DNA of 64,000 nt from an uncultured Kordia sp. (GTDB lineage: Bacteria > Bacteroidota > Bacteroidia > Flavobacteriales > Flavobacteriaceae), in NCBI RefSeq assembly GCF_947496985.1, contig NZ_CANMEZ010000005.1:186001-250000 (forward strand), written 5' to 3'. Below, in pieces: positions 1-64,000 of this stretch (its first letter is position 1; each line of letters starts with the position of its first letter). The notes beneath the pieces are model-generated. The model did not search any database, was not told the origin of the DNA, and saw only the letters and a program-made list of their open reading frames with translations. The position numbers and the translations under genes are program-made.

Positions 1-1
1 A

Positions 2-163
2 ACATTAAGTCCTTCCGAAACATTATTTACAGCAATCCTCGTTTTCATAGCGCAAGTATTTTTGAGTAAAGTTTGGTTGACACATTATCAATTTGGTCCA
101 CTAGAATGGGTTTGGCGTTGCTTAACGTATAAAAAATTACTTCCTATTAAAAAGCATCTTTAA
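2..163 (+). CDS. DUF418 family membrane protein, C-terminal fragment
   Basis: This is the last 53 codons of a gene that begins upstream of the window. The reading frame is open from base 2 to the TAA at 161-163. A hydrophobic stretch (ILVFIAQVFLSKVWL) is followed by the motif FGPLEWVWRCLTY and a basic tail. FGPLEWLWRSLTY is the hallmark C-terminus of DUF418 (YeiB-like) proteins, which are multi-pass inner-membrane proteins of unsettled function, often considered transporters. Only the terminal helix and cytoplasmic tail are visible, so the rest of the protein cannot be judged. The family call is good because the motif is distinctive; the function is not known. Confidence 0.75.
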   Translation, partial: TLSPSETLFTAILVFIAQVFLSKVWLTHYQFGPLEWVWRCLTYKKLLPIKKHL

Positions 164-204
164 AAGTAGTTGTTAAGCCCAGTAAAGACAGTGTTTGAAA
201 AATG

Positions 205-297
205 TCAAGATAAAAAATAATTTTATCTTGATAAGTTGAGCATTTTATCAAGACAAAAAAATATTTTATCAAGGTAAAATATAGGAATCATCAAGAT
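205..297. repeat. Cluster of TTATCAAG / CTTGATAA motifs in alternating orientation
   Basis: A perfect 11-bp inverted repeat (TCAAGATAAAA at 205-215, TTTTATCTTGA at 221-231) is followed by TTTTATCAAGACAAAA (243 onward), ATTTTATCAAGGTAAAAT (263-280) and ATCAAGAT (288-296). The core recurs about every 20 bp, i.e. about two helical turns. It lies between the end of the DUF418 gene and a minus-strand terminator, so there is no obvious downstream gene to regulate. It could be a protein-binding array, a replication or segregation site, or a short repeat remnant. Confidence 0.55.
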
Positions 298-325
298 ATT
301 ATTTTGTATTATAAAAATACAGCAT

Positions 326-356
326 AAAAAAAGCCTAAGAAATTATTTTCTCAGGC
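326..356 (-). terminator. Rho-independent terminator for the 410-1858 gene
   Basis: GCCTAAGAAA (333-342) pairs with TTTCTCAGGC (347-356), with one wobble pair. On the minus strand the stem is followed by a run of seven T. It lies about 50 bp past the stop codon of the minus-strand secreted protein. Confidence 0.8.
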
Positions 357-409
357 TTTGTAAATTATAATTTTGAAGCTTTCAATTCTTTAACTTTTCA
401 ATTGAAATA

Positions 410-1858
410 TCACTTTCCGCAATCATTATATTCTTGAACAATTTGCTTTAAGTTTTCTTCATTCTTAACATCAAATTCTCCTTCTTTTAAATCATTAGCA
501 ACTTGTTTGCACTTCTTTAAATATTTTGCCAATGCATTAGCAACTTTTTCACTCTTACGATCATCAATCATAAAACCTCCTTTTTGATCTTTTACTTTGA
601 TGACATATGTTCCTTCTTCACCTGGTTTTACTAAAACCATATTTCCATTTTCTTCATAAATTTTCTCATAAAAGTATGAATTGTTGAATCCAAAACTTGC
701 CGCATTAGATAATTTTTTCATGGCATTTCCTTTGGTTTTCATACCATAAAAAGACTTCTCAACACCTTCATCAGTAGCTGTAAATGAAATTCCATCTTTT
801 GCAGAAAACTTCTTAATACGTGTTCTTCCTTTATCGTTCTTATATTTAATACTGATAGATTTTCCATAATTATCAATAGAGTTCATATCATGCAAACCAG
901 CAACTTGTTGTCCAGGTTCAATTTCTAATTTCTCAAAAATAACATATACGGTTCCTGTATACTTTTTTCCTTTTTTGTCTGTAACACTTCCCGGAACTCC
1001 ATATAAATTAACGCTGTTTTCTTTGGCAATTTTCACTTTTTCTTTGCGTAATTCACTTTGATACCTTTTCGCTTGACGACCAAATACATACCCTCTACCA
1101 ACCATTTCTTCTACAAATAACTGTCCAAAAGTTCTTGAAAAACGATTTGTAAACATGGTACGTGAACCTTTGTCATACTCAAAAGTTTCGTCGGTATACG
1201 TTGTTACAACTGCTGCTGTAGAACCTGTTTTACGAGATTCTTTTGCGGTAGCAACTCTAATCCCATCTAAATCTGTAATTCCATAAGACTTGTCAGAAGC
1301 AGAATAAAACACTTTTCCAACAATCTTAGTTCCGTTCGATCCTCCAAACGTAATAGTTCCATTAGGCTTTACATAAGGTTTATAACGACCAACGGTTTGT
1401 TGACGTTTATCTTCTTCAAGTTTTGCGGAGGCAGCAGCTTTCGCAAATTTTTCACTGATTATCTCGCGATCTTCTGCAAAAAAGGCAGCAACATTTTCTT
1501 TGTTAATTCCGTTGGCATCAATCAAGTTATATTTTTCACTCAACAAACGAATGATGATTTTCTTAGAACTAAAAGAAGCTTTTAAAATTTCATAAGGAAT
1601 CTCTGTTTTCTTTCCATCAGCAGAAGTCATTTCTACATATTGATGATCTTGAATAGAAGAAACTGAAATGGCTTTGTAATGTGCATCAAATGCTTTTTCA
1701 CCAGATAAATACTTAAACGTGTATTTATTCCTTGAATCTCCATCTTCAAAAATGGCAACTTCTTTTTTATCAAAAAGGATTTTATTTTTTTTGATTTTAA
1801 TCTTTTGACCAAAAGCCAAAATTGGTAACAGTAGTAAAATAAAAAGTGATTTTTTCAT
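410..1858 (-). CDS. Secreted protein of unknown function, 482 aa
   Basis: I do not recognise this protein. It starts with a clear signal peptide (KK followed by SLFILLLLPILAFG, then Q), so it is exported to the periplasm or outer membrane. The mature part is rich in Lys, Glu and aromatic residues. It contains a stretch around residues 160-215 (KPNGTITFGGSNGTKIVGKVFY...YGITDLDG) that looks like small beta repeats, and a second beta-rich part around 290-380. The last 60 residues look helical and hold two cysteines (KKCK and NDCGK), which could form a disulfide. There are no membrane segments after the signal and no catalytic motif that I can identify. It is monocistronic, with its own terminator downstream and an AT-rich 290-bp region upstream. 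Confidence 0.85.
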   Translation of the reverse strand: MKKSLFILLLLPILAFGQKIKIKKNKILFDKKEVAIFEDGDSRNKYTFKYLSGEKAFDAHYKAISVSSIQDHQYVEMTSADGKKTEIPYEILKASFSSKKIIIRLLSEKYNLIDANGINKENVAAFFAEDREIISEKFAKAAASAKLEEDKRQQTVGRYKPYVKPNGTITFGGSNGTKIVGKVFYSASDKSYGITDLDGIRVATAKESRKTGSTAAVVTTYTDETFEYDKGSRTMFTNRFSRTFGQLFVEEMVGRGYVFGRQAKRYQSELRKEKVKIAKENSVNLYGVPGSVTDKKGKKYTGTVYVIFEKLEIEPGQQVAGLHDMNSIDNYGKSISIKYKNDKGRTRIKKFSAKDGISFTATDEGVEKSFYGMKTKGNAMKKLSNAASFGFNNSYFYEKIYEENGNMVLVKPGEEGTYVIKVKDQKGGFMIDDRKSEKVANALAKYLKKCKQVANDLKEGEFDVKNEENLKQIVQEYNDCGK

Positions 1859-2150
1859 GTAATGTAATAATTGGTTTATAACTATAATCGGCGGCTAAAA
1901 TACTAAAATAAAACTACACAGTATGAGAATGTTACGTACGAAACATATAGTTTGACCAACTTAAAATCATAATTTTGCAGAAAACAATGAAAAATCGTTA
2001 AAAAAATGGTGAAACCTTGTCATTTATGTAATAAAACCATCATTATTGTAGATAATTAAAGAATACTTTTGTTTTTAACAAACAACCATTTATTTTTATG
2101 CGCTAGATTGGAATGCCTCGAAACGTTACCATTATCTGAAATTTATAAAC
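1859..2150. promoter_or_regulatory. Divergent intergenic region with a -7 element (2064-2071)
   Basis: This region separates the minus-strand secreted protein from the plus-strand Rrf2 regulator. TACTTTTG at 2064-2071 fits the Bacteroidota -7 consensus TAnnTTTG and lies 80 bp before the regulator start codon. A second match, TAATTTTG (1970-1977), lies further upstream. Neither has a convincing -33 TTG at the usual 19-21 bp spacing, so the assignment is tentative. Confidence 0.4.
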
Positions 2151-2564
2151 ATGCTTTCTAAAAAAACAAAATACGGATTAAAAGCATTAACGTACATAGC
2201 TCGAAAAGGAGACGAAGCACCTGTGTTAATATCAGAAATCGCTACAGAGGAAAATATCTCTAAAAAATTCTTGGAAGCAATTCTGTTGCAATTAAAGAAT
2301 AATGGTTTTCTAGGTTCTAAAAAAGGAAAAGGCGGAGGTTACTACTTAATAAAGTCACCAAGCGACATCAAAGTCGCATCACTCATTCGAATCTTAGAAG
2401 GTCCTATTGCCATGTTACCGTGTGTAAGTCTAAACTTTTATGAAAAGTGTGATGATTGTATTGATGAAACCAAATGTGGATTGCATCTTCTCATGCTAGA
2501 AGTTCGTGATAACATGCTAGCCGTTTTAGAAAACAAAACCCTAGAAAATCTTACCAGTTCGTAA
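2151..2564 (+). CDS. Rrf2 family transcriptional regulator
   Basis: This is a 137-aa winged-helix regulator of the Rrf2 family (IscR, NsrR, CymR relatives). The N-terminus (MLSKKTKYGLKALTYIA) and the ISKKFLEAILLQLKNNGFLGSKKGKGGGY region (wing with GKGGGY) are diagnostic. In IscR/NsrR three cysteines ligate an Fe-S cluster. Here there are four in the corresponding part (Cys91, Cys100, Cys103, Cys109), so cluster binding is plausible but the spacing differs from the classic pattern. In flavobacteria such regulators often sit near cysteine or sulfur metabolism genes, but here the next gene is argS, so the target is unknown. The length is normal for the family. Confidence 0.88.
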   Translation: MLSKKTKYGLKALTYIARKGDEAPVLISEIATEENISKKFLEAILLQLKNNGFLGSKKGKGGGYYLIKSPSDIKVASLIRILEGPIAMLPCVSLNFYEKCDDCIDETKCGLHLLMLEVRDNMLAVLENKTLENLTSS

Positions 2565-2610
2565 ATCTTAATTATCTTTTTAACTTTCGTTATACCTAAT
2601 CAATAATTAA

Positions 2611-2641
2611 TATCTTTGCACCTTAATTTTTAGGAGTAATG
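2611..2641 (+). promoter_or_regulatory. argS promoter -7 element and ribosome binding site
   Basis: TATCTTTG at 2611-2618 matches the Bacteroidota -7 consensus TAnnTTTG exactly. TAGGAG at 2631-2636 sits directly before the ATG at 2639, a rare clear Shine-Dalgarno in this window. The leader would be only about 15-20 nt long. Confidence 0.6.
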
Positions 2642-4417
2642 AATATTCAAGAAGTAATAGCGGTAAAAGTCAAAGAAGCATTTCAAACCTTATATGAAGC
2701 TACATTAGAAAATGTAGAGTTTCAAGCAACAAGGAAAGATTTTGAAGGAGATATCACAATTGTGACTTTTCCAATGCTACGCGTTAAAAAGATGAATCCT
2801 GCACAACTTGGAGAAGAATTGGGGCAGTATTTACAAGAGCATGTAGCTGAAGTAAGCCGTTTCAATGTGGTAAAAGGGTTTTTAAATCTTGTGATTGATG
2901 ATGCTTTTTATCTAAACTTCTTCGCGAACATTACAAAAAATGAAACATTCGGACACGAAGCACCAACAAAAGGTGATAGTGCTGTAATGGTTGAATATTC
3001 TTCACCAAACACAAATAAGCCCTTGCATTTAGGACATATCCGTAACAACTTATTAGGATATAGTGTTGCAGAAATTATAAAAGCATCTGGAAAAAAGGTA
3101 TACAAAACACAGATTATCAACGATCGTGGAATACATATCTGTAAATCAATGTTGGCTTGGCAACGTTTCGGAAACGGAGAAACGCCAGCTTCAACAGGAT
3201 TGAAAGGAGATAAATTAGTAGGGAACTATTATGTTGCCTTTGATAAAGCCTATAAAACAGAAATAGCAACATTAGTTGCAAACGGAGCATCAGAAGAAGA
3301 AGCAAAAAAACAAGCACCAATTTTATTGGAAGCACAGGAAATGTTACGTCAATGGGAAGCTGGTGATGAAAAAGTTGTTGCCCTTTGGAAACAGATGAAT
3401 CAGTGGGTGTATGACGGTTTTGCAACTACATACACAAACTTAGGAGTTGATTTTGACGCCTTATATTATGAAAGTGATACCTACCTTTTAGGAAAAGACT
3501 TTGTAAAAGAAGGATTGGAAAGCGGTGTATTTTACAAAAAAGGAGATGGTTCTGTTTGGTGCGATTTAACAGATGAAGGCTTGGATGAAAAAATTGTATT
3601 ACGTGCAGACGGAACTGCTGTATACATGACGCAAGATATCGGAACAGCTATTCAACGTGTAAAAGACTATCCAGATATTGGTGGAATGATTTATACAGTT
3701 GGAAACGAACAAGATTATCACTTTAAAGTATTATTCTTAATCTTGAAAAAGCTCGGTTTTGATTGGTCTAAAAACTTACATCACTTATCGTACGGAATGG
3801 TAGATTTGCCTAGCGGGAAAATGAAAAGCCGTGAAGGAACAGTAGTTGATGCAGATGATTTAATGGTAGAAATGGCAACAACCGCCAAAGAAATTTCACA
3901 AGAATTAGGAAAGTTAGAAGGCTATACAGACGAAGAAAAAGAAGAACTATACAAAATCATCGGAATGGGTGCATTGAAGTATTTTATCTTAAAAGTAGAT
4001 CCTAAAAAACGAATCTTATTTGATCCGAAAGAATCTATTGACTTTGCAGGAAATACAGGACCTTTTATTCAATATACATACGCGCGTATTCAATCAATTT
4101 TACGTAAAGCAACGTTTGATTATTCAGCAGAAATAACAGCTATTGAGATTGATATTCGTGAAAAAGAAATTGTAAAACAATTACAAGGATATCCTGCGGC
4201 TGTTCAATTAGCGGCAAACAATCAAAGTCCGGCAGTTATAGCAAACTATACTTATGATTTGGTGAAATTGTACAATTCATTCTTCCAAAACATCTATATT
4301 TTAGGAGAAGAAGACGAAGCTAAAAAAATATTCAGAGTACAATTGTCTAAAAAAGTAGGAGATACAATAAAGCATGCATTTGCATTATTAGGAATTCAAG
4401 TTCCTGATAGAATGTAG
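2639..4417 (+). CDS. argS: Arginine--tRNA ligase
   Basis: This is a cytoplasmic class I aminoacyl-tRNA synthetase that charges tRNA-Arg. The 592-aa length is normal for bacterial ArgS. Domains in order: N-terminal Arg-tRNA-synthetase 'additional' domain (about 5-90), catalytic Rossmann domain with SSPNTNKPLHLGHIRNN (HIGH motif as HLGH, residues 130-133), a KMSKS-like loop SGKMKSREG (around residue 394), and a C-terminal DALR anticodon-binding helical domain ending in HAFALLGIQVPDRM. The segment SIDFAGNTGPFIQYTYARIQSI is typical of ArgS. The start is fixed by a strong ribosome binding site immediately upstream. It is transcribed alone from its own promoter. Confidence 0.98.
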   Translation: MNIQEVIAVKVKEAFQTLYEATLENVEFQATRKDFEGDITIVTFPMLRVKKMNPAQLGEELGQYLQEHVAEVSRFNVVKGFLNLVIDDAFYLNFFANITKNETFGHEAPTKGDSAVMVEYSSPNTNKPLHLGHIRNNLLGYSVAEIIKASGKKVYKTQIINDRGIHICKSMLAWQRFGNGETPASTGLKGDKLVGNYYVAFDKAYKTEIATLVANGASEEEAKKQAPILLEAQEMLRQWEAGDEKVVALWKQMNQWVYDGFATTYTNLGVDFDALYYESDTYLLGKDFVKEGLESGVFYKKGDGSVWCDLTDEGLDEKIVLRADGTAVYMTQDIGTAIQRVKDYPDIGGMIYTVGNEQDYHFKVLFLILKKLGFDWSKNLHHLSYGMVDLPSGKMKSREGTVVDADDLMVEMATTAKEISQELGKLEGYTDEEKEELYKIIGMGALKYFILKVDPKKRILFDPKESIDFAGNTGPFIQYTYARIQSILRKATFDYSAEITAIEIDIREKEIVKQLQGYPAAVQLAANNQSPAVIANYTYDLVKLYNSFFQNIYILGEEDEAKKIFRVQLSKKVGDTIKHAFALLGIQVPDRM

Positions 4418-4490
4418 TTTTTGCAGAAAATTATTCTGAACTTGTTTTAGGGTCTCACCTAGAGAATACTACTAAATTCGTTTAAGTTCA

Positions 4491-4547
4491 CATTTCGATT
4501 CCGCTCAATGTTCGTAATCTCAAAACGCATTGAGCAGAGTTTAAATG
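4491..4547. repeat. Inverted pair of a dispersed ~20-bp repeat
   Basis: CATTTCGATTCCGCTCAATG (4491-4510) faces CATTGAGCAGAGTTTAAATG (4528-4547). The same unit occurs at 18575-18594 and 19661-19679. Such TTGAGCGAAGTCGAAATG-type units are a common intergenic repeat in flavobacteria. Here the pair could form a hairpin in the argS 3' region. Confidence 0.6.
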
Positions 4548-4701
4548 TCTGTTTAAACGATTTTTTATTAAAAAACTGCCATAAGCTGTCAAAGCCGAAG
4601 GCGTTCGAAGTTAAAAATAGTATTTAAGTTTATATTTTCGTGATTGATTTGTAGTTTTACTATGAACACTCAATTTTGAAAAAAAAATATACTATTTGAA
4701 C

Positions 4702-7700
4702 ATGTATAAAAAAATATTTTTCCTTTTCCTCTTTGTAATTGTGTCTATTGCTTATGGACAACAAAAAAAGAACAATACAGCTTACTTTACGCTAAAACCT
4801 ACATTAACTCCAAATGCAAAGCATGTAATATTTAGTTATGAAGGCGATTTATGGAAAGTTTCTTCTGATGGAGGAGAAGCTAACCGACTAACTGCAATGG
4901 AAGGAGTAGAAACGAATCCTAGTGTTTCTCCAGATGGAAAATGGTTGGCATTTACAAGCAATCAATACGGAAATAATGATGTATATATTATGCCATTAAA
5001 AGGTGGGAAAATTACACAGTTAACTTTTCATCAAAGTAGTGATAAAGTATCTTCTTGGAATTGGGATAGCAAAACAATCAATTTTACTTCAAGCAGATCT
5101 AACTCAATAACTAATTACACGATATCTATTGATGGAGGAACTCCAAAGAGAACTTTTGAACATTACTTTAATACTGTTCACAGTGTAATGGAACATCCAA
5201 AAACAAAAGATATTTATTTTAATGAATCAGATGAAGGAGAATACTTTGCGCACAGAAAAAGATACAAAGGAGATTACAATCCTGATATAAAATCATATAA
5301 TAAAAAAACTAAAAAATATACACAACATACAACATATCGAGGAAAAGATTTTGGTACTACCATTGATAAAACTGGAAGCCTATATTTTCAATCGGATAGG
5401 TATAATGGTGAATACAATTTATATACATTAGAAAATGGAACTCCAAGACGACTAACAGACTTTTCTACGTCTATTATGTGGCCTAAAGTAAGTGCAAATG
5501 GTGAAAAAATAGTGTTTAGAAAAGACTATCAATTGTTTGTATATGATGTTGCTAAAAAAATTACTAATAAGCTGAATGTTGATATCAATAACAATTCTAC
5601 CATAAAAAAAGATCAATCATATGATGTAAAAGGAACGATTACATATTTTGATGTTTCTCCAGACGGAAAAAAGATGGCGTTTGTTTCTAGAGGAAAATTA
5701 TTTGTTTCTGACATAAAAGGAAAATTTGTAAAAGAAATAAAAAGCAATTCATTAGAAGCTGTCAAGGAAGTGAAATGGTTAAAAGATAACAACTCTTTGT
5801 TATTCTCAAGGTCTGATAAAGGATATTATAATTGGTTTGTGACAAGCGCAAATGATAAAATTAAAACAAAGCAACTCACAAAAAGTATTCATAATAACAG
5901 GCAAATCACTTTTAATGCAGACAAAACCAAAGGTGTATATTTAAGAGGTAGAAATGAAATCTATCTAATGGATCTAAAAACATTTAAAAGTGAATTGATC
6001 GTGAAAGATGAATTGTGGGGTTTTTACAATTCAAATCCATGTTTCTCTCCTGATGGAAATTACGTCGCATACAACGCGTATAGAGATTTTGAAAGAGATA
6101 TTTTTATCTATAATATAACTTCTAAAAAGACAATCAATCTTACAAAAACCAAAGTTTCAGAACGTCAGCCAACATGGTCATCTGATGGGAAATATATTTA
6201 CTTTTCTTCGCAAAGAACGGCTCCGAATTTTCCAAGTGGCGGAAATGGAAGTTCTAAAGTATATCAAATGGCTTTAGATGTATATGAAAAACCGTTTAAA
6301 ATTGATAAAGTAAACGAGCTTTTTAAAGAAGATGATAAGAAAGATACAAAAGACGCAAAGAAAAAGGAAAAAGTTACGGTGTCCATTAATGAAAAAGGAT
6401 TGATGGACAGACTTACAAGGATAAGTCCAAGATTTGGAAATCAAAGTAATATTACGGTTATAAGCGAAGGAAGCAAAACACATGTCTTATACATATCAAA
6501 TCATGACGAAGGAAAACGGAAGTTATGGAAAACTACTTTGGAACCTTTTGAGAAAAACAAAACAGTAAAATTAAGTGATGAAACTATAAATGGTTATGAG
6601 TTCATTACTGTAGGTAAAAAGCACTATATTTTATATGGAGGAAATATAAACACGGTAAATTTAGATGCTAACAAATTAAAGGCAATTACAATAAATCATC
6701 GTTTCAATAAATCATTGTTCAATGAATTTGATCAAATGTATTATGAAGCTTGGGCAGGAATGGAAGAGAATTTTTATGATGAAAATTTTCATGGAGAAAA
6801 CTGGCAAAAGTTAAGAGATGAATATGCTGCATATCTACCATATGTTTCAAGTAGAGCAAATTTAAGATTAATCTTTAATGATATGCTTGGTGAATTAAAT
6901 ACGTCTCACTTTGGGTTTAGATCATTTGGAAAAGAAGAGAATACTTATTATGGAACATGGACGTCGGCAACAGGAATTATTTTTAATACAAATAACCCGT
7001 TTGAAATAGAAAGAATTGTTTCAGAAGGACCAACAGATATCAAAAGTAAAAATCTTAAAAAAGGAGATAAATTGGTTGCTGTAAATGGTAAAAGAGTAGA
7101 TGAAAAATCGAATAGAGAACACTATTTTACCAATCCAAAATTTAACTCTGAAATTAACTTAACATTTAATAGAAACGGAAAAGAATTTGATGTAAATGTG
7201 CACTCAACATCATATTGGAATATAAAAAGTTTACTTTATGATGAATGGCAAGATCAAAATCAAGCATATGTAGATGAAAAAACGAAGAACAAGGTTGCGT
7301 ATGTACACATGAAAAATATGACTGGTACGGAGTTGACTAAATTTTATCATGACTTGGTAAGTGAAGAAGCGTATAAAGACGGTTTAATCTTAGATTTACG
7401 TTATAATACTGGCGGAAATGTACATGATGCAGTATTAAATTTCTTGCGCCAAAAACAATACCTAAATTGGAAATATAGAGAAGGGAAATTAACAAGTCAA
7501 TCTAATTTTAGTTATGGTAATAAACCTATTGTTTTACTGGTAAATGAACGATCTTTATCTGATGCAGAAATGACTGCTGCGGGTTTTAAAGAATTAAAAA
7601 TGGGAACAATTGTAGGAACAGAAACCTATCGTTGGATTATTTTTACATCAAGTAAATCGTTAGTAGATGGTTCTTCATATCGATTGCCAACTTGGGGATG

Positions 7701-7845
7701 TTATACCTTAGACGGAAAAGATTTAGAAACGCATGGAGTTGCACCAGACATATATGTTGGGAAAAACTTTAAACAGCGCTTGGAGAATGAAACACCGCAA
7801 TTAGATAAAGCAATTGAAGTAATACTTAAAGAATTGAAAAAGTAA
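4702..7845 (+). CDS. Tricorn-like S41 family peptidase (PD40 propeller, PDZ, S41)
   Basis: This 1047-aa exported peptidase is built like archaeal tricorn protease. It has a signal peptide (MYKKIFFLFLFVIVSIAYG), followed by TolB/PD40-type beta-propeller repeats (for example SPDGKWLAFTSNQYGNNDVY, SPDGKKMAFVSRGK, SPDGNYVAYNAYRD) up to about residue 520. After a Lys/Asp-rich linker (around 545) come a tricorn C1-like part, a PDZ domain (LKKGDKLVAVNGKRVDE, about 780-850) and an S41 serine-protease domain. Catalytic-region motifs are GELNTSHFGF (Ser-His), NERSLSDAEMTAAGF (serine loop near residue 953) and DLETHGVAPDIYV. It probably degrades peptides in the periplasm. An in-frame TTG lies two codons upstream of the chosen ATG, but the ATG starts a cleaner signal peptide. 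It appears to be transcribed alone. Confidence 0.93.
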   Translation: MYKKIFFLFLFVIVSIAYGQQKKNNTAYFTLKPTLTPNAKHVIFSYEGDLWKVSSDGGEANRLTAMEGVETNPSVSPDGKWLAFTSNQYGNNDVYIMPLKGGKITQLTFHQSSDKVSSWNWDSKTINFTSSRSNSITNYTISIDGGTPKRTFEHYFNTVHSVMEHPKTKDIYFNESDEGEYFAHRKRYKGDYNPDIKSYNKKTKKYTQHTTYRGKDFGTTIDKTGSLYFQSDRYNGEYNLYTLENGTPRRLTDFSTSIMWPKVSANGEKIVFRKDYQLFVYDVAKKITNKLNVDINNNSTIKKDQSYDVKGTITYFDVSPDGKKMAFVSRGKLFVSDIKGKFVKEIKSNSLEAVKEVKWLKDNNSLLFSRSDKGYYNWFVTSANDKIKTKQLTKSIHNNRQITFNADKTKGVYLRGRNEIYLMDLKTFKSELIVKDELWGFYNSNPCFSPDGNYVAYNAYRDFERDIFIYNITSKKTINLTKTKVSERQPTWSSDGKYIYFSSQRTAPNFPSGGNGSSKVYQMALDVYEKPFKIDKVNELFKEDDKKDTKDAKKKEKVTVSINEKGLMDRLTRISPRFGNQSNITVISEGSKTHVLYISNHDEGKRKLWKTTLEPFEKNKTVKLSDETINGYEFITVGKKHYILYGGNINTVNLDANKLKAITINHRFNKSLFNEFDQMYYEAWAGMEENFYDENFHGENWQKLRDEYAAYLPYVSSRANLRLIFNDMLGELNTSHFGFRSFGKEENTYYGTWTSATGIIFNTNNPFEIERIVSEGPTDIKSKNLKKGDKLVAVNGKRVDEKSNREHYFTNPKFNSEINLTFNRNGKEFDVNVHSTSYWNIKSLLYDEWQDQNQAYVDEKTKNKVAYVHMKNMTGTELTKFYHDLVSEEAYKDGLILDLRYNTGGNVHDAVLNFLRQKQYLNWKYREGKLTSQSNFSYGNKPIVLLVNERSLSDAEMTAAGFKELKMGTIVGTETYRWIIFTSSKSLVDGSSYRLPTWGCYTLDGKDLETHGVAPDIYVGKNFKQRLENETPQLDKAIEVILKELKK

Positions 7846-7889
7846 GAGACAGCATCAAAAATGTATTTATATTGTTAAGAATTCAAATA

Positions 7890-10196
7890 CTAAAAATCTA
7901 CTCGAAAACTTAAATTAGGAGTAATACCCAATGCCTGATTTTGAACTTGAGAAACAACTTGGTTATCTAAATTATAATACTCATTTAAGATGTTTTGCTG
8001 ATCGAATACATTCCAAATAGATAATCCAATTTTAGAATTAATCTTGTCCTTTTTAGAAAGTGTCAAACGATAGGTTGCAGAAAAGTCGGTTCTAAAATAA
8101 TCTTCTAAAGTTGAAGCATTTGGCGAATTATAATTAATATCACCATTTATAACTTCAGGCACACCAATTGAAGTTGTTGGTCTTCCTGTGCGGTAATAAC
8201 TTCCTAAAGAAAATTCAAAGTCTTTATATGTATACGTTCCACCAAGCGTAACATTATGCGTAATATCAATATTATTTGGAAATGGATTACCGTTGTTGAG
8301 CGATGTAAATCCATAGTCATTTTTACTCACCGAATAACTCATCCATACATTAAAATCATGCCATTTTTTATTAAACAATACATCAACTCCTTTGGCTGTA
8401 TAACTTCCAATCGCATTTACAAACTGAAACTGGTTTTGAAAACCTTGACTTCTCGTTGTAATTCCGTCAACTTCTTTAATATACACTTCTGCGCTTATCA
8501 ATAAATTATTCTTGCTGTATTGTACACCAACAGAAGCTTGTTTACTTTTAATAAGTGGAACAGAAGTTCCATTTGCCAAGGTCCAACGACGTTTTTCAAT
8601 CCCTAAGAAATCATTCTGTAAATCAATTATTTGTGAAATTGCCTGACTTTTATATTCTCCTAATACTAATACACTAAAGTGATTGGAGAATTGTTGTCTA
8701 AAATTCAAACGTGGTTCAAAACGAAATTCATCAATTTTACCGTAACGATTTCCACGAATTCCAACATTAATCATAGTTCGATAACTATCGGAAACATAAT
8801 TTAGCTCAGAATATATGGCATGATTTCGCATGACATCTTTACGATCACTTCGAAATCGCGGATTGCTTACATCTTGAATATTAGTAATGCCAATTTCTGA
8901 AAATTGATACCCATTTTGAATCGTAAAGTTTTCATTGATGCGATATTTTGTGTGAAATTTAAAAGCGCTATCAGCTAAATCATTTTCTTGAAACAAACGT
9001 TGATTATTCGTAATGTCAAAATTAGTAGCTTCTAAATTATAATTAGAAGTGTAGAGTTGTACTTGCGTAGAAAACGAAGGAGACCATTCACGATTATAGG
9101 TTAATCCAGTGGCTAAGTTTCGTTGCGTAATCCCACTATTAACGGTTTGTAAACGATTATTGAAAGTTCCTTCTTCGGTATAACTTAAATCATTGAAAAT
9201 ATTTAGAAAGCTAAACTGTAAATTGTCTTTTTTAGAAATATCATAAATCAATTTTGTACTCATGTCATAGAAATGAAAATCTCTATTTGTTGTTGTTGTA
9301 CTATTGGTTTGTTGATTGTTATTAGTGATATCTGTATCTTGAAAAATACGATCAAAATACACCGTATATGTTGGTGTTTCAATTAAATCTGTAATAGAGC
9401 GACGCGCTGAAACTTGCACTTCCATTTTTTTATTCAATTGAATTTTGGCAAAACCATCTGCATGAATCAAATTTAATCCTGCGCCTGCTTTTAAAGAATC
9501 GTTTGGATGTTCATCTAATTGCATTTGAATCATACCAGAAACACCATCACCATATTTAGAACTTGTTCCGTTTTTAGTTACAGTAACTTTATCTAAAAAG
9601 TAAGGGTTAAACGCAGAAATCAATCCGAAAAAGTGTCCAGATTGATACATTTTTATATCGTCCCACAACAAAATATTCTGATCATTAGTTCCGCCACGAA
9701 TATTAATATTGGAAACGGTTTCGTTAATACTAGAAATTCCAGGTAAAGCTTGAATTGTTAATAAAACATCGGGTTCGGTAACGCCGGGAAGAATACCAAA
9801 GTTTTTTGGTTTTACGGTGACTTGCCCAGTTCTATTTGTGGAAATTCCAGAAGCAATATATTCGGTTAAGTAAATTTCATCCAACTCTTGAATCTGATCT
9901 ACAAAAACAGTAATTGCAATATAGCGTCCGTTAATTAATGTAAATCGTAAATTGGTTTCTGTCTCATAACCTTTCAATAAATCTTCAAGAGCAATTGTTT
10001 TCTGTTGAGGTGTTACAAATACATTTTCAATAAACTTATCAGCATATGAAAAAACGACGTCGTATTGTTTTTCAATACTAGGTAATAATTTAGACAGTAA
10101 TATTTTATTCTCTTGATTTTCTTGTGCAATAATGCATTGAAAACTAAGAAAGAAGAAAAGAAAAGTGAATAAGGTTTGTACGCGTTTTTTAATCAC
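7890..10196 (-). CDS. TonB-dependent receptor with STN signalling domain (FecA-like)
   Basis: This is a 768-aa outer-membrane receptor. It has a signal peptide, then an STN (secretin/TonB short N-terminal) domain at about residues 33-96 (QYDVVFSYADKFIENV...ALEDLLKGYETETNLRFTL), which in FecA-type receptors passes the ligand signal to an anti-sigma factor. The plug follows (PGVTEPDVLLTIQALPGISSINETVSNINIRGG, DDIKMYQSGHFFG), then a TonB-dependent beta-barrel ending in a terminal Phe (LSFRVDF). Its start overlaps the end of the FecR gene by 8 bp and an ECF sigma gene precedes that, so this is one signalling operon. The ligand cannot be read from sequence; iron chelates or oligosaccharides are both possible. 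Confidence 0.93.
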   Translation of the reverse strand: MIKKRVQTLFTFLFFFLSFQCIIAQENQENKILLSKLLPSIEKQYDVVFSYADKFIENVFVTPQQKTIALEDLLKGYETETNLRFTLINGRYIAITVFVDQIQELDEIYLTEYIASGISTNRTGQVTVKPKNFGILPGVTEPDVLLTIQALPGISSINETVSNINIRGGTNDQNILLWDDIKMYQSGHFFGLISAFNPYFLDKVTVTKNGTSSKYGDGVSGMIQMQLDEHPNDSLKAGAGLNLIHADGFAKIQLNKKMEVQVSARRSITDLIETPTYTVYFDRIFQDTDITNNNQQTNSTTTTNRDFHFYDMSTKLIYDISKKDNLQFSFLNIFNDLSYTEEGTFNNRLQTVNSGITQRNLATGLTYNREWSPSFSTQVQLYTSNYNLEATNFDITNNQRLFQENDLADSAFKFHTKYRINENFTIQNGYQFSEIGITNIQDVSNPRFRSDRKDVMRNHAIYSELNYVSDSYRTMINVGIRGNRYGKIDEFRFEPRLNFRQQFSNHFSVLVLGEYKSQAISQIIDLQNDFLGIEKRRWTLANGTSVPLIKSKQASVGVQYSKNNLLISAEVYIKEVDGITTRSQGFQNQFQFVNAIGSYTAKGVDVLFNKKWHDFNVWMSYSVSKNDYGFTSLNNGNPFPNNIDITHNVTLGGTYTYKDFEFSLGSYYRTGRPTTSIGVPEVINGDINYNSPNASTLEDYFRTDFSATYRLTLSKKDKINSKIGLSIWNVFDQQNILNEYYNLDNQVVSQVQNQALGITPNLSFRVDF

Positions 10197-11088
10197 GTTT
10201 TAGAATAATCGAATTTTGTTTCTTTTGATATTTAAGCTGTAACGGTAACGTAATTGATTGCAATGCCATCTCCATATCGGTATGTGTAAAACTACAAGTA
10301 AACACTTCTGAAGTATCTACATTACTAGCATCAATAGTTACATTGTACTGTCGTTCAAATTCTTGAATAACTTCCTGTAAAGGTAAACTTTTAAAAGAAC
10401 TTTCATTGCGAATCCATGAAGGTTCTTTTAGCATTTCTTTTTCATTGCGAATTTGTTTCCCATTTAATATCAAAAAGCGTTGTCCTGGTTTTAAAACAAC
10501 AGGATTGTCATTGTAATTTACTTTTACAGAACCTTCATAACAAAAGACTTCAAATAAATTATCACGTTGTTTTACATTGAATTGTGTTCCGAGTACGGTT
10601 ACAACTCCATCGTTAGTAACTACACTAAATGTAGCTCCTTTGGCTACTTTAAAATATGCTTCACCTTCTAAATTTACTTTTCGGTTTTCATTCCATGAAT
10701 CTTCATCATATGATAAACTTGATACAGCATTTAGCGTAACAGCTGAAGTATCGGGTAATTCAATAGCTGTTTTGTCGGCAACTTGTGTTTCTACAAGCGT
10801 TACATTTGGTATTGTTGAATATAAGTATGCGCCAAACCCAATTACTAAAATCGCAGCAATGCGTAGCAATGGTTTGAACCATGAAGTAGGTTTTGATGTG
10901 TCTTTTTGTATCGGTTTTTGTACAGCATCATACGCAGCTTCAACATCTACAGTTGGCGCTTTAAAATACTGTAAGGCAGCGTTCATTTTTGTTAATTCCT
11001 CATAATCTTCAAGCTGTTTAAAAGCTTCAAATTCTTCCGGTGTCAACGAATGATCTAGCCATTTCTCTATTAATTCTTCTCGTGTCAT
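10189..11088 (-). CDS. FecR-type anti-sigma factor
   Basis: This is a 299-aa inner-membrane anti-sigma regulator. The cytoplasmic N-terminus (EELIEKWLDHSLTPEEFEAFKQL) is typical of Bacteroidota FecR proteins and would bind the sigma factor. A single membrane helix (LLRIAAILVIGFGAYLYS, about 71-88) leads to the periplasmic FecR domain (IELPDTSAVTLNAVSSLSY, GEAYFKVAKG..F.V.T..GVVTVLGTQFNV) and a C-terminal DUF4974-type domain (SLPLQEVIQEFERQYNVTI) that contacts the STN domain of the receptor. It overlaps the downstream receptor gene, which supports translational coupling. It lies 202 bp from the sigma gene. Confidence 0.93.
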   Translation of the reverse strand: MTREELIEKWLDHSLTPEEFEAFKQLEDYEELTKMNAALQYFKAPTVDVEAAYDAVQKPIQKDTSKPTSWFKPLLRIAAILVIGFGAYLYSTIPNVTLVETQVADKTAIELPDTSAVTLNAVSSLSYDEDSWNENRKVNLEGEAYFKVAKGATFSVVTNDGVVTVLGTQFNVKQRDNLFEVFCYEGSVKVNYNDNPVVLKPGQRFLILNGKQIRNEKEMLKEPSWIRNESSFKSLPLQEVIQEFERQYNVTIDASNVDTSEVFTCSFTHTDMEMALQSITLPLQLKYQKKQNSIILKRD

Positions 11089-11203
11089 AATCGTTTCTTA
11101 TCTATATAACAACCAACTGTTTAAAATTCCCCTCTTTTAATAATGGAAATATACTTTTCTTCACTTTTTTACGTTATCTTCTATTTTTTACGAGCAATAA
11201 AAT

Positions 11204-11260
11204 TGTCATTTCGAGAACTTCTTACTACTAAATTCCTCTAAAATTTCATACGAAGTGACA
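11204..11260. repeat. Imperfect palindromic intergenic repeat
   Basis: TGTCATTTCG (11204-11213) and CGAAGTGACA (11251-11260) are inverted, with one mismatch, around a 37-bp spacer. This resembles the 'GTCATTTCGAG...' palindromic repeats found between genes in many flavobacterial genomes. It lies between the sigma-factor gene and fecR, so if transcribed it could lower read-through from sigma to anti-sigma. Confidence 0.55.
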
Positions 11261-11290
11261 TTTTTGTTTTTTTAATTTTCATCTAAATAT

Positions 11291-11806
11291 TTACAACTCT
11301 TTAATTTCTTCCCGTAATTTTGCCAATGCTCTATAAATACGTTTTTCTACTGCTTTTGACGAAATATCTAAAATAGCTGCAATTTCTTTATGCTTTTTCC
11401 CTTCAATTCTGTTCATTAAAAAAGCAGTACGTTCCGATTCTGTCAAATTTCCAATAGCACGTTGTAACTTTTGTAAATACTCTTGTTCCTGCATTAAAAA
11501 CTCAGGACTTTCATTGGTATGCGCTTTGGGTTTTACTTGTCTGTGTTGCAATACTACTTTATGATGTTTTACCTCATTTAGCATTAAGTTATTACCAATG
11601 GTAAAAACATAACTCTTCGCTTTTTCGGGTTTCACTTTTCCACAATTTTGCCATAACTTAGTAAATGCTTCTTGTGTTTTATCTTCAGGATTCAAATAAT
11701 CACCAAACTTATAATACAAATACGCGTACAAGCTTTGATAATGTTTCTGAAAAATTTTAGAAAACAAACCTTCATTGCATATATTTTCGTGTATAGATTT
11801 TGGCAT
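11291..11806 (-). CDS. ECF RNA polymerase sigma factor (FecI-like)
   Basis: This is a 171-aa extracytoplasmic-function sigma factor. Region 2 is visible as LFSKIFQKHYQSLYAYLYYKFGDYLNPEDKTQEAF with KLW and NNLMLNEVK. Region 4 is NLTESERTAFLMNRIEGKKHKEIAAILDISSKAVEKRIYRAL, a helix-turn-helix for the -35 element. The frame is open for 38 more codons upstream, but those codons read as hydrophobic non-domain sequence, so I place the start at MPKSIHENICNEG, which gives the usual family length. It heads the sigma / FecR / TonB-receptor operon and is presumably held inactive by the FecR protein until the receptor binds ligand. It is divergent from the LamG lipoprotein, with about 140 bp between them. 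Confidence 0.9.
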   Translation of the reverse strand: MPKSIHENICNEGLFSKIFQKHYQSLYAYLYYKFGDYLNPEDKTQEAFTKLWQNCGKVKPEKAKSYVFTIGNNLMLNEVKHHKVVLQHRQVKPKAHTNESPEFLMQEQEYLQKLQRAIGNLTESERTAFLMNRIEGKKHKEIAAILDISSKAVEKRIYRALAKLREEIKEL

Positions 11807-11945
11807 AAATAGTAGATAATTTGAGGCTAAAAGTAAACATAAATTTTTTAACTTGTAAGGTGGGAATTTTGTCGTTTCAGTTGTTAAAGAAGTAATATAC
11901 TTGAAGATTGTCAGGTTCAATATTTCCCGAATACCATAAAACTAT

Positions 11946-13961
11946 ATGAGCAAAATCTCTAAAATAACGTATTTACGATGGTTGTTTTCGCTTTTCGCGA
12001 TATGTCTCTGTATAACTTCTTGCCAAGAAGAAAGACTAGAAACCATAACACCCAATGCAGAAGAAACCTTAGTTGCAAATACGATGTTACCACAATTAAT
12101 GGAACGCATTTCATTACTTGATGGATCTGCCGATAACTTTATAGACAGTGCAAATTGTTTCTTAGTTGATTTACCAGTAACGGTTTCTATCAATGGAATA
12201 ACAATTGTTGTCAATAGTGTAAATGATTACAGTGAAATTATTGCCACATTGAATCAATCAGACAATAATGATGTAACAATTACATATCCAATCACTATAG
12301 TTTTAAGTGACTATTCAGAAATTGTGATTGAAAATCAAGAACAGTTACAAACTCAAATCAATAACTGTACAGGACCAAACCAACCAGATATTGACATTGA
12401 ATGTATTGATTTTCAATATCCGTTTAGTATTGCCATTTTTGATACAAACTTTGAAGTAATCGAAACACAAAGCATTACAGATGACGAAACATTATTCTAT
12501 TTCTTGGAAAGCCTTTCAAATGGTATAGTGGCAAGTATTAATTATCCAATAAGTTTAGTAAATGCAGCAGGAACAGTAATTTCTGTTAATAGTAATCAAG
12601 AATTGGAAACGGCTATAGCTGCCGCAGAAAACACCTGTGATGAAGATGATGATAACAATTACAATGACGCAAATTGTACACAAGCATTCGTAACCGAGAA
12701 CTTAATCGATTGTTTTTGGCGAATTACCAATTTAGATGGAAACACACAATTGATCTACGAATTCTATTTCAATCAAGATGGTTCGTTCACCTTTTCAACA
12801 GAACCGACAAGTAGTACGGTATATGAAGGGAATTGGGAAGTAACAACTTCAAACGGAAGTTTAGTTTTAAACATTAGCAATGTTACTTCAAATATAACAT
12901 CAGTTAATGGTTCATGGATTATTGACGAATGTACTACAGATGAATTGCAATTGCATAACGGAAACCAACAACTAACGCTTCAAAAAAGCTGTGAAAACAA
13001 TACGCCTTTTGAATGTTTTGAAAACATTCAAAGGACTATTTGTGATGAAGATAATCCGTTTGATGGATTTGTAGAAATGAATTTAGAGGAATTGTTTATT
13101 GAAACCATCACATGTACACAACCGTATGATTTTTCATTCCATATAACACAAGTGGATGCAGATGCTAGTGTAAATGCACTAACTCCAAACTCATACACAA
13201 ATACAAGTGCCGTAGAAACTTTATACTTACGTATTCAAGATAATACAGGAGTTTATGAAGTATATACAATTACAATTGCAGTAGAAGAATGCTGTACAAG
13301 TGCAATGACAACACCATTAATAGACAATTTAATACTATACATGCCATTTGCTAACGAAGTAAAAGACTTGGTAAGCAATTGGGAAACAACAGGAAACTAT
13401 ACATATGTTTCAGATAGAGATGGAAATACTAGCTGTGCTTTAGGTTTTAATGGAAGTGAAACTTTAGAAGTTCCTATAACAACAACAAATCAAATAGTGC
13501 AAGGAGATGCATTTTCTGTAAGTCTTTGGTTTAAAATGCAAAACACTAATGCCTCTAATTATGAAATTTTACTTCAAAAAGGAAGTGCCATCAGTGAAGG
13601 TTTCCAAATAAGTGTATTCGACTTAAATACACCTGTTTTTAGTGATGCAGATTCAGGATATGGTTTATGGGATGATCCTTGGAATATGGATGCCAATTTA
13701 CCATCAGATACTACCAATTGGCATCATTTAGTACTAACGGTTGATGGAAACAATACAGTACGATTATACAGAGATGGACAACAACGAAATGAAGATGTAA
13801 ATTCTACAATAGATATAGGAAGTACACCATTAATGAATTATATGCTAGGAAGTGGTTTTGAAGGTCATTTAGATGATATCCGCATGTACAACATTGCGTT
13901 GACGCCTAATGATGTTTCTACGTTATACACATTAGATGCAGATTGCAATGCGTGTCTGTAA
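11946..13961 (+). CDS. LamG-domain lipoprotein, 671 aa
   Basis: This is a probable outer-membrane lipoprotein. The signal peptide (LRWLFSLFAICLCITSC) ends in a lipobox Cys followed by QEE. Two related modules follow, each ending in a pattern like I-x-YPI-x-L...I-x-V-x-S-x-x-EL...C (about residues 70-145 and 150-232). Next comes a lipocalin-like or calycin-like stretch (NCTQAFVTENLIDCFWRITNLDGN...NWEVTTSNGSLVLNIS), then a part around 355-450 with paired cysteines. The C-terminal LamG / concanavalin A-like domain spans about 455-660 (FSVSLWFKMQ, WHHLVLTVDGNNTVRLYRDG, GHLDDIRMYNIAL). LamG domains usually bind glycans or other surface ligands. Its divergent placement from the sigma/FecR/receptor operon suggests it may belong to the same regulon; this is an inference. 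A good terminator follows. Confidence 0.82.
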   Translation: MSKISKITYLRWLFSLFAICLCITSCQEERLETITPNAEETLVANTMLPQLMERISLLDGSADNFIDSANCFLVDLPVTVSINGITIVVNSVNDYSEIIATLNQSDNNDVTITYPITIVLSDYSEIVIENQEQLQTQINNCTGPNQPDIDIECIDFQYPFSIAIFDTNFEVIETQSITDDETLFYFLESLSNGIVASINYPISLVNAAGTVISVNSNQELETAIAAAENTCDEDDDNNYNDANCTQAFVTENLIDCFWRITNLDGNTQLIYEFYFNQDGSFTFSTEPTSSTVYEGNWEVTTSNGSLVLNISNVTSNITSVNGSWIIDECTTDELQLHNGNQQLTLQKSCENNTPFECFENIQRTICDEDNPFDGFVEMNLEELFIETITCTQPYDFSFHITQVDADASVNALTPNSYTNTSAVETLYLRIQDNTGVYEVYTITIAVEECCTSAMTTPLIDNLILYMPFANEVKDLVSNWETTGNYTYVSDRDGNTSCALGFNGSETLEVPITTTNQIVQGDAFSVSLWFKMQNTNASNYEILLQKGSAISEGFQISVFDLNTPVFSDADSGYGLWDDPWNMDANLPSDTTNWHHLVLTVDGNNTVRLYRDGQQRNEDVNSTIDIGSTPLMNYMLGSGFEGHLDDIRMYNIALTPNDVSTLYTLDADCNACL

Positions 13962-14010
13962 AATATAAAAATAAGTGTTTATTTTAAGTTAGTTTAGTGT
14001 AACTTAGTTA

Positions 14011-14046
14011 AAAGCTGCTTTTTGTTGAATTAGGGCAGCTTTTTTT
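14011..14046 (+). terminator. Rho-independent terminator of the LamG lipoprotein gene
   Basis: AAAGCTGC (14011-14018) pairs with GCAGCTTT (from 14034), followed by a T tract. It lies about 50 bp after the stop codon. Confidence 0.85.
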
Positions 14047-14137
14047 ATGATATATATTATATAAAAACTTAATAAAACCTAGGTTTATTTGTGGATTATA
14101 TTTTATGTTTAAGAACATAAGTCATAATCCATGACGA

Positions 14138-14389
14138 TTAACAAAAACGACAAGTTTTCTCTCTTAATGTTAATGGCTCAATCACAGTAATAGTAGTTGT
14201 AGTGCACATATTTAGTGTGCAAATTGTAGTAAAAGGTGGTACTGGACAAACAATATTGTTTGTATTATCGTTTGGTCCACATTCATGTATAGAGCAATTT
14301 GTGGTTGCAGTTCCTCCTTTAACTGAATGACTCAAATTAGAGATAGACATTTTCGCGAGTCTTAATGATTTAAGATTCTTTTTTTTCAT
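14138..14389 (-). CDS. Class I lanthipeptide-like RiPP precursor, 83 aa, seven Cys
   Basis: The peptide opens with the leader shared by six genes in this window: MKKKNLKSLRLAKMSISNL, then a GG at residues 25-26. The core after GG is 57 residues long and very rich in Thr and Cys (seven Cys; runs such as TATT and CTTTTITV). This fits the Bacteroidota peptides annotated as class I lanthipeptide or natural-product precursors, in which Ser/Thr are dehydrated and joined to Cys. No LanB dehydratase, LanC cyclase or peptidase-transporter gene is in the window, so any processing must be encoded elsewhere. The start codon is preceded by an AT-rich leader (ATTTTATATT) shared in similar form by other members. 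The family call rests on leader similarity and is good; maturation to a lanthipeptide is inferred. Confidence 0.75.
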   Translation of the reverse strand: MKKKNLKSLRLAKMSISNLSHSVKGGTATTNCSIHECGPNDNTNNIVCPVPPFTTICTLNMCTTTTITVIEPLTLREKTCRFC

Positions 14390-14492
14390 AATATAAAATT
14401 TTAATGTTTAGTAATAGGTTGTACCTACACATACTTAGTTACATTTTTTATGAAAAAATATTAAAATAAAAATGAAATTCTAGTAATCAAAC

Positions 14493-15146
14493 TTACCCAG
14501 AAACCTTTTCCAATAACTCTTTTGCTTCTTGTAATGCTATGATCTTTTGATCAATTTCTTCCATAAGATTTTTTTGAGCTTGCGGATCAATTTTTTTGCG
14601 TTTTGAACCTGCTTTGCTCATTTCGGTTTTAAAAGCTTCAATATTTACAAGATCTATTTCTTGTTTTTCTAAGGTTTCTGCAACTCTAATATTAAATCGA
14701 GCAATTTCAGGTGTCATTTTTATATATGACGGAATAAAGAATTTATCTTTTACACCTTGCCAATATGCTTCTGCATCTTCCTCACGATCTGGAAACTCTA
14801 TTTTTTCAGAACGTAAGTTCTTTACACGTTTCTTTTCAGACATGTACGCAAAACCTATAATTAAAAGGATAAAACCAATGAAAAGTCCAAACGTTACACC
14901 AATACCTGTCCATTCATATGCCATATAGGTGACAACAAAAGGTAGTGGGATGCTCAACAACCACATTGGAATAAAAAATAAACGTCCTTCTTTAACAATA
15001 AAAGAAGCTACCATAACCATCCAGCTGGCACAAATGGTAAGCATTTCTTCACCCATGCCACCAAAGTAATAAATGCCATAAAAAGGAAGTGATAAAAGTG
15101 CAGCAAGTAAGGTCACTATAATAGCACCTGCATTGAAAATAATCAT
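14493..15146 (-). CDS. Four-helix membrane protein of unknown function, 217 aa
   Basis: I do not recognise a named family. Four hydrophobic segments fill the first 105 residues (for example AGAIIVTLLAALLSLPFYGIYY, TICASWMVMVASFIV, IPMWLLSIPLPFVVTYMA and FGLFIGFILLIIGFAYM). A cytoplasmic, charged and probably helical C-terminus follows (KKRVKNLRSEKIEF... to EEIDQKIIALQEAKELLEKVSG), ending in a likely coiled coil. No enzymatic motif is seen. It is flanked on both sides by the RiPP-type precursor genes on the same strand. A role in their export or immunity cannot be excluded, but nothing in the sequence supports it. Confidence 0.8.
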   Translation of the reverse strand: MIIFNAGAIIVTLLAALLSLPFYGIYYFGGMGEEMLTICASWMVMVASFIVKEGRLFFIPMWLLSIPLPFVVTYMAYEWTGIGVTFGLFIGFILLIIGFAYMSEKKRVKNLRSEKIEFPDREEDAEAYWQGVKDKFFIPSYIKMTPEIARFNIRVAETLEKQEIDLVNIEAFKTEMSKAGSKRKKIDPQAQKNLMEEIDQKIIALQEAKELLEKVSG

Positions 15147-15231
15147 GGTATATACAGTTTTAAGATTTTAAAAGTAAGTCATAATTATGAATTCTACAAA
15201 GAGAAGATTGAGGTAAATCTATTTTTAAACT

Positions 15232-15268
15232 ATAAAAAATAAAGGCCAGAATAGTTTCCGACCTTTAT
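15232..15268 (-). terminator. Probable terminator of the 15298-15462 precursor gene
   Basis: TAAAGG and CCTTTA bracket a short loop (TAAAGGCC...CGACCTTTA). On the minus strand the stem is followed by an A/T tract containing TTTTTT. It lies about 30 bp past the stop codon of the minus-strand peptide gene. Confidence 0.6.
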
Positions 15269-15297
15269 AAACTTGAGAAGTATTCAACTAAAATTTA

Positions 15298-15462
15298 CTA
15301 ACAAGCATATTCACTTGCCGTTGGATGACAATTTCCTGTACGACTTATATCTGACCAACTATCACAGTAAAAAGATCTAGGAGGTCTTCCTCCAACTAAG
15401 TTAGCCATACTTGAAATTGCTTTTTTGTTCAACGTCAATGTTTTAAGATTTCTCTTTTTCAT
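15298..15462 (-). CDS. Class I lanthipeptide-like RiPP precursor, 54 aa, three Cys
   Basis: The leader MKKRNLKTLTLNKKAISSM matches the family consensus LKSL-x-LNKK-x-IS and ends in GG at residues 24-25. The 29-residue core starts RPPRSFYCDSWSD and contains three Cys and several Ser/Thr. The frame is open for 20 further codons upstream, but the leader consensus fixes the start at 15462. A hairpin terminator follows. No modification enzyme is nearby. The call rests on leader similarity to the five other members in the window. Confidence 0.72.
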   Translation of the reverse strand: MKKRNLKTLTLNKKAISSMANLVGGRPPRSFYCDSWSDISRTGNCHPTASEYAC

Positions 15463-15522
15463 AATAAATGATTTAAAAATTAATAATGATGTGAAATTAG
15501 AGCAGTAACAAATCGTTTGCAA

Positions 15523-15816
15523 GAATCATAACCTGTGATTCATGAACTGGAGGCGCTACATGAAAAATCTTAAAAAAATCATAACTAATAAATGCTTCAA
15601 ATAAGACTGATTAGGATGAAAATTCTATTTATAATCAGAGCAAGGAAACACTATTCATAATAAAAAATCAACTCCAGTCTACTGACACAAGGCGCTTATC
15701 TTAGAGAAATCAGAAGAAAAACCTTAATAATCTTGTTGAAAACGAGCGGTTTTATACTTTCAAAATTTATAAGTTTCTCCTATCTTTGCAACTTCTCAAA
15801 AAAAGAATACAAACGT
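15523..15816 (+). promoter_or_regulatory. Region upstream of ffh, with -7 element TATCTTTG (15781-15788)
   Basis: This is 294 bp without a gene, between a minus-strand precursor gene and ffh. TATCTTTG at 15781-15788 is an exact TAnnTTTG match 29 bp before the ffh start. A small inverted repeat, GAATCA...TGATTC, lies around 15525-15545. Nothing else stands out. Confidence 0.55.
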
Positions 15817-17148
15817 ATGTTTAATAATTTAAGTGAAAAGCTAGATAAAGCGATGCATGTTCTTAAAGGACATGGAAGTATAACAGAAGTAAATGTTGCA
15901 GAAACATTAAAAGAAGTGCGTAGAGCATTACTTGATGCCGATGTAAACTTCAAAATTGCAAAAGACTTTACAAAAAGGGTAAAAGAAAAAGCTTTAGGAC
16001 AAAACGTACTTACTACCTTACAACCAGGACAGTTAATGGTAAAGATCGTTAAAGACGAACTTACCGAACTAATGGGAGGAGATGCAGCAGGAATCAACTT
16101 GTCAGGAAAACCATCAATCATTTTAATGTCTGGTTTACAAGGTTCGGGTAAAACAACCTTTTCTGGTAAACTTGCCAATTACTTAAAAAGCAAAAAAACA
16201 AAGAAACCTTTATTAGTTGCCTGTGATGTATATCGTCCGGCGGCGATAGATCAGTTACATGTAGTTGGTGATCAAATAAAAGTGGATGTATTTTCAGATA
16301 GAGGAAACAACGATCCGGTTGCTATTGCACAAGCAGGTATTGCACATGCAAAAGAAAACGGACACAATGTGGTAATTATAGATACCGCAGGTCGTTTGGC
16401 AGTTGATGAAGCCATGATGACCGAAATAGCAAACATTCACAAAGCTATTGAGCCACAAGAAACACTATTTGTAGTGGATTCTATGACTGGGCAAGATGCG
16501 GTGAATACAGCAAAAGCCTTCAATGATATTTTGAACTTTGACGGAGTTATCTTAACAAAGTTAGATGGTGATACACGTGGTGGAGCAGCAATCTCTATTA
16601 AATCAGTAGTAAACAAACCAATCAAATTTATTGGTACAGGTGAGAAGATGGAAGCTATTGATGTATTCTATCCTTCACGTATGGCAGATCGTATTCTTGG
16701 AATGGGAGATGTTGTTTCGTTAGTAGAAAGAGCGCAAGAGCAATTTGATGAAGAAGAAGCTAGAAAACTACAAAAGAAAATTGCGAAAAATCAATTTGGT
16801 TTTGATGATTTCTTAAAGCAAATACAGCAAGTGAAGAAAATGGGTAACATGAAAGACTTAGTCGGAATGATCCCAGGAGCTTCCAAAGCAATGAAAGGTA
16901 TGGAGATTGAAGATGATGCTTTCAAACATATTGAAGCATTAATTCACTCAATGACACCAGACGAGCGTTCAAAACCAGCAATGATAAATGCAAGTCGTAA
17001 AAAGCGTATAGCTAAAGGAGCTGGACGTTCTGTACAAGAAATGAATCAATTGTTAAAGCAATTCGACCAAATGAGCAAAATGATGAAGATGATGCAAGGC
17101 GGCGGCGGAAGAAAGCTAATGCAAATGATGAAAGGAATGGGCGGATAA
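15817..17148 (+). CDS. ffh: Signal recognition particle protein Ffh
   Basis: This is the 443-aa SRP54-type GTPase. It binds signal sequences of nascent membrane proteins together with SRP RNA and delivers ribosomes to FtsY. The N domain (MFNNLSEKLDKAMHVLKGHG...) is followed by the G domain with P-loop SGLQGSGKTTFSGKLA, VACDVYRPAAIDQL, DTAGRLAVDE and TKLDGDTRGGAA. The C-terminal M domain is methionine-rich and ends in the MMKMMQGGGGRKLMQMMKGMGG tail. An in-frame upstream extension exists, but it overlaps the promoter and the family starts at MFNNLSEKL. The neighbouring folD gene fits common flavobacterial order. Confidence 0.98.
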   Translation: MFNNLSEKLDKAMHVLKGHGSITEVNVAETLKEVRRALLDADVNFKIAKDFTKRVKEKALGQNVLTTLQPGQLMVKIVKDELTELMGGDAAGINLSGKPSIILMSGLQGSGKTTFSGKLANYLKSKKTKKPLLVACDVYRPAAIDQLHVVGDQIKVDVFSDRGNNDPVAIAQAGIAHAKENGHNVVIIDTAGRLAVDEAMMTEIANIHKAIEPQETLFVVDSMTGQDAVNTAKAFNDILNFDGVILTKLDGDTRGGAAISIKSVVNKPIKFIGTGEKMEAIDVFYPSRMADRILGMGDVVSLVERAQEQFDEEEARKLQKKIAKNQFGFDDFLKQIQQVKKMGNMKDLVGMIPGASKAMKGMEIEDDAFKHIEALIHSMTPDERSKPAMINASRKKRIAKGAGRSVQEMNQLLKQFDQMSKMMKMMQGGGGRKLMQMMKGMGG

Positions 17149-17194
17149 ACTATATCAGTCGCAGTTAACAGTTTCAGTATATAGTAAATAAAAT

Positions 17195-17563
17195 ATGGAT
17201 TTTTAAAAATTATTAGCATACCAAAAGTCTTATGACTTAGCGATGCAAATTTTTGAAGTCAATAAGCAGTTTCCGAAAGAAGAAATTTATTCTCTAACGG
17301 ATCAGATAAGACGTTCATCCCGTTCAGTTACTGTAATTATCGCAGAAGCCTATAGAAAACGGAGGTATAAAAAGCATATCGTAAGTAAGTTGACAGATGC
17401 TGATGCTGAAAGTTCAGAAACTAACGTCTGGTTAGACTTTTCATTATCCTGTGATTATGTTACAAAATCCGAAATAGAAAAGCTGAAAACTTTAAGTAAA
17501 GAAGTTGGGAAATTGTTAAACTATATGATGAATAATCCAGAGAAGTTTGGCGTTTCTGATTGA
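17195..17563 (+). pseudogene. Four-helix-bundle protein (23S rRNA IVS-type) with early in-frame stop
   Basis: The product resembles the 'four helix bundle' family related to proteins encoded in 23S rRNA intervening sequences (QIRRSSRSVTVIIAEAYRKRRY, ETNVWLDFSLSCDY, KEVGKLLNYMMNNPEKF). Such proteins usually begin with a segment like DFKKLLAYQKSYDLAMQIFE. Here ATG at 17195 reads M-D-F-stop-K-L-L-A-Y-Q-K-S-Y-D-L-A-M, with TAA at codon 4 (17204-17206). The rest of the first helix is still encoded after the stop. Translation could restart at ATG 17243, giving 106 aa without the first 16 residues. The usually conserved NIAE is IIAE here. It could be a recent pseudogene, a truncated active gene or a sequencing error. 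It sits between ffh and folD on the same strand. Confidence 0.7.
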
Positions 17564-17619
17564 AAACGGATATACTGAGACTGAATACTAGAAAGAAGAC
17601 ACACACAACACAACTATAC

Positions 17620-18510
17620 ATGATTTTATTAGATGGAAAAAAGGTATCGAACGATATCAAAGATGAAATTGCTGCTGAGGTTCAGAAAATGAAGGATCGC
17701 GGAGAAAAAGTTCCGCACTTAGCTGCAGTTTTAGTAGGAGATGATGGCGCAAGTTTAACATACGTAGGAAGCAAAGTACGCTCTTGTGAGCGTGTCGGAT
17801 TCGAATCTACATTGGTACGTATGTCTAACACGACTTCAGAACTTGAATTATTAAAAAAGATTCACGAATTAAATGACAATGATGACATTGACGGATTCAT
17901 CATTCAATTACCATTACCACCGCAAATTAATACGCAAAAAGTATTAATGGCAGTACATCCAGATAAAGATGTAGATGGTTTTCACCCTGAAAACTTTGGA
18001 AAAATGGCATTAGACATGTCTACATTTATTCCAGCTACACCTTTTGGAATCTTAGAATTATTAGAACGTTACGACGTTGAAACCAAAGGAAAACACACGG
18101 TTGTTATTGGAAGAAGTCATATTGTTGGTAGACCAATGAGTATTTTAATGGGAAGAAGAGGTTTCCCAGGAAACTCAACAGTTACTTTAACACACAGTCA
18201 TACCAAAAACATTACACAAATTACCTGTCAGGCAGATATTATTATTACGGCATTAGGACAACCAAACTTCCTAAAAGCGGAAATGGTAAAAGATGATGCC
18301 ATTGTTATTGATGTAGGAATTACACGTGTGCCAGACGAAACAAAAAAGCGTGGTTACCGAATTACGGGCGATGTTGATTTTGAAAATGTAAGCAAAAAAA
18401 CAAGTCACATTACGCCAGTTCCTGGTGGAGTAGGACCAATGACGATTGCCATGTTATTAAAAAATACCTTATTGGCGAGAGAACGTCATTTAATGGCAAA
18501 CAGAAGATAA
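17620..18510 (+). CDS. folD: Methylenetetrahydrofolate dehydrogenase / methenyl-THF cyclohydrolase
   Basis: FolD is a 296-aa cytoplasmic bifunctional enzyme that interconverts 5,10-methylene-THF and 10-formyl-THF with NADP. Visible motifs are VGDDGASLTYVGSKVRSCERVGF (substrate site with catalytic Lys), DGFIIQLPLPPQI, PDKDVDGFHPENFGKMAL, TPFGILELL, the dinucleotide-binding VVIGRSHIVGRPMSILM and the C-terminal ITPVPGGVGPMTIAMLLKNTL. The start is placed at MILLDGKKVSNDIK, which fits the family. An in-frame extension upstream overlaps the four-helix-bundle gene and looks non-coding. Confidence 0.98.
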   Translation: MILLDGKKVSNDIKDEIAAEVQKMKDRGEKVPHLAAVLVGDDGASLTYVGSKVRSCERVGFESTLVRMSNTTSELELLKKIHELNDNDDIDGFIIQLPLPPQINTQKVLMAVHPDKDVDGFHPENFGKMALDMSTFIPATPFGILELLERYDVETKGKHTVVIGRSHIVGRPMSILMGRRGFPGNSTVTLTHSHTKNITQITCQADIIITALGQPNFLKAEMVKDDAIVIDVGITRVPDETKKRGYRITGDVDFENVSKKTSHITPVPGGVGPMTIAMLLKNTLLARERHLMANRR

Positions 18511-18532
18511 TATACATATTATATATAATCAA

Positions 18533-18562
18533 AAGCGATCTTGAAAAAGGTCGCTTTTTTTG
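18533..18562 (+). terminator. Rho-independent terminator of folD
   Basis: AGCGATC pairs with GGTCGCT (one G-T pair) around a short A-rich loop and is followed by a T tract. It lies about 25 bp after the folD stop. Confidence 0.85.
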
Positions 18563-18574
18563 TTTTCAATAGAA

Positions 18575-18594
18575 CATTGAGCAGAGTCGAAATG
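18575..18594. repeat. Dispersed ~20-bp repeat unit
   Basis: CATTGAGCAGAGTCGAAATG is the same unit seen at 4491-4510, 4528-4547 and 19661-19679 (in either orientation). It lies directly downstream of the folD terminator. Confidence 0.6.
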
Positions 18595-18785
18595 TGAAGC
18601 ATTATGAAGTTCTGAATTAAGTTCAATATGACGCTTTAAAACCAAAATCGTTATCTTTATTAAAACTCCAATCTTACAAGTTTTACCTAGATTAATAAAT
18701 ACACAAAAAACGAACTGACATAAGTATAAAATAGAAAACACTAAATTTTAAATGTAAAAGTATTCTACTCAAACACCAAACACCA

Positions 18786-19217
18786 ATGAAAACTTCCGAA
18801 CCACCAGTAATCGTCTCACAAAGTTTTAAACAACCTGCGGCAGTTGTATGGAAAGCCATTACAGATGTTACACAAATGCGTGCATGGTTTTTTGATAACA
18901 TTCCTGATTTTAACCCTAAAGTAGGTTTCAAAACCGAATTTAATGTAAAAGCACTTTCGCGCGACTTTTTACACTTATGGACAGTTACCGAAGTCATTCC
19001 ACATAAGAAGTTAGTCTACAATTGGAAATACCAAGACTTAGCTGGCGATTCGTTTGTTACTTTTGAACTTAGTGCTGAAAATAACGAAACAACACTCACA
19101 TTAACAACTACAGTTATAGAAGACTTCCCTGATGAAATTCCTGAGTTTGCACATGAAAGTTGTGTTGCAGGTTGGAATTATTTTATAAAACAGCAGTTGG
19201 TTGGTTTTTTGAAATAG
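18786..19217 (+). CDS. SRPBCC / AHSA1-type domain protein, 143 aa
   Basis: This is a small soluble START-like (Bet v1 fold) protein with a hydrophobic ligand cavity. The pattern QSFKQPAAVVWKAITDVTQMRAWFF, PKVGFKTEF, WTVTEVIPHKKLVYNWKY and TLTLTTT...ESCVAGWNYFIKQQLVGFL is typical of the AHSA1 branch of SRPBCC proteins. The ligand or partner is unknown. It covers one complete domain and has no signal peptide. It starts with ATG and stands alone between folD and a repeat region. Confidence 0.85.
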   Translation: MKTSEPPVIVSQSFKQPAAVVWKAITDVTQMRAWFFDNIPDFNPKVGFKTEFNVKALSRDFLHLWTVTEVIPHKKLVYNWKYQDLAGDSFVTFELSAENNETTLTLTTTVIEDFPDEIPEFAHESCVAGWNYFIKQQLVGFLK

Positions 19218-19273
19218 TATGTTTTTTATGTCAATACTTTTTTCTTGATAAAAAAGTATTCAAAAAATCAAGC

Positions 19274-19374
19274 CTGTAGACAGGAAATTGCTGCGCAACA
19301 TTCGTTCTCGAAGCTACATGCGTTAAGCTATCGCTTCGCACTTTCGCTTCTCCTCTCATTATTTCTTACTACAG
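19274..19374. repeat. 101-bp direct repeat, copy 1
   Basis: This runs from CTGTAGACAGGAAATTG to TTTCTTACTACAG and differs from copy 2 (19704-19804) at a single base. It contains GCGAAGC/GCTTCGC-type inverted segments. It has no open reading frame of note. It is probably a non-coding dispersed element, possibly a relic of a mobile element. Confidence 0.85.
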
Positions 19375-19703
19375 TCGTCCGTAAAGAAGAACCTTTGTCG
19401 TATTGAATGATATTATATGTGTTAGATTCACATTGAAAAGTATTCAAAAATTTAGTAAAAGCTTTTTGGTTTTAGTTTTCCAGAGAAAACTAAAAATACC
19501 TGCCAGAAAAGTGCCATTTCTTTTGGTTCACTTTCTTTGGGCAAGCAAAGAAAAGAACATATAAAATTAAATATTCAATTTAAACTCTAATGGTAGTTCG
19601 ATTATAAAAAGTTTAGTAAAAGTAAAGTTTAGCCTTTGTTCATTTTTTCTTGATAAAAAACATTTCGACTTCGCTCAATATAAACCAAGCCAAAAAATCA
19701 ATT

Positions 19704-19804
19704 CTGTAGACAGGAAATTGCTGCGCAACATTCGTTCTCGAAGCTACATGCGTTAAGCTATCGCTTCGCACTTCCGCTTCTCCTCTCATTATTTCTTACT
19801 ACAG
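19704..19804. repeat. 101-bp direct repeat, copy 2
   Basis: This is the second copy, starting 430 bp after the first, with one substitution (C for T in the CTT-T/C-CGCTTC stretch). The flanks differ: this copy has an extra segment, including the 19661-19679 dispersed unit, between the shared TTTTTTCTTGATAAAAAA and the repeat. Confidence 0.85.
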
Positions 19805-19882
19805 CCGGAAGTAAACGAATGCCTTTTGTTTTACTATAGAACATTTATAATACTTAGTGTAACTCTGTAGCTGTATGATATT

Positions 19883-20272
19883 TTACGAAGAATGCTTTTT
19901 AAACTTCACAGCCTTCATCCGTTTCTTAAACTCTACACTAGGTCTAAAAGCAACATTTACTCCTTTAATAGAGGTTGCATTTACGGCTTTGGGCGTGTCT
20001 TTCCCTTCACTTCGAATGTGTGTGGTAAACGTTCCAAAATCGCCTAAAGAAATACTATTGCCTCTGCACAAATATTCTGGAAGTAAATGCACCAAACCTT
20101 GTAATACGGCAATCGTATCTATTTCGGTTACGGTAGAAATTGCCGCAAGGCGTTCACTCAGTTGTTTTAAATCAATTTTTTCGCGTGCTGTGGTAGAAGC
20201 ATAGTATTTCTTGGTGCCACCACCAGCAACACCGGGCGTTCCGCGTTCTATGATTTTATATTTTATAGCCAT
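19883..20272 (-). CDS. HU-family DNA-binding protein (Bacteroidota type), 129 aa
   Basis: This is a histone-like protein of the HU/IHF superfamily, in the longer Bacteroidota-specific form. The segment KKYYASTTAREKIDLKQLSERLAAISTVTEIDTIAVLQGLVHLLPEYL gives the helical dimerisation part. GNSISLGDFGTFTTHIRSEG and AFRPSVEFKKRMKAVKF give the beta-arm and C-terminal helix. It is cytoplasmic and binds DNA non-specifically or at structured sites. Short inverted repeats lie in the 450 bp upstream of its start, which could serve as its operator or as its binding sites. Confidence 0.88.
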   Translation of the reverse strand: MAIKYKIIERGTPGVAGGGTKKYYASTTAREKIDLKQLSERLAAISTVTEIDTIAVLQGLVHLLPEYLCRGNSISLGDFGTFTTHIRSEGKDTPKAVNATSIKGVNVAFRPSVEFKKRMKAVKFKKHSS

Positions 20273-20426
20273 CTTTTTGTCTTTTATACATTAGTTTTAA
20301 GTTGAAATTGAACGTGCACTTGAGGTTTTCAATAGTTCATCTTTAGCATTCAACTCTTTTGTCAAGTAGTTTTTTATCTGTTGTCTAGTTATTTAGACTA
20401 TCTATTACCTATAAAAATAAATTTTA

Positions 20427-20478
20427 CTACCTAGTAAAAATAAGTTTACTAAATAATAAAAACAAATTTACTAGGTAG
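20427..20478. promoter_or_regulatory. Perfect 12-bp inverted repeat upstream of the HU gene
   Basis: CTACCTAGTAAA (20427-20438) is inverted perfectly at 20467-20478. A third half-site, TTTACTAA, lies between them, and the left arm is itself part of a 7-bp palindrome, TTTACTA-CC-TAGTAAA. It sits about 155 bp upstream of the minus-strand HU start and about 250 bp upstream of the plus-strand 20727 gene. An operator is the simplest reading. Confidence 0.5.
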
Positions 20479-20509
20479 AAAAATGTAAAAACTCTCTGAA
20501 AACATGTCT

Positions 20510-20665
20510 AAAACCTCAGGAGCAACTAAAGAAAACTACAGGAGGAAGTGATTGCCTGCTGCGGAGGTTTTTAAAAGTTTGTTGGTGCTTTTTGAGGGTG
20601 TTTACGGGAAACCTCATTGTAAAGTTGTAGGGAATGTTTTATATTTATAGGGAATAATGAGGTTT
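20510..20665 (+). other. Two tandem hairpins built from AAACCTC / GAGGTTT arms
   Basis: AAAACCTC (20510-20517) pairs with GAGGTTTT (20564-20571), and AAACCTCATT (20609-20618) pairs perfectly with AATGAGGTTT (20656-20665). The patch is visibly more G-rich than its surroundings. Just downstream, TGAG...CTCA forms a small further hairpin (20672-20686) before the 20727 gene. It could be a structured 5' leader, a small RNA or repeat DNA. Confidence 0.45.
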
Positions 20666-20726
20666 GGAATGAGAGTTCTCCCTCACGTATATATTGTTAA
20701 CAATTTAAATCAACCCATAAATATAT

Positions 20727-21806
20727 ATGGACTACTTTTCAAATGACAGAGTTAATGAAGGAGATAGAAGAGATACTGCTTTTCAACTAGTAAATGCTTT
20801 GAGAGAAGTTGTAAGTATTTCAAGAAAATTGAATCAACCTATATCATATGAACAGACTTTAGATTTAGTAGAAGACTTAAACCCTGATATCTATAAATCA
20901 ATGACTGTTTTATTAGATAGAAAAAATGAAAGTGACTGGGTTAAATATTATAAAGAATTGGCTGAAGCTCAATCAACGCCTGAAAATGAGATAAACCCTG
21001 TTGATCTAATAGAAAAGGATTTAAAAGAATTAAATAGTATTGCTTTAAATAAAGGAAATAAAAGATTCTTAAAAAAACGTATTAGAGATTATAAAAGTGC
21101 TATTGAATTCTTTCAACCAAGAAAAATATCTGAACATAAGATTTTAGCTCGCGACACTTATATAGCGGAAAGAAAGGATCTTAATTTAAATGGTAAAATT
21201 TACGAAAGAGAAGAGTTTATAGATTATAAATTAGATAGTAATAATGTACTTCGCTTAAGATTACTACATCCAGACAATGCGGAAAATATCATTGGTGCTG
21301 ATTTGATTTATGAACACTTGGATACTAAAAACGGTAGAATTAGATTTTTGCACATGCAATATAAAACTTGGGATAACAAAAGCTTGAATTTTAAGGCAGG
21401 TAGTTTAAATGCTCAAATTGAAAAAATGGATAGAAATCTTTGCAAAGCTGGGTATTGTAATAATGATAAAGGAAAAAAAACGATTAGTGGTTTTAGACTT
21501 CCGTATTGTTGTGCTTTCCTTAGGCCTACAAGTAAATTGCAAAGCTCTAATAGTAAAATGGTAAGTACAGGTTTACATGTTCCAATTTGCGAGGTGAAAA
21601 AAATAATGGAAACTGAAAAATCATTAAATAAGAAGAATGTTAGTGGAAAAAATGTTTCTTATAAAATCTTTGACGAGCTTTTTAATGCCAGAATGATTGG
21701 TTCAAGATGGTTAACTTATGAAGAACATACAAACTTTTATAAGGAAAGGAACTTGTTAGATATAGACAATATAATTAGATTGCATGCGCAAGAAATTATT
21801 ATATAA
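20727..21806 (+). CDS. Unknown protein, possible PD-(D/E)XK-like nuclease fold, 359 aa
   Basis: I do not recognise a named family. The N-terminal 130 residues look helical and charged. A central segment reads IIGADLIYEH...RIRFLHMQYKTW (D192, E196, Q211, K213). This order, an acidic residue at the end of one strand and Q-x-K in the next, resembles PD-(D/E)XK nucleases, but the assignment is inferred from pattern only. After it come cysteines (Cys239, Cys244, Cys261, Cys262) near FRLPYCCAFLRP, which might bind a metal. There is no signal peptide or membrane helix. The gene is visibly AT-rich, preceded by a structured non-coding patch and followed by a 75-aa gene, in an accessory-looking stretch. 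A role in restriction or defence is possible but unproven. Confidence 0.6.
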   Translation: MDYFSNDRVNEGDRRDTAFQLVNALREVVSISRKLNQPISYEQTLDLVEDLNPDIYKSMTVLLDRKNESDWVKYYKELAEAQSTPENEINPVDLIEKDLKELNSIALNKGNKRFLKKRIRDYKSAIEFFQPRKISEHKILARDTYIAERKDLNLNGKIYEREEFIDYKLDSNNVLRLRLLHPDNAENIIGADLIYEHLDTKNGRIRFLHMQYKTWDNKSLNFKAGSLNAQIEKMDRNLCKAGYCNNDKGKKTISGFRLPYCCAFLRPTSKLQSSNSKMVSTGLHVPICEVKKIMETEKSLNKKNVSGKNVSYKIFDELFNARMIGSRWLTYEEHTNFYKERNLLDIDNIIRLHAQEIII

Positions 21807-21909
21807 ATTGATTACTAATTTTATAATAAACAAAACTCTTCAAAAAAACAATTCAAACCGAATAATTACTATTTTTGAATAAAACATATCAACTTCTCAT
21901 TAAATAACT

Positions 21910-22137
21910 ATGGATAAAGACTTATTACATTTAATCAAAGAAATTAAAGGAGTAAAAAGCATAGACCAACTTGAAAATATAAAAGAGTTAAGTAATGCTA
22001 TTCTACGAAATAAAAAACGAGAAGCAATGATGACTATTCTTGCTATTTCAGAAGAAATGGGTAAAGAAGAGATTTTAAATTCTATCAAAGACTTATCAGG
22101 ATATCTAGAAAGCATTGTTGATAAAGGAGAAAAGTAA
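21910..22137 (+). CDS. Small hypothetical protein, 75 aa
   Basis: This is a charged, probably all-helical cytoplasmic protein (MDKDLLHLIKEIKGVKSIDQLENIKEL...) with no cysteines. It begins with ATG 103 bp after the stop of the possible nuclease gene on the same strand and ends just before a strong bidirectional terminator. It could be co-transcribed with that gene, for example as a partner or antitoxin-like protein, but nothing in the sequence shows this. The reality of the gene is likely, given its position and ordinary codon use. Confidence 0.6.
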   Translation: MDKDLLHLIKEIKGVKSIDQLENIKELSNAILRNKKREAMMTILAISEEMGKEEILNSIKDLSGYLESIVDKGEK

Positions 22138-22178
22138 ACTTCAAGGAATAAAAACTTACTTTGTAAAATAAACAAATC

Positions 22179-22222
22179 AAAAAAACCGAACAACAGCTTC
22201 TCAATGCTATTGTTCGGTTTTT
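22179..22222. terminator. Bidirectional terminator between convergent genes
   Basis: AAAACCGAACAA pairs with TTGTTCGGTTTT, with A tracts on the left and T tracts on the right. It serves the plus-strand 75-aa gene and the minus-strand receptor gene. Confidence 0.85.
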
Positions 22223-22251
22223 AACTTACTATTACTAACTAACTTATTTTT

Positions 22252-24960
22252 TTATAAAGTATAGATAAATCGGAAGGTTACAAAACGTGGCTGAATAAAC
22301 GTTTCAGAAGTAAACACTGATAAGTTATTCGCGCTGTTTCGTACTTGCGAACTAATGTCTAATATATTAGTAGCTTTTAATTCATATTCCCACTTCGCAT
22401 CTCTGTCTTTTCGGTATGAAAGTGAAGCATTCCATGTTTGGAACGATTGCGATTGTCCGTTTCCTAAATCTTGATTGTTATAGGTATAGTCCGAACGAAA
22501 CGTTATTCGTTTCCAGATATACGCATCAAAATCTATAGAAGGTGCATTGGTAACAAACTTCGTTTTACGACCACCTTGTGTGTTGTTTGTAACACTGTAT
22601 TGGTAATTGAGGCTTACATTTGGTGCTACTCTAAAGTTGGTACGGATACCAGGTCGGTAGGTTTGTGTAAATCCTTCATTCAACGATTGCTGTCCTTGTA
22701 TAAATTGATTGATTTTACTGTAGTTGAAACTCGCATTTAAACTCGCGCGCACTTTTCCAAATGTACGTTGTACACGTCCAAATACATTTACGTTTTCATC
22801 CGCAAAGTTAGAGTTAAAGAAAGTACTTGTACGAATAACGCTTTCAAAATCTGTTAAGCTTCGTATCTGATCTATATTACTAGAATACGATGCTCTCGCA
22901 AATACATTGGTATAGTTAAATAAGTTGAAACTTGTATATACTAAACTTACATTGTGCGACAACGCATTTTGTAAATCAGGCGCACCAAATTGGAAGCTAT
23001 TAAAGTTATTCATCACCAAACCTTCTGCCAAGCGTGTAACATCTGTAAACTGATTACGCATGTCGTATCGCAATGTTAAGGCTTCACTCTTTTTAAACTG
23101 AATACGGGTTTCAAAATCGGGCAATACTCTAAAGAAGTTATCTTTAAACGTTTCTCCACCTTGTGAATTGTTGTTTCCGTATGCATGTACTGAAAATCCT
23201 GGTGTAAATGTAAACTTTCCACTTTTTAAACGGTAATGTACACCAAGATATACATCGCTAAAGTTATAGGTTACATCATTGGTAATCTGTCCATTATTAA
23301 AGCTAGGGATTGGGTTGAATTGGATTCCTGTTCCTCTAAATTGAAAGAGATTCGAATTGAAATCTTGACGACTTAGTATTGTTCCCAATGTAAAGTTGAT
23401 ATTACTCTTTGTGTTTAAGATATTATAGTAATCTAACTTCGCATCTAATTGATTGGATTGAATACGTCTATTTTGTGCTAAGTCATAAATGTCTTGTGCC
23501 GTATCTAAACCTAAACCAGCAGCTGTAGTATCAAAAGCACTATTTAAACCATTATCTAAACGAGCATTGTAAAAAGGATCTTCATTTTTAAATAAATGCT
23601 GTGCTTCAAATGCTAAAATATTGTTTTCATTTATGGTATAATAGTAGTTTATATTTTGATTGATGCTAAATGGTTTTACGGTATCTACCTGATCCGTATT
23701 TCCAATTACCGAAGAAAATACACCTTGTACCTGTGAATCGTTTGAAGTACGTGCTAGTACATCATAGTCTAATTGATTGTTGAGGTTTGGCTGAAAAGTA
23801 GCACTTAGTTTTACCAATGCTTGGTCTGAACGTTCTCTGCTTCGTTGTTCTGTAGCTTCATCAGGAATACCTAAATCTGGATCTGTATATTGTACAAAAC
23901 TTGTTTCTTTGGAAAGAATACGACTGCTATTGTAAATAACGAATCCGCTTAAGTCTAATGCTTTCGTTGGTGAGTAGCTAAAGTTTCCTGTAGCAAGTTT
24001 ATTTTCAATTTCTAAGGCATTTCCTTGATTCGTTAAGAAATTTAATCCGTTATCACCTAAGTTAATATTAGTTCCGCTACTTCTACTTGGCGCTCTAAAA
24101 CCACCGCCAAAACCACGAATGTCTCTACGACTTAAGGCAACTTCACCAATATTATTAAGATCTCCAATGAAGTTTATACTATATTTTGGACTGTAATAAA
24201 AGAGTTTCGGTTGTACCAGATAAAGTTCATCGTCTGGCGAGCTTCCTCCACCTACGGTTACATTACCAAACCAGAAGTTTTCTTTTCCTTCTTTTAGTTT
24301 AATATTGATGGCAACATTATCTTGATTGTTTGTTACACTTCTTAGTTGACCAACTTCCGAGTAGTTTCGTAAAACTTGTATTTTGTCTACAGCTTTTGAT
24401 GGAATGTTCTTTGTAGCAAGTTTGGTATCTCCGTCAAAGAAATCTTTTCCGTTTACCATAAGTTTATTCACAACTTTTCCTTCTACTTCAATTTGACCAT
24501 CTTCATTAATTTCTACACCGGGAAGTTTTTCAAGTACATCTTCTAGTTTTCGCTCTGTACCATTTTTAAAAGAATCTGCATTATATATTAGTGTATCTCC
24601 TTTAATAGTAACAGGCATTTCATAAGTAAGTTCAACTTCATCTAATGTAGTATCTTCTTTTAGTACAAAGTCTTTTGTAACAGAAGTTTCTTTTGTAGTT
24701 AATGAATCTTCAAGCGTTTTTAAACCAATATAACTTACTTGAATTTTATACTTACTATTCTTTTTTAAGGCCAGTTTGTATTTTCCTTGCTGGTCCGTAA
24801 TACTATACGATTCTAAAGTACTTGTAGCTTTATTAATAGCAATTACATTTGCTAATTCTAAAGGGTTTTTTAAGCTATCTCTAACTATTCCTTCCATTTT
24901 AATTTGTGCAAAAGTGCTTTGTGCTACAAGGAATAAGAGGATACAAAATATTTTTTTCAT
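22252..24960 (-). CDS. TonB-dependent receptor-like outer-membrane protein, 902 aa
   Basis: This is an outer-membrane beta-barrel protein. Signal peptide (MKKIFCILLFLVAQSTFAQ), then a carboxypeptidase-regulatory-like Ig domain (KMEGIVRDSLKNPLELANV... about 20-105). A plug-like domain follows (DVLEKLPGVEINEDGQIEVEGK, KLMVNGKDFFDGDTKLATKNIPSKAVDKIQVL, about 130-215), then a long barrel of the OMP_b-brl_3 type. The barrel ends in RFVTFRFIYTL. The upstream GLPGLI-family gene is on the same strand, 64 bp away; this pair is common in Bacteroidota. The substrate is unknown; peptides or metal chelates have been suggested for such pairs, but this window gives no evidence. Confidence 0.92.
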   Translation of the reverse strand: MKKIFCILLFLVAQSTFAQIKMEGIVRDSLKNPLELANVIAINKATSTLESYSITDQQGKYKLALKKNSKYKIQVSYIGLKTLEDSLTTKETSVTKDFVLKEDTTLDEVELTYEMPVTIKGDTLIYNADSFKNGTERKLEDVLEKLPGVEINEDGQIEVEGKVVNKLMVNGKDFFDGDTKLATKNIPSKAVDKIQVLRNYSEVGQLRSVTNNQDNVAINIKLKEGKENFWFGNVTVGGGSSPDDELYLVQPKLFYYSPKYSINFIGDLNNIGEVALSRRDIRGFGGGFRAPSRSSGTNINLGDNGLNFLTNQGNALEIENKLATGNFSYSPTKALDLSGFVIYNSSRILSKETSFVQYTDPDLGIPDEATEQRSRERSDQALVKLSATFQPNLNNQLDYDVLARTSNDSQVQGVFSSVIGNTDQVDTVKPFSINQNINYYYTINENNILAFEAQHLFKNEDPFYNARLDNGLNSAFDTTAAGLGLDTAQDIYDLAQNRRIQSNQLDAKLDYYNILNTKSNINFTLGTILSRQDFNSNLFQFRGTGIQFNPIPSFNNGQITNDVTYNFSDVYLGVHYRLKSGKFTFTPGFSVHAYGNNNSQGGETFKDNFFRVLPDFETRIQFKKSEALTLRYDMRNQFTDVTRLAEGLVMNNFNSFQFGAPDLQNALSHNVSLVYTSFNLFNYTNVFARASYSSNIDQIRSLTDFESVIRTSTFFNSNFADENVNVFGRVQRTFGKVRASLNASFNYSKINQFIQGQQSLNEGFTQTYRPGIRTNFRVAPNVSLNYQYSVTNNTQGGRKTKFVTNAPSIDFDAYIWKRITFRSDYTYNNQDLGNGQSQSFQTWNASLSYRKDRDAKWEYELKATNILDISSQVRNSANNLSVFTSETFIQPRFVTFRFIYTL

Positions 24961-25024
24961 TGGTGTTCGTTGCTAGTTAGTTTAAAAATGATTTTTAAGT
25001 TAGACTAAATTTTTTACCAAAGGT

Positions 25025-25855
25025 TTAACCTCTTCTTCGTCCTCTGTTATTTCTCATTTCTAGCATCTTTTCACGAATCGTTGTTTGATAATCTGTTTTG
25101 TTTATTTCCTTTCCTTTATCGGGTGCTTCAATTTTGATTTGCTCGCCCGAGTTAATTACAATTTTAGAACATAGCATTGTTGTGTTTCCTGCACTTACTT
25201 CTAAAATTAAACCTGGTAGTCCCCAATATTCCGCTGGTCCATGACTTACAGGAATTTGCGGAGAATACCATGCTTCAATAGTTGTCATCTTTACTTCTGG
25301 CGTTGTAGTAGTACCATCTGCATTCTTCTTTGGTGCTGCATTTCTAAGATCGGCCCATGAAAAGTTGTACCAAGTTAACTCACTACTAGGAATTGAAGCT
25401 GTAGCTTTAAAGCAAGTATATTGTCCTATTTGCTTTGTTTCTTTCCCCATTTTCCATTCAATAGCTTGTAATTTATCTTTCACTAAAAACTTCTTACCAT
25501 AAAACTCTTGACTTTGTACTAATGAGTTTTCTTTTACATTTTTATATTGATATCCTCTTGAAAAATTTGCTCCCCAAGAATCTGTTGCACCAGAAACGGC
25601 ATCTAACTTGTCTTCTTCTTTAAATACGGATGCTTCTTTGTTGAAACTTAATACGTATGTTTTTTCTAAACGATTCTTTAAACGTGCAGCAACATCTTTT
25701 TTTTGTGCTTCACTCAACCGAGCTCCCCAACTTCCTAATTCCATTTTAGATTTTGAATAGTAAAAAGCTTGTCCTTGAAATTCTTGCATACTAGGTTTAA
25801 ACGATAATAATAGGATAAAAGAAAGACAAGAGAGTTTTAGTAGAAGTGATTTCAT
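25025..25855 (-). CDS. GLPGLI family protein
   Basis: This is a 276-aa exported protein with the family-defining motif WGLPGLILEV near residue 215. It has a signal peptide (LLLKLSCLSFILLLSF), and the mature part is beta-rich with the usual features YTCFKATA and IEAWYSPQIPVSHGPAEYWGLPGLI. The C-terminus is very basic (EMRNNRGRRRG). GLPGLI proteins are periplasmic or surface proteins of unknown function that pair with TonB receptors, as here with the 902-aa receptor downstream in the same operon. Confidence 0.93.
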   Translation of the reverse strand: MKSLLLKLSCLSFILLLSFKPSMQEFQGQAFYYSKSKMELGSWGARLSEAQKKDVAARLKNRLEKTYVLSFNKEASVFKEEDKLDAVSGATDSWGANFSRGYQYKNVKENSLVQSQEFYGKKFLVKDKLQAIEWKMGKETKQIGQYTCFKATASIPSSELTWYNFSWADLRNAAPKKNADGTTTTPEVKMTTIEAWYSPQIPVSHGPAEYWGLPGLILEVSAGNTTMLCSKIVINSGEQIKIEAPDKGKEINKTDYQTTIREKMLEMRNNRGRRRG

Positions 25856-26236
25856 GATGATTGGTTATAGTTAATAATGTTTAACAAATTTAAGTAAAGA
25901 TTAAACAGTTTTCTTTGTTTTATAAAAATATTAACATGTAATTGTCTTATTTTCAATCAATCTAAATAGTGTTCGCTGTTACAAAGAAAATATGAATAGA
26001 AGCAAAAAACCGAATGGACTCATCACTTTCCATTCGGTTTTTTTAAAACTAGCTATACAAAAAACACTTGTTGCTTTTTCTTTTTTGCACAGCAAAGATT
26101 AGAAATATTATTTATGTATTTTTATTTATGTTTTATATGGTGACCATAAACAATATTTATGATTAGATGTAATTGTAAAGAATAACACTTTGTTAAAAAT
26201 GTTTTTTAAGTGTGTGATCTATAGTTTTATAGTAAC
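25856..26236. other. 381-bp gene-free region with a hairpin terminator (26006-26047)
   Basis: No gene is seen between the GLPGLI gene and the structured-RNA candidate. AACCGAATGGA pairs perfectly with TCCATTCGGTT, with A and T tracts on the two sides, a bidirectional terminator at 26006-26047. It is not next to any gene end, so it may insulate the GLPGLI operon from transcription entering from the right, or end a small transcript. Confidence 0.6.
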
Positions 26237-26362
26237 AAAAAACAATCTCCCGGTAGGGTAGATAGCTGTTAGCCTGTTTTAATATAGTAAATAAACAATA
26301 AAAATATCTATTGTTTTTTTCATAACAGGGATAAGGCTCTTTTCGAAGAGCTTTTTGTTTTT
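26237..26362 (+). ncRNA. Structured non-coding RNA candidate, possibly 6S-type
   Basis: On the plus strand several nested stems are visible: a closing stem AAAAACAA (26238-26245) with TTGTTTTT (26355-26362), a hairpin CCC-GGTA-GGG (26249-26258), a stem CCTGTT (26273-26278) with AACAGG (26324-26329), and inside it AACAATA (26294-26300) with TATTGTT (26309-26315). It ends in a perfect GCTCTT-TTCG-AAGAGC hairpin (26336-26351) followed by a T tract, i.e. a plus-strand terminator. There is no open reading frame and no plus-strand gene upstream to use that terminator. The roughly 125-nt length and rod-like nesting around an internal open region suggest a 6S-like RNA (the 6S-Flavo type is known in this group), but I am matching from memory. 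TAGTTTTA at 26222-26229 is a near -7 element. Confidence 0.55.
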
Positions 26363-26371
26363 ATATAGTTT

Positions 26372-26938
26372 CTATGGTTTTATACATGTAATTCTCCAAA
26401 AAGGGAATGCTACTTTTTCAGATGTGTCAACCCATTCACCAATCCATTTGTACCCTTTTTCAGAAATATTATAAAATGTTAGGCGTGAAAAACCATCCAT
26501 TCCGTTAGGTGCTTTTTGTGGTTTGTATAGAATGATTTTACCATCATCTGTTTTCTTTCCTTCCCAAGAAGATAATTTTGGAGTCGGTGTTGCAGAAGTA
26601 TAGTAATGTACATACCATTTAAGGCTGTCTTTTTGAAACTGTCGAATGCTTCCAGAATGTTTTCTATCTGCTTTTAAAGTTTCATCTTGTATGGCCATTC
26701 CATTCATAATGTACTTGAATTTCCAAGTCATTTTCACAGCTTTAGCCCAGGTGCCATCTTGATTTCTACTTTCCGATTCGCAGTTACATTCACCAATGAA
26801 AGGTTTGAAATCATCTAATTGTTCGGGAGCTTCTGGATTTTTACTTCCATACGGGTTTGTTTCAGAAGGTTCGTACTCGTTTTGAGCTGTAGCCAGCATC
26901 ACCATTCCTAAGAATAGGAATGTCGTAAGTTTTTTCAT
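26372..26938 (-). CDS. Secreted DUF1579/lipocalin-like protein, 188 aa
   Basis: A signal peptide (KKLTTFLFLGMVMLATAQ) leads a mature protein that looks like one small beta-barrel domain: LDDFKPFIGECNCESES, AVKMTWKFKYIMNGMAIQDETL, KWYVHYYTS, SSWEGKKTDDGKIILYK, FSRLTFYNISEKGYKWIGEWV. This resembles the DUF1579 or lipocalin-like pattern of a strand with W/F-x-x-G followed by an ILxG segment, but the match is only by eye. It has Cys residues at ECNCE and near the end (ITCIKP). Its function is unknown. It is 80 bp from the response-regulator gene and may be a separate unit. Confidence 0.65.
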   Translation of the reverse strand: MKKLTTFLFLGMVMLATAQNEYEPSETNPYGSKNPEAPEQLDDFKPFIGECNCESESRNQDGTWAKAVKMTWKFKYIMNGMAIQDETLKADRKHSGSIRQFQKDSLKWYVHYYTSATPTPKLSSWEGKKTDDGKIILYKPQKAPNGMDGFSRLTFYNISEKGYKWIGEWVDTSEKVAFPFWRITCIKP

Positions 26939-27017
26939 AATATTCGTTTTTTGATGTTCTTGAAGATAAGAAATTCTGAATAAATGAAAAAATAAAGGTA
27001 GCTGCGCGAAGTTGAAG

Positions 27018-27770
27018 CTACTTCCGATGAATACTACTCAAAATCTCCATCACTTCTACTTTTTTACGCACAGAAACAGGAACAGTACTTTTGTCTTTCA
27101 ACAATAAATAACCACCATCTGTTTTTATGAAAGCTTTGATAAATTGAAGATTCACTAAGTGACTTTGATGTACACGTAGGAACTGATAACTTTTCAACAT
27201 GTCTGAAAAGTATTTAAGTGTTTTGGTTACAAAAATCTTTTGTCCGTCTTGTAAATAGAAGATTGTATTGTTACTATCCGACTCACATCGAATGATTTCA
27301 TCCAAACTCACAATAATAATTTTGTCTAAGGTATGAAGAGATATTTTATTTGGCTTTTCATTCGGAGCAGCTAAGGTGTCTTTTAAAATGTCTAAACGTT
27401 CTTTATTCGGATGAATTTGACTTTTGGCTTTGTTGATGGCTAATGAAAGTTCCTCTTCTGCATATGGTTTTAATACATAATCAATAGCTGCAAACTTGAA
27501 TGCTCTAATAGCAAATTCATCACTTGCAGTAACAAAGATGATTTTAGAAGTTAAGTTTGGAAAAATTTCCAATACATCAAAACCAGAACCGTCACCTAAC
27601 ATAATGTCTAAGAATAAAATATCGGGTTGTTGTTTGCGCAATAATTTTGCAGTTTCTACAACACTTGAAGCTGTTCCAATAATATTTAATTCAGGATGTA
27701 AGCGTTCAATGTCGCTTTTTAGCATATTTAAAGCTGCAGGAATATCGTCAACAATTACAGTAGTAAGCAT
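27018..27770 (-). CDS. LytTR-family response regulator
   Basis: This is a 250-aa two-component response regulator. The N-terminal receiver domain has the acidic pair in IVDDIP, the phosphoacceptor Asp55 in ILFLDIMLGDGSG, and the T/K positions in IIFVTASDEFA and VLKPY. The C-terminal LytTR DNA-binding domain (about 140-245) shows KIIIVSLDEIIRCESDSNNTIFYL, FLRVHQSHLVNLQFIKAF and a final ...VPVSVRKKVEVMEIL. The sensor kinase gene upstream on the same strand, 97 bp away, is its cognate partner. Targets are not evident. Confidence 0.95.
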   Translation of the reverse strand: MLTTVIVDDIPAALNMLKSDIERLHPELNIIGTASSVVETAKLLRKQQPDILFLDIMLGDGSGFDVLEIFPNLTSKIIFVTASDEFAIRAFKFAAIDYVLKPYAEEELSLAINKAKSQIHPNKERLDILKDTLAAPNEKPNKISLHTLDKIIIVSLDEIIRCESDSNNTIFYLQDGQKIFVTKTLKYFSDMLKSYQFLRVHQSHLVNLQFIKAFIKTDGGYLLLKDKSTVPVSVRKKVEVMEILSSIHRK

Positions 27771-27867
27771 GTGTTTTAGTATTGAGTTATTTATGTTGAA
27801 ATTAATTATTAAGAGTCTAAAAGCGAAGCGGTCTAACTTCTAATAGCGACAGCGATCTTTCATCTAA

Positions 27868-30800
27868 TTAATAATCTGTTTCCAGTGGAATTTTAAATGA
27901 AATTTTTGTTCCAGCTAAGGTAGCATCTTTTTCAGAAACATCTTCAATTTTTAGTGTGTTACGTCCTGCTAAGGATTCTATACGTTCTTTGGTTACTTGT
28001 AATGCCATTGATTGATGATCTGTGTTTGTTTTGTTTTGTTGAGATTGATAAATGCCAATTCCATTATCTGTAATTGTAGCATAAAGGAAATCATTGTCCG
28101 TCTTGAAATGAATTTTCAATTCTCCAGATCGTTGCAATGGCATAATTCCATGTCGGATTGCATTTTCTACAAAAGGTTGAATCAACATTGGGGGAATTAA
28201 TACTTCTTCAGGATCTAAATCTGAAGTTAAATCAATTTCATATGAAAAATCTTTGCTCGCCATTAAGCGTTCTACTTCTACATAGTTTTTTAAGGTTTTG
28301 ATTTCTTGCGCAAGCGAAATGGAATCTTTTCTCGAATTTGTTAAGGTTTCACGTAATAAAACAGCAAACGTATTGATAGTTTTGTCCATCTTCGTAATAT
28401 CATTTCGACTCATTCCTTTGATTCCATTCAATACATTGAAAATAAAATGCGGATTCATTTGTAAACGCAATGCTTTTTGTTCTAACGAAAGCATATGATT
28501 TTCTAGTTGTAAACGTTCGCGAATCGCACGGTTTTTTGCTTTTACACGTCTGATATAACTATATACAATATATATAATGATGAGTCCGAGAATTGTCCAA
28601 ACCGTGTTTTTAAACCATGTTTTTTTGTATAGTGGTTGAATGACATAAAACTTGAACTTAATGGAGTCACTTTCCAACCAGTCTTTATTACGTGATTGTG
28701 CCATAAAATTATGATCTCCGTAATCTAAACCGCCAAAAGTAATTTTACTTTCTTTTGTCCATGAACTCCAGTCTTCATCATCAAATTTGTAACGATATAC
28801 AATAGATTCAGGATTGTCTAAATCAATTGAACGAAACTGGAATTTCATATTATTTTGATCTTCAGAAAGCTGTAATGTTTTATCTGCATTTGTCCAATTG
28901 TGTAAATCAATTGAATCTAAATTTTTACCAGCTACTTCAATACTTTCAAAGTGTATTTGCGGTTTTGAGAGTTGTTGTTCAGAAGTAGAAGGTTGATATC
29001 TTGTAAGTCCGTCAATCGTTCCAAACCAAATATTCCCTTCAGTATCTTTTGTGGTAGCGTTATGACAGGTTTCTATACCTAAAAAACCATCATTTTTTCC
29101 ATAGTGAATTACATTGGTGATTTCGTTTTTCTTATTTAATGTAATTTGATCTACACCACCTTCACTTCCTGCCCAAAGTGTTCCATTATCATCAAAAATT
29201 AATTGATAAATATTACTTGAGTATAATTTTTTCTCCCCTTGTAATTGCTTGAATTTTAAATCAGAAGACAACTCAGAATACCAAATTCCTTTTCCAAATG
29301 TACCAATGTACATATCATAATTATGAAAACGAATTGTTCCAATGGCTACTTGGTTTCCAGTAATTTTTTTAGGTTCAATATGTGTGACTTTATCTTTTTT
29401 GATGTAACCTAAATGCCCTTTACTTGTAGCATACCAAATTCGACCAGTTTCATCGCGTGCTAAATCACGAATTGATAAGTCTTTGATACCTTCTTGTACG
29501 CCAAATGTTTTTAGATTGTATAGTTTTTTTGTGTCGTAATCGTACTGAAAACGTGCAATTCCGTCTGCATAGGTAGCAATCCAAACTTGCGAGCCAAATA
29601 TTTTTATGTTACTAACCCAATTAGAAGGCAAACCATCTTCCGTGGTAATACTTGCTGTGTAAATGTCTTCAATTTTTTGAGTTTCATAGGTGATTTCATC
29701 TACGAACGTGCTATCATATACAATAGAATCACGGATCTTCTTTTGATAGATATAAATTCCTTTTCCTTCACTTCCTGCCCAAATGCGTCCTTCTTTATCG
29801 TTGGTTAAAGTTTTTACTTTTTCATCTAAATATTCGCTAGTCACAGTTTCACGATGAATTCCTGTAGAATCAATTGTCATTAAACCAGATTCAGATGTAG
29901 AAAACCACAATGTTTTATTGTGGTTATGAACGGCGTAAATTCTATTGGCCGTTAAGCCATTATCTTTTGTGTAATGTTTAAAGTTATTTTTTTCAAATTT
30001 AAATAATCCGCCACCTGATGAACCAATCCAAATGTTATTTTGTCTGTCTTTGAATACTTTACGAATGTTGTAGACTGTTAATCCATTTCGTTTGGTAATT
30101 GATTTTTCGGGTAAATTATCAAGTAAATTGATTCGCTTGATTCCTGTGTTTGTAGTATTGATCCACAATTCAGCATCATTAATGATATTAATACTATTAA
30201 TTTTTCTTGTTTCTGCAACAATTTGAAACCCTTTTTGATTTGGTGTAAAAGCAAAAATTCCATCTGTAAAACTTGCCGCAATTATTTTCTGTTTGAATTG
30301 TGCTAAAGATTTAAAATCACCATCTAAAATTTTTGTAAACGTTGCCGAGTTTTCCAAACGATCGGTTTTCCACAAACCTCTTTGTGAAGCAATCCAGAAT
30401 GAAGTTCCATCAAAAAGAATATCATTTATTTGTGATGCATTTATAATAGCATTACAATTCAACGGTTTTGTGCCTTCATCAGATTTATAATAATGAATAC
30501 CTTTTTCAGTTGCTAAATAGGTGTTGCTGTTTGTGATTTCAATATCTAATACCTTTGGCGTTTTATATTTTTTAAATTCATTTTTTATACGAACCGAAAG
30601 TCCTTGTTGTGTTCCAATCAATAAAGTGTCGTTTGAAAAACGCAATGCATGAATGTAATTAGAACCAAGTCCTTTTTTTTCATTCCAAATTGTAAATGAA
30701 AGTCCGTCAAAACGTGCAATTCCACCACCTTGCGTTCCAACCCATAAATAGCCTAAATCATCTTGAACAATGGCGTTTACTTGTGATTGTGGCAATCCAT

Positions 30801-30903
30801 CTTTTAATGTATATGCGCGTAATTGATTTTCTTGCGCCATTGAAAACCATGTTCCAATAAACAAAAACGTTAATAAAAGATATGTTTGGTAAACTATTTT
30901 CAT
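27868..30903 (-). CDS. Two-component sensor kinase with ligand_beta propeller (Reg_prop) and LytS-type kinase
   Basis: This is a 1011-aa membrane sensor. A signal sequence is followed by a periplasmic seven-bladed-like propeller pair made of Reg_prop repeats (DDLGYLWVGTQGGGIARFDG, DRQNNIWIGSSGGGLFKFE, DNGTLWAGSEGGVDQI, TEGNIWFGTIDGLTRY). Then come a Y_Y_Y immunoglobulin-like domain (MKFQFRSIDLDNPESIVYRYKF..., about 690-755), one membrane helix (about 762-784), and a His_kinase/LytS-type module with MNPHFIFNVLNGI (His819) and an ATPase part (IPPMLIQPFVENAIRHGI, ITDNGIGI). It pairs with the downstream LytTR regulator. The 1-bp gap to the upstream SH3 gene indicates one operon. Confidence 0.95.
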   Translation of the reverse strand: MKIVYQTYLLLTFLFIGTWFSMAQENQLRAYTLKDGLPQSQVNAIVQDDLGYLWVGTQGGGIARFDGLSFTIWNEKKGLGSNYIHALRFSNDTLLIGTQQGLSVRIKNEFKKYKTPKVLDIEITNSNTYLATEKGIHYYKSDEGTKPLNCNAIINASQINDILFDGTSFWIASQRGLWKTDRLENSATFTKILDGDFKSLAQFKQKIIAASFTDGIFAFTPNQKGFQIVAETRKINSINIINDAELWINTTNTGIKRINLLDNLPEKSITKRNGLTVYNIRKVFKDRQNNIWIGSSGGGLFKFEKNNFKHYTKDNGLTANRIYAVHNHNKTLWFSTSESGLMTIDSTGIHRETVTSEYLDEKVKTLTNDKEGRIWAGSEGKGIYIYQKKIRDSIVYDSTFVDEITYETQKIEDIYTASITTEDGLPSNWVSNIKIFGSQVWIATYADGIARFQYDYDTKKLYNLKTFGVQEGIKDLSIRDLARDETGRIWYATSKGHLGYIKKDKVTHIEPKKITGNQVAIGTIRFHNYDMYIGTFGKGIWYSELSSDLKFKQLQGEKKLYSSNIYQLIFDDNGTLWAGSEGGVDQITLNKKNEITNVIHYGKNDGFLGIETCHNATTKDTEGNIWFGTIDGLTRYQPSTSEQQLSKPQIHFESIEVAGKNLDSIDLHNWTNADKTLQLSEDQNNMKFQFRSIDLDNPESIVYRYKFDDEDWSSWTKESKITFGGLDYGDHNFMAQSRNKDWLESDSIKFKFYVIQPLYKKTWFKNTVWTILGLIIIYIVYSYIRRVKAKNRAIRERLQLENHMLSLEQKALRLQMNPHFIFNVLNGIKGMSRNDITKMDKTINTFAVLLRETLTNSRKDSISLAQEIKTLKNYVEVERLMASKDFSYEIDLTSDLDPEEVLIPPMLIQPFVENAIRHGIMPLQRSGELKIHFKTDNDFLYATITDNGIGIYQSQQNKTNTDHQSMALQVTKERIESLAGRNTLKIEDVSEKDATLAGTKISFKIPLETDY

Positions 30904-30904
30904 G

Positions 30905-31747
30905 TTAATTTGGAGTCGCTCGTTTTTTGAATTCTTTTGAAAATTCTGGGACTAGCTTTTGACCATTCCATTCGAATATGCGTTTCATTGTTTTAGACTC
31001 GAACCAACCTTTTTCGTCATCAATAAGTTCGCCTTCTTCTTTGGTAAATAATACAATTGGCTGTCCGTTATCTTCATCTGTCGTATATGTAAATTTTTCA
31101 GATAGCGCATACACACCACCATCGCCAATTTTAGATAAATCAGCCACTTTGATCAATTTATAATTATCTTTCAAAAATAATACCGTATATCCACTTTCGG
31201 CTCCACAAGAATCACCAAAATAGTTTATTTCTAAAATTTGAATTACATTTTGCAAGTCGTGCGAAGGAGAAAAGCTAATGCCGATATTTTCGTCCATTAG
31301 TTTTATTATGGTTTCTGTATATTTTTTTGTGTTGAATACAGTTCTGATATGTAATACACCTTGTTCTTCATTTAGAAATTTTCGAAAATAGAAATGTTGG
31401 TTTCCATTTTTTTTGTGAGCATTCGCGATAAATTGTCCTGCAATAAATCCTTTTTTACCATTATGAACAACTTCATACCAAGCCGTTTTAGCAGTTGAAG
31501 TTTCTAGAATTTGATCTGTTTTTTTTAAAACTTTTACAAAATCTCCAATATGTAGTATCGTTACAACTTCAGATGTGGTATTTGGTTCGGATCTTAGTTT
31601 TACATTATTTCCATACAATGCATAGGTTTTTTGAATAGTGAAATTATGATAGATATATAAGGAAACATTTTCTTTTTGTGCATAGCTGTTTGTGAAACAC
31701 ATGAAGAAAAGAAGTAAAATAAATGTTTTGGGTTTTAATGTATGCAT
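30905..31747 (-). CDS. SH3-domain secreted protein, 280 aa
   Basis: A signal peptide (KTFILLLFFMCFTNSYAQ) is followed by a bacterial SH3_3-type domain at about residues 38-105 (NNVKLRSEPNTTSEVVTILHIGDFVKVLKKTDQ...AWYEVVHNGKKGFIAGQFI), which usually binds cell-wall or other surface ligands. The remaining 170 residues are beta-rich and not recognised (KWYTETIIKLMDENIGISFSP..., GGVYALSEKF). It ends 1 bp before the sensor-kinase gene on the same strand, so it is probably co-transcribed and could help the sensor see a signal; that role is inferred. Confidence 0.82.
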   Translation of the reverse strand: MHTLKPKTFILLLFFMCFTNSYAQKENVSLYIYHNFTIQKTYALYGNNVKLRSEPNTTSEVVTILHIGDFVKVLKKTDQILETSTAKTAWYEVVHNGKKGFIAGQFIANAHKKNGNQHFYFRKFLNEEQGVLHIRTVFNTKKYTETIIKLMDENIGISFSPSHDLQNVIQILEINYFGDSCGAESGYTVLFLKDNYKLIKVADLSKIGDGGVYALSEKFTYTTDEDNGQPIVLFTKEEGELIDDEKGWFESKTMKRIFEWNGQKLVPEFSKEFKKRATPN

Positions 31748-31790
31748 AACACAAATATAGGGTAAAATTGATAGGTTTCTAAAGAGAGAA

Positions 31791-31830
31791 CAGTCGAGAA
31801 TACTTATTCCGTAACTAAGTATCTCGACTG
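31791..31830. repeat. Inverted repeat CAGTCGAGA...TCTCGACTG
   Basis: CAGTCGAGA-ATACTTA and TAAGTAT-CTCGACTG are inverted around a 9-bp loop, with one bulged base. No T tract follows on either strand, so it looks more like a dispersed palindrome of the TCTCGACTG type than a terminator. Confidence 0.6.
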
Positions 31831-31919
31831 CATTTGGAGAGATTAAAAGATAATAATGGTTAAAGGATTGAAAGAAGATCCTATTTATTAAATCTTAAAA
31901 TTGATACATTACTATATTA

Positions 31920-32969
31920 TTATAATTGCGTGTAGTAACGTTGATTGTCAAATTCTGTACGAACGTATGATAATGGATTGTTATGTTGCATCATTGGTTT
32001 CATTACACAAACTGCTGTTGTTTTTCCTTTAAAAATTACTTTTTGACCAACTTTTACAGCTTTCCATCTGAATTTTTCTAATGGTATTCCTGTGTCTTTT
32101 ATTTTTTGACTGTACACTTCGTTGTCGTCAATCCAATCCATAATTTCGTTAGCGTCTGCCAATGAAGGTACATCTTCATCATCTGAGAATTGTACTTCCC
32201 AACGAATTGGAATATTGAATTTGTAAGCAAATGGCTTTCCAGGCTCTTTTTCTTCTTTTGTTCTAATTGCGTCTAACCAGTGAATATCTTCATAAGGATA
32301 TGTACGCATGAATTGTTTTGATAAATCTACATTTCCAGGTGATTGTGCTGTTGGATAGTATCCATAAAACGCTTTTGCTAAGAAATGTTTTTGAAATTGT
32401 CCGTTGAATACTGTTGCATGCGGCGTAGCAAATACTTTTGGCTGATAGTTAGCCGTAAATGTTTGTTTTAGTATTTGTAATAATGCTTTGTTTTTTCCTA
32501 ATTCAGACGTGTGAAATACAAGTTTGCTATTTTCTGCTAATACATTTTCAAGTTTAGGAAGTGTACTTTCTTTTAAACAGTTTACTAATGATTCTTGCGA
32601 TAAAGGCGCGCCATGAATAGTAGTTTCTAATGAAAGTCCTTTTTTAGAGTTTCCTTTGTTTACAATATGAATTTCATTGTAATCTTGATTGTTGTGATTT
32701 TTATTTAACCAAGCAATGATTTCTTGAAGTGAAAATGCATCGTCAACAATGGTGTAATTTTGTGCTTCAAAATGCTTTTTAGCATCTTTATAATAGGTTT
32801 GCGATCCTTTATCGTATCCAGCAATAAACACAACTGCTTGTTGTTTTGCTACAGTTTCGCTTGCTTCTATTGAAGCCATATCGTTAGAGTCTTCTTTTGG
32901 GGAGCATGCAAATACGAGCGCTAATACAAGTCCCATGAATGTTGCCATTTTTATTGCTTTTGTTTTCAT
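31920..32969 (-). CDS. Lipoprotein of unknown function, 349 aa
   Basis: This is a probable lipoprotein. The signal (MATFMGLVLALVFACS) ends with a lipobox Cys. The mature part begins with AVVFIAGYDKGSQTYYKDAKKHFEAQNY and NEIHIVNKGN, alternating strands and helices that look like a Rossmann-type or caspase-like alpha/beta fold, but I could not identify catalytic residues. The C-terminal 150 residues are rich in aromatic and Pro residues (FNIPIRWEVQFSDDEDVP, KVGQKVIFKGKTTAVCVMKPMMQHNNPLSY). The longer open frame upstream reads as non-coding and overlaps the structured 33045-33176 element, so I chose the start at MKTKAIKMATFMG. Neighbours on the same strand are a small ORF and the structured element in its 5' region. 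Confidence 0.75.
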   Translation of the reverse strand: MKTKAIKMATFMGLVLALVFACSPKEDSNDMASIEASETVAKQQAVVFIAGYDKGSQTYYKDAKKHFEAQNYTIVDDAFSLQEIIAWLNKNHNNQDYNEIHIVNKGNSKKGLSLETTIHGAPLSQESLVNCLKESTLPKLENVLAENSKLVFHTSELGKNKALLQILKQTFTANYQPKVFATPHATVFNGQFQKHFLAKAFYGYYPTAQSPGNVDLSKQFMRTYPYEDIHWLDAIRTKEEKEPGKPFAYKFNIPIRWEVQFSDDEDVPSLADANEIMDWIDDNEVYSQKIKDTGIPLEKFRWKAVKVGQKVIFKGKTTAVCVMKPMMQHNNPLSYVRTEFDNQRYYTQL

Positions 32970-33044
32970 AGTGTTGTGATTTATTAAATTATACGTTGTT
33001 TTTTGTGTTGTTGTTATGATTATATTTTTTGTTGATTTAGTGTG

Positions 33045-33176
33045 AAAATCAGCTTGAATAATAGCAATCTGCTTTCGGATTGAAACTACTATCAGTATTG
33101 CATTTTGAAAACCCACTCTTCAATACATTTTGATAGTAACTTTTGACAGCCATCAAAAGCTATTCAAGCTGATTTT
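33045..33176 (-). other. 132-nt element folding as a four-way junction
   Basis: A perfect 16-bp terminal inverted repeat (AAAATCAGCTTGAATA at 33045-33060; TATTCAAGCTGATTTT at 33161-33176) encloses three contiguous hairpins: CAATC...GATTG (33065-33082), TACTATCAGTATTG...CAATAC-bulge-TGATAGTA (33087-33138) and CTTTTGA...TCAAAAG (33140-33159). It lies between the stop of the 33197 ORF and the start of the 32969 lipoprotein gene, on whose strand it would be part of the 5' leader. It could be an RNA control element, a non-coding RNA or a palindromic non-autonomous mobile element. The structure is read directly; the function is unknown. Confidence 0.6.
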
Positions 33177-33196
33177 ACCCAACTAACCAACCTAAC

Positions 33197-33412
33197 TTAT
33201 CTTTTTAATGTGATAGATGCTTCTTGTTTTAGCGGCAATGCAATGTGTTGTAATCGCATTCGTTTTGCTAATGTTGGACTCGAAATCCATTTACCTTCTT
33301 GAAATAAAGCAACCGTGTTTACTTTTCCTTCATTATCAAATTGCATTTTGATTTGCGAATAGATATTCAAATATTTTTGAATCATTTTTGTTGTTGTTAC
33401 ATCGTACCACAT
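33197..33412 (-). CDS. Small ORF of unknown function, 71 aa
   Basis: This codes for MWYDVTTTKMIQKYLNIYSQ and then a charged, basic stretch that includes FDNEGKVNTVALFQEGKWI. The middle reads like a beta-hairpin of the kind found in larger proteins, so this could be a small protein or the tail of a decayed gene. There is no signal peptide and no upstream in-frame extension. It sits between the structured element and the cupin operon terminator. The gene is plausible but not proven. Confidence 0.35.
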   Translation of the reverse strand: MWYDVTTTKMIQKYLNIYSQIKMQFDNEGKVNTVALFQEGKWISSPTLAKRMRLQHIALPLKQEASITLKR

Positions 33413-33561
33413 TTGATCTTTCTTTTTAAAATTTGTAATTTTTATGTGTGATTAAGATGACTTTGTTTCTTAATTACATTTCAAATGTAGTGGCAACTTC
33501 ACGGTTTTTCGGAGTGGTTTTAGAATTCGTTGACGTTAAACTAGAATTCGTTTTAAAACAT

Positions 33562-33603
33562 AAAAAAAGCAGTAATGATTTTAAGTTTCATTACTGCTTT
33601 TGT
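33562..33603 (-). terminator. Rho-independent terminator of the cupin gene
   Basis: AGCAGTAATGA pairs perfectly with TCATTACTGCT around an 8-base loop. On the minus strand a run of T follows. It lies just past the stop of the 33627-33998 gene. Confidence 0.88.
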
Positions 33604-33626
33604 AGTATTATATAATTGTAAGTTTT

Positions 33627-33998
33627 CTATTCGTCCTCTCGGTTTACCAAATCCATGGAGAAGGCAGGTAAGCAAATAGCTAAATATTCGCAATCTTCAT
33701 CAAACGGATTGGAATATTGAACGCGTGTATTTTTTTCAATTTTAATAGATTGTCCGGCTTCTAAAACAATTGTTTCATCTTCAATGATAAATTGCTTTTT
33801 TCCTCTAATGATATATGTGAATTCATCAAATGCAGGCGTTTGAAACGGTTCTTTCCATTTTGGTGGAGCAACCATATGTGCAATACTTACCTTTGAGTTT
33901 CCATCTGTAGCATTTCCGAAGTGTTCTTCAATCAACTTTCCATCTGTTGTAGGAACGACAAAAGGTGCTTTTTGAATGTGATACTTTTTATTGCTCAT
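33627..33998 (-). CDS. Cupin-domain protein, 123 aa
   Basis: This is a single-domain cytoplasmic cupin (double-stranded beta-helix). The motifs KWKEPFQTPAFDEFTYIIRGKKQFIIEDETIVLEAGQSIKIEKNTRVQYSNP show the first cupin box in altered form (F-x-T-P-x-F-D-E-F) and the G-x-K-x-F...E-x-G-x-x-I-x-I second box. The usual metal-binding His-x-His pattern is not present, so metal binding is uncertain. The family includes oxygenases, isomerases and binding proteins, so no reaction is assigned. The start at MSNKKYHIQ overlaps the last 11 bases of the upstream 33988-34578 gene, which supports translational coupling. Confidence 0.8.
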   Translation of the reverse strand: MSNKKYHIQKAPFVVPTTDGKLIEEHFGNATDGNSKVSIAHMVAPPKWKEPFQTPAFDEFTYIIRGKKQFIIEDETIVLEAGQSIKIEKNTRVQYSNPFDEDCEYLAICLPAFSMDLVNREDE

Positions 33999-34578
33999 CT
34001 TTCTTCTCGTTTTCAGTTTTGTCAACATGTTCCCAGTTGATCATGAAATATTTTATTTTGGCAGCATCTGGAATTTGAACGGCTTCAATTGTTAAACTAG
34101 CATCATAACGCAAATCTTCTGGAAGTTCTTTTTTATCAATCGTAAAATATTCGTTACTATCAACAATCACGACAATTGTATTCATAGTATTGTAAATGTT
34201 TTTGATACTATAGTTTTCACGAATGTCTTTAAATGTACTTTTTGTAGAAACTCCTTTTGCAGTTTTAAAACGTTCATCATGTACTTGAATCGTTTTAATT
34301 TTTTCGCTTTTATCGTGTTGTTGTCTAGGTGTTAATGTTAATAATTGTTTTCCGCCTTTTTCATAAATCAAATATTTATCATCACCAGCTTGTACATAAT
34401 CACCTTCGCCAATACGCTTTACCAACGAATCATTCGCGTAGATTGAATCTAATTGTTGTACAATAATTTCTTTGTGTAATTTTCCAATTTGATCTTTTTG
34501 AATTAAAAATGGATCTTCCTTTTTTGCACAACTTGCCAAACAGGCAACAATAATTCCGAGGAATACTAATTTTTTCAT
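33988..34578 (-). CDS. Lipoprotein of unknown function, 196 aa
   Basis: A signal sequence (KKLVFLGIIVACLASC) ends in a lipobox Cys, so this is probably a membrane-anchored lipoprotein. The mature region (DQIGKLHKEIIVQQLDSIYANDSLVKRIGEGD...) is charged and partly beta, with a segment EKIKTIQVHDERFKTAKGVSTKSTFKDIRENYSIKNI that may be a small domain seen in other flavobacterial lipoproteins. No enzyme motif is seen. It is the middle gene of a three-gene minus-strand run (HerA-like ATPase, this gene, cupin protein), overlapping the cupin gene by 11 bp and lying 20 bp after the ATPase gene. Confidence 0.75.
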   Translation of the reverse strand: MKKLVFLGIIVACLASCAKKEDPFLIQKDQIGKLHKEIIVQQLDSIYANDSLVKRIGEGDYVQAGDDKYLIYEKGGKQLLTLTPRQQHDKSEKIKTIQVHDERFKTAKGVSTKSTFKDIRENYSIKNIYNTMNTIVVIVDSNEYFTIDKKELPEDLRYDASLTIEAVQIPDAAKIKYFMINWEHVDKTENEKKDEQ

Positions 34579-34598
34579 CTACTATATTTAGTTTTTTA

Positions 34599-36125
34599 TT
34601 ATTTGATAACTTTTTTAAGAACTCCTAAAACACTTCTAAGAAATGTAACACTGGTTAATAATTTTACAATTGGATTTTGCCGCGTACTTTTTCTACTTGA
34701 ACTTCTTGATGATTTCGCTTTTTCCTTTGCTTCTTTTTCCTTTGCTTCTTTTTCCTTTTCATGAATTGCTTCTGCTTTTTTAATCTTTTCATTTAGCATT
34801 TCGTAAGCACTTTCACGATCAATTTCATCATTGTATTTTTTTACCAATTTAGAATTGTCGATCACTTCTTTCAATTCGGCAGGAGTTAACACATCCATAC
34901 GACTCATCGGTGCACGTAACATCGTTGCGGCTAATGGTGTTGGTCTACCTTTTTCATCCAATGCAGAAACTAATGCTTCTCCAATTCCTAAGGAAGTTAA
35001 TACTTCAGCTGTATCATAATATTCAGAGTCAGGATAGTTTTCTGCGGTTAACTTGATTGCTTTTCTATCTTTTGCTGTAAACGCACGTAAAGCGTGTTGT
35101 ATTTTTAATCCTAATTGTCCTAAAACGGCGTCAGGAACATCAGTTGGGTTTTGAGTTACGAAATATAATCCAATTCCTTTGGAGCGAATCAGTTTTACAA
35201 TACTTTCTATTTGGTTTAATAAGGCTTTGGAAGCTTCTTTAAAGATTAAATGTGCTTCGTCAATGAATAATACCAATTCTGGGCGTCCGCTGTCACCTTG
35301 TTCTGGAAATGTTTCATAAATTTCAGCAAGTAAGCTCAACATAAACGTTGAGAATAACTTAGGCTTATCTTGAATATCTGTTAAGCGAATAATGTTAATG
35401 TAACCTCTTCCGTCTTTATCAACTCTAGTTAAATCTTCAACATCAAATGAAGTTTCACCAAAAAATAAGTCAGCACCTTGTTGTTCTAATTCTACAATTT
35501 TACGTAAAATAGCACCTGTTGAAGCGCTAGAAATACGTCCGTACATTTCCTTAAACTCTTCTTTTCCTTCATCTGTAGCGTATTGTAATACTTTCTTGAA
35601 GTCTTTTAAATCGAGTAGTGGCATTTTGTTATCATCACAATATTTGAATACTACTGCGACAATTCCTGATTGTGTTTCTGTTAAGTCTAAAATTCGAGAG
35701 AGTAATACAGGTCCAAATTCAGAAACTGTAGCACGCAAACGCACTCCATCTTGATCTGATAATGAAAGTATTTCTACAGGGAAATTGCTAGCTTCAAACG
35801 GAAATCCAATTTTTGTATGACGTTCATCAATTTTTGGATGTCCAGGACTTGGTTGTGCTATTCCACTTAAATCACCTTTTAAATCCATTAATAGTACAGG
35901 AATTCCTTTGTCGGATAAGTTTTCGGCAAGAATTTGTAATGTTTTTGTTTTTCCAGTTCCAGTTGCTCCAGCAATTAATCCATGACGATTTAATGTTTTC
36001 AACGGAATTTTCACATAGGCTTCTGTAACGGTTTCACCTTCATGCATTGCAGCGCCCATTGTAATATAATCACCTTTGGTTGCATATCCTTTATCAATAT
36101 GATCTTTAAAATTTTCCATACTCAT
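34599..36125 (-). CDS. HerA-like ATPase, DUF853 (YjgR-type)
   Basis: This is a 508-aa cytoplasmic ATPase of the HerA/FtsK superfamily, DUF853 branch. The start of the family core GDYITMGAAMHEGE is followed by Walker A GATGTGKTKTLQ and Walker B-like LVLFIDEAHLIF, with sensor-type IGLYFVTQNPTDVPDAVLGQLGLKIQHALRAFTAKD. The C-terminus has a Lys/Glu-rich coiled segment (EKEKEAKEKEAKEKAKSS) and a basic tail. Such proteins are widespread; the YjgR group has no settled role and is different from the HerA partner of SIR2 defence systems. The in-frame ATG at 36125, preceded by GGAAG, is preferred over an upstream TTG at 36134. Two genes follow it in the same operon. Confidence 0.85.
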   Translation of the reverse strand: MSMENFKDHIDKGYATKGDYITMGAAMHEGETVTEAYVKIPLKTLNRHGLIAGATGTGKTKTLQILAENLSDKGIPVLLMDLKGDLSGIAQPSPGHPKIDERHTKIGFPFEASNFPVEILSLSDQDGVRLRATVSEFGPVLLSRILDLTETQSGIVAVVFKYCDDNKMPLLDLKDFKKVLQYATDEGKEEFKEMYGRISSASTGAILRKIVELEQQGADLFFGETSFDVEDLTRVDKDGRGYINIIRLTDIQDKPKLFSTFMLSLLAEIYETFPEQGDSGRPELVLFIDEAHLIFKEASKALLNQIESIVKLIRSKGIGLYFVTQNPTDVPDAVLGQLGLKIQHALRAFTAKDRKAIKLTAENYPDSEYYDTAEVLTSLGIGEALVSALDEKGRPTPLAATMLRAPMSRMDVLTPAELKEVIDNSKLVKKYNDEIDRESAYEMLNEKIKKAEAIHEKEKEAKEKEAKEKAKSSRSSSRKSTRQNPIVKLLTSVTFLRSVLGVLKKVIK

Positions 36126-36221
36126 TACTTCCAAAATTTCGTTAAAAATAAGCGATTTTAATGAAGTCTAAAAAGATTGTTACCAGATTTACAAGATTCT
36201 TACTGAATTGAAAATTATTAT

Positions 36222-36260
36222 AAAAAATAACATCCGTCTTTCTTTCAAAAAACGGATGTT
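36222..36260 (-). terminator. Rho-independent terminator of the trypsin-like protease gene
   Basis: AACATCCGT (36229-36237) pairs with ACGGATGTT (36252-36260). On the minus strand the stem is followed by a T-rich tract. It lies about 30 bp past the stop of the 36287-38626 gene. Confidence 0.82.
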
Positions 36261-36286
36261 TAAAATAGTAATTTTGTTATTTGTTT

Positions 36287-38626
36287 TTAATACTTAATAA
36301 TCTTTTTAGTGATGCTAATATTTGTTTCTGTATCTAAGATTTTGATAAAGTATAAACCAGCAGCTTCACGTTGCATTGAAAGAGTATTTGTGCCTTTTGT
36401 AAAGATTCCTGCTTGTATTCTCTGCCCAGTAATACTAGTGATTTCATATAATAAATTTGAAAAATTATTTATTGAAACCGTAAAATCAGTAGCTGATGGG
36501 TTTGGATAAATACGTAAGTTGTTTGCCAATGTGTTTTCGCTAACACTTAGTGGTGAAATCATTTTTAATACATGAGAAATACTTCCTCCAAAATTTCCAT
36601 TACCATCTATTAATACATTATTATCTTCATCTTCCAGTCTATAAGTTCCTTGCCCATATTGGCAGCAAAGTCCATCGCCAAAAGAGTCATTTAATGTAAA
36701 CGTATAACATTCGTCAAATGTAGTGATGACTATATCTGTAATTTCATCTGGTTGTGTTACATTCATGTTCACAGAAGTATATGGTCCGCCACTACTCACA
36801 ACAGCTCCATTAGAGTCTGTTAGTTCCCAAGTTGTTTCAGCTCCATAACCATCAGGAGTAATAATTACTCTAATTGTAGTTGCTTCATAAGAATCAGGAA
36901 TACTAAAAAGTATTTGATTAGTATTATTTATGGGTAATTGATCTGCATTTCCGTTAGGATTTGAAACAGTAGCGGTAAATGAATGTGATCCAATACCACT
37001 TACGGGAATTGCCGTAAGAGGAATATCTTCAAATTCATCATTCGCTAAATTTCCTGTCCAGTTAATAGTAATCGCAGTATTTGTATCTAATTGATGTGAG
37101 ATTGTAGCACTCGTTAATGCTGTACTTCCTGCATTTCTAATACGTAATGTAGGTGTAATTGTTTCATTGCATAAATCTGTTGGAATATTTAAAACAGTAA
37201 GTGCTGCATCAAAATCAAATCCTTCAGATGGAGGAAATTGTTGAAGTGTTATTGGGTTTGTTCCTGCTGGATCTAACCAGAATTTTAATTGTTGTGAATT
37301 TATAGCGCTAAAATCCCAAGAAATACCAAAACGTCCGTACCAATCTTCGAGATTGTTATCGTTTGTTCCTGAGCATGCTGCATAACCTCCAGAGAGTTTT
37401 CCAATAATCAATCCATCCTGATCAAATAATGGAGAACCTGATGAACCTGGTTCAGTCACACCTAAATCCCAAGCGTCAATATGCCAAATTTCTGTAGCTG
37501 GATTTCCATTGAAAAGTATTGTGTTACGGTACGCACCGTCCGTATCTACACATACTTTTTGAATATCGCCACTAGGATGATGAACTCCTACAACTAGCGA
37601 TGGTACATCTGTGGTAGAACGATTCCAACCTGCCCAAACTAAATCAGCACTATTTGTTGAGAAAAAAGCAACATCAGTAATTTCCAATAATGCCATATCT
37701 GATTTAGAGTTTGAAGCTCTTAGAATAGCACCACTTGCTGTTTGGATAAAAGAATTATCTACACTAGGAGCATTCGTAGCACAATCTGCAACAGATTCAT
37801 CACTTGCCCAGTTAAAGCGAAATGCCCAACCTGAAACAGAACCACCTAAACAGTGATTAGCAGTTAAAAAATATGGTGTTCCATCGTTATCAGTATTGTT
37901 AACCAAGGCTCCTGTACAAAATCCGCTTCCTCCTGTAACAAGCATTGCTACAGATTTTTTCACACCTTCTTTGATATTATGTGCATCTGAATTGAATGAA
38001 GAAATATCACAGTTAACATCTACATTACAAGCTCCAGAATCATTTAATGCTTCAGGGTTTGCATCATCATACATTTCTACAGTTCTATATCCGTGGACAA
38101 CATTTCCGATGTTTAAGCGTCCTTGACCACTTACTTTTTTTGGTTCAAAATATTCAATCCAAAGACTTTCTCCATGTAACATCCAAGTTCCTAAAATTTC
38201 TTCAGGGTTATTGTGTAGGTGTGTAAATTCATTCAATATTTCAGAATGATCATCATTATAGATATACACTTTTGCACCTTTTGGAATATTATATTGATCA
38301 AAAATTAAATTCATTGTTAAAGCATCTGGAGAAACAAAGTTAATTCTCCAAATACGATCTCCATTTGGTAGAGTATGCCATTTTCCAGCATTTGTGATAC
38401 CATAATCGACAAAATGATCGTATCCAAATCGCCATGGAATTGATTTATCTGCATCATTTACAACGTCTTCTGCTTGTAAGGCAGTTAAATTAGGTCTGGG
38501 TAATTCAATCGGGGTTACTTTTGCAATAGTTGAAAGATTCCAACTTTCAGGCTGCGGTCGTTGAGAATTTTGTGCTGTTGCCTGTAATATAAAGGACAAC
38601 AGAACGAAAAGTGTAATTCTTTTCAT
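36287..38626 (-). CDS. Trypsin-like serine protease with type IX secretion sorting domain
   Basis: This is a 779-aa secreted protease. It has a signal peptide (KRITLFVLLSFILQATAQ), a pro-region up to about residue 200, and an S1 trypsin-like domain (about 225-450) with His258 in PYFLTANHCL, Asp310 in KSDMALLEI and Ser396 in EPGSSGSPLFD. This resembles lysyl endopeptidase-type enzymes of marine Bacteroidota. The C-terminal part (about 470-690) contains a CARDB-like or Ig-type domain. The end (RIYPNPSATDFTVSINNF...GLYFIKILDTETNISITKKIIKY) is a type IX secretion system sorting domain, so the protein is exported across the outer membrane. It has its own terminator. Confidence 0.93.
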   Translation of the reverse strand: MKRITLFVLLSFILQATAQNSQRPQPESWNLSTIAKVTPIELPRPNLTALQAEDVVNDADKSIPWRFGYDHFVDYGITNAGKWHTLPNGDRIWRINFVSPDALTMNLIFDQYNIPKGAKVYIYNDDHSEILNEFTHLHNNPEEILGTWMLHGESLWIEYFEPKKVSGQGRLNIGNVVHGYRTVEMYDDANPEALNDSGACNVDVNCDISSFNSDAHNIKEGVKKSVAMLVTGGSGFCTGALVNNTDNDGTPYFLTANHCLGGSVSGWAFRFNWASDESVADCATNAPSVDNSFIQTASGAILRASNSKSDMALLEITDVAFFSTNSADLVWAGWNRSTTDVPSLVVGVHHPSGDIQKVCVDTDGAYRNTILFNGNPATEIWHIDAWDLGVTEPGSSGSPLFDQDGLIIGKLSGGYAACSGTNDNNLEDWYGRFGISWDFSAINSQQLKFWLDPAGTNPITLQQFPPSEGFDFDAALTVLNIPTDLCNETITPTLRIRNAGSTALTSATISHQLDTNTAITINWTGNLANDEFEDIPLTAIPVSGIGSHSFTATVSNPNGNADQLPINNTNQILFSIPDSYEATTIRVIITPDGYGAETTWELTDSNGAVVSSGGPYTSVNMNVTQPDEITDIVITTFDECYTFTLNDSFGDGLCCQYGQGTYRLEDEDNNVLIDGNGNFGGSISHVLKMISPLSVSENTLANNLRIYPNPSATDFTVSINNFSNLLYEITSITGQRIQAGIFTKGTNTLSMQREAAGLYFIKILDTETNISITKKIIKY

Positions 38627-38781
38627 AGTAAATGGGTGGTGTTGATTGGTTTAGTTAGGTTTTTTTGTTGCGAAATTAACAAAAAAATAACATTTACAAT
38701 GAGAATCATTCATTTTGCGACAAAATTTGTTGGTTTTTTCTTATAATTTGTCCAATTATAATAGATTGATTAATAATAAAA

Positions 38782-38789
38782 TATATTTG
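38782..38789 (+). promoter_or_regulatory. -7 element of the DUF2059 gene
   Basis: TATATTTG matches TAnnTTTG and lies about 70 bp upstream of the chosen start codon at 38858, which supports that start rather than an in-frame TTG at 38798. Confidence 0.5.
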
Positions 38790-38857
38790 TATCGCTTTTG
38801 GAACACTATTTGAAAAGTATTTTGTTTAAAACACCTACCCGTTTTATTTTTTTTAAT

Positions 38858-39391
38858 ATGAAAAAACTATTTATTGCCGTTTTATTTTTATGCAGTTTAC
38901 AACAATCTTTTGCACAAACTGATCCGTATGTAGAAAATGTAAAGCATTATTTATCCATTAACGGAACACAGCAACAATACGAAGGAGCTATTGATGGAAT
39001 GTTTACGATGTTACGAAAACAATTTGAAACATATAAGATTCCTGAGGCAGTTTGGAAAGAATTAGAAGGTCTAAAAGGAAAACAAGTTGAAGATGTTAAA
39101 GCAATTTTAGTATCAGCTTATAAAGCTTACTTTACATTGAATGATATTAAAACAATGACTGCATTTTATGAATCTGCAGCCGCAAAGCAAATGTTAGCTG
39201 ATGCTACAAAGTTAACAGATATACAACGACAACAAATAGGAAACTTTTACGATTCAGCAACAGGACAAAAAATGATTGCAAGTAAAGATGGATTAGCAAA
39301 AATAGAAGGTGAAATTTCTATGCAATGGAGTGGTGAGCTGTATAAAAATGTACTCAATAAATTAGCAGAAAAAGGATATAGCCTCAACTAG
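38858..39391 (+). CDS. DUF2059 family secreted protein, 177 aa
   Basis: A signal peptide (MKKLFIAVLFLCSLQQSFAQ) precedes a helical domain with the DUF2059 pattern FYESAAAKQMLADATKLTDIQRQQIGNFYDSATGQKMIASKDGLAKIEGEISMQW. This family has no known function and is usually periplasmic. The start at 38858 is preferred because it begins a normal signal peptide. A bidirectional terminator follows and the next gene is convergent. Confidence 0.88.
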   Translation: MKKLFIAVLFLCSLQQSFAQTDPYVENVKHYLSINGTQQQYEGAIDGMFTMLRKQFETYKIPEAVWKELEGLKGKQVEDVKAILVSAYKAYFTLNDIKTMTAFYESAAAKQMLADATKLTDIQRQQIGNFYDSATGQKMIASKDGLAKIEGEISMQWSGELYKNVLNKLAEKGYSLN

Positions 39392-39415
39392 AAATTAATT
39401 ATATAAATTATTATA

Positions 39416-39447
39416 AAAGTTCACTTAGGTTTTCGAAGTGAACTTTT
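39416..39447. terminator. Bidirectional terminator between DUF2059 and methyltransferase genes
   Basis: AAAAGTTCACTT pairs with AAGTGAACTTTT around a short loop. It lies between two convergent genes. Confidence 0.85.
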
Positions 39448-39452
39448 GTGTT

Positions 39453-40157
39453 TTATATAAATAACTTTGCTAAATAGTCGTAATGTTCTCCTTCGAGTAA
39501 AAGTTCACATTGAAAACCACAAGCATGTGCCGCATTTTGAAGCGTGTTATAATCTACATATAACCAATGAAAAGGTGCTTCGTGCTCACCTTTGTAGCTT
39601 ACGTAATAGAGCAATTCACCATAATAATCATTTTTGGAAGGAATCCATTTGCCGCCATCTTCATCTTCGTCAAACATATAAATGATATCTGAAGAATCAA
39701 CTAAAACTTGTCCACCTTCATTCAATAAGGTTTTTAAATGATTTAAAAAGGAAGCAATGTTTTTGAGTTTTCCACACATTCCGGCACCATTCATTAATAA
39801 TAAAATGGTATCAAAGTTTCCAGAAAAACCTAATACATCTGTTTGAATTGCTTTTTCAACTCCTCTTAATTTACAAGCTTCAACCGCAGCTTCTGAAACA
39901 TCAATAGCCGTAACATCTAAGTTGCGATCGTTTTGTAAATACAAACTATGACTTCCTGCGCCACAACCGACATCTAATACATTTCCTTTTGATAATTGAA
40001 GTGCAGTTTGTTCCAGTTTTGGCATTTCTTTATAAGAACGAAATAAATAGGGAAGTGGTAATGAATCTTCTTCAGAAATAGACGTAGCGGTTACTAAATC
40101 CTCTGTGTAGTTTCCTTGTTGATAATCCAAAATCGCTTTTCCGAATAAATCTTTCAT
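39453..40157 (-). CDS. Class I SAM-dependent methyltransferase, 234 aa
   Basis: This is a soluble Rossmann-fold methyltransferase. Motif I is GNVLDVGCGAGSHSLYL, followed by DVTAIDVSEAAVEACKLRGV (acidic loop) and DTILLLMNGAGMCGKL in motif IV position. The family is too diverse to name a substrate. An in-frame extension upstream reads as non-coding; the start at MKDLFGKAILDYQQGN fits this group. The gene ends just before a shared terminator. Confidence 0.88.
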   Translation of the reverse strand: MKDLFGKAILDYQQGNYTEDLVTATSISEEDSLPLPYLFRSYKEMPKLEQTALQLSKGNVLDVGCGAGSHSLYLQNDRNLDVTAIDVSEAAVEACKLRGVEKAIQTDVLGFSGNFDTILLLMNGAGMCGKLKNIASFLNHLKTLLNEGGQVLVDSSDIIYMFDEDEDGGKWIPSKNDYYGELLYYVSYKGEHEAPFHWLYVDYNTLQNAAHACGFQCELLLEGEHYDYLAKLFI

Positions 40158-40280
40158 ATAAATAATGCTAGCTGACAAAAGTACATCAAGTAATTGATAT
40201 TTGATGAAAAGACATAAAAAAAGCAACGATTTATACAAAGTATTCCTCGTCGCTTTGTGTTAACTATAACCTAAATAATT

Positions 40281-40307
40281 AACCTATAACCCTCAATTTT
40301 ATAGGTT
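40281..40307. repeat. Perfect 9-bp inverted repeat
   Basis: AACCTATAA (40281-40289) and TTATAGGTT (40299-40307) are perfectly inverted. The sequence before it (ACTATAACCTAAATAATT) repeats part of the motif. It lies in the divergent region between the methyltransferase and YkgJ genes and may be an operator. Confidence 0.45.
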
Positions 40308-40422
40308 CTTGAACTTAAAAATCATCGTAAATCAAACCTTTGAATGATTTATAACTTTTTATATTCATCTATAAGTTCTCTTGTAAAAGATTTGTTACCC
40401 AACAAAAACAAAAAATATAATT

Positions 40423-40430
40423 TACCTTTG
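40423..40430 (+). promoter_or_regulatory. -7 element of the YkgJ-family gene
   Basis: TACCTTTG matches TAnnTTTG and lies 20 bp before the ATG at 40450. No -33 TTG at normal distance is obvious. Confidence 0.5.
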
Positions 40431-40449
40431 TCGCAAACAGGAAAAGCCC

Positions 40450-40956
40450 ATGCAAGATTTTATTAATGAACTTCCCAAACTCGCAAAAGAGGTAGAATCA
40501 GAGAACCGAAAATTCTTTACTAAACTCAAAAAGAGAACACCAAAGAATTTAGATTATATCATGCAAGATTTGCATGAAGAAGAGTTTGAGAAAACAGATT
40601 GTCTTACCTGTGCAAATTGTTGTAAAACAACAAGCCCTATTTTTACGAATGCCGATATTGCGCGAATTTCTAAGCATTTTAAAATGAAAGAACATCAATT
40701 TATAAGCCAGTTTTTATACTTTGATGAAGATAATCATCATGTATTGAAAAGCGCACCATGTCATTTTTTAGGAGCTGATAATGATTGTATGATTTATGAT
40801 GTACGACCAAAAGCATGCAGAGAATATCCACATACAGATCGTAAAAAGTTTCATAAAATCTCTGAAATTACCATGAATAATATTGCCATTTGCCCAGCAA
40901 CTTATAATATTGTAGAGAAGCTAAAGACTGTTTTGGCAAGCAAAGGAAAAAAATAA
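40450..40956 (+). CDS. YkgJ family cysteine cluster protein, 168 aa
   Basis: This protein carries the cysteine pattern CLTCANCC near residue 55 and later SAPCHFLGADNDCMIYDVRPKACREYPH, typical of the YkgJ/CxxCxxCC family, which is thought to bind zinc or an Fe-S cluster. It is cytoplasmic with helical flanks. The family has no agreed function. A -7 element TACCTTTG lies upstream. It could be the first gene of a plus-strand run with the sterol-desaturase-like gene 66 bp downstream. Confidence 0.9.
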   Translation: MQDFINELPKLAKEVESENRKFFTKLKKRTPKNLDYIMQDLHEEEFEKTDCLTCANCCKTTSPIFTNADIARISKHFKMKEHQFISQFLYFDEDNHHVLKSAPCHFLGADNDCMIYDVRPKACREYPHTDRKKFHKISEITMNNIAICPATYNIVEKLKTVLASKGKK

Positions 40957-41022
40957 TCCTTAAAGAAATCTAGAAAAACTGTATCTTTATACAGATCGTT
41001 ACACCCACAAAATCTTATCATT

Positions 41023-41874
41023 TTGGATACTATTTTAACTTATTTTGATGCTATTCCATCTTCGCACAGAAGTGCAATTTTAATTGGAGGAATCGCTTTT
41101 TTCTGGTTAATTGAATATATAATTCCGTTAATTCGATTTGATTACAAAAAGTTCAATCATGCTGGAATTAATATATTTTTTACACTCACTACAATTGTGA
41201 TCAACTTCTTTCTAGCATTCTTATTATTTGAAGCTTCAGAATGGGCGATTGCTAATAAATTTGGAATATTGCAATGGATTGATATTCAATTTCCAAGTTT
41301 ATCCGCTTGGTGGTATGTTCTAATTGGAGTTGCAGCGTTAGATTTTTTTGGTGCTTGGTTGGCACATTATGTAGAACATAGAATTCCTGTATTGTGGCGT
41401 TTTCACTTAGTCCATCATACAGATACGCATGTAGATACTACAACCGCAAATCGTCATCATCCAGGCGAAAGTGTCATTCGTTTTATGTTTACTTTACTAG
41501 GCGTTATTCTTGTAGGTGCGCCAATAGCAATTATAATGTTATATCAATCAATGTCTGTGGTATTATCACAATTTAATCATGCAAATATTAGCATTCCTAA
41601 AAAGTTAGATACAATTATTAGTTATGTAATTGTTTCTCCTAATATGCATAAAGTGCATCATCACAATGTATTACCGTATACAGATACAAATTATGGAAAC
41701 ATATTTTCAATTTGGGATCGAATTTTTCAAACATTCGCAACCAAAGATCCTGAAACATTGGTTTATGGTGTTGATACGTATCCGAATGCTTCCGAAAATG
41801 CAAACTTAAAAAGCTTACTAAAAATTCCTTTTAACAAATATCGTCCGCCAACAACGTTGAATGCTGATGAATAA
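41023..41874 (+). CDS. Sterol desaturase / fatty-acid hydroxylase family protein
   Basis: This is a 283-aa multi-pass membrane di-iron enzyme family member. The His motifs are visible: ALDFFGAWLAHYVEHRIPVLWRFHLVHHTDTHVDTTTANRHHPGES and MHKVHHHN, which coordinate the two irons. Membrane helices are at about 20-40, 55-80, 105-125 and 150-175. The substrate may be a sterol-like lipid, carotenoid or fatty acid. A TTG is used as start (no ATG fits the frame upstream), which is unusual and tentative. The glycosyltransferase gene follows 9 bp downstream, so the two are likely co-transcribed. Confidence 0.88.
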   Translation: MDTILTYFDAIPSSHRSAILIGGIAFFWLIEYIIPLIRFDYKKFNHAGINIFFTLTTIVINFFLAFLLFEASEWAIANKFGILQWIDIQFPSLSAWWYVLIGVAALDFFGAWLAHYVEHRIPVLWRFHLVHHTDTHVDTTTANRHHPGESVIRFMFTLLGVILVGAPIAIIMLYQSMSVVLSQFNHANISIPKKLDTIISYVIVSPNMHKVHHHNVLPYTDTNYGNIFSIWDRIFQTFATKDPETLVYGVDTYPNASENANLKSLLKIPFNKYRPPTTLNADE

Positions 41875-41883
41875 TCGTATTAC

Positions 41884-43122
41884 ATGAATCATCAGGTTTT
41901 AGTTATTGGATACGTTTGGCCAGAGCCAAATTCTTCCGCCGCAGGAATTCGAATGTTGCAATTATTGCAATTGTTTCGAGAACAAAATTGGGAAGTTACT
42001 TTTGCATGTCCAGCAGCTCAAAGTGAATTTGGGTATGACTTACGTCAGATTGGGATTGCTTCAAAAACAATTCAAATTAATGATACTGGCTTTGATGATT
42101 TTATACAAAAATTAAATCCGTCAATAGTATTGTTTGATCGTTTTATGATGGAAGAACAATTTGGTTGGCGCGTTGCGGAACATTGTCCTAATGCATTACG
42201 AATATTAGACACAGAAGATCTACACAGTTTACGAAAAGCACGTCATCAAGCATTGAAAGACCAAAAAGAATTTCATGTTGATATGCTAAAAAGGTATCAA
42301 TTGGCACAGCGTGAAATTGCCAGTATTTTACGTTGCGATATTTCATTGCTAATTTCTGAAGTGGAACGCGATATTTTGATCAATCATTTTAAAATAGACG
42401 CTTCCTTGTTGTTATATATTCCGTTTATGTTGGAATCATTATCAAGAGAACACATAGAAAGTTTACCAATTTTTGAAGAGCGACAACATTTTGTAACAAT
42501 TGGAAACTTTTTACATGCGCCTAATCGTGATATGGTGTTGTATTTGAAGAAAGAAGTATGGCCAGTTTTACGTAGTAAACTTCCAAAAACAGAAATGCAT
42601 GTGTATGGTTCATATGCGAAACAAGATAGCTTACAACTGAATCAACCAAAAGAAAAGTTCTTCGTTCACGGTAGAGCCGAAAGTGCTTCAGAAGTCATTT
42701 CAAAAGCTAGAATTTTATTAGCACCATTGCGTTTTGGAGCGGGTTTAAAAGGTAAATTCATTGATGGAATGCAACATGGAACGCCATGCGTAACCACTAC
42801 AATTGGAGCAGAAGGAATGCATGGGAATGTACCTTGGAACGGAATTGTTTCAGATATTGTTGGAACTCTAGTCAATGAAACGGTAGAATTGTATACAGAT
42901 AAAAATCGTTGGTTAACAGCGCAGCAAAATGGTTTTGAAATTCTTTCAACACGTTATCAAAAAGAGAGATTTCAGCAACAACTTTTAGAAAAAATAGAAA
43001 CTACATTTCACAATCTAGAAGCACATAGGGCAAACAATTTCTTTGGAAGTATGTTGCAATTGCATACTACAAAAAGCACCAAATACATGTCACTTTGGAT
43101 TGAGGAGAAGAATAAGATCTAA
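41884..43122 (+). CDS. Glycosyltransferase (GT4-like), 412 aa
   Basis: This is a GT-B fold glycosyltransferase. The N-terminal half has VLVIGYVWPEPNSSAAGIRMLQLLQLF, and the C-terminal nucleotide-sugar domain has EKFFVHGRAESASEVISKARILLAPLRFGAGLKGKFIDGMQHGTPCVTTTIGAEGM, a family 4-type motif with Glu-x(7)-Glu-like positions in the final segment. It is probably cytoplasmic or membrane-associated, acting on a lipid or cell-surface glycan. It lies 9 bp after the sterol-desaturase-like gene, suggesting an operon that modifies lipids or carotenoids; this is an inference. Confidence 0.88.
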   Translation: MNHQVLVIGYVWPEPNSSAAGIRMLQLLQLFREQNWEVTFACPAAQSEFGYDLRQIGIASKTIQINDTGFDDFIQKLNPSIVLFDRFMMEEQFGWRVAEHCPNALRILDTEDLHSLRKARHQALKDQKEFHVDMLKRYQLAQREIASILRCDISLLISEVERDILINHFKIDASLLLYIPFMLESLSREHIESLPIFEERQHFVTIGNFLHAPNRDMVLYLKKEVWPVLRSKLPKTEMHVYGSYAKQDSLQLNQPKEKFFVHGRAESASEVISKARILLAPLRFGAGLKGKFIDGMQHGTPCVTTTIGAEGMHGNVPWNGIVSDIVGTLVNETVELYTDKNRWLTAQQNGFEILSTRYQKERFQQQLLEKIETTFHNLEAHRANNFFGSMLQLHTTKSTKYMSLWIEEKNKI

Positions 43123-43169
43123 AATGATAAATGTTAAATGCAAAAAGATTGTTTCAAACAATAAACTCT

Positions 43170-44426
43170 TTATTTATAAATCAAATATTTTTCACGAACT
43201 TTTTTAAAAGCATTCAATCCTTCTTGCCAAGTTGCTTTAATTTCAGTTTCGGTTAATCCTGCTTCAATTTGTTGTTGTAATTTGTCAGTTCCTGCAAGTT
43301 TGTAAAAGAAATTATTCTTATTGAAAAAAGGTTTATCTGCCGCGTGTTGTTGATGTGTATTATAAAATTCTAGCAACCATTTCAAATTAATTTCAGACAA
43401 ACGTTTTTCTTGTGATAAATCATAACCGTGGCATTCTTTTCCATTGTTTTTTGGATTTTTTGCTCCAAAATTTGGTTTTGGTGTAAAGCTATACGAATGG
43501 CGTTTCAAGAAGTAATCTGGAGTTCCTGCAATTTGAAACTGTTTCTCTGTTCCACGTCCAATACTTACTGGCGTAGCTTCTAGTAAACATAAACTTGGAT
43601 ATAAATTTATTGACTGATCGTTTGGTAAATTTGGTGATGGTTTTATGGGTAAACTGTAAAAAGTGTCATGTGTGTAGTTTTCAACTTCAATAATAGTTAA
43701 ATCACATTTCACGCTATTCTTTAACCAATTCTCACCATTAATCATTTGAGCATATTCACCAATGGTCATTCCGTGAACAATTGGAATTGGATGCATTCCT
43801 ACGAAACTTTTAAATTCCTTTTCTAAAATGGGACCATCTACATAATGTCCATTCGGGTTTGGTCTGTCTAAAATTAACACAGGAATATTCGCTTCAGCGC
43901 AAGCTTCCATCACATAATGTAGTGTAGAAATATAAGTGTAAAAACGTGCGCCAACATCTTGTACATCAAATATAACAACATCTAAATTTTCTAACTGTTC
44001 AGGATATGGTTTTTTATTCTTTCCATACAAAGAAATAATTGGTAAACCTGTTTTAATATCTTTTCCATGTTTTACAAGTTCGCCTGCATCAGCTTTTCCA
44101 CGAAAACCGTGTTCAGGAGAAAATACTGTTTGTACATTCACGTTAAGCGCAACTAACGAATCTACTAGATGCGTATATTCATTCTCTGATTTAAAAATAA
44201 CACTGGTTTGATTGGCAACAATTCCAACACGTTTATTTTGAAGTTTTGGTAAAAACATACCTGTTCTGTTAGCACCAACAATAACTTCTTTTTTCGTTTC
44301 TGAAATTACTGGATTTCCATTCTCAGCAGCTTTGTGAGCGTTTTGTTGTGTTTTGGCATCACATCTTGTGAAAAATCCGATTAATAACAACAATAAAAAT
44401 GTATTTTTGAAAAATCTATAAACCAT
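43170..44426 (-). CDS. namZ: DUF1343 / NamZ-type exo-beta-N-acetylmuramidase
   Basis: This 418-aa exported protein belongs to DUF1343, which includes NamZ, an exo-N-acetylmuramidase of peptidoglycan recycling. A signal sequence (FLLLLLIGFFTRC) ends in a possible lipobox Cys. Typical segments are KRVGIVANQTSVI, VFSPEHGFRGKADAGE, LPIISLYGKNKKP, VVIFDVQDVGARFYTYISTLHYVMEAC, LILDRPNPNGHYVDGP and HGMTIGEYAQMINGE. It is probably periplasmic and acts on cell-wall fragments. Its start codon is only 2 bp from the start codon of the divergent permease gene, so the promoters of both genes must overlap their coding regions. Confidence 0.9.
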   Translation of the reverse strand: MVYRFFKNTFLLLLLIGFFTRCDAKTQQNAHKAAENGNPVISETKKEVIVGANRTGMFLPKLQNKRVGIVANQTSVIFKSENEYTHLVDSLVALNVNVQTVFSPEHGFRGKADAGELVKHGKDIKTGLPIISLYGKNKKPYPEQLENLDVVIFDVQDVGARFYTYISTLHYVMEACAEANIPVLILDRPNPNGHYVDGPILEKEFKSFVGMHPIPIVHGMTIGEYAQMINGENWLKNSVKCDLTIIEVENYTHDTFYSLPIKPSPNLPNDQSINLYPSLCLLEATPVSIGRGTEKQFQIAGTPDYFLKRHSYSFTPKPNFGAKNPKNNGKECHGYDLSQEKRLSEINLKWLLEFYNTHQQHAADKPFFNKNNFFYKLAGTDKLQQQIEAGLTETEIKATWQEGLNAFKKVREKYLIYK

Positions 44427-44428
44427 TC

Positions 44429-45676
44429 TTGAATTTGAATTACGAGTTTTTTATTGCCAAACGTATTATTAAGGCAAAACAGTATAAAAGTAGTGTATCA
44501 GCAACAATAATAAAAATCGCTATTGCTGCAATTGCGATTGGTATTGTCATGATGATGGTTGCGATAGCTACAGGAATGGGACTGCAAAAAACGATCCAAG
44601 AAAAAGTTGCAGCATTTAATGGACACATTCAAATCTCTACTTTTGATAATAATGACTCGGAAGTTTCACTATTTCCAGTAGATTCAAAACAAGAGTTTTA
44701 CCCAAGTTTTACACAGGTTGAAGGCGTAACGCATATCCAGGCTGTAGCTACGAAAGCAGGAATTATTCGCACCGAAAAAACATTTGAAGGAGTTTTAGCA
44801 AAAGGTGTTGGGAAAGATTATAATTGGACTCCTTTTGAAGATTTTTTAAAAGAAGGACGTTTGCCAAATGTGTCTGAAAAACGTGAAAATAGAGAAATTT
44901 TAATTTCAAGTTATTTAGCACGACGTTTAGAATTTAAGTTAGGCGATACATTCAAAACCTTATTTTTAAAAGAAAATACAAACGAAATTCCTAATGAACG
45001 AACGTTTGAAATTGTTGGAATCTACGAATCTGGATTTCAAAAATTTGATGAAAATGTCATGTTGGTTGATATTCGTCATATTCAACGAATGAATAAATGG
45101 AAAAAAGATCAAATAGGAAATTTTGAAGTTTTTCTAGATGATTTTGAATTGATTCAGCAGAAAGACGATGAAATTTATGATGTCATACCTCCAAATTTAG
45201 ATACACAAAGTATAGTGAGTAAGTTTCCGTTTATTTTTGAATGGATTTCACTATTTGATGTCAATATCTTTTTAATCATCGGAATCATTATTATTGTTGG
45301 AGGAATCAATATGATTACTGCTTTGTTAGTATTGATTTTAGATAGAACTCCTATGATTGGAATTTTAAAATCACTAGGAAGTAATGATTGGAGTATTCAA
45401 AAAATATTTTTATACAACGCAACTTATTTAATTGCAATAGGATTATTAATCGGAAACGTTCTTGGAATAGGACTTATTTGGTCGCAACGTACATTTGGGT
45501 TTCTAAAATTTCCAAATCCAGAACAATATCACACTACTATTATTCCAACACATATTGAACTTTGGCATATCATAGCATTGAATATTGGTACGTTGGTTTT
45601 GTGTGTATTAATGTTAATATTACCTTCTTATATTATCACAAAAATTACGCCTGTAAAAGCAATTAAGTTTACCTGA
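44429..45676 (+). CDS. FtsX-like ABC transporter permease (LolC/LolE-type)
   Basis: This is a 415-aa inner-membrane permease. It starts with a membrane helix after NYEFFIAKRIIKAKQY. A large periplasmic MacB-like domain follows (about 60-260), then three membrane helices (WISLFDVNIFLIIGIIIIVGGINM..., FLYNATYLIAIGLLIGNVLGIG, IALNIGTLVLCVLMLILPSYII). The arrangement fits LolC/LolE, which with LolD pulls lipoproteins from the inner membrane toward LolA; no ATPase gene is adjacent. The start codon is a TTG (44429 or 44435), directly beside the divergent NamZ start. The 4-segment order and N-terminus support the call. Confidence 0.88.
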   Translation: MNLNYEFFIAKRIIKAKQYKSSVSATIIKIAIAAIAIGIVMMMVAIATGMGLQKTIQEKVAAFNGHIQISTFDNNDSEVSLFPVDSKQEFYPSFTQVEGVTHIQAVATKAGIIRTEKTFEGVLAKGVGKDYNWTPFEDFLKEGRLPNVSEKRENREILISSYLARRLEFKLGDTFKTLFLKENTNEIPNERTFEIVGIYESGFQKFDENVMLVDIRHIQRMNKWKKDQIGNFEVFLDDFELIQQKDDEIYDVIPPNLDTQSIVSKFPFIFEWISLFDVNIFLIIGIIIIVGGINMITALLVLILDRTPMIGILKSLGSNDWSIQKIFLYNATYLIAIGLLIGNVLGIGLIWSQRTFGFLKFPNPEQYHTTIIPTHIELWHIIALNIGTLVLCVLMLILPSYIITKITPVKAIKFT

Positions 45677-45769
45677 TTTTTTTGGTGTTTTAGATTATAA
45701 GAATATCCATTTGGACTTTACTAAGCTTATATGTAAGTTAGAGTTATATTTAACTTAAATCATGATATT

Positions 45770-45973
45770 ATGAAAAGGAAAAATTTTAAATCATTAAAAC
45801 TGAATAAAAAAATAATTTCGAATTTTTATCAATCTAAAATTAAAGGGGGAAATACAACAACAAGAGAGAGTGTATTTATTTGTGGACCTCGACCTTCTAT
45901 TGATATTTGTGATAGTGATTATTGTCCTCCTTCAAAAGGTGAAGCAATTACTCTTTGTATGTGCAATTTATAG
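45770..45973 (+). CDS. Class I lanthipeptide-like RiPP precursor, 67 aa, five Cys
   Basis: The leader (MKRKNFKSLKLNKKIISNF) fits the family consensus LKSL-x-LNKK-x-IS, with a GG at residues 26-27. The core has five Cys and several Thr/Ser (NTTTRESVFICGPRPSIDIC..., LCMCNL). Its ATG is preceded by AT-rich sequence (CATGATATT). It is the only member in this window on the plus strand and lies between the permease and a cystathionine beta-synthase-like gene. No lanthionine-forming enzyme is nearby. Confidence 0.74.
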   Translation: MKRKNFKSLKLNKKIISNFYQSKIKGGNTTTRESVFICGPRPSIDICDSDYCPPSKGEAITLCMCNL

Positions 45974-46023
45974 CTTTAAATTTTAAATCATAATTGGTGT
46001 AATATAAATCTAAAGAGAGTTTG

Positions 46024-46031
46024 TATCTTTG
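46024..46031 (+). promoter_or_regulatory. -7 element of the cystathionine beta-synthase gene
   Basis: TATCTTTG matches TAnnTTTG and lies 19 bp upstream of the ATG at 46050. It supports that ATG rather than an in-frame TTG at 46029, which overlaps the element. Confidence 0.55.
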
Positions 46032-46049
46032 TACGCTCAAATTAGAAGC

Positions 46050-47411
46050 ATGGAATACGCAGAAAATATATTAGGAACTATTGGAAATACACCTTTAGTG
46101 AAAATGAATGCCTTAGTAAAAGATGTTGACGCTTTGGTATTGGCAAAATATGAAACATTTAACCCCGGAAATTCTGTGAAAGATAGAATGGCGTTAAAGA
46201 TGATTGAAGATGCAGAAGCGGATGGACGTTTGAAGCCAGGAGGAACGATTATTGAAGGTACTTCTGGAAATACAGGAATGGGATTAGCTTTGGCGGCTGT
46301 TATAAAAGGATACAAACTTATTTGTGTAATGGCTGATAAACAATCGAAAGAAAAGATTGATATTTTACGTGCTGTTGGAGCTGAAGTTGTAGTGTGTCCA
46401 ACTGCTGTAGAACCAGATGATCCACGTTCATATTACTCGGTTTCAAAGCGTTTAGGAGAAGAAACTCCTAATTCTTGGTATGTAAACCAATATGATAATC
46501 CAAGTAATGCAAAAGCGCATTATGAAAGTACTGGTCCAGAAATTTGGAAGCAAACAGATGGGAAAATAACACATTTTATTGTTGGAGTTGGAACAGGAGG
46601 AACAATTTCTGGTGTTGGAAAATACCTAAAAGAACAAAATCCTGATGTGAAAATTTGGGGAGTTGATACGTATGGTTCTGTATTTAAAAAGTACCATGAA
46701 ACAGGAATTTTTGATGAAAACGAAATTTATTCATACATCACAGAAGGTATTGGAGAAGATATTTTACCAAAAAATGTAAACTTTGATATCATTGATGGAT
46801 TTACAAAAGTAACTGACAAAGATGCTGCTGTATATACACAACGTTTAGCAAAAGAAGAAGGAATGTTTTTAGGAAACTCTGCAGGGTCTGCTATTAAAGG
46901 ATTATTGCAGTTAAAAGAGCATTTTACAAAAGACGATGTTGTTGTTGTGTTATTTCATGATCACGGAAGTAGATATGTAGGGAAAATGTTTAATGATGAT
47001 TGGATGCGTGAACGCGGATTCTTAGATGAAGAAGTGTCAACAGCTTCAGATTTAATTAATGATCATCATGATAAACCATTGGTAACCGTAAAAACAGGAG
47101 AATTGGTGTCACATGCAATAGAACGTATGCGTAAATTCAAAATTTCTCAAATTCCTGTGGTTGATACTGAAGGTTTTGTAGGTTCAGTTGATGAAACTAC
47201 ATTGTTTTCAAAATATATGGAAAACAAAGAAATTAGCGACATGTACATTTCAGATATCATGCAAGAACCGTTTCCTGTAGTACACAAAAATGCTTCTATT
47301 GATGATATTTCAAAATTAATTACAAAAGACAATCAAGCAGTATTGGTTGATTTAGGAAACAATAAACATCATATTATTACAAAGTATGATATCATAAAAG
47401 GAATTAATTAA
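46050..47411 (+). CDS. PLP-dependent cystathionine beta-synthase / cysteine synthase with CBS pair
   Basis: This is a 453-aa cytoplasmic enzyme. The PLP fold type II domain (about 1-320) shows NPGNSVKDRMALKMIEDAE with PLP-binding Lys44, then GTSGNTGMGLALAA, and GTGGTISGVGKYLKE as phosphate loop. The C-terminal part (about 335-453) has two CBS motifs (PLVTVKTGELVSHAIERMRKFKISQIPVVD and DIMQEPFPVVHKNASIDDISKLI), which usually bind adenosyl ligands and regulate activity. This domain set is typical of cystathionine beta-synthase, though similar enzymes make cysteine. It starts at the ATG after a good -7 element, and a terminator follows. Confidence 0.9.
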   Translation: MEYAENILGTIGNTPLVKMNALVKDVDALVLAKYETFNPGNSVKDRMALKMIEDAEADGRLKPGGTIIEGTSGNTGMGLALAAVIKGYKLICVMADKQSKEKIDILRAVGAEVVVCPTAVEPDDPRSYYSVSKRLGEETPNSWYVNQYDNPSNAKAHYESTGPEIWKQTDGKITHFIVGVGTGGTISGVGKYLKEQNPDVKIWGVDTYGSVFKKYHETGIFDENEIYSYITEGIGEDILPKNVNFDIIDGFTKVTDKDAAVYTQRLAKEEGMFLGNSAGSAIKGLLQLKEHFTKDDVVVVLFHDHGSRYVGKMFNDDWMRERGFLDEEVSTASDLINDHHDKPLVTVKTGELVSHAIERMRKFKISQIPVVDTEGFVGSVDETTLFSKYMENKEISDMYISDIMQEPFPVVHKNASIDDISKLITKDNQAVLVDLGNNKHHIITKYDIIKGIN

Positions 47412-47432
47412 TTCCATTGAAAATACAGCATA

Positions 47433-47465
47433 AAAAAGTCGAATATTACTATTCGACTTTTTTTA
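47433..47465 (+). terminator. Terminator of the cystathionine beta-synthase gene
   Basis: AAAGTCGAATA pairs with TATTCGACTTT around a 4-base loop and is followed by a T tract. Confidence 0.9.
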
Positions 47466-47477
47466 TGGATTATATTT

Positions 47478-47801
47478 TTATAAGAGCGGATCTTTATTTT
47501 TAAAGTCTGAAACTAACTTCTTGTAACGTTTTTCTAGGTTTCTGTTATCAATCAATATAATTATTAATACAGAGAAGAATATAAATATAGAATAACCTAA
47601 AATTGAATTTAAGCTACCTTTCAATGTCCCTGAACCACCTTCATCTGGACTTATGATATAAGAACCAGCTTGTTCTCCTTGGCTTGGAACCACATTTGAG
47701 GTAATATTATCCTGTAGCTGATCATCCGCTTTATTCGGGATGTTAGCATGTAGGTTAAGGGCAAATATGAAAAATAATAATATGGTAATTTGTATTTTCA
47801 C
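47478..47801 (-). CDS. Small exported membrane protein, 107 aa
   Basis: A signal peptide (KIQITILLFFIFALNLHA) is followed by an acidic linker (NKADDQLQDN...SPDEGGSGTLKG), then a single membrane helix (SLNSILGYSIFIFFSVLIIILI) and a basic tail (DNRNLEKRYKKL). I chose a GTG start at 47801 because it gives a normal signal sequence; an ATG at 47828 would add a few hydrophobic residues. No function is recognised. It faces the convergent cystathionine beta-synthase gene. Confidence 0.6.
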   Translation of the reverse strand: MKIQITILLFFIFALNLHANIPNKADDQLQDNITSNVVPSQGEQAGSYIISPDEGGSGTLKGSLNSILGYSIFIFFSVLIIILIDNRNLEKRYKKLVSDFKNKDPLL

Positions 47802-47828
47802 AGCATAAAAATATAAAAAAAAACTCAC

Positions 47829-48330
47829 AAAAATAATTTTAGCTATTGATTTTTAGGATTTTATAAATTTTAAATACAAACAATATTAACAAGTATTTGT
47901 TAATTATCTGACACTGTTATGTAACTAAAGTGTCCTTGTTTTAAACATTTTATATTTTTTCAAAAAAAGTATAAAATAAAACATTTAAAATCTAAATTTT
48001 ATGTAATTCCTTTGTTTACAATAGTTTATTAAGTGATTTTAGTTTTCTTTAATAGGTTAAATTCATTTTTAAACACTTAAAAAGACATCTGTTATTCAAA
48101 AATAATTCATGAAATAGTTTACGTGATTTTGGGGGCAATCAATGTAGAAAAAACATGAGTGTTGTGGTCAGAATTAGATTCAAAAAATCTAATAATTCTT
48201 TCAAAGTGAACACAAAAATAACAACTTTTTTCATAAAATATTGTATTTATCTAATAGATTCACTGCAAAGACAGGGAAGATGTCTAGTTATTTGATGATT
48301 TTTTATACATATCTATAGTTTAAAAACTAA
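47829..48330. other. 500-bp gene-free AT-rich region
   Basis: I see no credible gene or repeat here. The only feature is a short plus-strand open frame of 46 codons from ATG 48155 with no family features. Base composition is strongly A/T. Confidence 0.55.
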
Positions 48331-48366
48331 AAAATCTCTTAATATTTAAAATACTAAGAGATTTTA
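48331..48366 (-). terminator. Terminator of the 48386-48571 precursor gene
   Basis: AAATCTCTTA pairs with TAAGAGATTT around an AT-rich loop. On the minus strand a T-containing tract follows. It lies about 20 bp past the stop. Confidence 0.75.
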
Positions 48367-48385
48367 TAACAGTTTTTATGAATTA

Positions 48386-48571
48386 CTATTTTGCAGTTTT
48401 TAATTCTGTTGGACAGTCAGGACAAGAATAACATGATAAGTGACAAGTGCAAACTCCTACTGGAATAGTTGTTTGATTAGAACCTAATCTTCCTCCTGAT
48501 ACAATAATACGATCTAATTTACTAATTGATTTCTTATTTAATGCTAAACTTTGTGTTGTTCTTTTTTTCAT
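48386..48571 (-). CDS. Class I lanthipeptide-like RiPP precursor, 61 aa, five Cys
   Basis: The leader MKKRTTQSLALNKKSISKL follows the family consensus (SL-x-LNKK-x-IS) and ends with GG at residues 26-27. The core contains five Cys arranged closely (VCTCHLSCYSCPDCP), with few Ser/Thr near them and an acidic-basic end (ELKTAK). It forms a tandem pair with the next precursor 117 bp upstream on the same strand, each with its own terminator. Close CxC and CxxC spacing also resembles metal or disulfide-bonded peptides, so the lanthionine assignment rests on the leader. Confidence 0.74.
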   Translation of the reverse strand: MKKRTTQSLALNKKSISKLDRIIVSGGRLGSNQTTIPVGVCTCHLSCYSCPDCPTELKTAK

Positions 48572-48639
48572 AATTTATGGTTTTATTTCATTATCAATAT
48601 ATGAAAAATATCCTATTAAAATTTTCTATTTATAAAATA

Positions 48640-48660
48640 AAAAGCGAGCCGAAGCCCGCT
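48640..48660 (-). terminator. Terminator-like hairpin between the two precursor genes
   Basis: AGCGAGC...GCCCGCT forms a short hairpin with one mismatch around CGAA; on the minus strand it is followed by T-rich sequence. It would end the upstream precursor's transcript. Confidence 0.6.
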
Positions 48661-48687
48661 AATTAAATAATTTTCAAATTAATGAAA

Positions 48688-48879
48688 TTACTCAGATGTA
48701 CATTGCATACGTCCTGATGGTCCCCAGCAGTATACTTCAATTGTTAATGGTTCCGCAATAGGGTCCGCACAATTACAATACGTTTTCGTGTTAGGAGCCG
48801 CACCAGTTACAATGTTAGCTCTAAAGTTAGAAATTGACTTTTTGTTAAGCGTTAAGCTTTTTACATTTCTTTTTTTCAT
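48688..48879 (-). CDS. Class I lanthipeptide-like RiPP precursor, 63 aa, four Cys, GA instead of GG
   Basis: The leader MKKRNVKSLTLNKKSISNF is a close match to the family consensus. The usual GG is replaced by VTGAAP, i.e. a Gly-Ala at the presumed cleavage site. The core has four Cys (YCNCADP, VYCWGPSG, QCTSE) and several Thr/Ser. An open frame continues 12 codons upstream, but the leader consensus sets the start at 48879. It lies 117 bp upstream of the other precursor on the same strand. Confidence 0.72.
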   Translation of the reverse strand: MKKRNVKSLTLNKKSISNFRANIVTGAAPNTKTYCNCADPIAEPLTIEVYCWGPSGRMQCTSE

Positions 48880-49338
48880 AATATGAAAATTTAAGTTAAT
48901 AATGTAAAAGTTCACGATTACAATATTTGTTACCCTAAAACATCGACAAACTTGTGTTGAGTTTTTAGTATATGAAGTTATATGTTATGACTTTTTAACA
49001 TACAATGGTATAAGATATTCCTTAATAAACTCTACGTTGAGCAGCCATAGATTGTAAACGGAATGATGATCTTAAAGTATTTAGAAAATTGAATACCGAA
49101 AAACAAAGCTTCTCGGTTTTTATGAATTGTAAGAATGCTTCAAAACTATAAAATTACAAGCTAATTTTGAAATATTTTTCTATAAATAAGATAACTCTAA
49201 ATTTATGATTTGTAAGTAGACTAGCTTTGATGTTTATAATAAGTAGATAAATTTAGGATTAAACAAAAATGTAGGATTTAGATTTGCAGTAATGAGGTTT
49301 TTGGCTTCTTTTTCCTATATTTAAGAAAACCTTTATGT
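48880..49338 (+). promoter_or_regulatory. 459-bp AT-rich region upstream of the SIR2-domain gene
   Basis: No gene is seen. TAGATTTG at 49279-49286 fits the -7 element TAnnTTTG and lies 53 bp before the SIR2 gene start. No -33 element is obvious. Confidence 0.45.
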
Positions 49339-51912
49339 ATGGACAGTTTAGCAAAAGCATTAGCTATTAATCATTATAATTTGTCTCTTTCAACTAAGAA
49401 TACTGATGATTCAGATTTTGATCCTTCTGAGATAAAATGGAAAAGGATAGAAACAATACTCAAAAGAGGAATTACAGAAGATGATATAGGTTTTTCTCGA
49501 AACATTCTCATAATTGGAGCAGGAGCTTCTAAAAATGCATGTAGTGAAGCTTACACAACAGATCAAATTGTAGAAAAACTTTATGAGAAATTATCAGTTT
49601 TTGAAATGATATACGGAACTAAAAAAGAATTAGAAAAAGATAAAGAAAAAGAAAAAGAAATCTCCAAAATAATTGAACAGAATAAAAAGACTAGACCTTT
49701 TGCAGAGAAATTTTTTTCAGATGCTTTCAAACATATAAATCGGGTAAGAGATGATTCAATGAAAATGAAGACATTATTGGATAAAATTGGATTTGAAGGT
49801 GCTTTAAAAATTTTACATGAGTTTATTAATAAAGAAGATATAACAAAATGTATTGTTGAACTTTTAAATTATAGATATATACCAAATTTATTTTATGAAA
49901 TCATTGCACATATGTTTAATCATCGATTTATAGATGTCATCATCAACTTAAATTTTGATGAAATGTTAGATAGTGCTATTGAAGATGAAATGGGAGATTC
50001 TGACTGGATGAAAATCACAAATGATGCATCATGTATAAAGTTTGAGAAAGCGATTGTTGAAAATAGGTTAAGAATACCTCTTTATATAAAACCTCATGGC
50101 ACAATCAGTGATATTGATTCGCTATTGTATTCTGTGCCACAATATTTAAACTTGTCAAGCTCTATTAGAGATTTACTTAAAAAAATATTTAAAGGGACAG
50201 TTTCCCATACTAATGAACTTGATCAAGGTGAAAAAAAGATAAAAAGATTCAACATTATTGCAGTTGGATATGCATTTAATGATACTGATGTATTCGAGCA
50301 TGTATGTGAAAATATACTCAAAAATTATAGGCATAGAAAAAAAGATAGATTTGAGACTAGTCTTTATATATTCAATCCTCATCCGATAGAAATTTTACAA
50401 AACATCTCCGAAAAGATAGATCATATAAATGATTATAATCAATATGATAAATTTAAGAAAGAACTAACCTATTATATTGATCATGACAGATTGAAAAAAT
50501 TAGAAATTAAGATTTTAAACGAAGTAAATGATAGAAAAAAAGAAGAACTGAAAAAAAGATATAGTATACAAAAAAAACAAATAAAAAAAGTAAAAAAAAC
50601 TATTTTAAAACTTTTTGTAGCTAGTAAAGATGTAAACTCAATGGACAATATAAATCTTAAATTTTTAAGCTTATATAAAAATATTAGAGATTATTTTAAT
50701 TCTCCATTTGAGCCTGCCTTACCTTTGAGACATTTGTTTATCTGTAAAATTTTCACACAAAAGTATCTAGAGGGGATTCTAAAAACAGATCCTACTGCAA
50801 AAGGATTAGAACAACTTCTTCAAGATAGATATAAGGTAAATTTACTTTTTGATTTATTAAAATTTAATGGTGAAGTTCCAATAAATGTAATTACACATGG
50901 TAGGACAGGGAAATATTACCGTTTATATTCTGAAGAATTTCTTGATAATAAGAACTCAGATAAAAATAAGTTAGAATACATTTTTGATTTATTGCACCAT
51001 GAAAGAAGTGGAACTTTCAAAGAAGATAGCTTTTTAGTCAATGAAGAGTTTTTAAAATCTCAAAAAATTTATGAGTCATTTTATGGTAATAAAGAAACCA
51101 AACATCTTACTGTTAATAATAAAGAATTTTACGAAAAATTTGCTAAGATTATAGGAGAAATTATAGAAGAATATAAAAATAGTGATGTAAATAAAATTTT
51201 TAAAGATGTAATTTTAGAGTGCTCAATTCATAATAAGATTCCCTACACAGGTTCACATGAAATAAATTCAAAATATGATGATCCTGAATATGTGAAATTT
51301 TACCCTTTTAATAGTGAAAATATCATTAATACAAATTTGAGTTTAACATGGCATTTTTATGATTATTCAGTGAATAACCTAAAAGATTGGAATAAACTAA
51401 TCATGGTTTCTTATTCCGGAAGTGCATTGATTAACCTACATATTAAAAGTTCTAATAAAGAAAATACGCATCTTGAGAAAATATTTGATAAAGGAAAAAC
51501 AATTGAATTATATTACGAATGTGAGCACCCTGTTTTTTTTGAAAAAGAAGATAAAGATGAAATGACACCTAAATCTATTATTAATTTTATAAAAAATGAT
51601 TTAAGTAAAGAAAATTTTACTTATCATAATATCAATAAAATTAAAAATTTCCATAAAATGGCATTATTCTTAGATAGAGATGAAGTAAAATATGGAATTT
51701 ACTTTTTCAATCCTCCACATAAAAATAGAATTAACCCTGTTTGGTTTTCTGTAGTTGAAGACGATAAGAAAAAAGGGAGGGATTTCAATAAAAAGAATTT
51801 GAAAATCATGAAAGAGTATGCTGAAACTTTAAAAGAGAAAGTTCGTGAACAAAATGAAATTAATAGCCTAAAATTAGAGATTGAAAAGTTAAAGGAACAA
51901 AAAAGAAATTGA
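49339..51912 (+). CDS. SIR2-like domain protein, candidate NAD-degrading antiphage effector
   Basis: This is an 857-aa protein with an N-terminal SIR2-like domain (about 50-330). It shows NILIIGAGASKNACSE (residues 56-70), IINLNFDEML with Asn205 and Asp207, IKPHGTI with the catalytic-type His253, and IIAVGYAFNDTD. These match the Rossmann NAD-binding and active-site motifs of SIR2 proteins used in antiphage systems such as ThsA, DSR and SIR2-fused effectors, which destroy NAD+ on infection. The remaining 500 residues are not recognised; a Lys/Glu-rich helical part (about 395-430) and a final coiled coil (about 830-857) are visible. It lacks a signal peptide. It appears to be a lone gene, visibly more AT-rich than its neighbours, and its stop is only 6 bp from the stop of the convergent gene. 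A defence role is inferred. Confidence 0.82.
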   Translation: MDSLAKALAINHYNLSLSTKNTDDSDFDPSEIKWKRIETILKRGITEDDIGFSRNILIIGAGASKNACSEAYTTDQIVEKLYEKLSVFEMIYGTKKELEKDKEKEKEISKIIEQNKKTRPFAEKFFSDAFKHINRVRDDSMKMKTLLDKIGFEGALKILHEFINKEDITKCIVELLNYRYIPNLFYEIIAHMFNHRFIDVIINLNFDEMLDSAIEDEMGDSDWMKITNDASCIKFEKAIVENRLRIPLYIKPHGTISDIDSLLYSVPQYLNLSSSIRDLLKKIFKGTVSHTNELDQGEKKIKRFNIIAVGYAFNDTDVFEHVCENILKNYRHRKKDRFETSLYIFNPHPIEILQNISEKIDHINDYNQYDKFKKELTYYIDHDRLKKLEIKILNEVNDRKKEELKKRYSIQKKQIKKVKKTILKLFVASKDVNSMDNINLKFLSLYKNIRDYFNSPFEPALPLRHLFICKIFTQKYLEGILKTDPTAKGLEQLLQDRYKVNLLFDLLKFNGEVPINVITHGRTGKYYRLYSEEFLDNKNSDKNKLEYIFDLLHHERSGTFKEDSFLVNEEFLKSQKIYESFYGNKETKHLTVNNKEFYEKFAKIIGEIIEEYKNSDVNKIFKDVILECSIHNKIPYTGSHEINSKYDDPEYVKFYPFNSENIINTNLSLTWHFYDYSVNNLKDWNKLIMVSYSGSALINLHIKSSNKENTHLEKIFDKGKTIELYYECEHPVFFEKEDKDEMTPKSIINFIKNDLSKENFTYHNINKIKNFHKMALFLDRDEVKYGIYFFNPPHKNRINPVWFSVVEDDKKKGRDFNKKNLKIMKEYAETLKEKVREQNEINSLKLEIEKLKEQKRN

Positions 51913-51918
51913 ACGAGT

Positions 51919-54054
51919 TTACTTTATTAATTCAATAGATTTTTCAACCTCCGTTAAAGGAAGCTTGCAGGTTCCATTAACGCAGACATAAATGTAAGTA
52001 CCATCTTCTATAAAACGATTTTGTAAAAGTGGAATCGTACTTTCTGACATCGTTCCGGCAACTAAAATATTGGGTAAATAATAGGTGTTTAATTGCTGCA
52101 TTTTTTCCAATCCTTCTGAACCTGCAATGGCAACTTCAAAATACGGACTTGTGTAGTTTGACATTAATTGTAACCAGTTGGAATAGGAAGAAGGCGAATT
52201 GCCTATGTTTGGAATCATATTCGTTAACATTTGCTTCGCTTGGTTTTCGTATTCTTTGTTACTATAATAATGACTCAGTTTGAATAAATTATTTGCCATG
52301 ATAGAATTAGAAGCTGGAATTACATTATCGTTCACTTCTGTTTTTCTAGCAATTAAATTTGTATCTGTATCAGATGTAAAATAAAACATCTGTGTTTTTT
52401 CGTCTTTAAAATGTGTCTGTGTGTAATTGGTTAATTCTTTGGCTTTTTGCAACCATGCTTCATCAAAAGTTACTTGATACAACGCAATAAAACTTTCTAT
52501 AACAGCCGCATAGTCTTCCAAATATCCATTAATACTACTTTTACCATCTTTATAATTATGATTCAGTCCGCCATCTGTTCGGAGTTGATTCTGTATGATG
52601 AAGTGTGCATTCTTTTTAGCAGCTTCTAAATATTCAGCGTTTCCAAATGCACGATACGCATCTACATATCCTTTTAGCATCAATGCGTTCCAAGAAGTCA
52701 ATACTTTATCATCTAATCGTGGTTTTGCTCGTTGTTCACGTGCTTCAAATAGTGATTTTTTCCAGTTTTGTATTTTCGCGCTAAGCGTATCAAGATCAAG
52801 ATTATTTTTTGCGGCAAAATCAACTTTAGATTCTTTTCGAATTAAAACATAATAATTGTCTTCCCATTTTCCATATGAATTTACATTGTAAAACTTTTTA
52901 AACAATTCGAAATCTTCTTTTAAAATAACTTCTAATTCAGCTTTCGTCCAACGATAAAAAGCTCCTTCTTCCAGTTCGTTTGTTGCTGTCATACTATCTG
53001 CATCAAGCGAAGAATAAAAAGCTCCGTTTGTAGTTGTTAATTCACGGTTTATGAATGTAAGTGTTTCTGTAACAATGTCTTTGTGTAATTCATTTTTTGT
53101 TGCCAAATATGACTCAGAATATAAACTAACCAATTGAGCGTTGTCGTATAACATCTTTTCAAAATGTGGGACATGCCATTTTTTATCTGTAGAATATCTT
53201 GAAAAACCACCACCAATTTGATCGTAAATACCGCCATATGCCATCATTTTTAGTGTAGTATTTACATATGATTGCACTTTTTCATCAGTATGTTGAATTC
53301 CATAACGCAATTGAAATTTTAAGTTAGTAGGCATTGGAAACTTTAGTTGTGTTTTTTGACCGCCTTTATTGAAGTCTAAATAAGAATTCCAGGTTTTTAC
53401 ATAGGATTGAATGGTTTCAAGGTTGAATGGAGCTGCTTCTTTATTTAAGGTAATTAATTCTGATTTTTGAATACCTTCAGTTAGTTTTTCAGCATATTCC
53501 ATCACTTTCTCAGGGTTCTTTTCATATAATGAAGAAATATCGTTGAGCGCTCCCATCCATTGTCTTTTGGTAAAATACGTGCCGCCAAAAATAGGTCGTC
53601 CATCAGGCAATGTAATACAATTTAATGGCCAGCCGCCACTTCCTGTCATTAATTGAACAGCATTCATATATACCTGATCAATATCTGGTCGTTCTTCTTT
53701 ATCAATTTTAATACTGACAAATTTGTCATTCATCAACTTGGCTACAGAATCATTTTTAAAACTTTCGTCTTCCATTACATGGCACCAATGACAAGCAGAA
53801 TATCCGATAGATATAATAATGAGTTTATTTTCCTCTTTAGCCTGCGCAAGTGCTTTCGGATTCCACGACTTCCAATTTACAGGATTGTGTGCATGTTGTA
53901 ACAAATAAGGACTTGTTTCATGAATCAATTCATTTGTATATTGATGCTCATTTACGTGATTGGTATCTGTTTTGGAAACACAACCAAGTACGCTAGTAAT
54001 AAGTACAGCAATTGCATAACATTTAAATTTTTTCAACTGTTGAAATAGAGTCAT
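51919..54054 (-). CDS. DUF255 thioredoxin-domain protein (YyaL/SSP411-like)
   Basis: This is a 711-aa protein of the DUF255 family, related to YyaL and human spermatogenesis-associated protein 20. The N-terminus has a possible lipoprotein signal ([13 protein letters not shown]). The thioredoxin-like domain shows [42 protein letters not shown] with the CHWC motif, and [13 protein letters not shown]. An alpha/alpha-toroid glycosidase-like region follows ([58 protein letters not shown]). Its function is unsettled. The anchor and CHWC suggest a periplasmic redox or sugar-related role. It converges on the SIR2 gene with 6 bp between stops. Confidence 0.93.
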
Positions 54055-54268
54055 ATTATAAGTAGCTATCGATTGATGAAATATAGTATTAAAATTTCAA
54101 TTTCTTTTGAAGTAACCTTAATTAAATATAGTGTAAGGACTATTTTTTTCAATACGAATACGGATGCATCATTTGTTGTATTATTTGCTCGATTTATCAC
54201 ATTTCTATTTTATTATCGCGCTATTTTTAGTAAAAATTTAATACACTAACAACCTTAAATTAATAGCT

Positions 54269-55651
54269 ATGTCTAAAAAAACTTTTTTACTACTCATAAC
54301 TGCCGTCTCAGCTTTGGGCGGATTATTATTTGGTTATGATACTGGAGTCATTAATGGAGCACAATTTTACTTAAGTAAATTTTTTGTGTTAGATGATGTC
54401 ATGAAAGGTTGGGTTGTTGGTAGTGCGTTAATAGGTTGTTTATTTGGAGCTATTGCAGCTGGATTTTTAAGTATAAAATTAGGAAGAAAGCAATCGTTGA
54501 TTATTTCTGCGGTTTTATTCACATTATCTGCATACGGCTCAGGATTGCCAGAATTGTTTCCGCAAACCGTTTCTACATTAGTATTCTTTAGAATTTTAGG
54601 AGGTTTAGGAATAGGAATCGCTTCTATGAATGCACCTATGTATATTGCCGAAATTACACCAAGTGATATTCGTGGAAAAATGGTAACCTATTATCAATTA
54701 GCCATCGTAATTGGATTCTTTGTTGTGTTTTTAGCGACATATTTTATTGGAAACAATCTGTCAGAAGCTCAAAATATTGATTTTGGTTGGCGACGCATGT
54801 TTTGGTCAGAATTAATTCCAAGTTTGTTATTTCTAGTATTGCTGTTTTTTGTGCCAAAAAGCCCACGTTGGTTAGCATTAAAAGGAAAAGATGACGAAGC
54901 ATTAGTGGTGTTAAATAAAATTCATGATGAAGAATTTGCTTCAAAAGAATTAGAAGATATAAAAGATTCACTAACAAAAAGTACAGACAAAGTAAAAGTG
55001 AATTACTTTTCAAAAGCTATTTTAGGAATCATTATTATAGGAACAGCATTGTCTGTTTTGCAACAATTTACAGGAATCAATGCAGTATTATATTACGGAG
55101 CAGACATTTTTGAAAAAGCCTTAGGTTTTGGAAAAGAAGATGTATTAGCACAACAAATATTACTAGCATTTATAAACCTAATATTCACATTTGTGGCAAT
55201 GTTTACGGTAGATAAATTTGGTAGAAAACCATTAATTTATATAGGTTCAGGAGGAATGATTCTCGGATTTTTATTACTTGGTGTAAGTTTACAACAGCAA
55301 TCAGTTGGAATCATCTCATTACTAGGAGTTTTAATTTTTATTGGCTCGTTTGCTTTATCAATGGGACCAGTAGTTTGGGTGATATTATCAGAAATGTTTC
55401 CCAACAAAATTAGAAGTGTAGCGATGTCAGTTGCTGTTGCAGCACAATGGGCAGCAAACTATGTAGTATCACAATCGTTTCCTGTTGTTATGGGAAGTGA
55501 AGTAAATAATGGACCAACTTGGAATGGTTCATTACCGTATTTCATTTTCATAGCATTTATCCTTGTGATTGTGTTTGTTACATACAAATATATTCCAGAA
55601 ACCAAAGGGAAAACACTTGAAGAAATAGAAGGTTTCTGGGAAGAAGCCTAA
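54269..55651 (+). CDS. Sugar porter family MFS transporter
   Basis: This is a 460-aa inner-membrane transporter with 12 predicted helices. It shows the sugar-porter motifs GGLLFGYDTGVINGAQ, GRKQS in loop 2-3, FRILGGLGIGIASMNAPMYIAEI, PKSPRWLALKGK, LQQFTGINAVLYYG and the C-terminal PETKGKTLEEIEGFW. It most likely imports a hexose or disaccharide by proton symport. The hybrid sensor gene lies 70 bp downstream on the same strand and a SusC gene follows, so this may be part of a carbohydrate-use locus; the sugar is not known. Confidence 0.95.
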   Translation: MSKKTFLLLITAVSALGGLLFGYDTGVINGAQFYLSKFFVLDDVMKGWVVGSALIGCLFGAIAAGFLSIKLGRKQSLIISAVLFTLSAYGSGLPELFPQTVSTLVFFRILGGLGIGIASMNAPMYIAEITPSDIRGKMVTYYQLAIVIGFFVVFLATYFIGNNLSEAQNIDFGWRRMFWSELIPSLLFLVLLFFVPKSPRWLALKGKDDEALVVLNKIHDEEFASKELEDIKDSLTKSTDKVKVNYFSKAILGIIIIGTALSVLQQFTGINAVLYYGADIFEKALGFGKEDVLAQQILLAFINLIFTFVAMFTVDKFGRKPLIYIGSGGMILGFLLLGVSLQQQSVGIISLLGVLIFIGSFALSMGPVVWVILSEMFPNKIRSVAMSVAVAAQWAANYVVSQSFPVVMGSEVNNGPTWNGSLPYFIFIAFILVIVFVTYKYIPETKGKTLEEIEGFWEEA

Positions 55652-55721
55652 ATGATTTTTAATTTAAATTTGATAAAGATGTAAAATTGGATAAGTTTGA
55701 TGGTAGAAATGACACTATAAT

Positions 55722-58700
55722 ATGAAAAAGAGGTTCTGTTTTTTTAGTTTGCTAATGTACTTAGTTTGTTTCAATTCTTGGTCACAAGAAACGACGCAGA
55801 AATATGACTTTGTGAGTATAAAAGAAGGGATTTCTAAAGTTGGAATTTACACAATTATCCAAGATGATTTAGGGTTTATTTGGTTAGGAACAAATGGTGC
55901 AGGATTATATCGTTACGACGGAATTAGCTATGAATCATATAAATACATTATTGATGATCCTACTTCGTTGAGTAGTAGTTTGGTGCAAAGTTCATACTTA
56001 GATAGTAAAAATAGATTGTGGTTCGGAACTGAAAATGGACTCAATTTATACGATCGCGAAAATGATCGATTTCAGCGAATACCTAGCGAAGCTTTCAATA
56101 TTGAAGAAAGTGAAAATATTACGATTAGTAGTATGAAAGAAGATCAGCATGGGAATCTTTTTCTAGGTACGCTCGATTTAGGATTGTTCAAAATGAATTT
56201 GAACGATTTTACCGTAGAACGTGTGCTGAGTAACGAATCGTTGGAATCTATTTCGTTAAATGGAAGTGCAATTGATATAGATGTTGATGGAAATGTATAC
56301 GTGGCAACAGATAGAGGAATTAAATCGTATGATTACAAAACAAATACACTACGTCCGGCAGTATTTCAGAATACATCAGGTGATTTTCACATAAACAATC
56401 CAACGGAATCATTATTAATTGATAAAGAGAATACGATTTGGTTAGGTACCGAAACTGATGGACTAATTAGAGTGCGTACCGTTATATCTTCCAATAATGA
56501 ACCAATTCACAAAATTGACACGTTTTCATTTTCAGAAAATCAATTTCTATCCTTAGCCGAATTAAAAAACGGAACATTATTATGCGGAACGGAAAATGAT
56601 GGATTGTATCACATTGACAAAACTGGTAAAATTTTAAATCTTTACGAAGCCAATAAAAGCAATACAAGTAGTATTCTTTCCAATTCTATTTGGTCTTTGT
56701 ACTTAGATACAGATGAACGTATTTGGGTTGGTTATTATAATAAAGGTGTTTCTGTATATGATAATTTGTATGATAAGTTTAATGAAATCAGAAGCTTACC
56801 GGAAAACCCAAATTCATTGCAATATGTTTCTGTTGCTGCCATAGAGGAAGATGATGATAATAATTTATGGATTGGTATGGATGGTGGAGGAATTGATGTT
56901 TTTGACAAGAAAAATCATAACATAACTCACATCAATACAAAAAATGATCAAACATATAAAGGTCTTACTAGTGATTATATTGAAAGCTTACTAGTTGATT
57001 CAAATCAAAATTTGTGGGCTGGAAGTTGGGATAAAGGATTGTTTTATTTGAAAAAAGGAACAAAGAAGTTTGTCAATTTTACACGGAAAAACACAAATGA
57101 AAATTTAAGTTCTAATACTATATTAACGCTTGCAGAAGATTCTGAAGGTATTATTTGGATAGGATCATACAATAGTGGATTGCATTCGTTTGATCCAAAT
57201 ACAAATACATTTACACATTACAATTTTGAACCTTTTATTACCAATAGATTAGTAGATATTGAAGTGCGAAAAGTTATTATAGATCGTAATGATCATATTT
57301 GGTTAGGAACTGAAATAGGTTTATTTAAAGTAGAAAAGTTAGATGATGGTGAGTTTTCAGTGATTTCGATGCGAGATAAAATGCCTGAAAACTTCAAAAA
57401 CCACAATAGTTCAGACAATATATTACCCATCTTTGAAAGTGCTGATCGTTCTATTTGGGTAGGAACACGTGGTGCTGGAATGTGTAAATATGATCCTGCA
57501 ACCGAAACGTTTGTTTGGTATAATAAACTAAACGGATTGGTTGAAGAAAATGTAAACGGAATTACGCAAAGTGTAGATGGAAACATTTGGATAGCAGGAA
57601 ACTCAGGAATAACAAAGTTAAATGTAAAAGACAACACGTTTACAAATTATACAAGTAATGACGGTTTATTGTCTAATGATTACAACATCAATTCTGCATT
57701 TAGAGACAAAGATGGATTGTTATATTTTGGAAACTTTCAAGGTGTAGATTATTTCAATCCGTTAGACATAAAAATCAACAAAAATGTACCTTCATTATAT
57801 CTGACAGAATTTAAATTATTCAATGAAAACGTAATTCCTAACGAAGAAAAATCGCCCTTAGAAAAAGTAATATCTAAAACAGATAGCTTAACACTTAATA
57901 GCAAACAGTCGGTTTTTACAATTGAATATTCAAGTATAAACTACACACGACCAGAAAAAAATGAATATGCATATTACTTAGAAGGATATGAAACTTCTTG
58001 GAATTATGTTGGTAAAAAACGAAGTGCAACGTATACCAACTTAGATCCGGGAACGTATACATTTAAACTAAAAGCGGCAAACAATGATGGTGTTTGGAAT
58101 GAATCTCCACTGTTATTAAATATTACAATTTTGCCACCTTGGTGGAAAACTACTTGGGCATTGTTATCATATGCTTTGTTAGTTTTATTAGGTGTATATC
58201 TGTTGAATAAAATAACGCAGACGCGAATAAAAGACAAGCAATTAGTAGCCAACGAACGTAACAATCGTTTGTTAGAAAAAGAATTGAATGAAAAGAAATT
58301 ACAATTTTTCACAAACATATCACACGAATTCAGGACGCCACTTTCCTTGATTATTGGTCCGTTGGAAGATATTATTAAAAATGATAGTTCTATCATTCCT
58401 GAAAGAATTAAAGAAAAACACAATACCATTCATAAAAACACGAATAGATTATATCGTTTAATTAATGAATTATTGGATTTTAGAAAGCTTGAATTAGATA
58501 AAGTTCGAATCAAAGTACGAGAACTCAATCTTGTATCGTTTACGAAAAGCGTAACAAGTCACTTTAAAGAAGAAGCATTCATAAAAAACATTCATCTTAG
58601 TGTTGATACAGACATTCAGGATATTGAAGTCTTTGCTGATGAGCGTATGTTGGAAAAAATAGTTTTCAATATCTTATCAAACGCATTTAAAGTAACGCCA

Positions 58701-59897
58701 GAAGGTGGCGCTATCACAGTTGATTTATCTGCAAAAGAAGACTTAGTTGATTTACCATTGGCTAATGACAAAGAAAAAATAAAAGCAATTGAAATTTCAA
58801 TTTCAGATACAGGTCCAGGTTTAAAACAAGATCAAGTAGATAAAATATTCAAACGTTTCTATCAGGTTGATAACTTAAACAAAACCTATTATGGCGGCAC
58901 AGGAATTGGCTTAGAAGTAGTGCAAAATTTCGTGAAACTTCACAAAGGGAAAATAAAAGTAACAAGTGAAGTTGGTACAGGAACAACTTTTACAATTGTA
59001 TTGCCTGCAAGTGGAGAATATTTTAGTGAAGACGAACGACTATCAGAAAAAGTAGAAGATCAAGTTCAAAAAGAAGAAACCTTTGTAATTCCTGCTCCAA
59101 GTACTGAAAATATTCCAGAAGAAGATGAGGAAAATGTAAATGTAGCATCACATACATTATTAATTGTAGAAGACAATACAGAATTACGAAATTATCTGAA
59201 AAATGAACTAAAAACACAATACAAAATACTGCTTGCTAAAAACGGAAAAGAAGGATTACAATTGGCAAAAGAATTTTTGCCAGATATTATCATGACAGAT
59301 GTTATTATGCCCGAAATGGATGGTTTCATGTTTTGTAAAAACATAAAAAGTGATATCAAAACGAGTCATATTCCATTACTAATGCTAACGGCTAAAACAC
59401 GTATAGAAAACCGAATGGAAGGTATTGAAAACGGAGCAGACGCTTATATGGTAAAACCTTTTGATGTCGGTTTATTAAAATTACGCTTGTCACAGTTAAT
59501 TACAAGTAGACAATTAATATTCAATAAATACTTTAGTGTTATCAGTGATGCAGATAATAAAACCACGACTTCTATTGACAAAGAATTTATTGAAAAAGTA
59601 TTGGGTTACATTAATGAAAGTATTGGTGATCCTAACTTAAACGTGGAATCGTTGGCTTCACAATTAAACTTAAGTAGAAGTCAATTCTATCGAAAAATAA
59701 AAGCCTTAACAAACCAAACGGCAAATGAATTTATTCGTAATATTCGATTATTGCGTGCCAAGCAAATCATAGAAACGGGTAACAATAACATAAGCGAAGT
59801 ATGTTACAAAGTAGGTTTCTCATCACCATCATACTTTACAAAATGCTTTAAAAGTCACTTTGGTGTCTTGCCAAAAGAAATAGAAAGCAGTAAGTAA
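55722..59897 (+). CDS. Hybrid two-component system sensor-regulator (HTCS)
   Basis: This 1391-aa protein combines a full two-component pathway in one chain. A signal sequence precedes a large periplasmic Reg_prop propeller region (about 30-740; repeats such as DDLGFIWLGTNGAGLYRYDG and DSEGIIWIGSYNSGLHSFD) that senses ligand, then a Y_Y_Y domain. One membrane helix follows (about 805-830). The cytoplasmic part has a HisKA domain with His868 in FFTNISHEFRTPLSLI, an HATPase, a receiver domain with Asp1193 in DIIMTDVIMPEMDG, and an AraC-type helix-turn-helix (about 1290-1391). In Bacteroidota such HTCS proteins control polysaccharide-use loci by sensing oligosaccharides. It lies between a sugar porter and SusC, its likely target. 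Confidence 0.95.
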   Translation: MKKRFCFFSLLMYLVCFNSWSQETTQKYDFVSIKEGISKVGIYTIIQDDLGFIWLGTNGAGLYRYDGISYESYKYIIDDPTSLSSSLVQSSYLDSKNRLWFGTENGLNLYDRENDRFQRIPSEAFNIEESENITISSMKEDQHGNLFLGTLDLGLFKMNLNDFTVERVLSNESLESISLNGSAIDIDVDGNVYVATDRGIKSYDYKTNTLRPAVFQNTSGDFHINNPTESLLIDKENTIWLGTETDGLIRVRTVISSNNEPIHKIDTFSFSENQFLSLAELKNGTLLCGTENDGLYHIDKTGKILNLYEANKSNTSSILSNSIWSLYLDTDERIWVGYYNKGVSVYDNLYDKFNEIRSLPENPNSLQYVSVAAIEEDDDNNLWIGMDGGGIDVFDKKNHNITHINTKNDQTYKGLTSDYIESLLVDSNQNLWAGSWDKGLFYLKKGTKKFVNFTRKNTNENLSSNTILTLAEDSEGIIWIGSYNSGLHSFDPNTNTFTHYNFEPFITNRLVDIEVRKVIIDRNDHIWLGTEIGLFKVEKLDDGEFSVISMRDKMPENFKNHNSSDNILPIFESADRSIWVGTRGAGMCKYDPATETFVWYNKLNGLVEENVNGITQSVDGNIWIAGNSGITKLNVKDNTFTNYTSNDGLLSNDYNINSAFRDKDGLLYFGNFQGVDYFNPLDIKINKNVPSLYLTEFKLFNENVIPNEEKSPLEKVISKTDSLTLNSKQSVFTIEYSSINYTRPEKNEYAYYLEGYETSWNYVGKKRSATYTNLDPGTYTFKLKAANNDGVWNESPLLLNITILPPWWKTTWALLSYALLVLLGVYLLNKITQTRIKDKQLVANERNNRLLEKELNEKKLQFFTNISHEFRTPLSLIIGPLEDIIKNDSSIIPERIKEKHNTIHKNTNRLYRLINELLDFRKLELDKVRIKVRELNLVSFTKSVTSHFKEEAFIKNIHLSVDTDIQDIEVFADERMLEKIVFNILSNAFKVTPEGGAITVDLSAKEDLVDLPLANDKEKIKAIEISISDTGPGLKQDQVDKIFKRFYQVDNLNKTYYGGTGIGLEVVQNFVKLHKGKIKVTSEVGTGTTFTIVLPASGEYFSEDERLSEKVEDQVQKEETFVIPAPSTENIPEEDEENVNVASHTLLIVEDNTELRNYLKNELKTQYKILLAKNGKEGLQLAKEFLPDIIMTDVIMPEMDGFMFCKNIKSDIKTSHIPLLMLTAKTRIENRMEGIENGADAYMVKPFDVGLLKLRLSQLITSRQLIFNKYFSVISDADNKTTTSIDKEFIEKVLGYINESIGDPNLNVESLASQLNLSRSQFYRKIKALTNQTANEFIRNIRLLRAKQIIETGNNNISEVCYKVGFSSPSYFTKCFKSHFGVLPKEIESSK

Positions 59898-60063
59898 CAT
59901 AAATCAGAAATAAAGCATTATCAGCTTTAGGTAGTTCTTTTCCATAGAGTACTATGGTTTGTTCGTTAAAAATCTGAATATTGTAAATTTAAAGCAAGCT
60001 ATTCTTAAGTTTCTGAAAAAGATTATATCTGGAAGGTATTAAATAATATAACAAAGAACTGCA

Positions 60064-60096
60064 TAAAAAAAGGATTCTCGTATGAGAATCCTTTTC
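60064..60096 (-). terminator. Terminator of the 60118-60315 precursor gene
   Basis: AAAAGGATTCTC pairs with GAGAATCCTTTT around GTAT. On the minus strand a seven-T tract follows. It could also serve the plus-strand HTCS gene. Confidence 0.85.
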
Positions 60097-60117
60097 ATAT
60101 TAATACTACTAAAATTT

Positions 60118-60315
60118 TTATGCTGGATGTGTTCCCATATCACAAACCCAACCTTGTGTGCAGTTTGCAGCTATGGTGCAATACTCTTGTAAAGTTCCCC
60201 AACAGTTTCTTGGAGCATAACTTGTAGTAGTTCCTCCACCTTTTGTTGCTTCTGTATTCAAATTAGAAACTGATTTCTTGTTAATTGATAACGATTTAAG
60301 ATTCTTTTTTTTCAT
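60118..60315 (-). CDS. Class I lanthipeptide-like RiPP precursor, 65 aa, four Cys
   Basis: The leader MKKKNLKSLSINKKSVSNL fits the family consensus and ends in GGG at residues 26-28. The core begins TTTSYAPRNCWGTLQEYC and has four Cys with Thr/Ser before them, a good layout for lanthionine formation. The ATG is preceded by AAATTTTATATC, similar to the 14138 member. It lies in opposite orientation between the HTCS and SusC genes, so it is probably an insertion into, not a part of, the carbohydrate locus. No modification enzyme is nearby. Confidence 0.75.
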   Translation of the reverse strand: MKKKNLKSLSINKKSVSNLNTEATKGGGTTTSYAPRNCWGTLQEYCTIAANCTQGWVCDMGTHPA

Positions 60316-60790
60316 GATATAAAATTTTAAAAGTTAATTAACTAAAAGTAAGAAATACTGACAGGAATTATTTACGGTAAAACCTTAATAAAATTAAAGC
60401 TGACTTTTTTTAACATTTAATTAGAATATAGGAGATTTACAATTTTTGTTAATGTTAAAATAGTATATTTCATGGTTCCTTTTTTTAACAAAATATTTAG
60501 AAAGTCTGTATGTGCTGTAATTATGGAGTGAAAATACAATGCAACAAATGTGTCATGGCTGCCTTTTTGTGTGAAATGCTACAATAATACAAGAAATGTA
60601 CACGCTAACTGCTTGAAAATTAAGGATGATTAAAATAAATGGACTTCTTTGTTTAGAATGTTATAAATGTAGCATATATCATAAAACATATGCAACTACA
60701 ACGTTGTAATTGTCGAAAAACGCATCAAAAGTTGCATCATATGCTTTATAATTCACATTAATTAATTAATATTTTTTTAACATTTGTGAA
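60316..60790. other. 475-bp AT-rich region upstream of SusC
   Basis: No gene is seen before the 32-codon ORF at 60791. This stretch should hold the promoter and any HTCS-binding site for SusC. I could not pick out a convincing direct repeat or -7/-33 pair. Confidence 0.5.
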
Positions 60791-60889
60791 ATGCGAATTA
60801 AAAAATTTAAATGGAGAGTGCTAAATGAGTTAATTCTCATTGCTGCAATTATTGCACTGATAATTTTCCTCATAGTTTTCATTTTTTAA
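60791..60889 (+). CDS. Possible tiny membrane protein, 32 aa
   Basis: ATG at 60791 opens a 32-codon frame (MRIKKFKWRVLNELILIAAI then IALIIFLIVFIF) with a basic N-terminus and one membrane helix, stopping 42 bp before the SusC start. The layout suits a small membrane protein rather than chance sequence, but there is no independent support. It lies in the leader of the SusC transcript. Confidence 0.4.
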   Translation: MRIKKFKWRVLNELILIAAIIALIIFLIVFIF

Positions 60890-60931
60890 AAATTAATCAT
60901 TAAAACAAACTAACATTAAACCAATTTTTCT

Positions 60932-63900
60932 ATGAAGATTATACCGCTAAAAAAGTTTTTCTTTTTAATAGCCTTTCTCTATGGAAGCTTTTTACAAGCC
61001 CAAACAATCAAGGGAAAAGTAACAAGTGCTGATGTACCACTACTTGGTGCAACAGTTGTTGTAAAAGGAACCGATAATGGTACCTCTACTGACTTTGACG
61101 GTAACTACACACTTAAAAACGTAGCATCTGATGCCATATTAGTTGTAAGTTATGTAGGTTACGTAACCAAAGAAGTACCCGTAGCTGGGAAAGCTACAGT
61201 AAACATTACTTTAGAAGAAGATGCAGCAGCTCTTGATGAAGTAGTCGTTGTAGGATACGGAGCCAAAAAGAAAAGTTTAGTAACTGGTGCCATATCAAGT
61301 GTAAACAGTGAAGACATCAAAAGTGTATCCAATCAAAGAGTTGAACAAGCCTTACAAGGACGTACTTCGGGTGTTACTATTTCATCATCATCAGGTTCGC
61401 CAGGTTCAGGTGCTCGAATTAGAATTAGAGGTACAGGATCAAGTGGAACTTCTGAACCATTATTTATTGTTGATGGAATGAAAGTTTCAACAATTGATAA
61501 CATTCCTCCATCGGACATTGAAAACCTAGAAGTATTAAAAGATGCAGCTTCGGCAGCTATCTATGGTACAGAAGGCGCAAATGGTGTTATCATTATCACA
61601 ACAAAAAGTGGTAAAGGGAAAAAAATCAAAGTAAACTTCAATACGCAAGTAGGATTCCAAACACTTCAAAGTGATATTCAATTAATGAATGCAGCCCAGT
61701 TTGTAACTTATATGAATGAAGCTGGTGTAACTTCTGTAGTAAATAATGGAGTTGATACTAATTGGATAGATGAAGTATTTGATTCAGCTTTCATGCAACG
61801 TTATGATGTAAGTTTATCAGGAGAAGTAGCAGACATTTCATATTATTTTTCAGCGTCGCATACTGATCAAGATGGTATTGTTGCTAAGGAGAATTCTTCT
61901 TTTAAAAGAACATCAATTCGTTTAAACTTAAAAAGCGAAATTACAAATTGGTTTGAAGCAGGTGTAAGCGCCAACGCTTCATTTATAGATAAAGAAGGTG
62001 TACAGGAAAACAATGATACAAGAGGTGTAATACAAAATGCATTAGTGTTAGATCCATTAACACCAGTTACTTATGCTCCAGGTCAAGTGCCGCAAGAAGT
62101 AATTGATAGAGCTTCTGATAACGGTTTCCCAGATGTACCATTGCTAACAGATAGAAATGGAAATGTATATGGGTATCCAACGTATTCAACTGGAGAAACA
62201 TTAAATCCAGTTGCATATTCTAATGTAAACAGAACTTTAAACCAAAATAATCAATTCTTATCAACTATCTATGGTAAATTCAAAATCTTAGATGGATTAA
62301 GCTTTACAACTAGATTTGGATATGAATACAGAGATTTTGATAACAGAAATACAATCTTACCATACTTTGTAGCTTCAGAAGCACAAAATACAACCTACAC
62401 AATGTCTGAATCAAGAATTCGTTCAAAAAAGTGGTTATGGGAAAACTTTGCATCATACACAAGATCATTTGATAAGCATAACTTTACTGCATTAGCTGGA
62501 TATTCTGCTGAAGAAACTGAAATACCAACAATTTTATCAAGAAGTGGTTCTATAGGAATTCCTGATTTTACAGCTTTTGATTTAGACTTACCAGGGTTTA
62601 CAGTAGAAGATAGAACAGCAAACATCAATACATTTAGAGATAACTTAGTATCTATGTATGGTAGACTCTCATATGACTATGATGGAAAGTACTTATTTGA
62701 AGCATCTATAAGACGAGATCGTTCGGATAAATTCCCTACAGCAAATAAAGCAGGTACATTCTCAGCATTTTCTGGAGGTTGGATATTATCAAAAGAAGAT
62801 TTCTGGAATCCTGATTCATTTGTAAACTACTTTAAAGTAAGAGGAAGTTGGGGACAAAATGGTAACAAATCTAATTTATCTGGAAACTCTGATGTCATTA
62901 GCATCACAAGAAATATTAATGGACTTCCAATAGACTATTTAGGAGTTGGAGGAGCACAAATTACAGGATTTGCAAACTCTAACTTAGTTTGGGAAACATC
63001 TACTCAAACAAACTTTGGTATTGACTTTAGAGCATTGAAAAATAAATTACGTTTCTCAGTTGATTATTATAAGAAAACTACAGAAGACTTAATTGTATCT
63101 GATGGTAGCTTAATTACCCCAGGTTCTGCAGGATTTACATCAAATGAATTTAATGCAGGAACAATTGTAAATAAAGGTTTTGAATTTGAAGTAGGATACG
63201 CTAATAGAGATAACGAGTTCAAATATGAAATTAACGCAAACTTATCTACATTAGATAATGAAGTAACAGAAATATTATTCTTACCAGAAGGAACATCGTT
63301 AAGAGGAGCGGGAGCACCACAGAATGATGATGGAATTACAAGATTTACTGAAGGTTTACCAGCTTGGTATTTCTTTGGATACCAAACAAATGGAGTAGAC
63401 CCAGCAACAGGAGAACTTGTAAGAGTAGATACTGATGGTGATGGAAACGTTACAAATGCAGATAAAACATTCATCGGTTCACCACATCCAGATGTATTAT
63501 TTGGAGGAAACTTTAACTTCCAATACAAAGCATTTGATTTAAATATTCAATACCAAGGAAGTCTTGGGAACGAAATCTTTACTTCGTATCACCAACCTTC
63601 TAGACCTATCACTAACAAGCCAGTACATTTCTTTAATGATAGATGGCAAAACCCTGGTGATAATGCAACTTTCCCATCGTCAGCAACGATTACAGATTCG
63701 TATGATACTGACTTAATGGTAGAAGATGGTTCATATATGAGAATTAAGCAGATTCAATTAGGGTATACATTACCACAAAGGATATCTGAAAAATTACATT
63801 TAAATAATCTAAGATTATACGTATCTTTAGATGACTACTTAACATTTACTAAATACAGAGGATTAGATCCTGAAATTGGAAACTTTGGATTTAACGATAT

Positions 63901-63967
63901 CGGAGTAGATAGAGGTTATTATCCAACAGCCGCTAGAATGATCTTTGGGTTAGCTCTAGACTTTTAA
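60932..63967 (+). CDS. SusC/RagA family TonB-linked outer-membrane protein
   Basis: This is a 1011-aa outer-membrane receptor of the SusC type. A signal peptide ([19 protein letters not shown]) is followed by a CarboxypepD_reg-like domain ([21 protein letters not shown]...DFDGNYTL, about 25-100), a TonB-box-like area ([24 protein letters not shown]) and the plug ([72 protein letters not shown]). The 22-strand-type barrel ends with MIFGLALDF. SusC works with a SusD lipoprotein to import oligosaccharides. A start codon for the next gene follows 22 bp later, consistent with susD. Confidence 0.97.
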   Translation: [1011 protein letters not shown]

Positions 63968-63989
63968 CCAAAAAAACTTTTTTTGAAAA

Positions 63990-64000
63990 ATGAAAAAAAA
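63990..64000 (+). CDS. Start of next gene, probably SusD-like (cut by window end)
   Basis: ATG at 63990 is followed by AAAAAAAA to the window end, i.e. a Met-Lys-Lys start as expected for a signal peptide. It lies 22 bp after the SusC stop, where SusD normally sits. Only three codons are visible, so the identity is inferred from context only. Confidence 0.4.

Follow-up and report, generated by a model that had tools for sequence, protein, structure and literature searches.

The stretch analysed here, referred to as the window, comprises 64,000 nucleotides from the genome of an uncultured Kordia sp. and contains on its minus strand a structured 132-nt element, located between the first small gene of a probable operon and the genes for a lipoprotein, an SH3-domain protein, a histidine kinase and a LytTR regulator. 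The features of this locus are listed below in minus-strand order; the coordinates of P2, P3 and P4 were taken from alignment A1.

33521-33551, minus strand: perfect LytTR-type direct repeat, ACGAATTCTA-N11-ACGAATTCTA, at the head of the probable operon; kept in 11/11 Kordia
33482-33489, minus strand: putative -7 box TACATTTG (TAnnTTTG); sequence conserved in Kordia
33197-33412, minus strand: 71-aa ORF upstream of the element; kept in 11/11 Kordia; resembles VIT-vWA proteins at their C-terminus
33178-33195, minus strand: conserved 5' leader TTAGGTTGGTTAGTTGGG; 10 of 11 leader columns invariant (alignment A2)
33185-33195, minus strand: first 11 nt of the leader, able to form the anti-P1 hairpin with 33164-33174, within the P1 5' strand
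33045-33176, minus strand: four-way-junction element with closing helix P1 and helices P2, P3 and P4; fold z −6.7; covariation in 11 species
33161-33176, minus strand: P1 5' strand, common to P1 and the anti-P1 hairpin
33139-33160, minus strand: P2 hairpin, with the invariant loop GGCU (inside GAUGGCUGUC)
33087-33138, minus strand: P3 arm, with P3a, an asymmetric internal loop, P3b and an apical loop that contains the invariant AAGAGUGG
33062-33085, minus strand: P4 hairpin; stem with compensatory changes
33045-33060, minus strand: P1 3' strand; GCUGAUUUU invariant in 11/11, with 4-8 U at its end
31920-32969, minus strand: lipoprotein gene (349 aa), downstream of the element in 11/11 Kordia; without a Pfam family
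30905-31747, minus strand: SH3-domain protein, probable operon member
27868-30903, minus strand: Reg_prop / Y_Y_Y / His_kinase sensor, probable operon member
27018-27770, minus strand: LytTR response regulator, probable operon member

In the window, the lipoprotein gene is followed by the genes for the SH3 protein (present in some species), the His_kinase sensor and the LytTR regulator. The stop codon of the 71-aa ORF is only 1-20 nt away in nine of the 11 species. The interval between the element and the lipoprotein gene contains no conserved promoter-like sequence, which makes transcription of the downstream genes through the element probable. Gene order, spacing and the upstream motif suggest that the 71-aa ORF, the element and the lipoprotein, SH3, histidine kinase and LytTR regulator genes form one probable operon. 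The preliminary description had placed the element 75 nt upstream of a lipoprotein start on the minus strand, in agreement with the distance to the ATG found here, and had considered a 5' leader control element or cis-regulatory RNA. Of this proposal, the single conserved copy ahead of the same gene is retained, whereas the position is probably intercistronic within an operon rather than that of a plain 5' leader, and its regulatory role is putative.

At the head of the probable operon, the direct repeat is followed by TACATTTG, and both precede the 71-aa ORF. LytTR regulators bind two repeats of 9-11 nt with a spacing of 11-13 nt (PMC4847170), and the flavobacterial -7 box has the consensus TAnnTTTG (PMC9723704). 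The direct repeat occurs 3-5 times per genome in the 11 Kordia genomes, always including this operon, while the reversed-pattern control gave 0 matches. In the window's genome, the other sites lie ahead of genes for a VIT-vWA protein, a lipoprotein and an alpha-2-macroglobulin-type protein; written as ACGAATWCTA with a spacing of 21 bp, the repeat is found at 33521-33551 (minus strand) of the window and at C3:387630, C3:391009 and C1:665192 of the same genome (G000). The repeat marks a small putative LytTR regulon with 3-5 sites per Kordia genome, and the order, spacing and motif suggest that the LytTR two-component operon is putatively autoregulated.

Similarity links the 71-aa ORF to the last ~50-70 residues of VIT-vWA proteins and, to a lesser degree, to the C-terminus of a further lipoprotein encoded within this putative regulon (L105:4617-5192). 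The ORF may be what remains of a VIT-vWA gene that was duplicated. One VIT-vWA gene in the window's genome (L105) directly adjoins a lipoprotein paralogue. The 349-aa lipoprotein itself has no Pfam family and no close solved relative, and its homologues in ten further genera of this family have His_kinase sensors as neighbors.

The perfect 16-bp terminal inverted repeat reported earlier for the 132-nt element was recovered at 33045-33060 / 33161-33176. The minus-strand RNA folded at −44.2 kcal/mol, compared with a shuffle mean of −23.7 (z = −6.7; none of 200 shuffles was as good), which bears out the initial impression of an order far beyond chance; the plus strand folded as DNA gave z = −7.1. 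The three inner hairpins lie essentially where they had been placed (P4, P3 and P2), and comparative data back their helices, but the conserved P3 is not a simple stem, since its internal loop is asymmetric and its apical loop is both large and conserved. Similarly, the limits 33045-33176 hold for the element, but the conserved unit also takes in the 5' leader at 33178-33195. The leader stays beside the element in two species in which 172 or 342 nt separate it from the 71-aa ORF; therefore, the leader belongs to the unit. Compared with the other species, insertions of ~330 and ~160 nt were observed between the 71-aa ORF and the element at L002 and L003, with both leader and element intact.

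An alignment of the 11 species showed standard pairs in 93.5% of the cells, a value that fell to 29-46% when the partner was slid by 1-3 columns. Twelve pairs had changed on both sides and still paired. The covariation score was 0.208 versus 0.120 ± 0.012 for shuffled alignments, and none of 500 shuffles attained the pairing, the number of doubly changed pairs or the score; given that the aligned Kordia sequences are related and not independent, these figures and the following G-U counts are indications and not probabilities. Compensatory changes were found in each of P1, P2, P3a and P4, and the variation in P3b was one-sided. The structure therefore survives the comparison with relatives, in which both compensatory changes and conserved stems were found. 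The element thereby shows one of the hallmarks of a riboswitch, a conserved RNA fold that is kept by compensatory changes and lies upstream of the gene. Departures within pair cells were G-U in 29 cases versus A-C in 7 (19 versus 7 without the constant loop-closing U-G, and 9 versus 0 in P1 alone). This excess of G-U over A-C points to RNA read from the minus strand, the strand of the neighboring genes, as the functional form, and away from a DNA cruciform.

Searches of the genome and its relatives, the check proposed in the preliminary description, revealed a single conserved copy per genome, with the same gene following it. Each of the 11 Kordia genomes, including the window's own, which holds a single copy, gave one strong match with no other place near in score; the other ten copies were 81-94% identical to that of the window, and the element was always upstream of the same lipoprotein gene. 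These observations contradict the earlier suggestion of a mobile or repeat element. The perfect terminal inverted repeat and the good fold of the plus strand would suit a mobile palindromic repeat or a cruciform, but we consider this explanation extremely improbable: the mobile repeat was rejected because the element is single copy everywhere and fixed in one orthologous place in 11/11 species, and the DNA cruciform because the G-U bias favors minus-strand RNA. The same linkage in 11/11 species bears on a small RNA acting in trans, either set free from the operon mRNA or transcribed on its own. The element is a compact, independently conserved unit that is intact despite its changed distance to the 71-aa ORF at L002 and L003; however, its constant downstream gene and the lack of a recognizable separate promoter in the leader speak against such an RNA, to which we assign a small chance.

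A covariance model built on the 11 Kordia copies scored at least 130 bits in all Kordia. Across 400 genomes of the family, the best non-Kordia place reached 20.5 bits, the chance level for the search size, in a search that scored 8 candidates per genome, so that a diverged relative could escape it. Approximately 4 kb around the lipoprotein homologues of the ten other genera contained no such element, and the core pattern matched none of 398 genomes of the order except the window's own. A scan of ~85,000 species genomes with this pattern retrieved eight Kordia records, a set from which the window's own genome may be absent, and three unrelated matches, roughly as many as chance would give with such a pattern. 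Riboswitches usually spread wider than one genus. Rfam 15 gave no gathering-level match in the window, and the matches admitted at E up to 10 scored no better than chance; a known Rfam family was rejected on the curated cut-off, and a tRNA or tRNA-like identity was rejected because ARAGORN did not recognize the element. A coding sequence was also rejected: among the species the length varies from 136 to 146 nt through indels not divisible by three, and by inspection no reading frame is kept. The element represents a structured RNA family that is new and unnamed but of a familiar sort, restricted to Kordia in the genomes searched.

Conservation among the 11 species is focused on unpaired or one-sided sequence. 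Besides the leader, the invariant columns comprise the P2 loop GGCU (4/4) and the P3 apical AAGAGUGG (8/8). In the distal P1 3' strand, the nine columns of GCUGAUUUU are all invariant, even opposite a mismatched partner, and the P1 5' strand tolerates changes. Identity was 79% in the element, 61% at third codon positions of the lipoprotein gene and 42% in the linker to that gene, whose length to the ATG varies from 60 to 111 nt. Sequestration of the ribosome-binding site was rejected on account of this variable linker.

This pattern bears on two rival explanations. As an A-tract/U-tract stem that ends in GCUGAUUUU and 4-8 U in all species, with a 3' strand that is invariant whatever its partner, P1 could belong to an intrinsic terminator, simple or only partial, that has a branched loop and curbs read-through past the 71-aa ORF. 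However, the branched loop is very large, the G+C content is moderate, the U-run is short (4-5 nt in 10 of the 11 species), no conserved promoter lies downstream for the next genes, and the conserved loops would be left unexplained; a simple terminator scan limited to loops of 3-8 nt found none. We judge a terminator to be improbable. The strongest rival is an intercistronic element for mRNA processing or stability, with a partial terminator or a released sRNA after it. Such an element would act as a cleavage site or an exonuclease block and, with no sensing involved, set different levels for the 71-aa ORF and the downstream genes. Its intercistronic place, stable fold and closeness to the upstream stop (1-20 nt in 9/11 species) agree with this role, as does the free linker of 60-111 nt, in which no ribosome-binding site is sequestered; nevertheless, a plain stability hairpin needs neither invariant loops nor an invariant leader complementary to P1. 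This explanation seems unlikely, although it deserves serious consideration.

When the RNA was folded as it would emerge, the leader UUAGGUUGGUU paired with AAUCAGCUUGA, which is part of the P1 5' strand. When the actual leader of each species was used, the anti-P1 duplex reached −8.9 to −11.0 kcal/mol (p ≤ 0.007 versus shuffled leaders) in eight of the 11 species, most of which are not independent tests, the leader being nearly invariant. The duplex had moderate support in G009 (p = 0.024) but little in G001 (p = 0.135), and significant pairing was lost in Kordia algicida (G002, p = 0.61). In G003, one of the eight, a shortened leader still keeps 9 pairs, which is a partly independent confirmation. 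In the complete RNA, P1 exceeds the anti-P1 state in stability by 7-11 kcal/mol; therefore, the latter would be transient or in need of stabilization, and switching would require kinetics or a bound factor. Leader-loop pseudoknots were rejected, given that leader complementarity to the P2, P3 and P4 loops was no better than in shuffles, in a test that gave all species one leader start, wrong for G001 and G003.

From these results, we tentatively favor, with confidence that falls short of a firm assignment, a structured element that is specific to Kordia and acts in cis within the mRNA of one probable operon, most likely as an orphan riboswitch-like switch that senses a ligand or a protein. During transcription, the leader would pair first with the P1 5' strand to form the anti-P1 hairpin, and P2, P3 and P4 would fold next. 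The emerging GCUGAUUUU(U) could then displace the leader, so that P1 would form and close the four-way junction directly before the U-run. P1 formation would lower the expression of the downstream genes, via partial termination or a changed mRNA fate, and the balance would be tipped by whatever attaches to the junction or to the invariant loops (GAUGGCUGUC, AAGAGUGGG). The single copy by the same gene in 11/11 species, the 12 pairs changed on both sides, the G-U bias, the near-invariant leader and loops and the anti-P1 pairing in most species favor a switch; the greater stability of P1 over anti-P1, the loss in G002, the short U-run, the negative terminator scan and a distribution narrower than is usual for riboswitches count against it. 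The downstream lipoprotein, being without a known family, offers no clue to a ligand.

More specifically, the element could represent a new riboswitch class or a new regulator-binding RNA of unusual layout, in which the leader and the P1 3' strand compete for the P1 5' strand within the message of a LytTR two-component system; we consider this doubtful. Putative sites of that LytTR system also precede VIT-vWA and alpha-2-macroglobulin-type genes. Only with proof of both a ligand and competition between leader and P1 would the element be more than a known sort of RNA. Fewer such elements have been characterized in Bacteroidota than in some other phyla. If the element is a switch, it would be an undescribed regulatory RNA in Bacteroidota, and RNA-level control would be tied to a putative LytTR regulon of small and well-defined extent, testable in cultured Kordia algicida, for which public RNA-seq of strain OT-1 already exists (Zenodo 8276193, cited in PMC10565126).

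Compared with known systems, the element shares with REP/BIME-like or MITE-type palindromic repeats a terminal inverted repeat around hairpins; in contrast to them, it is single copy, has a fixed orthologous place and shows covariation of the RNA strand. Like the intercistronic processing or stabilizing hairpins of operon mRNAs, it lies between two genes of a probable operon and has a stable fold, but it differs in its invariant loops and leader and in its four-way junction. With multi-helix-junction riboswitches that have a switching P1, it shares a P1-closed junction, conserved loop sequences, a constant downstream gene and a possible competing helix that takes one P1 strand. Unlike those riboswitches, it has no Rfam match and is confined to one genus, its competitor is an upstream leader that would act on the P1 5' strand, and its P1 abuts the U-run.
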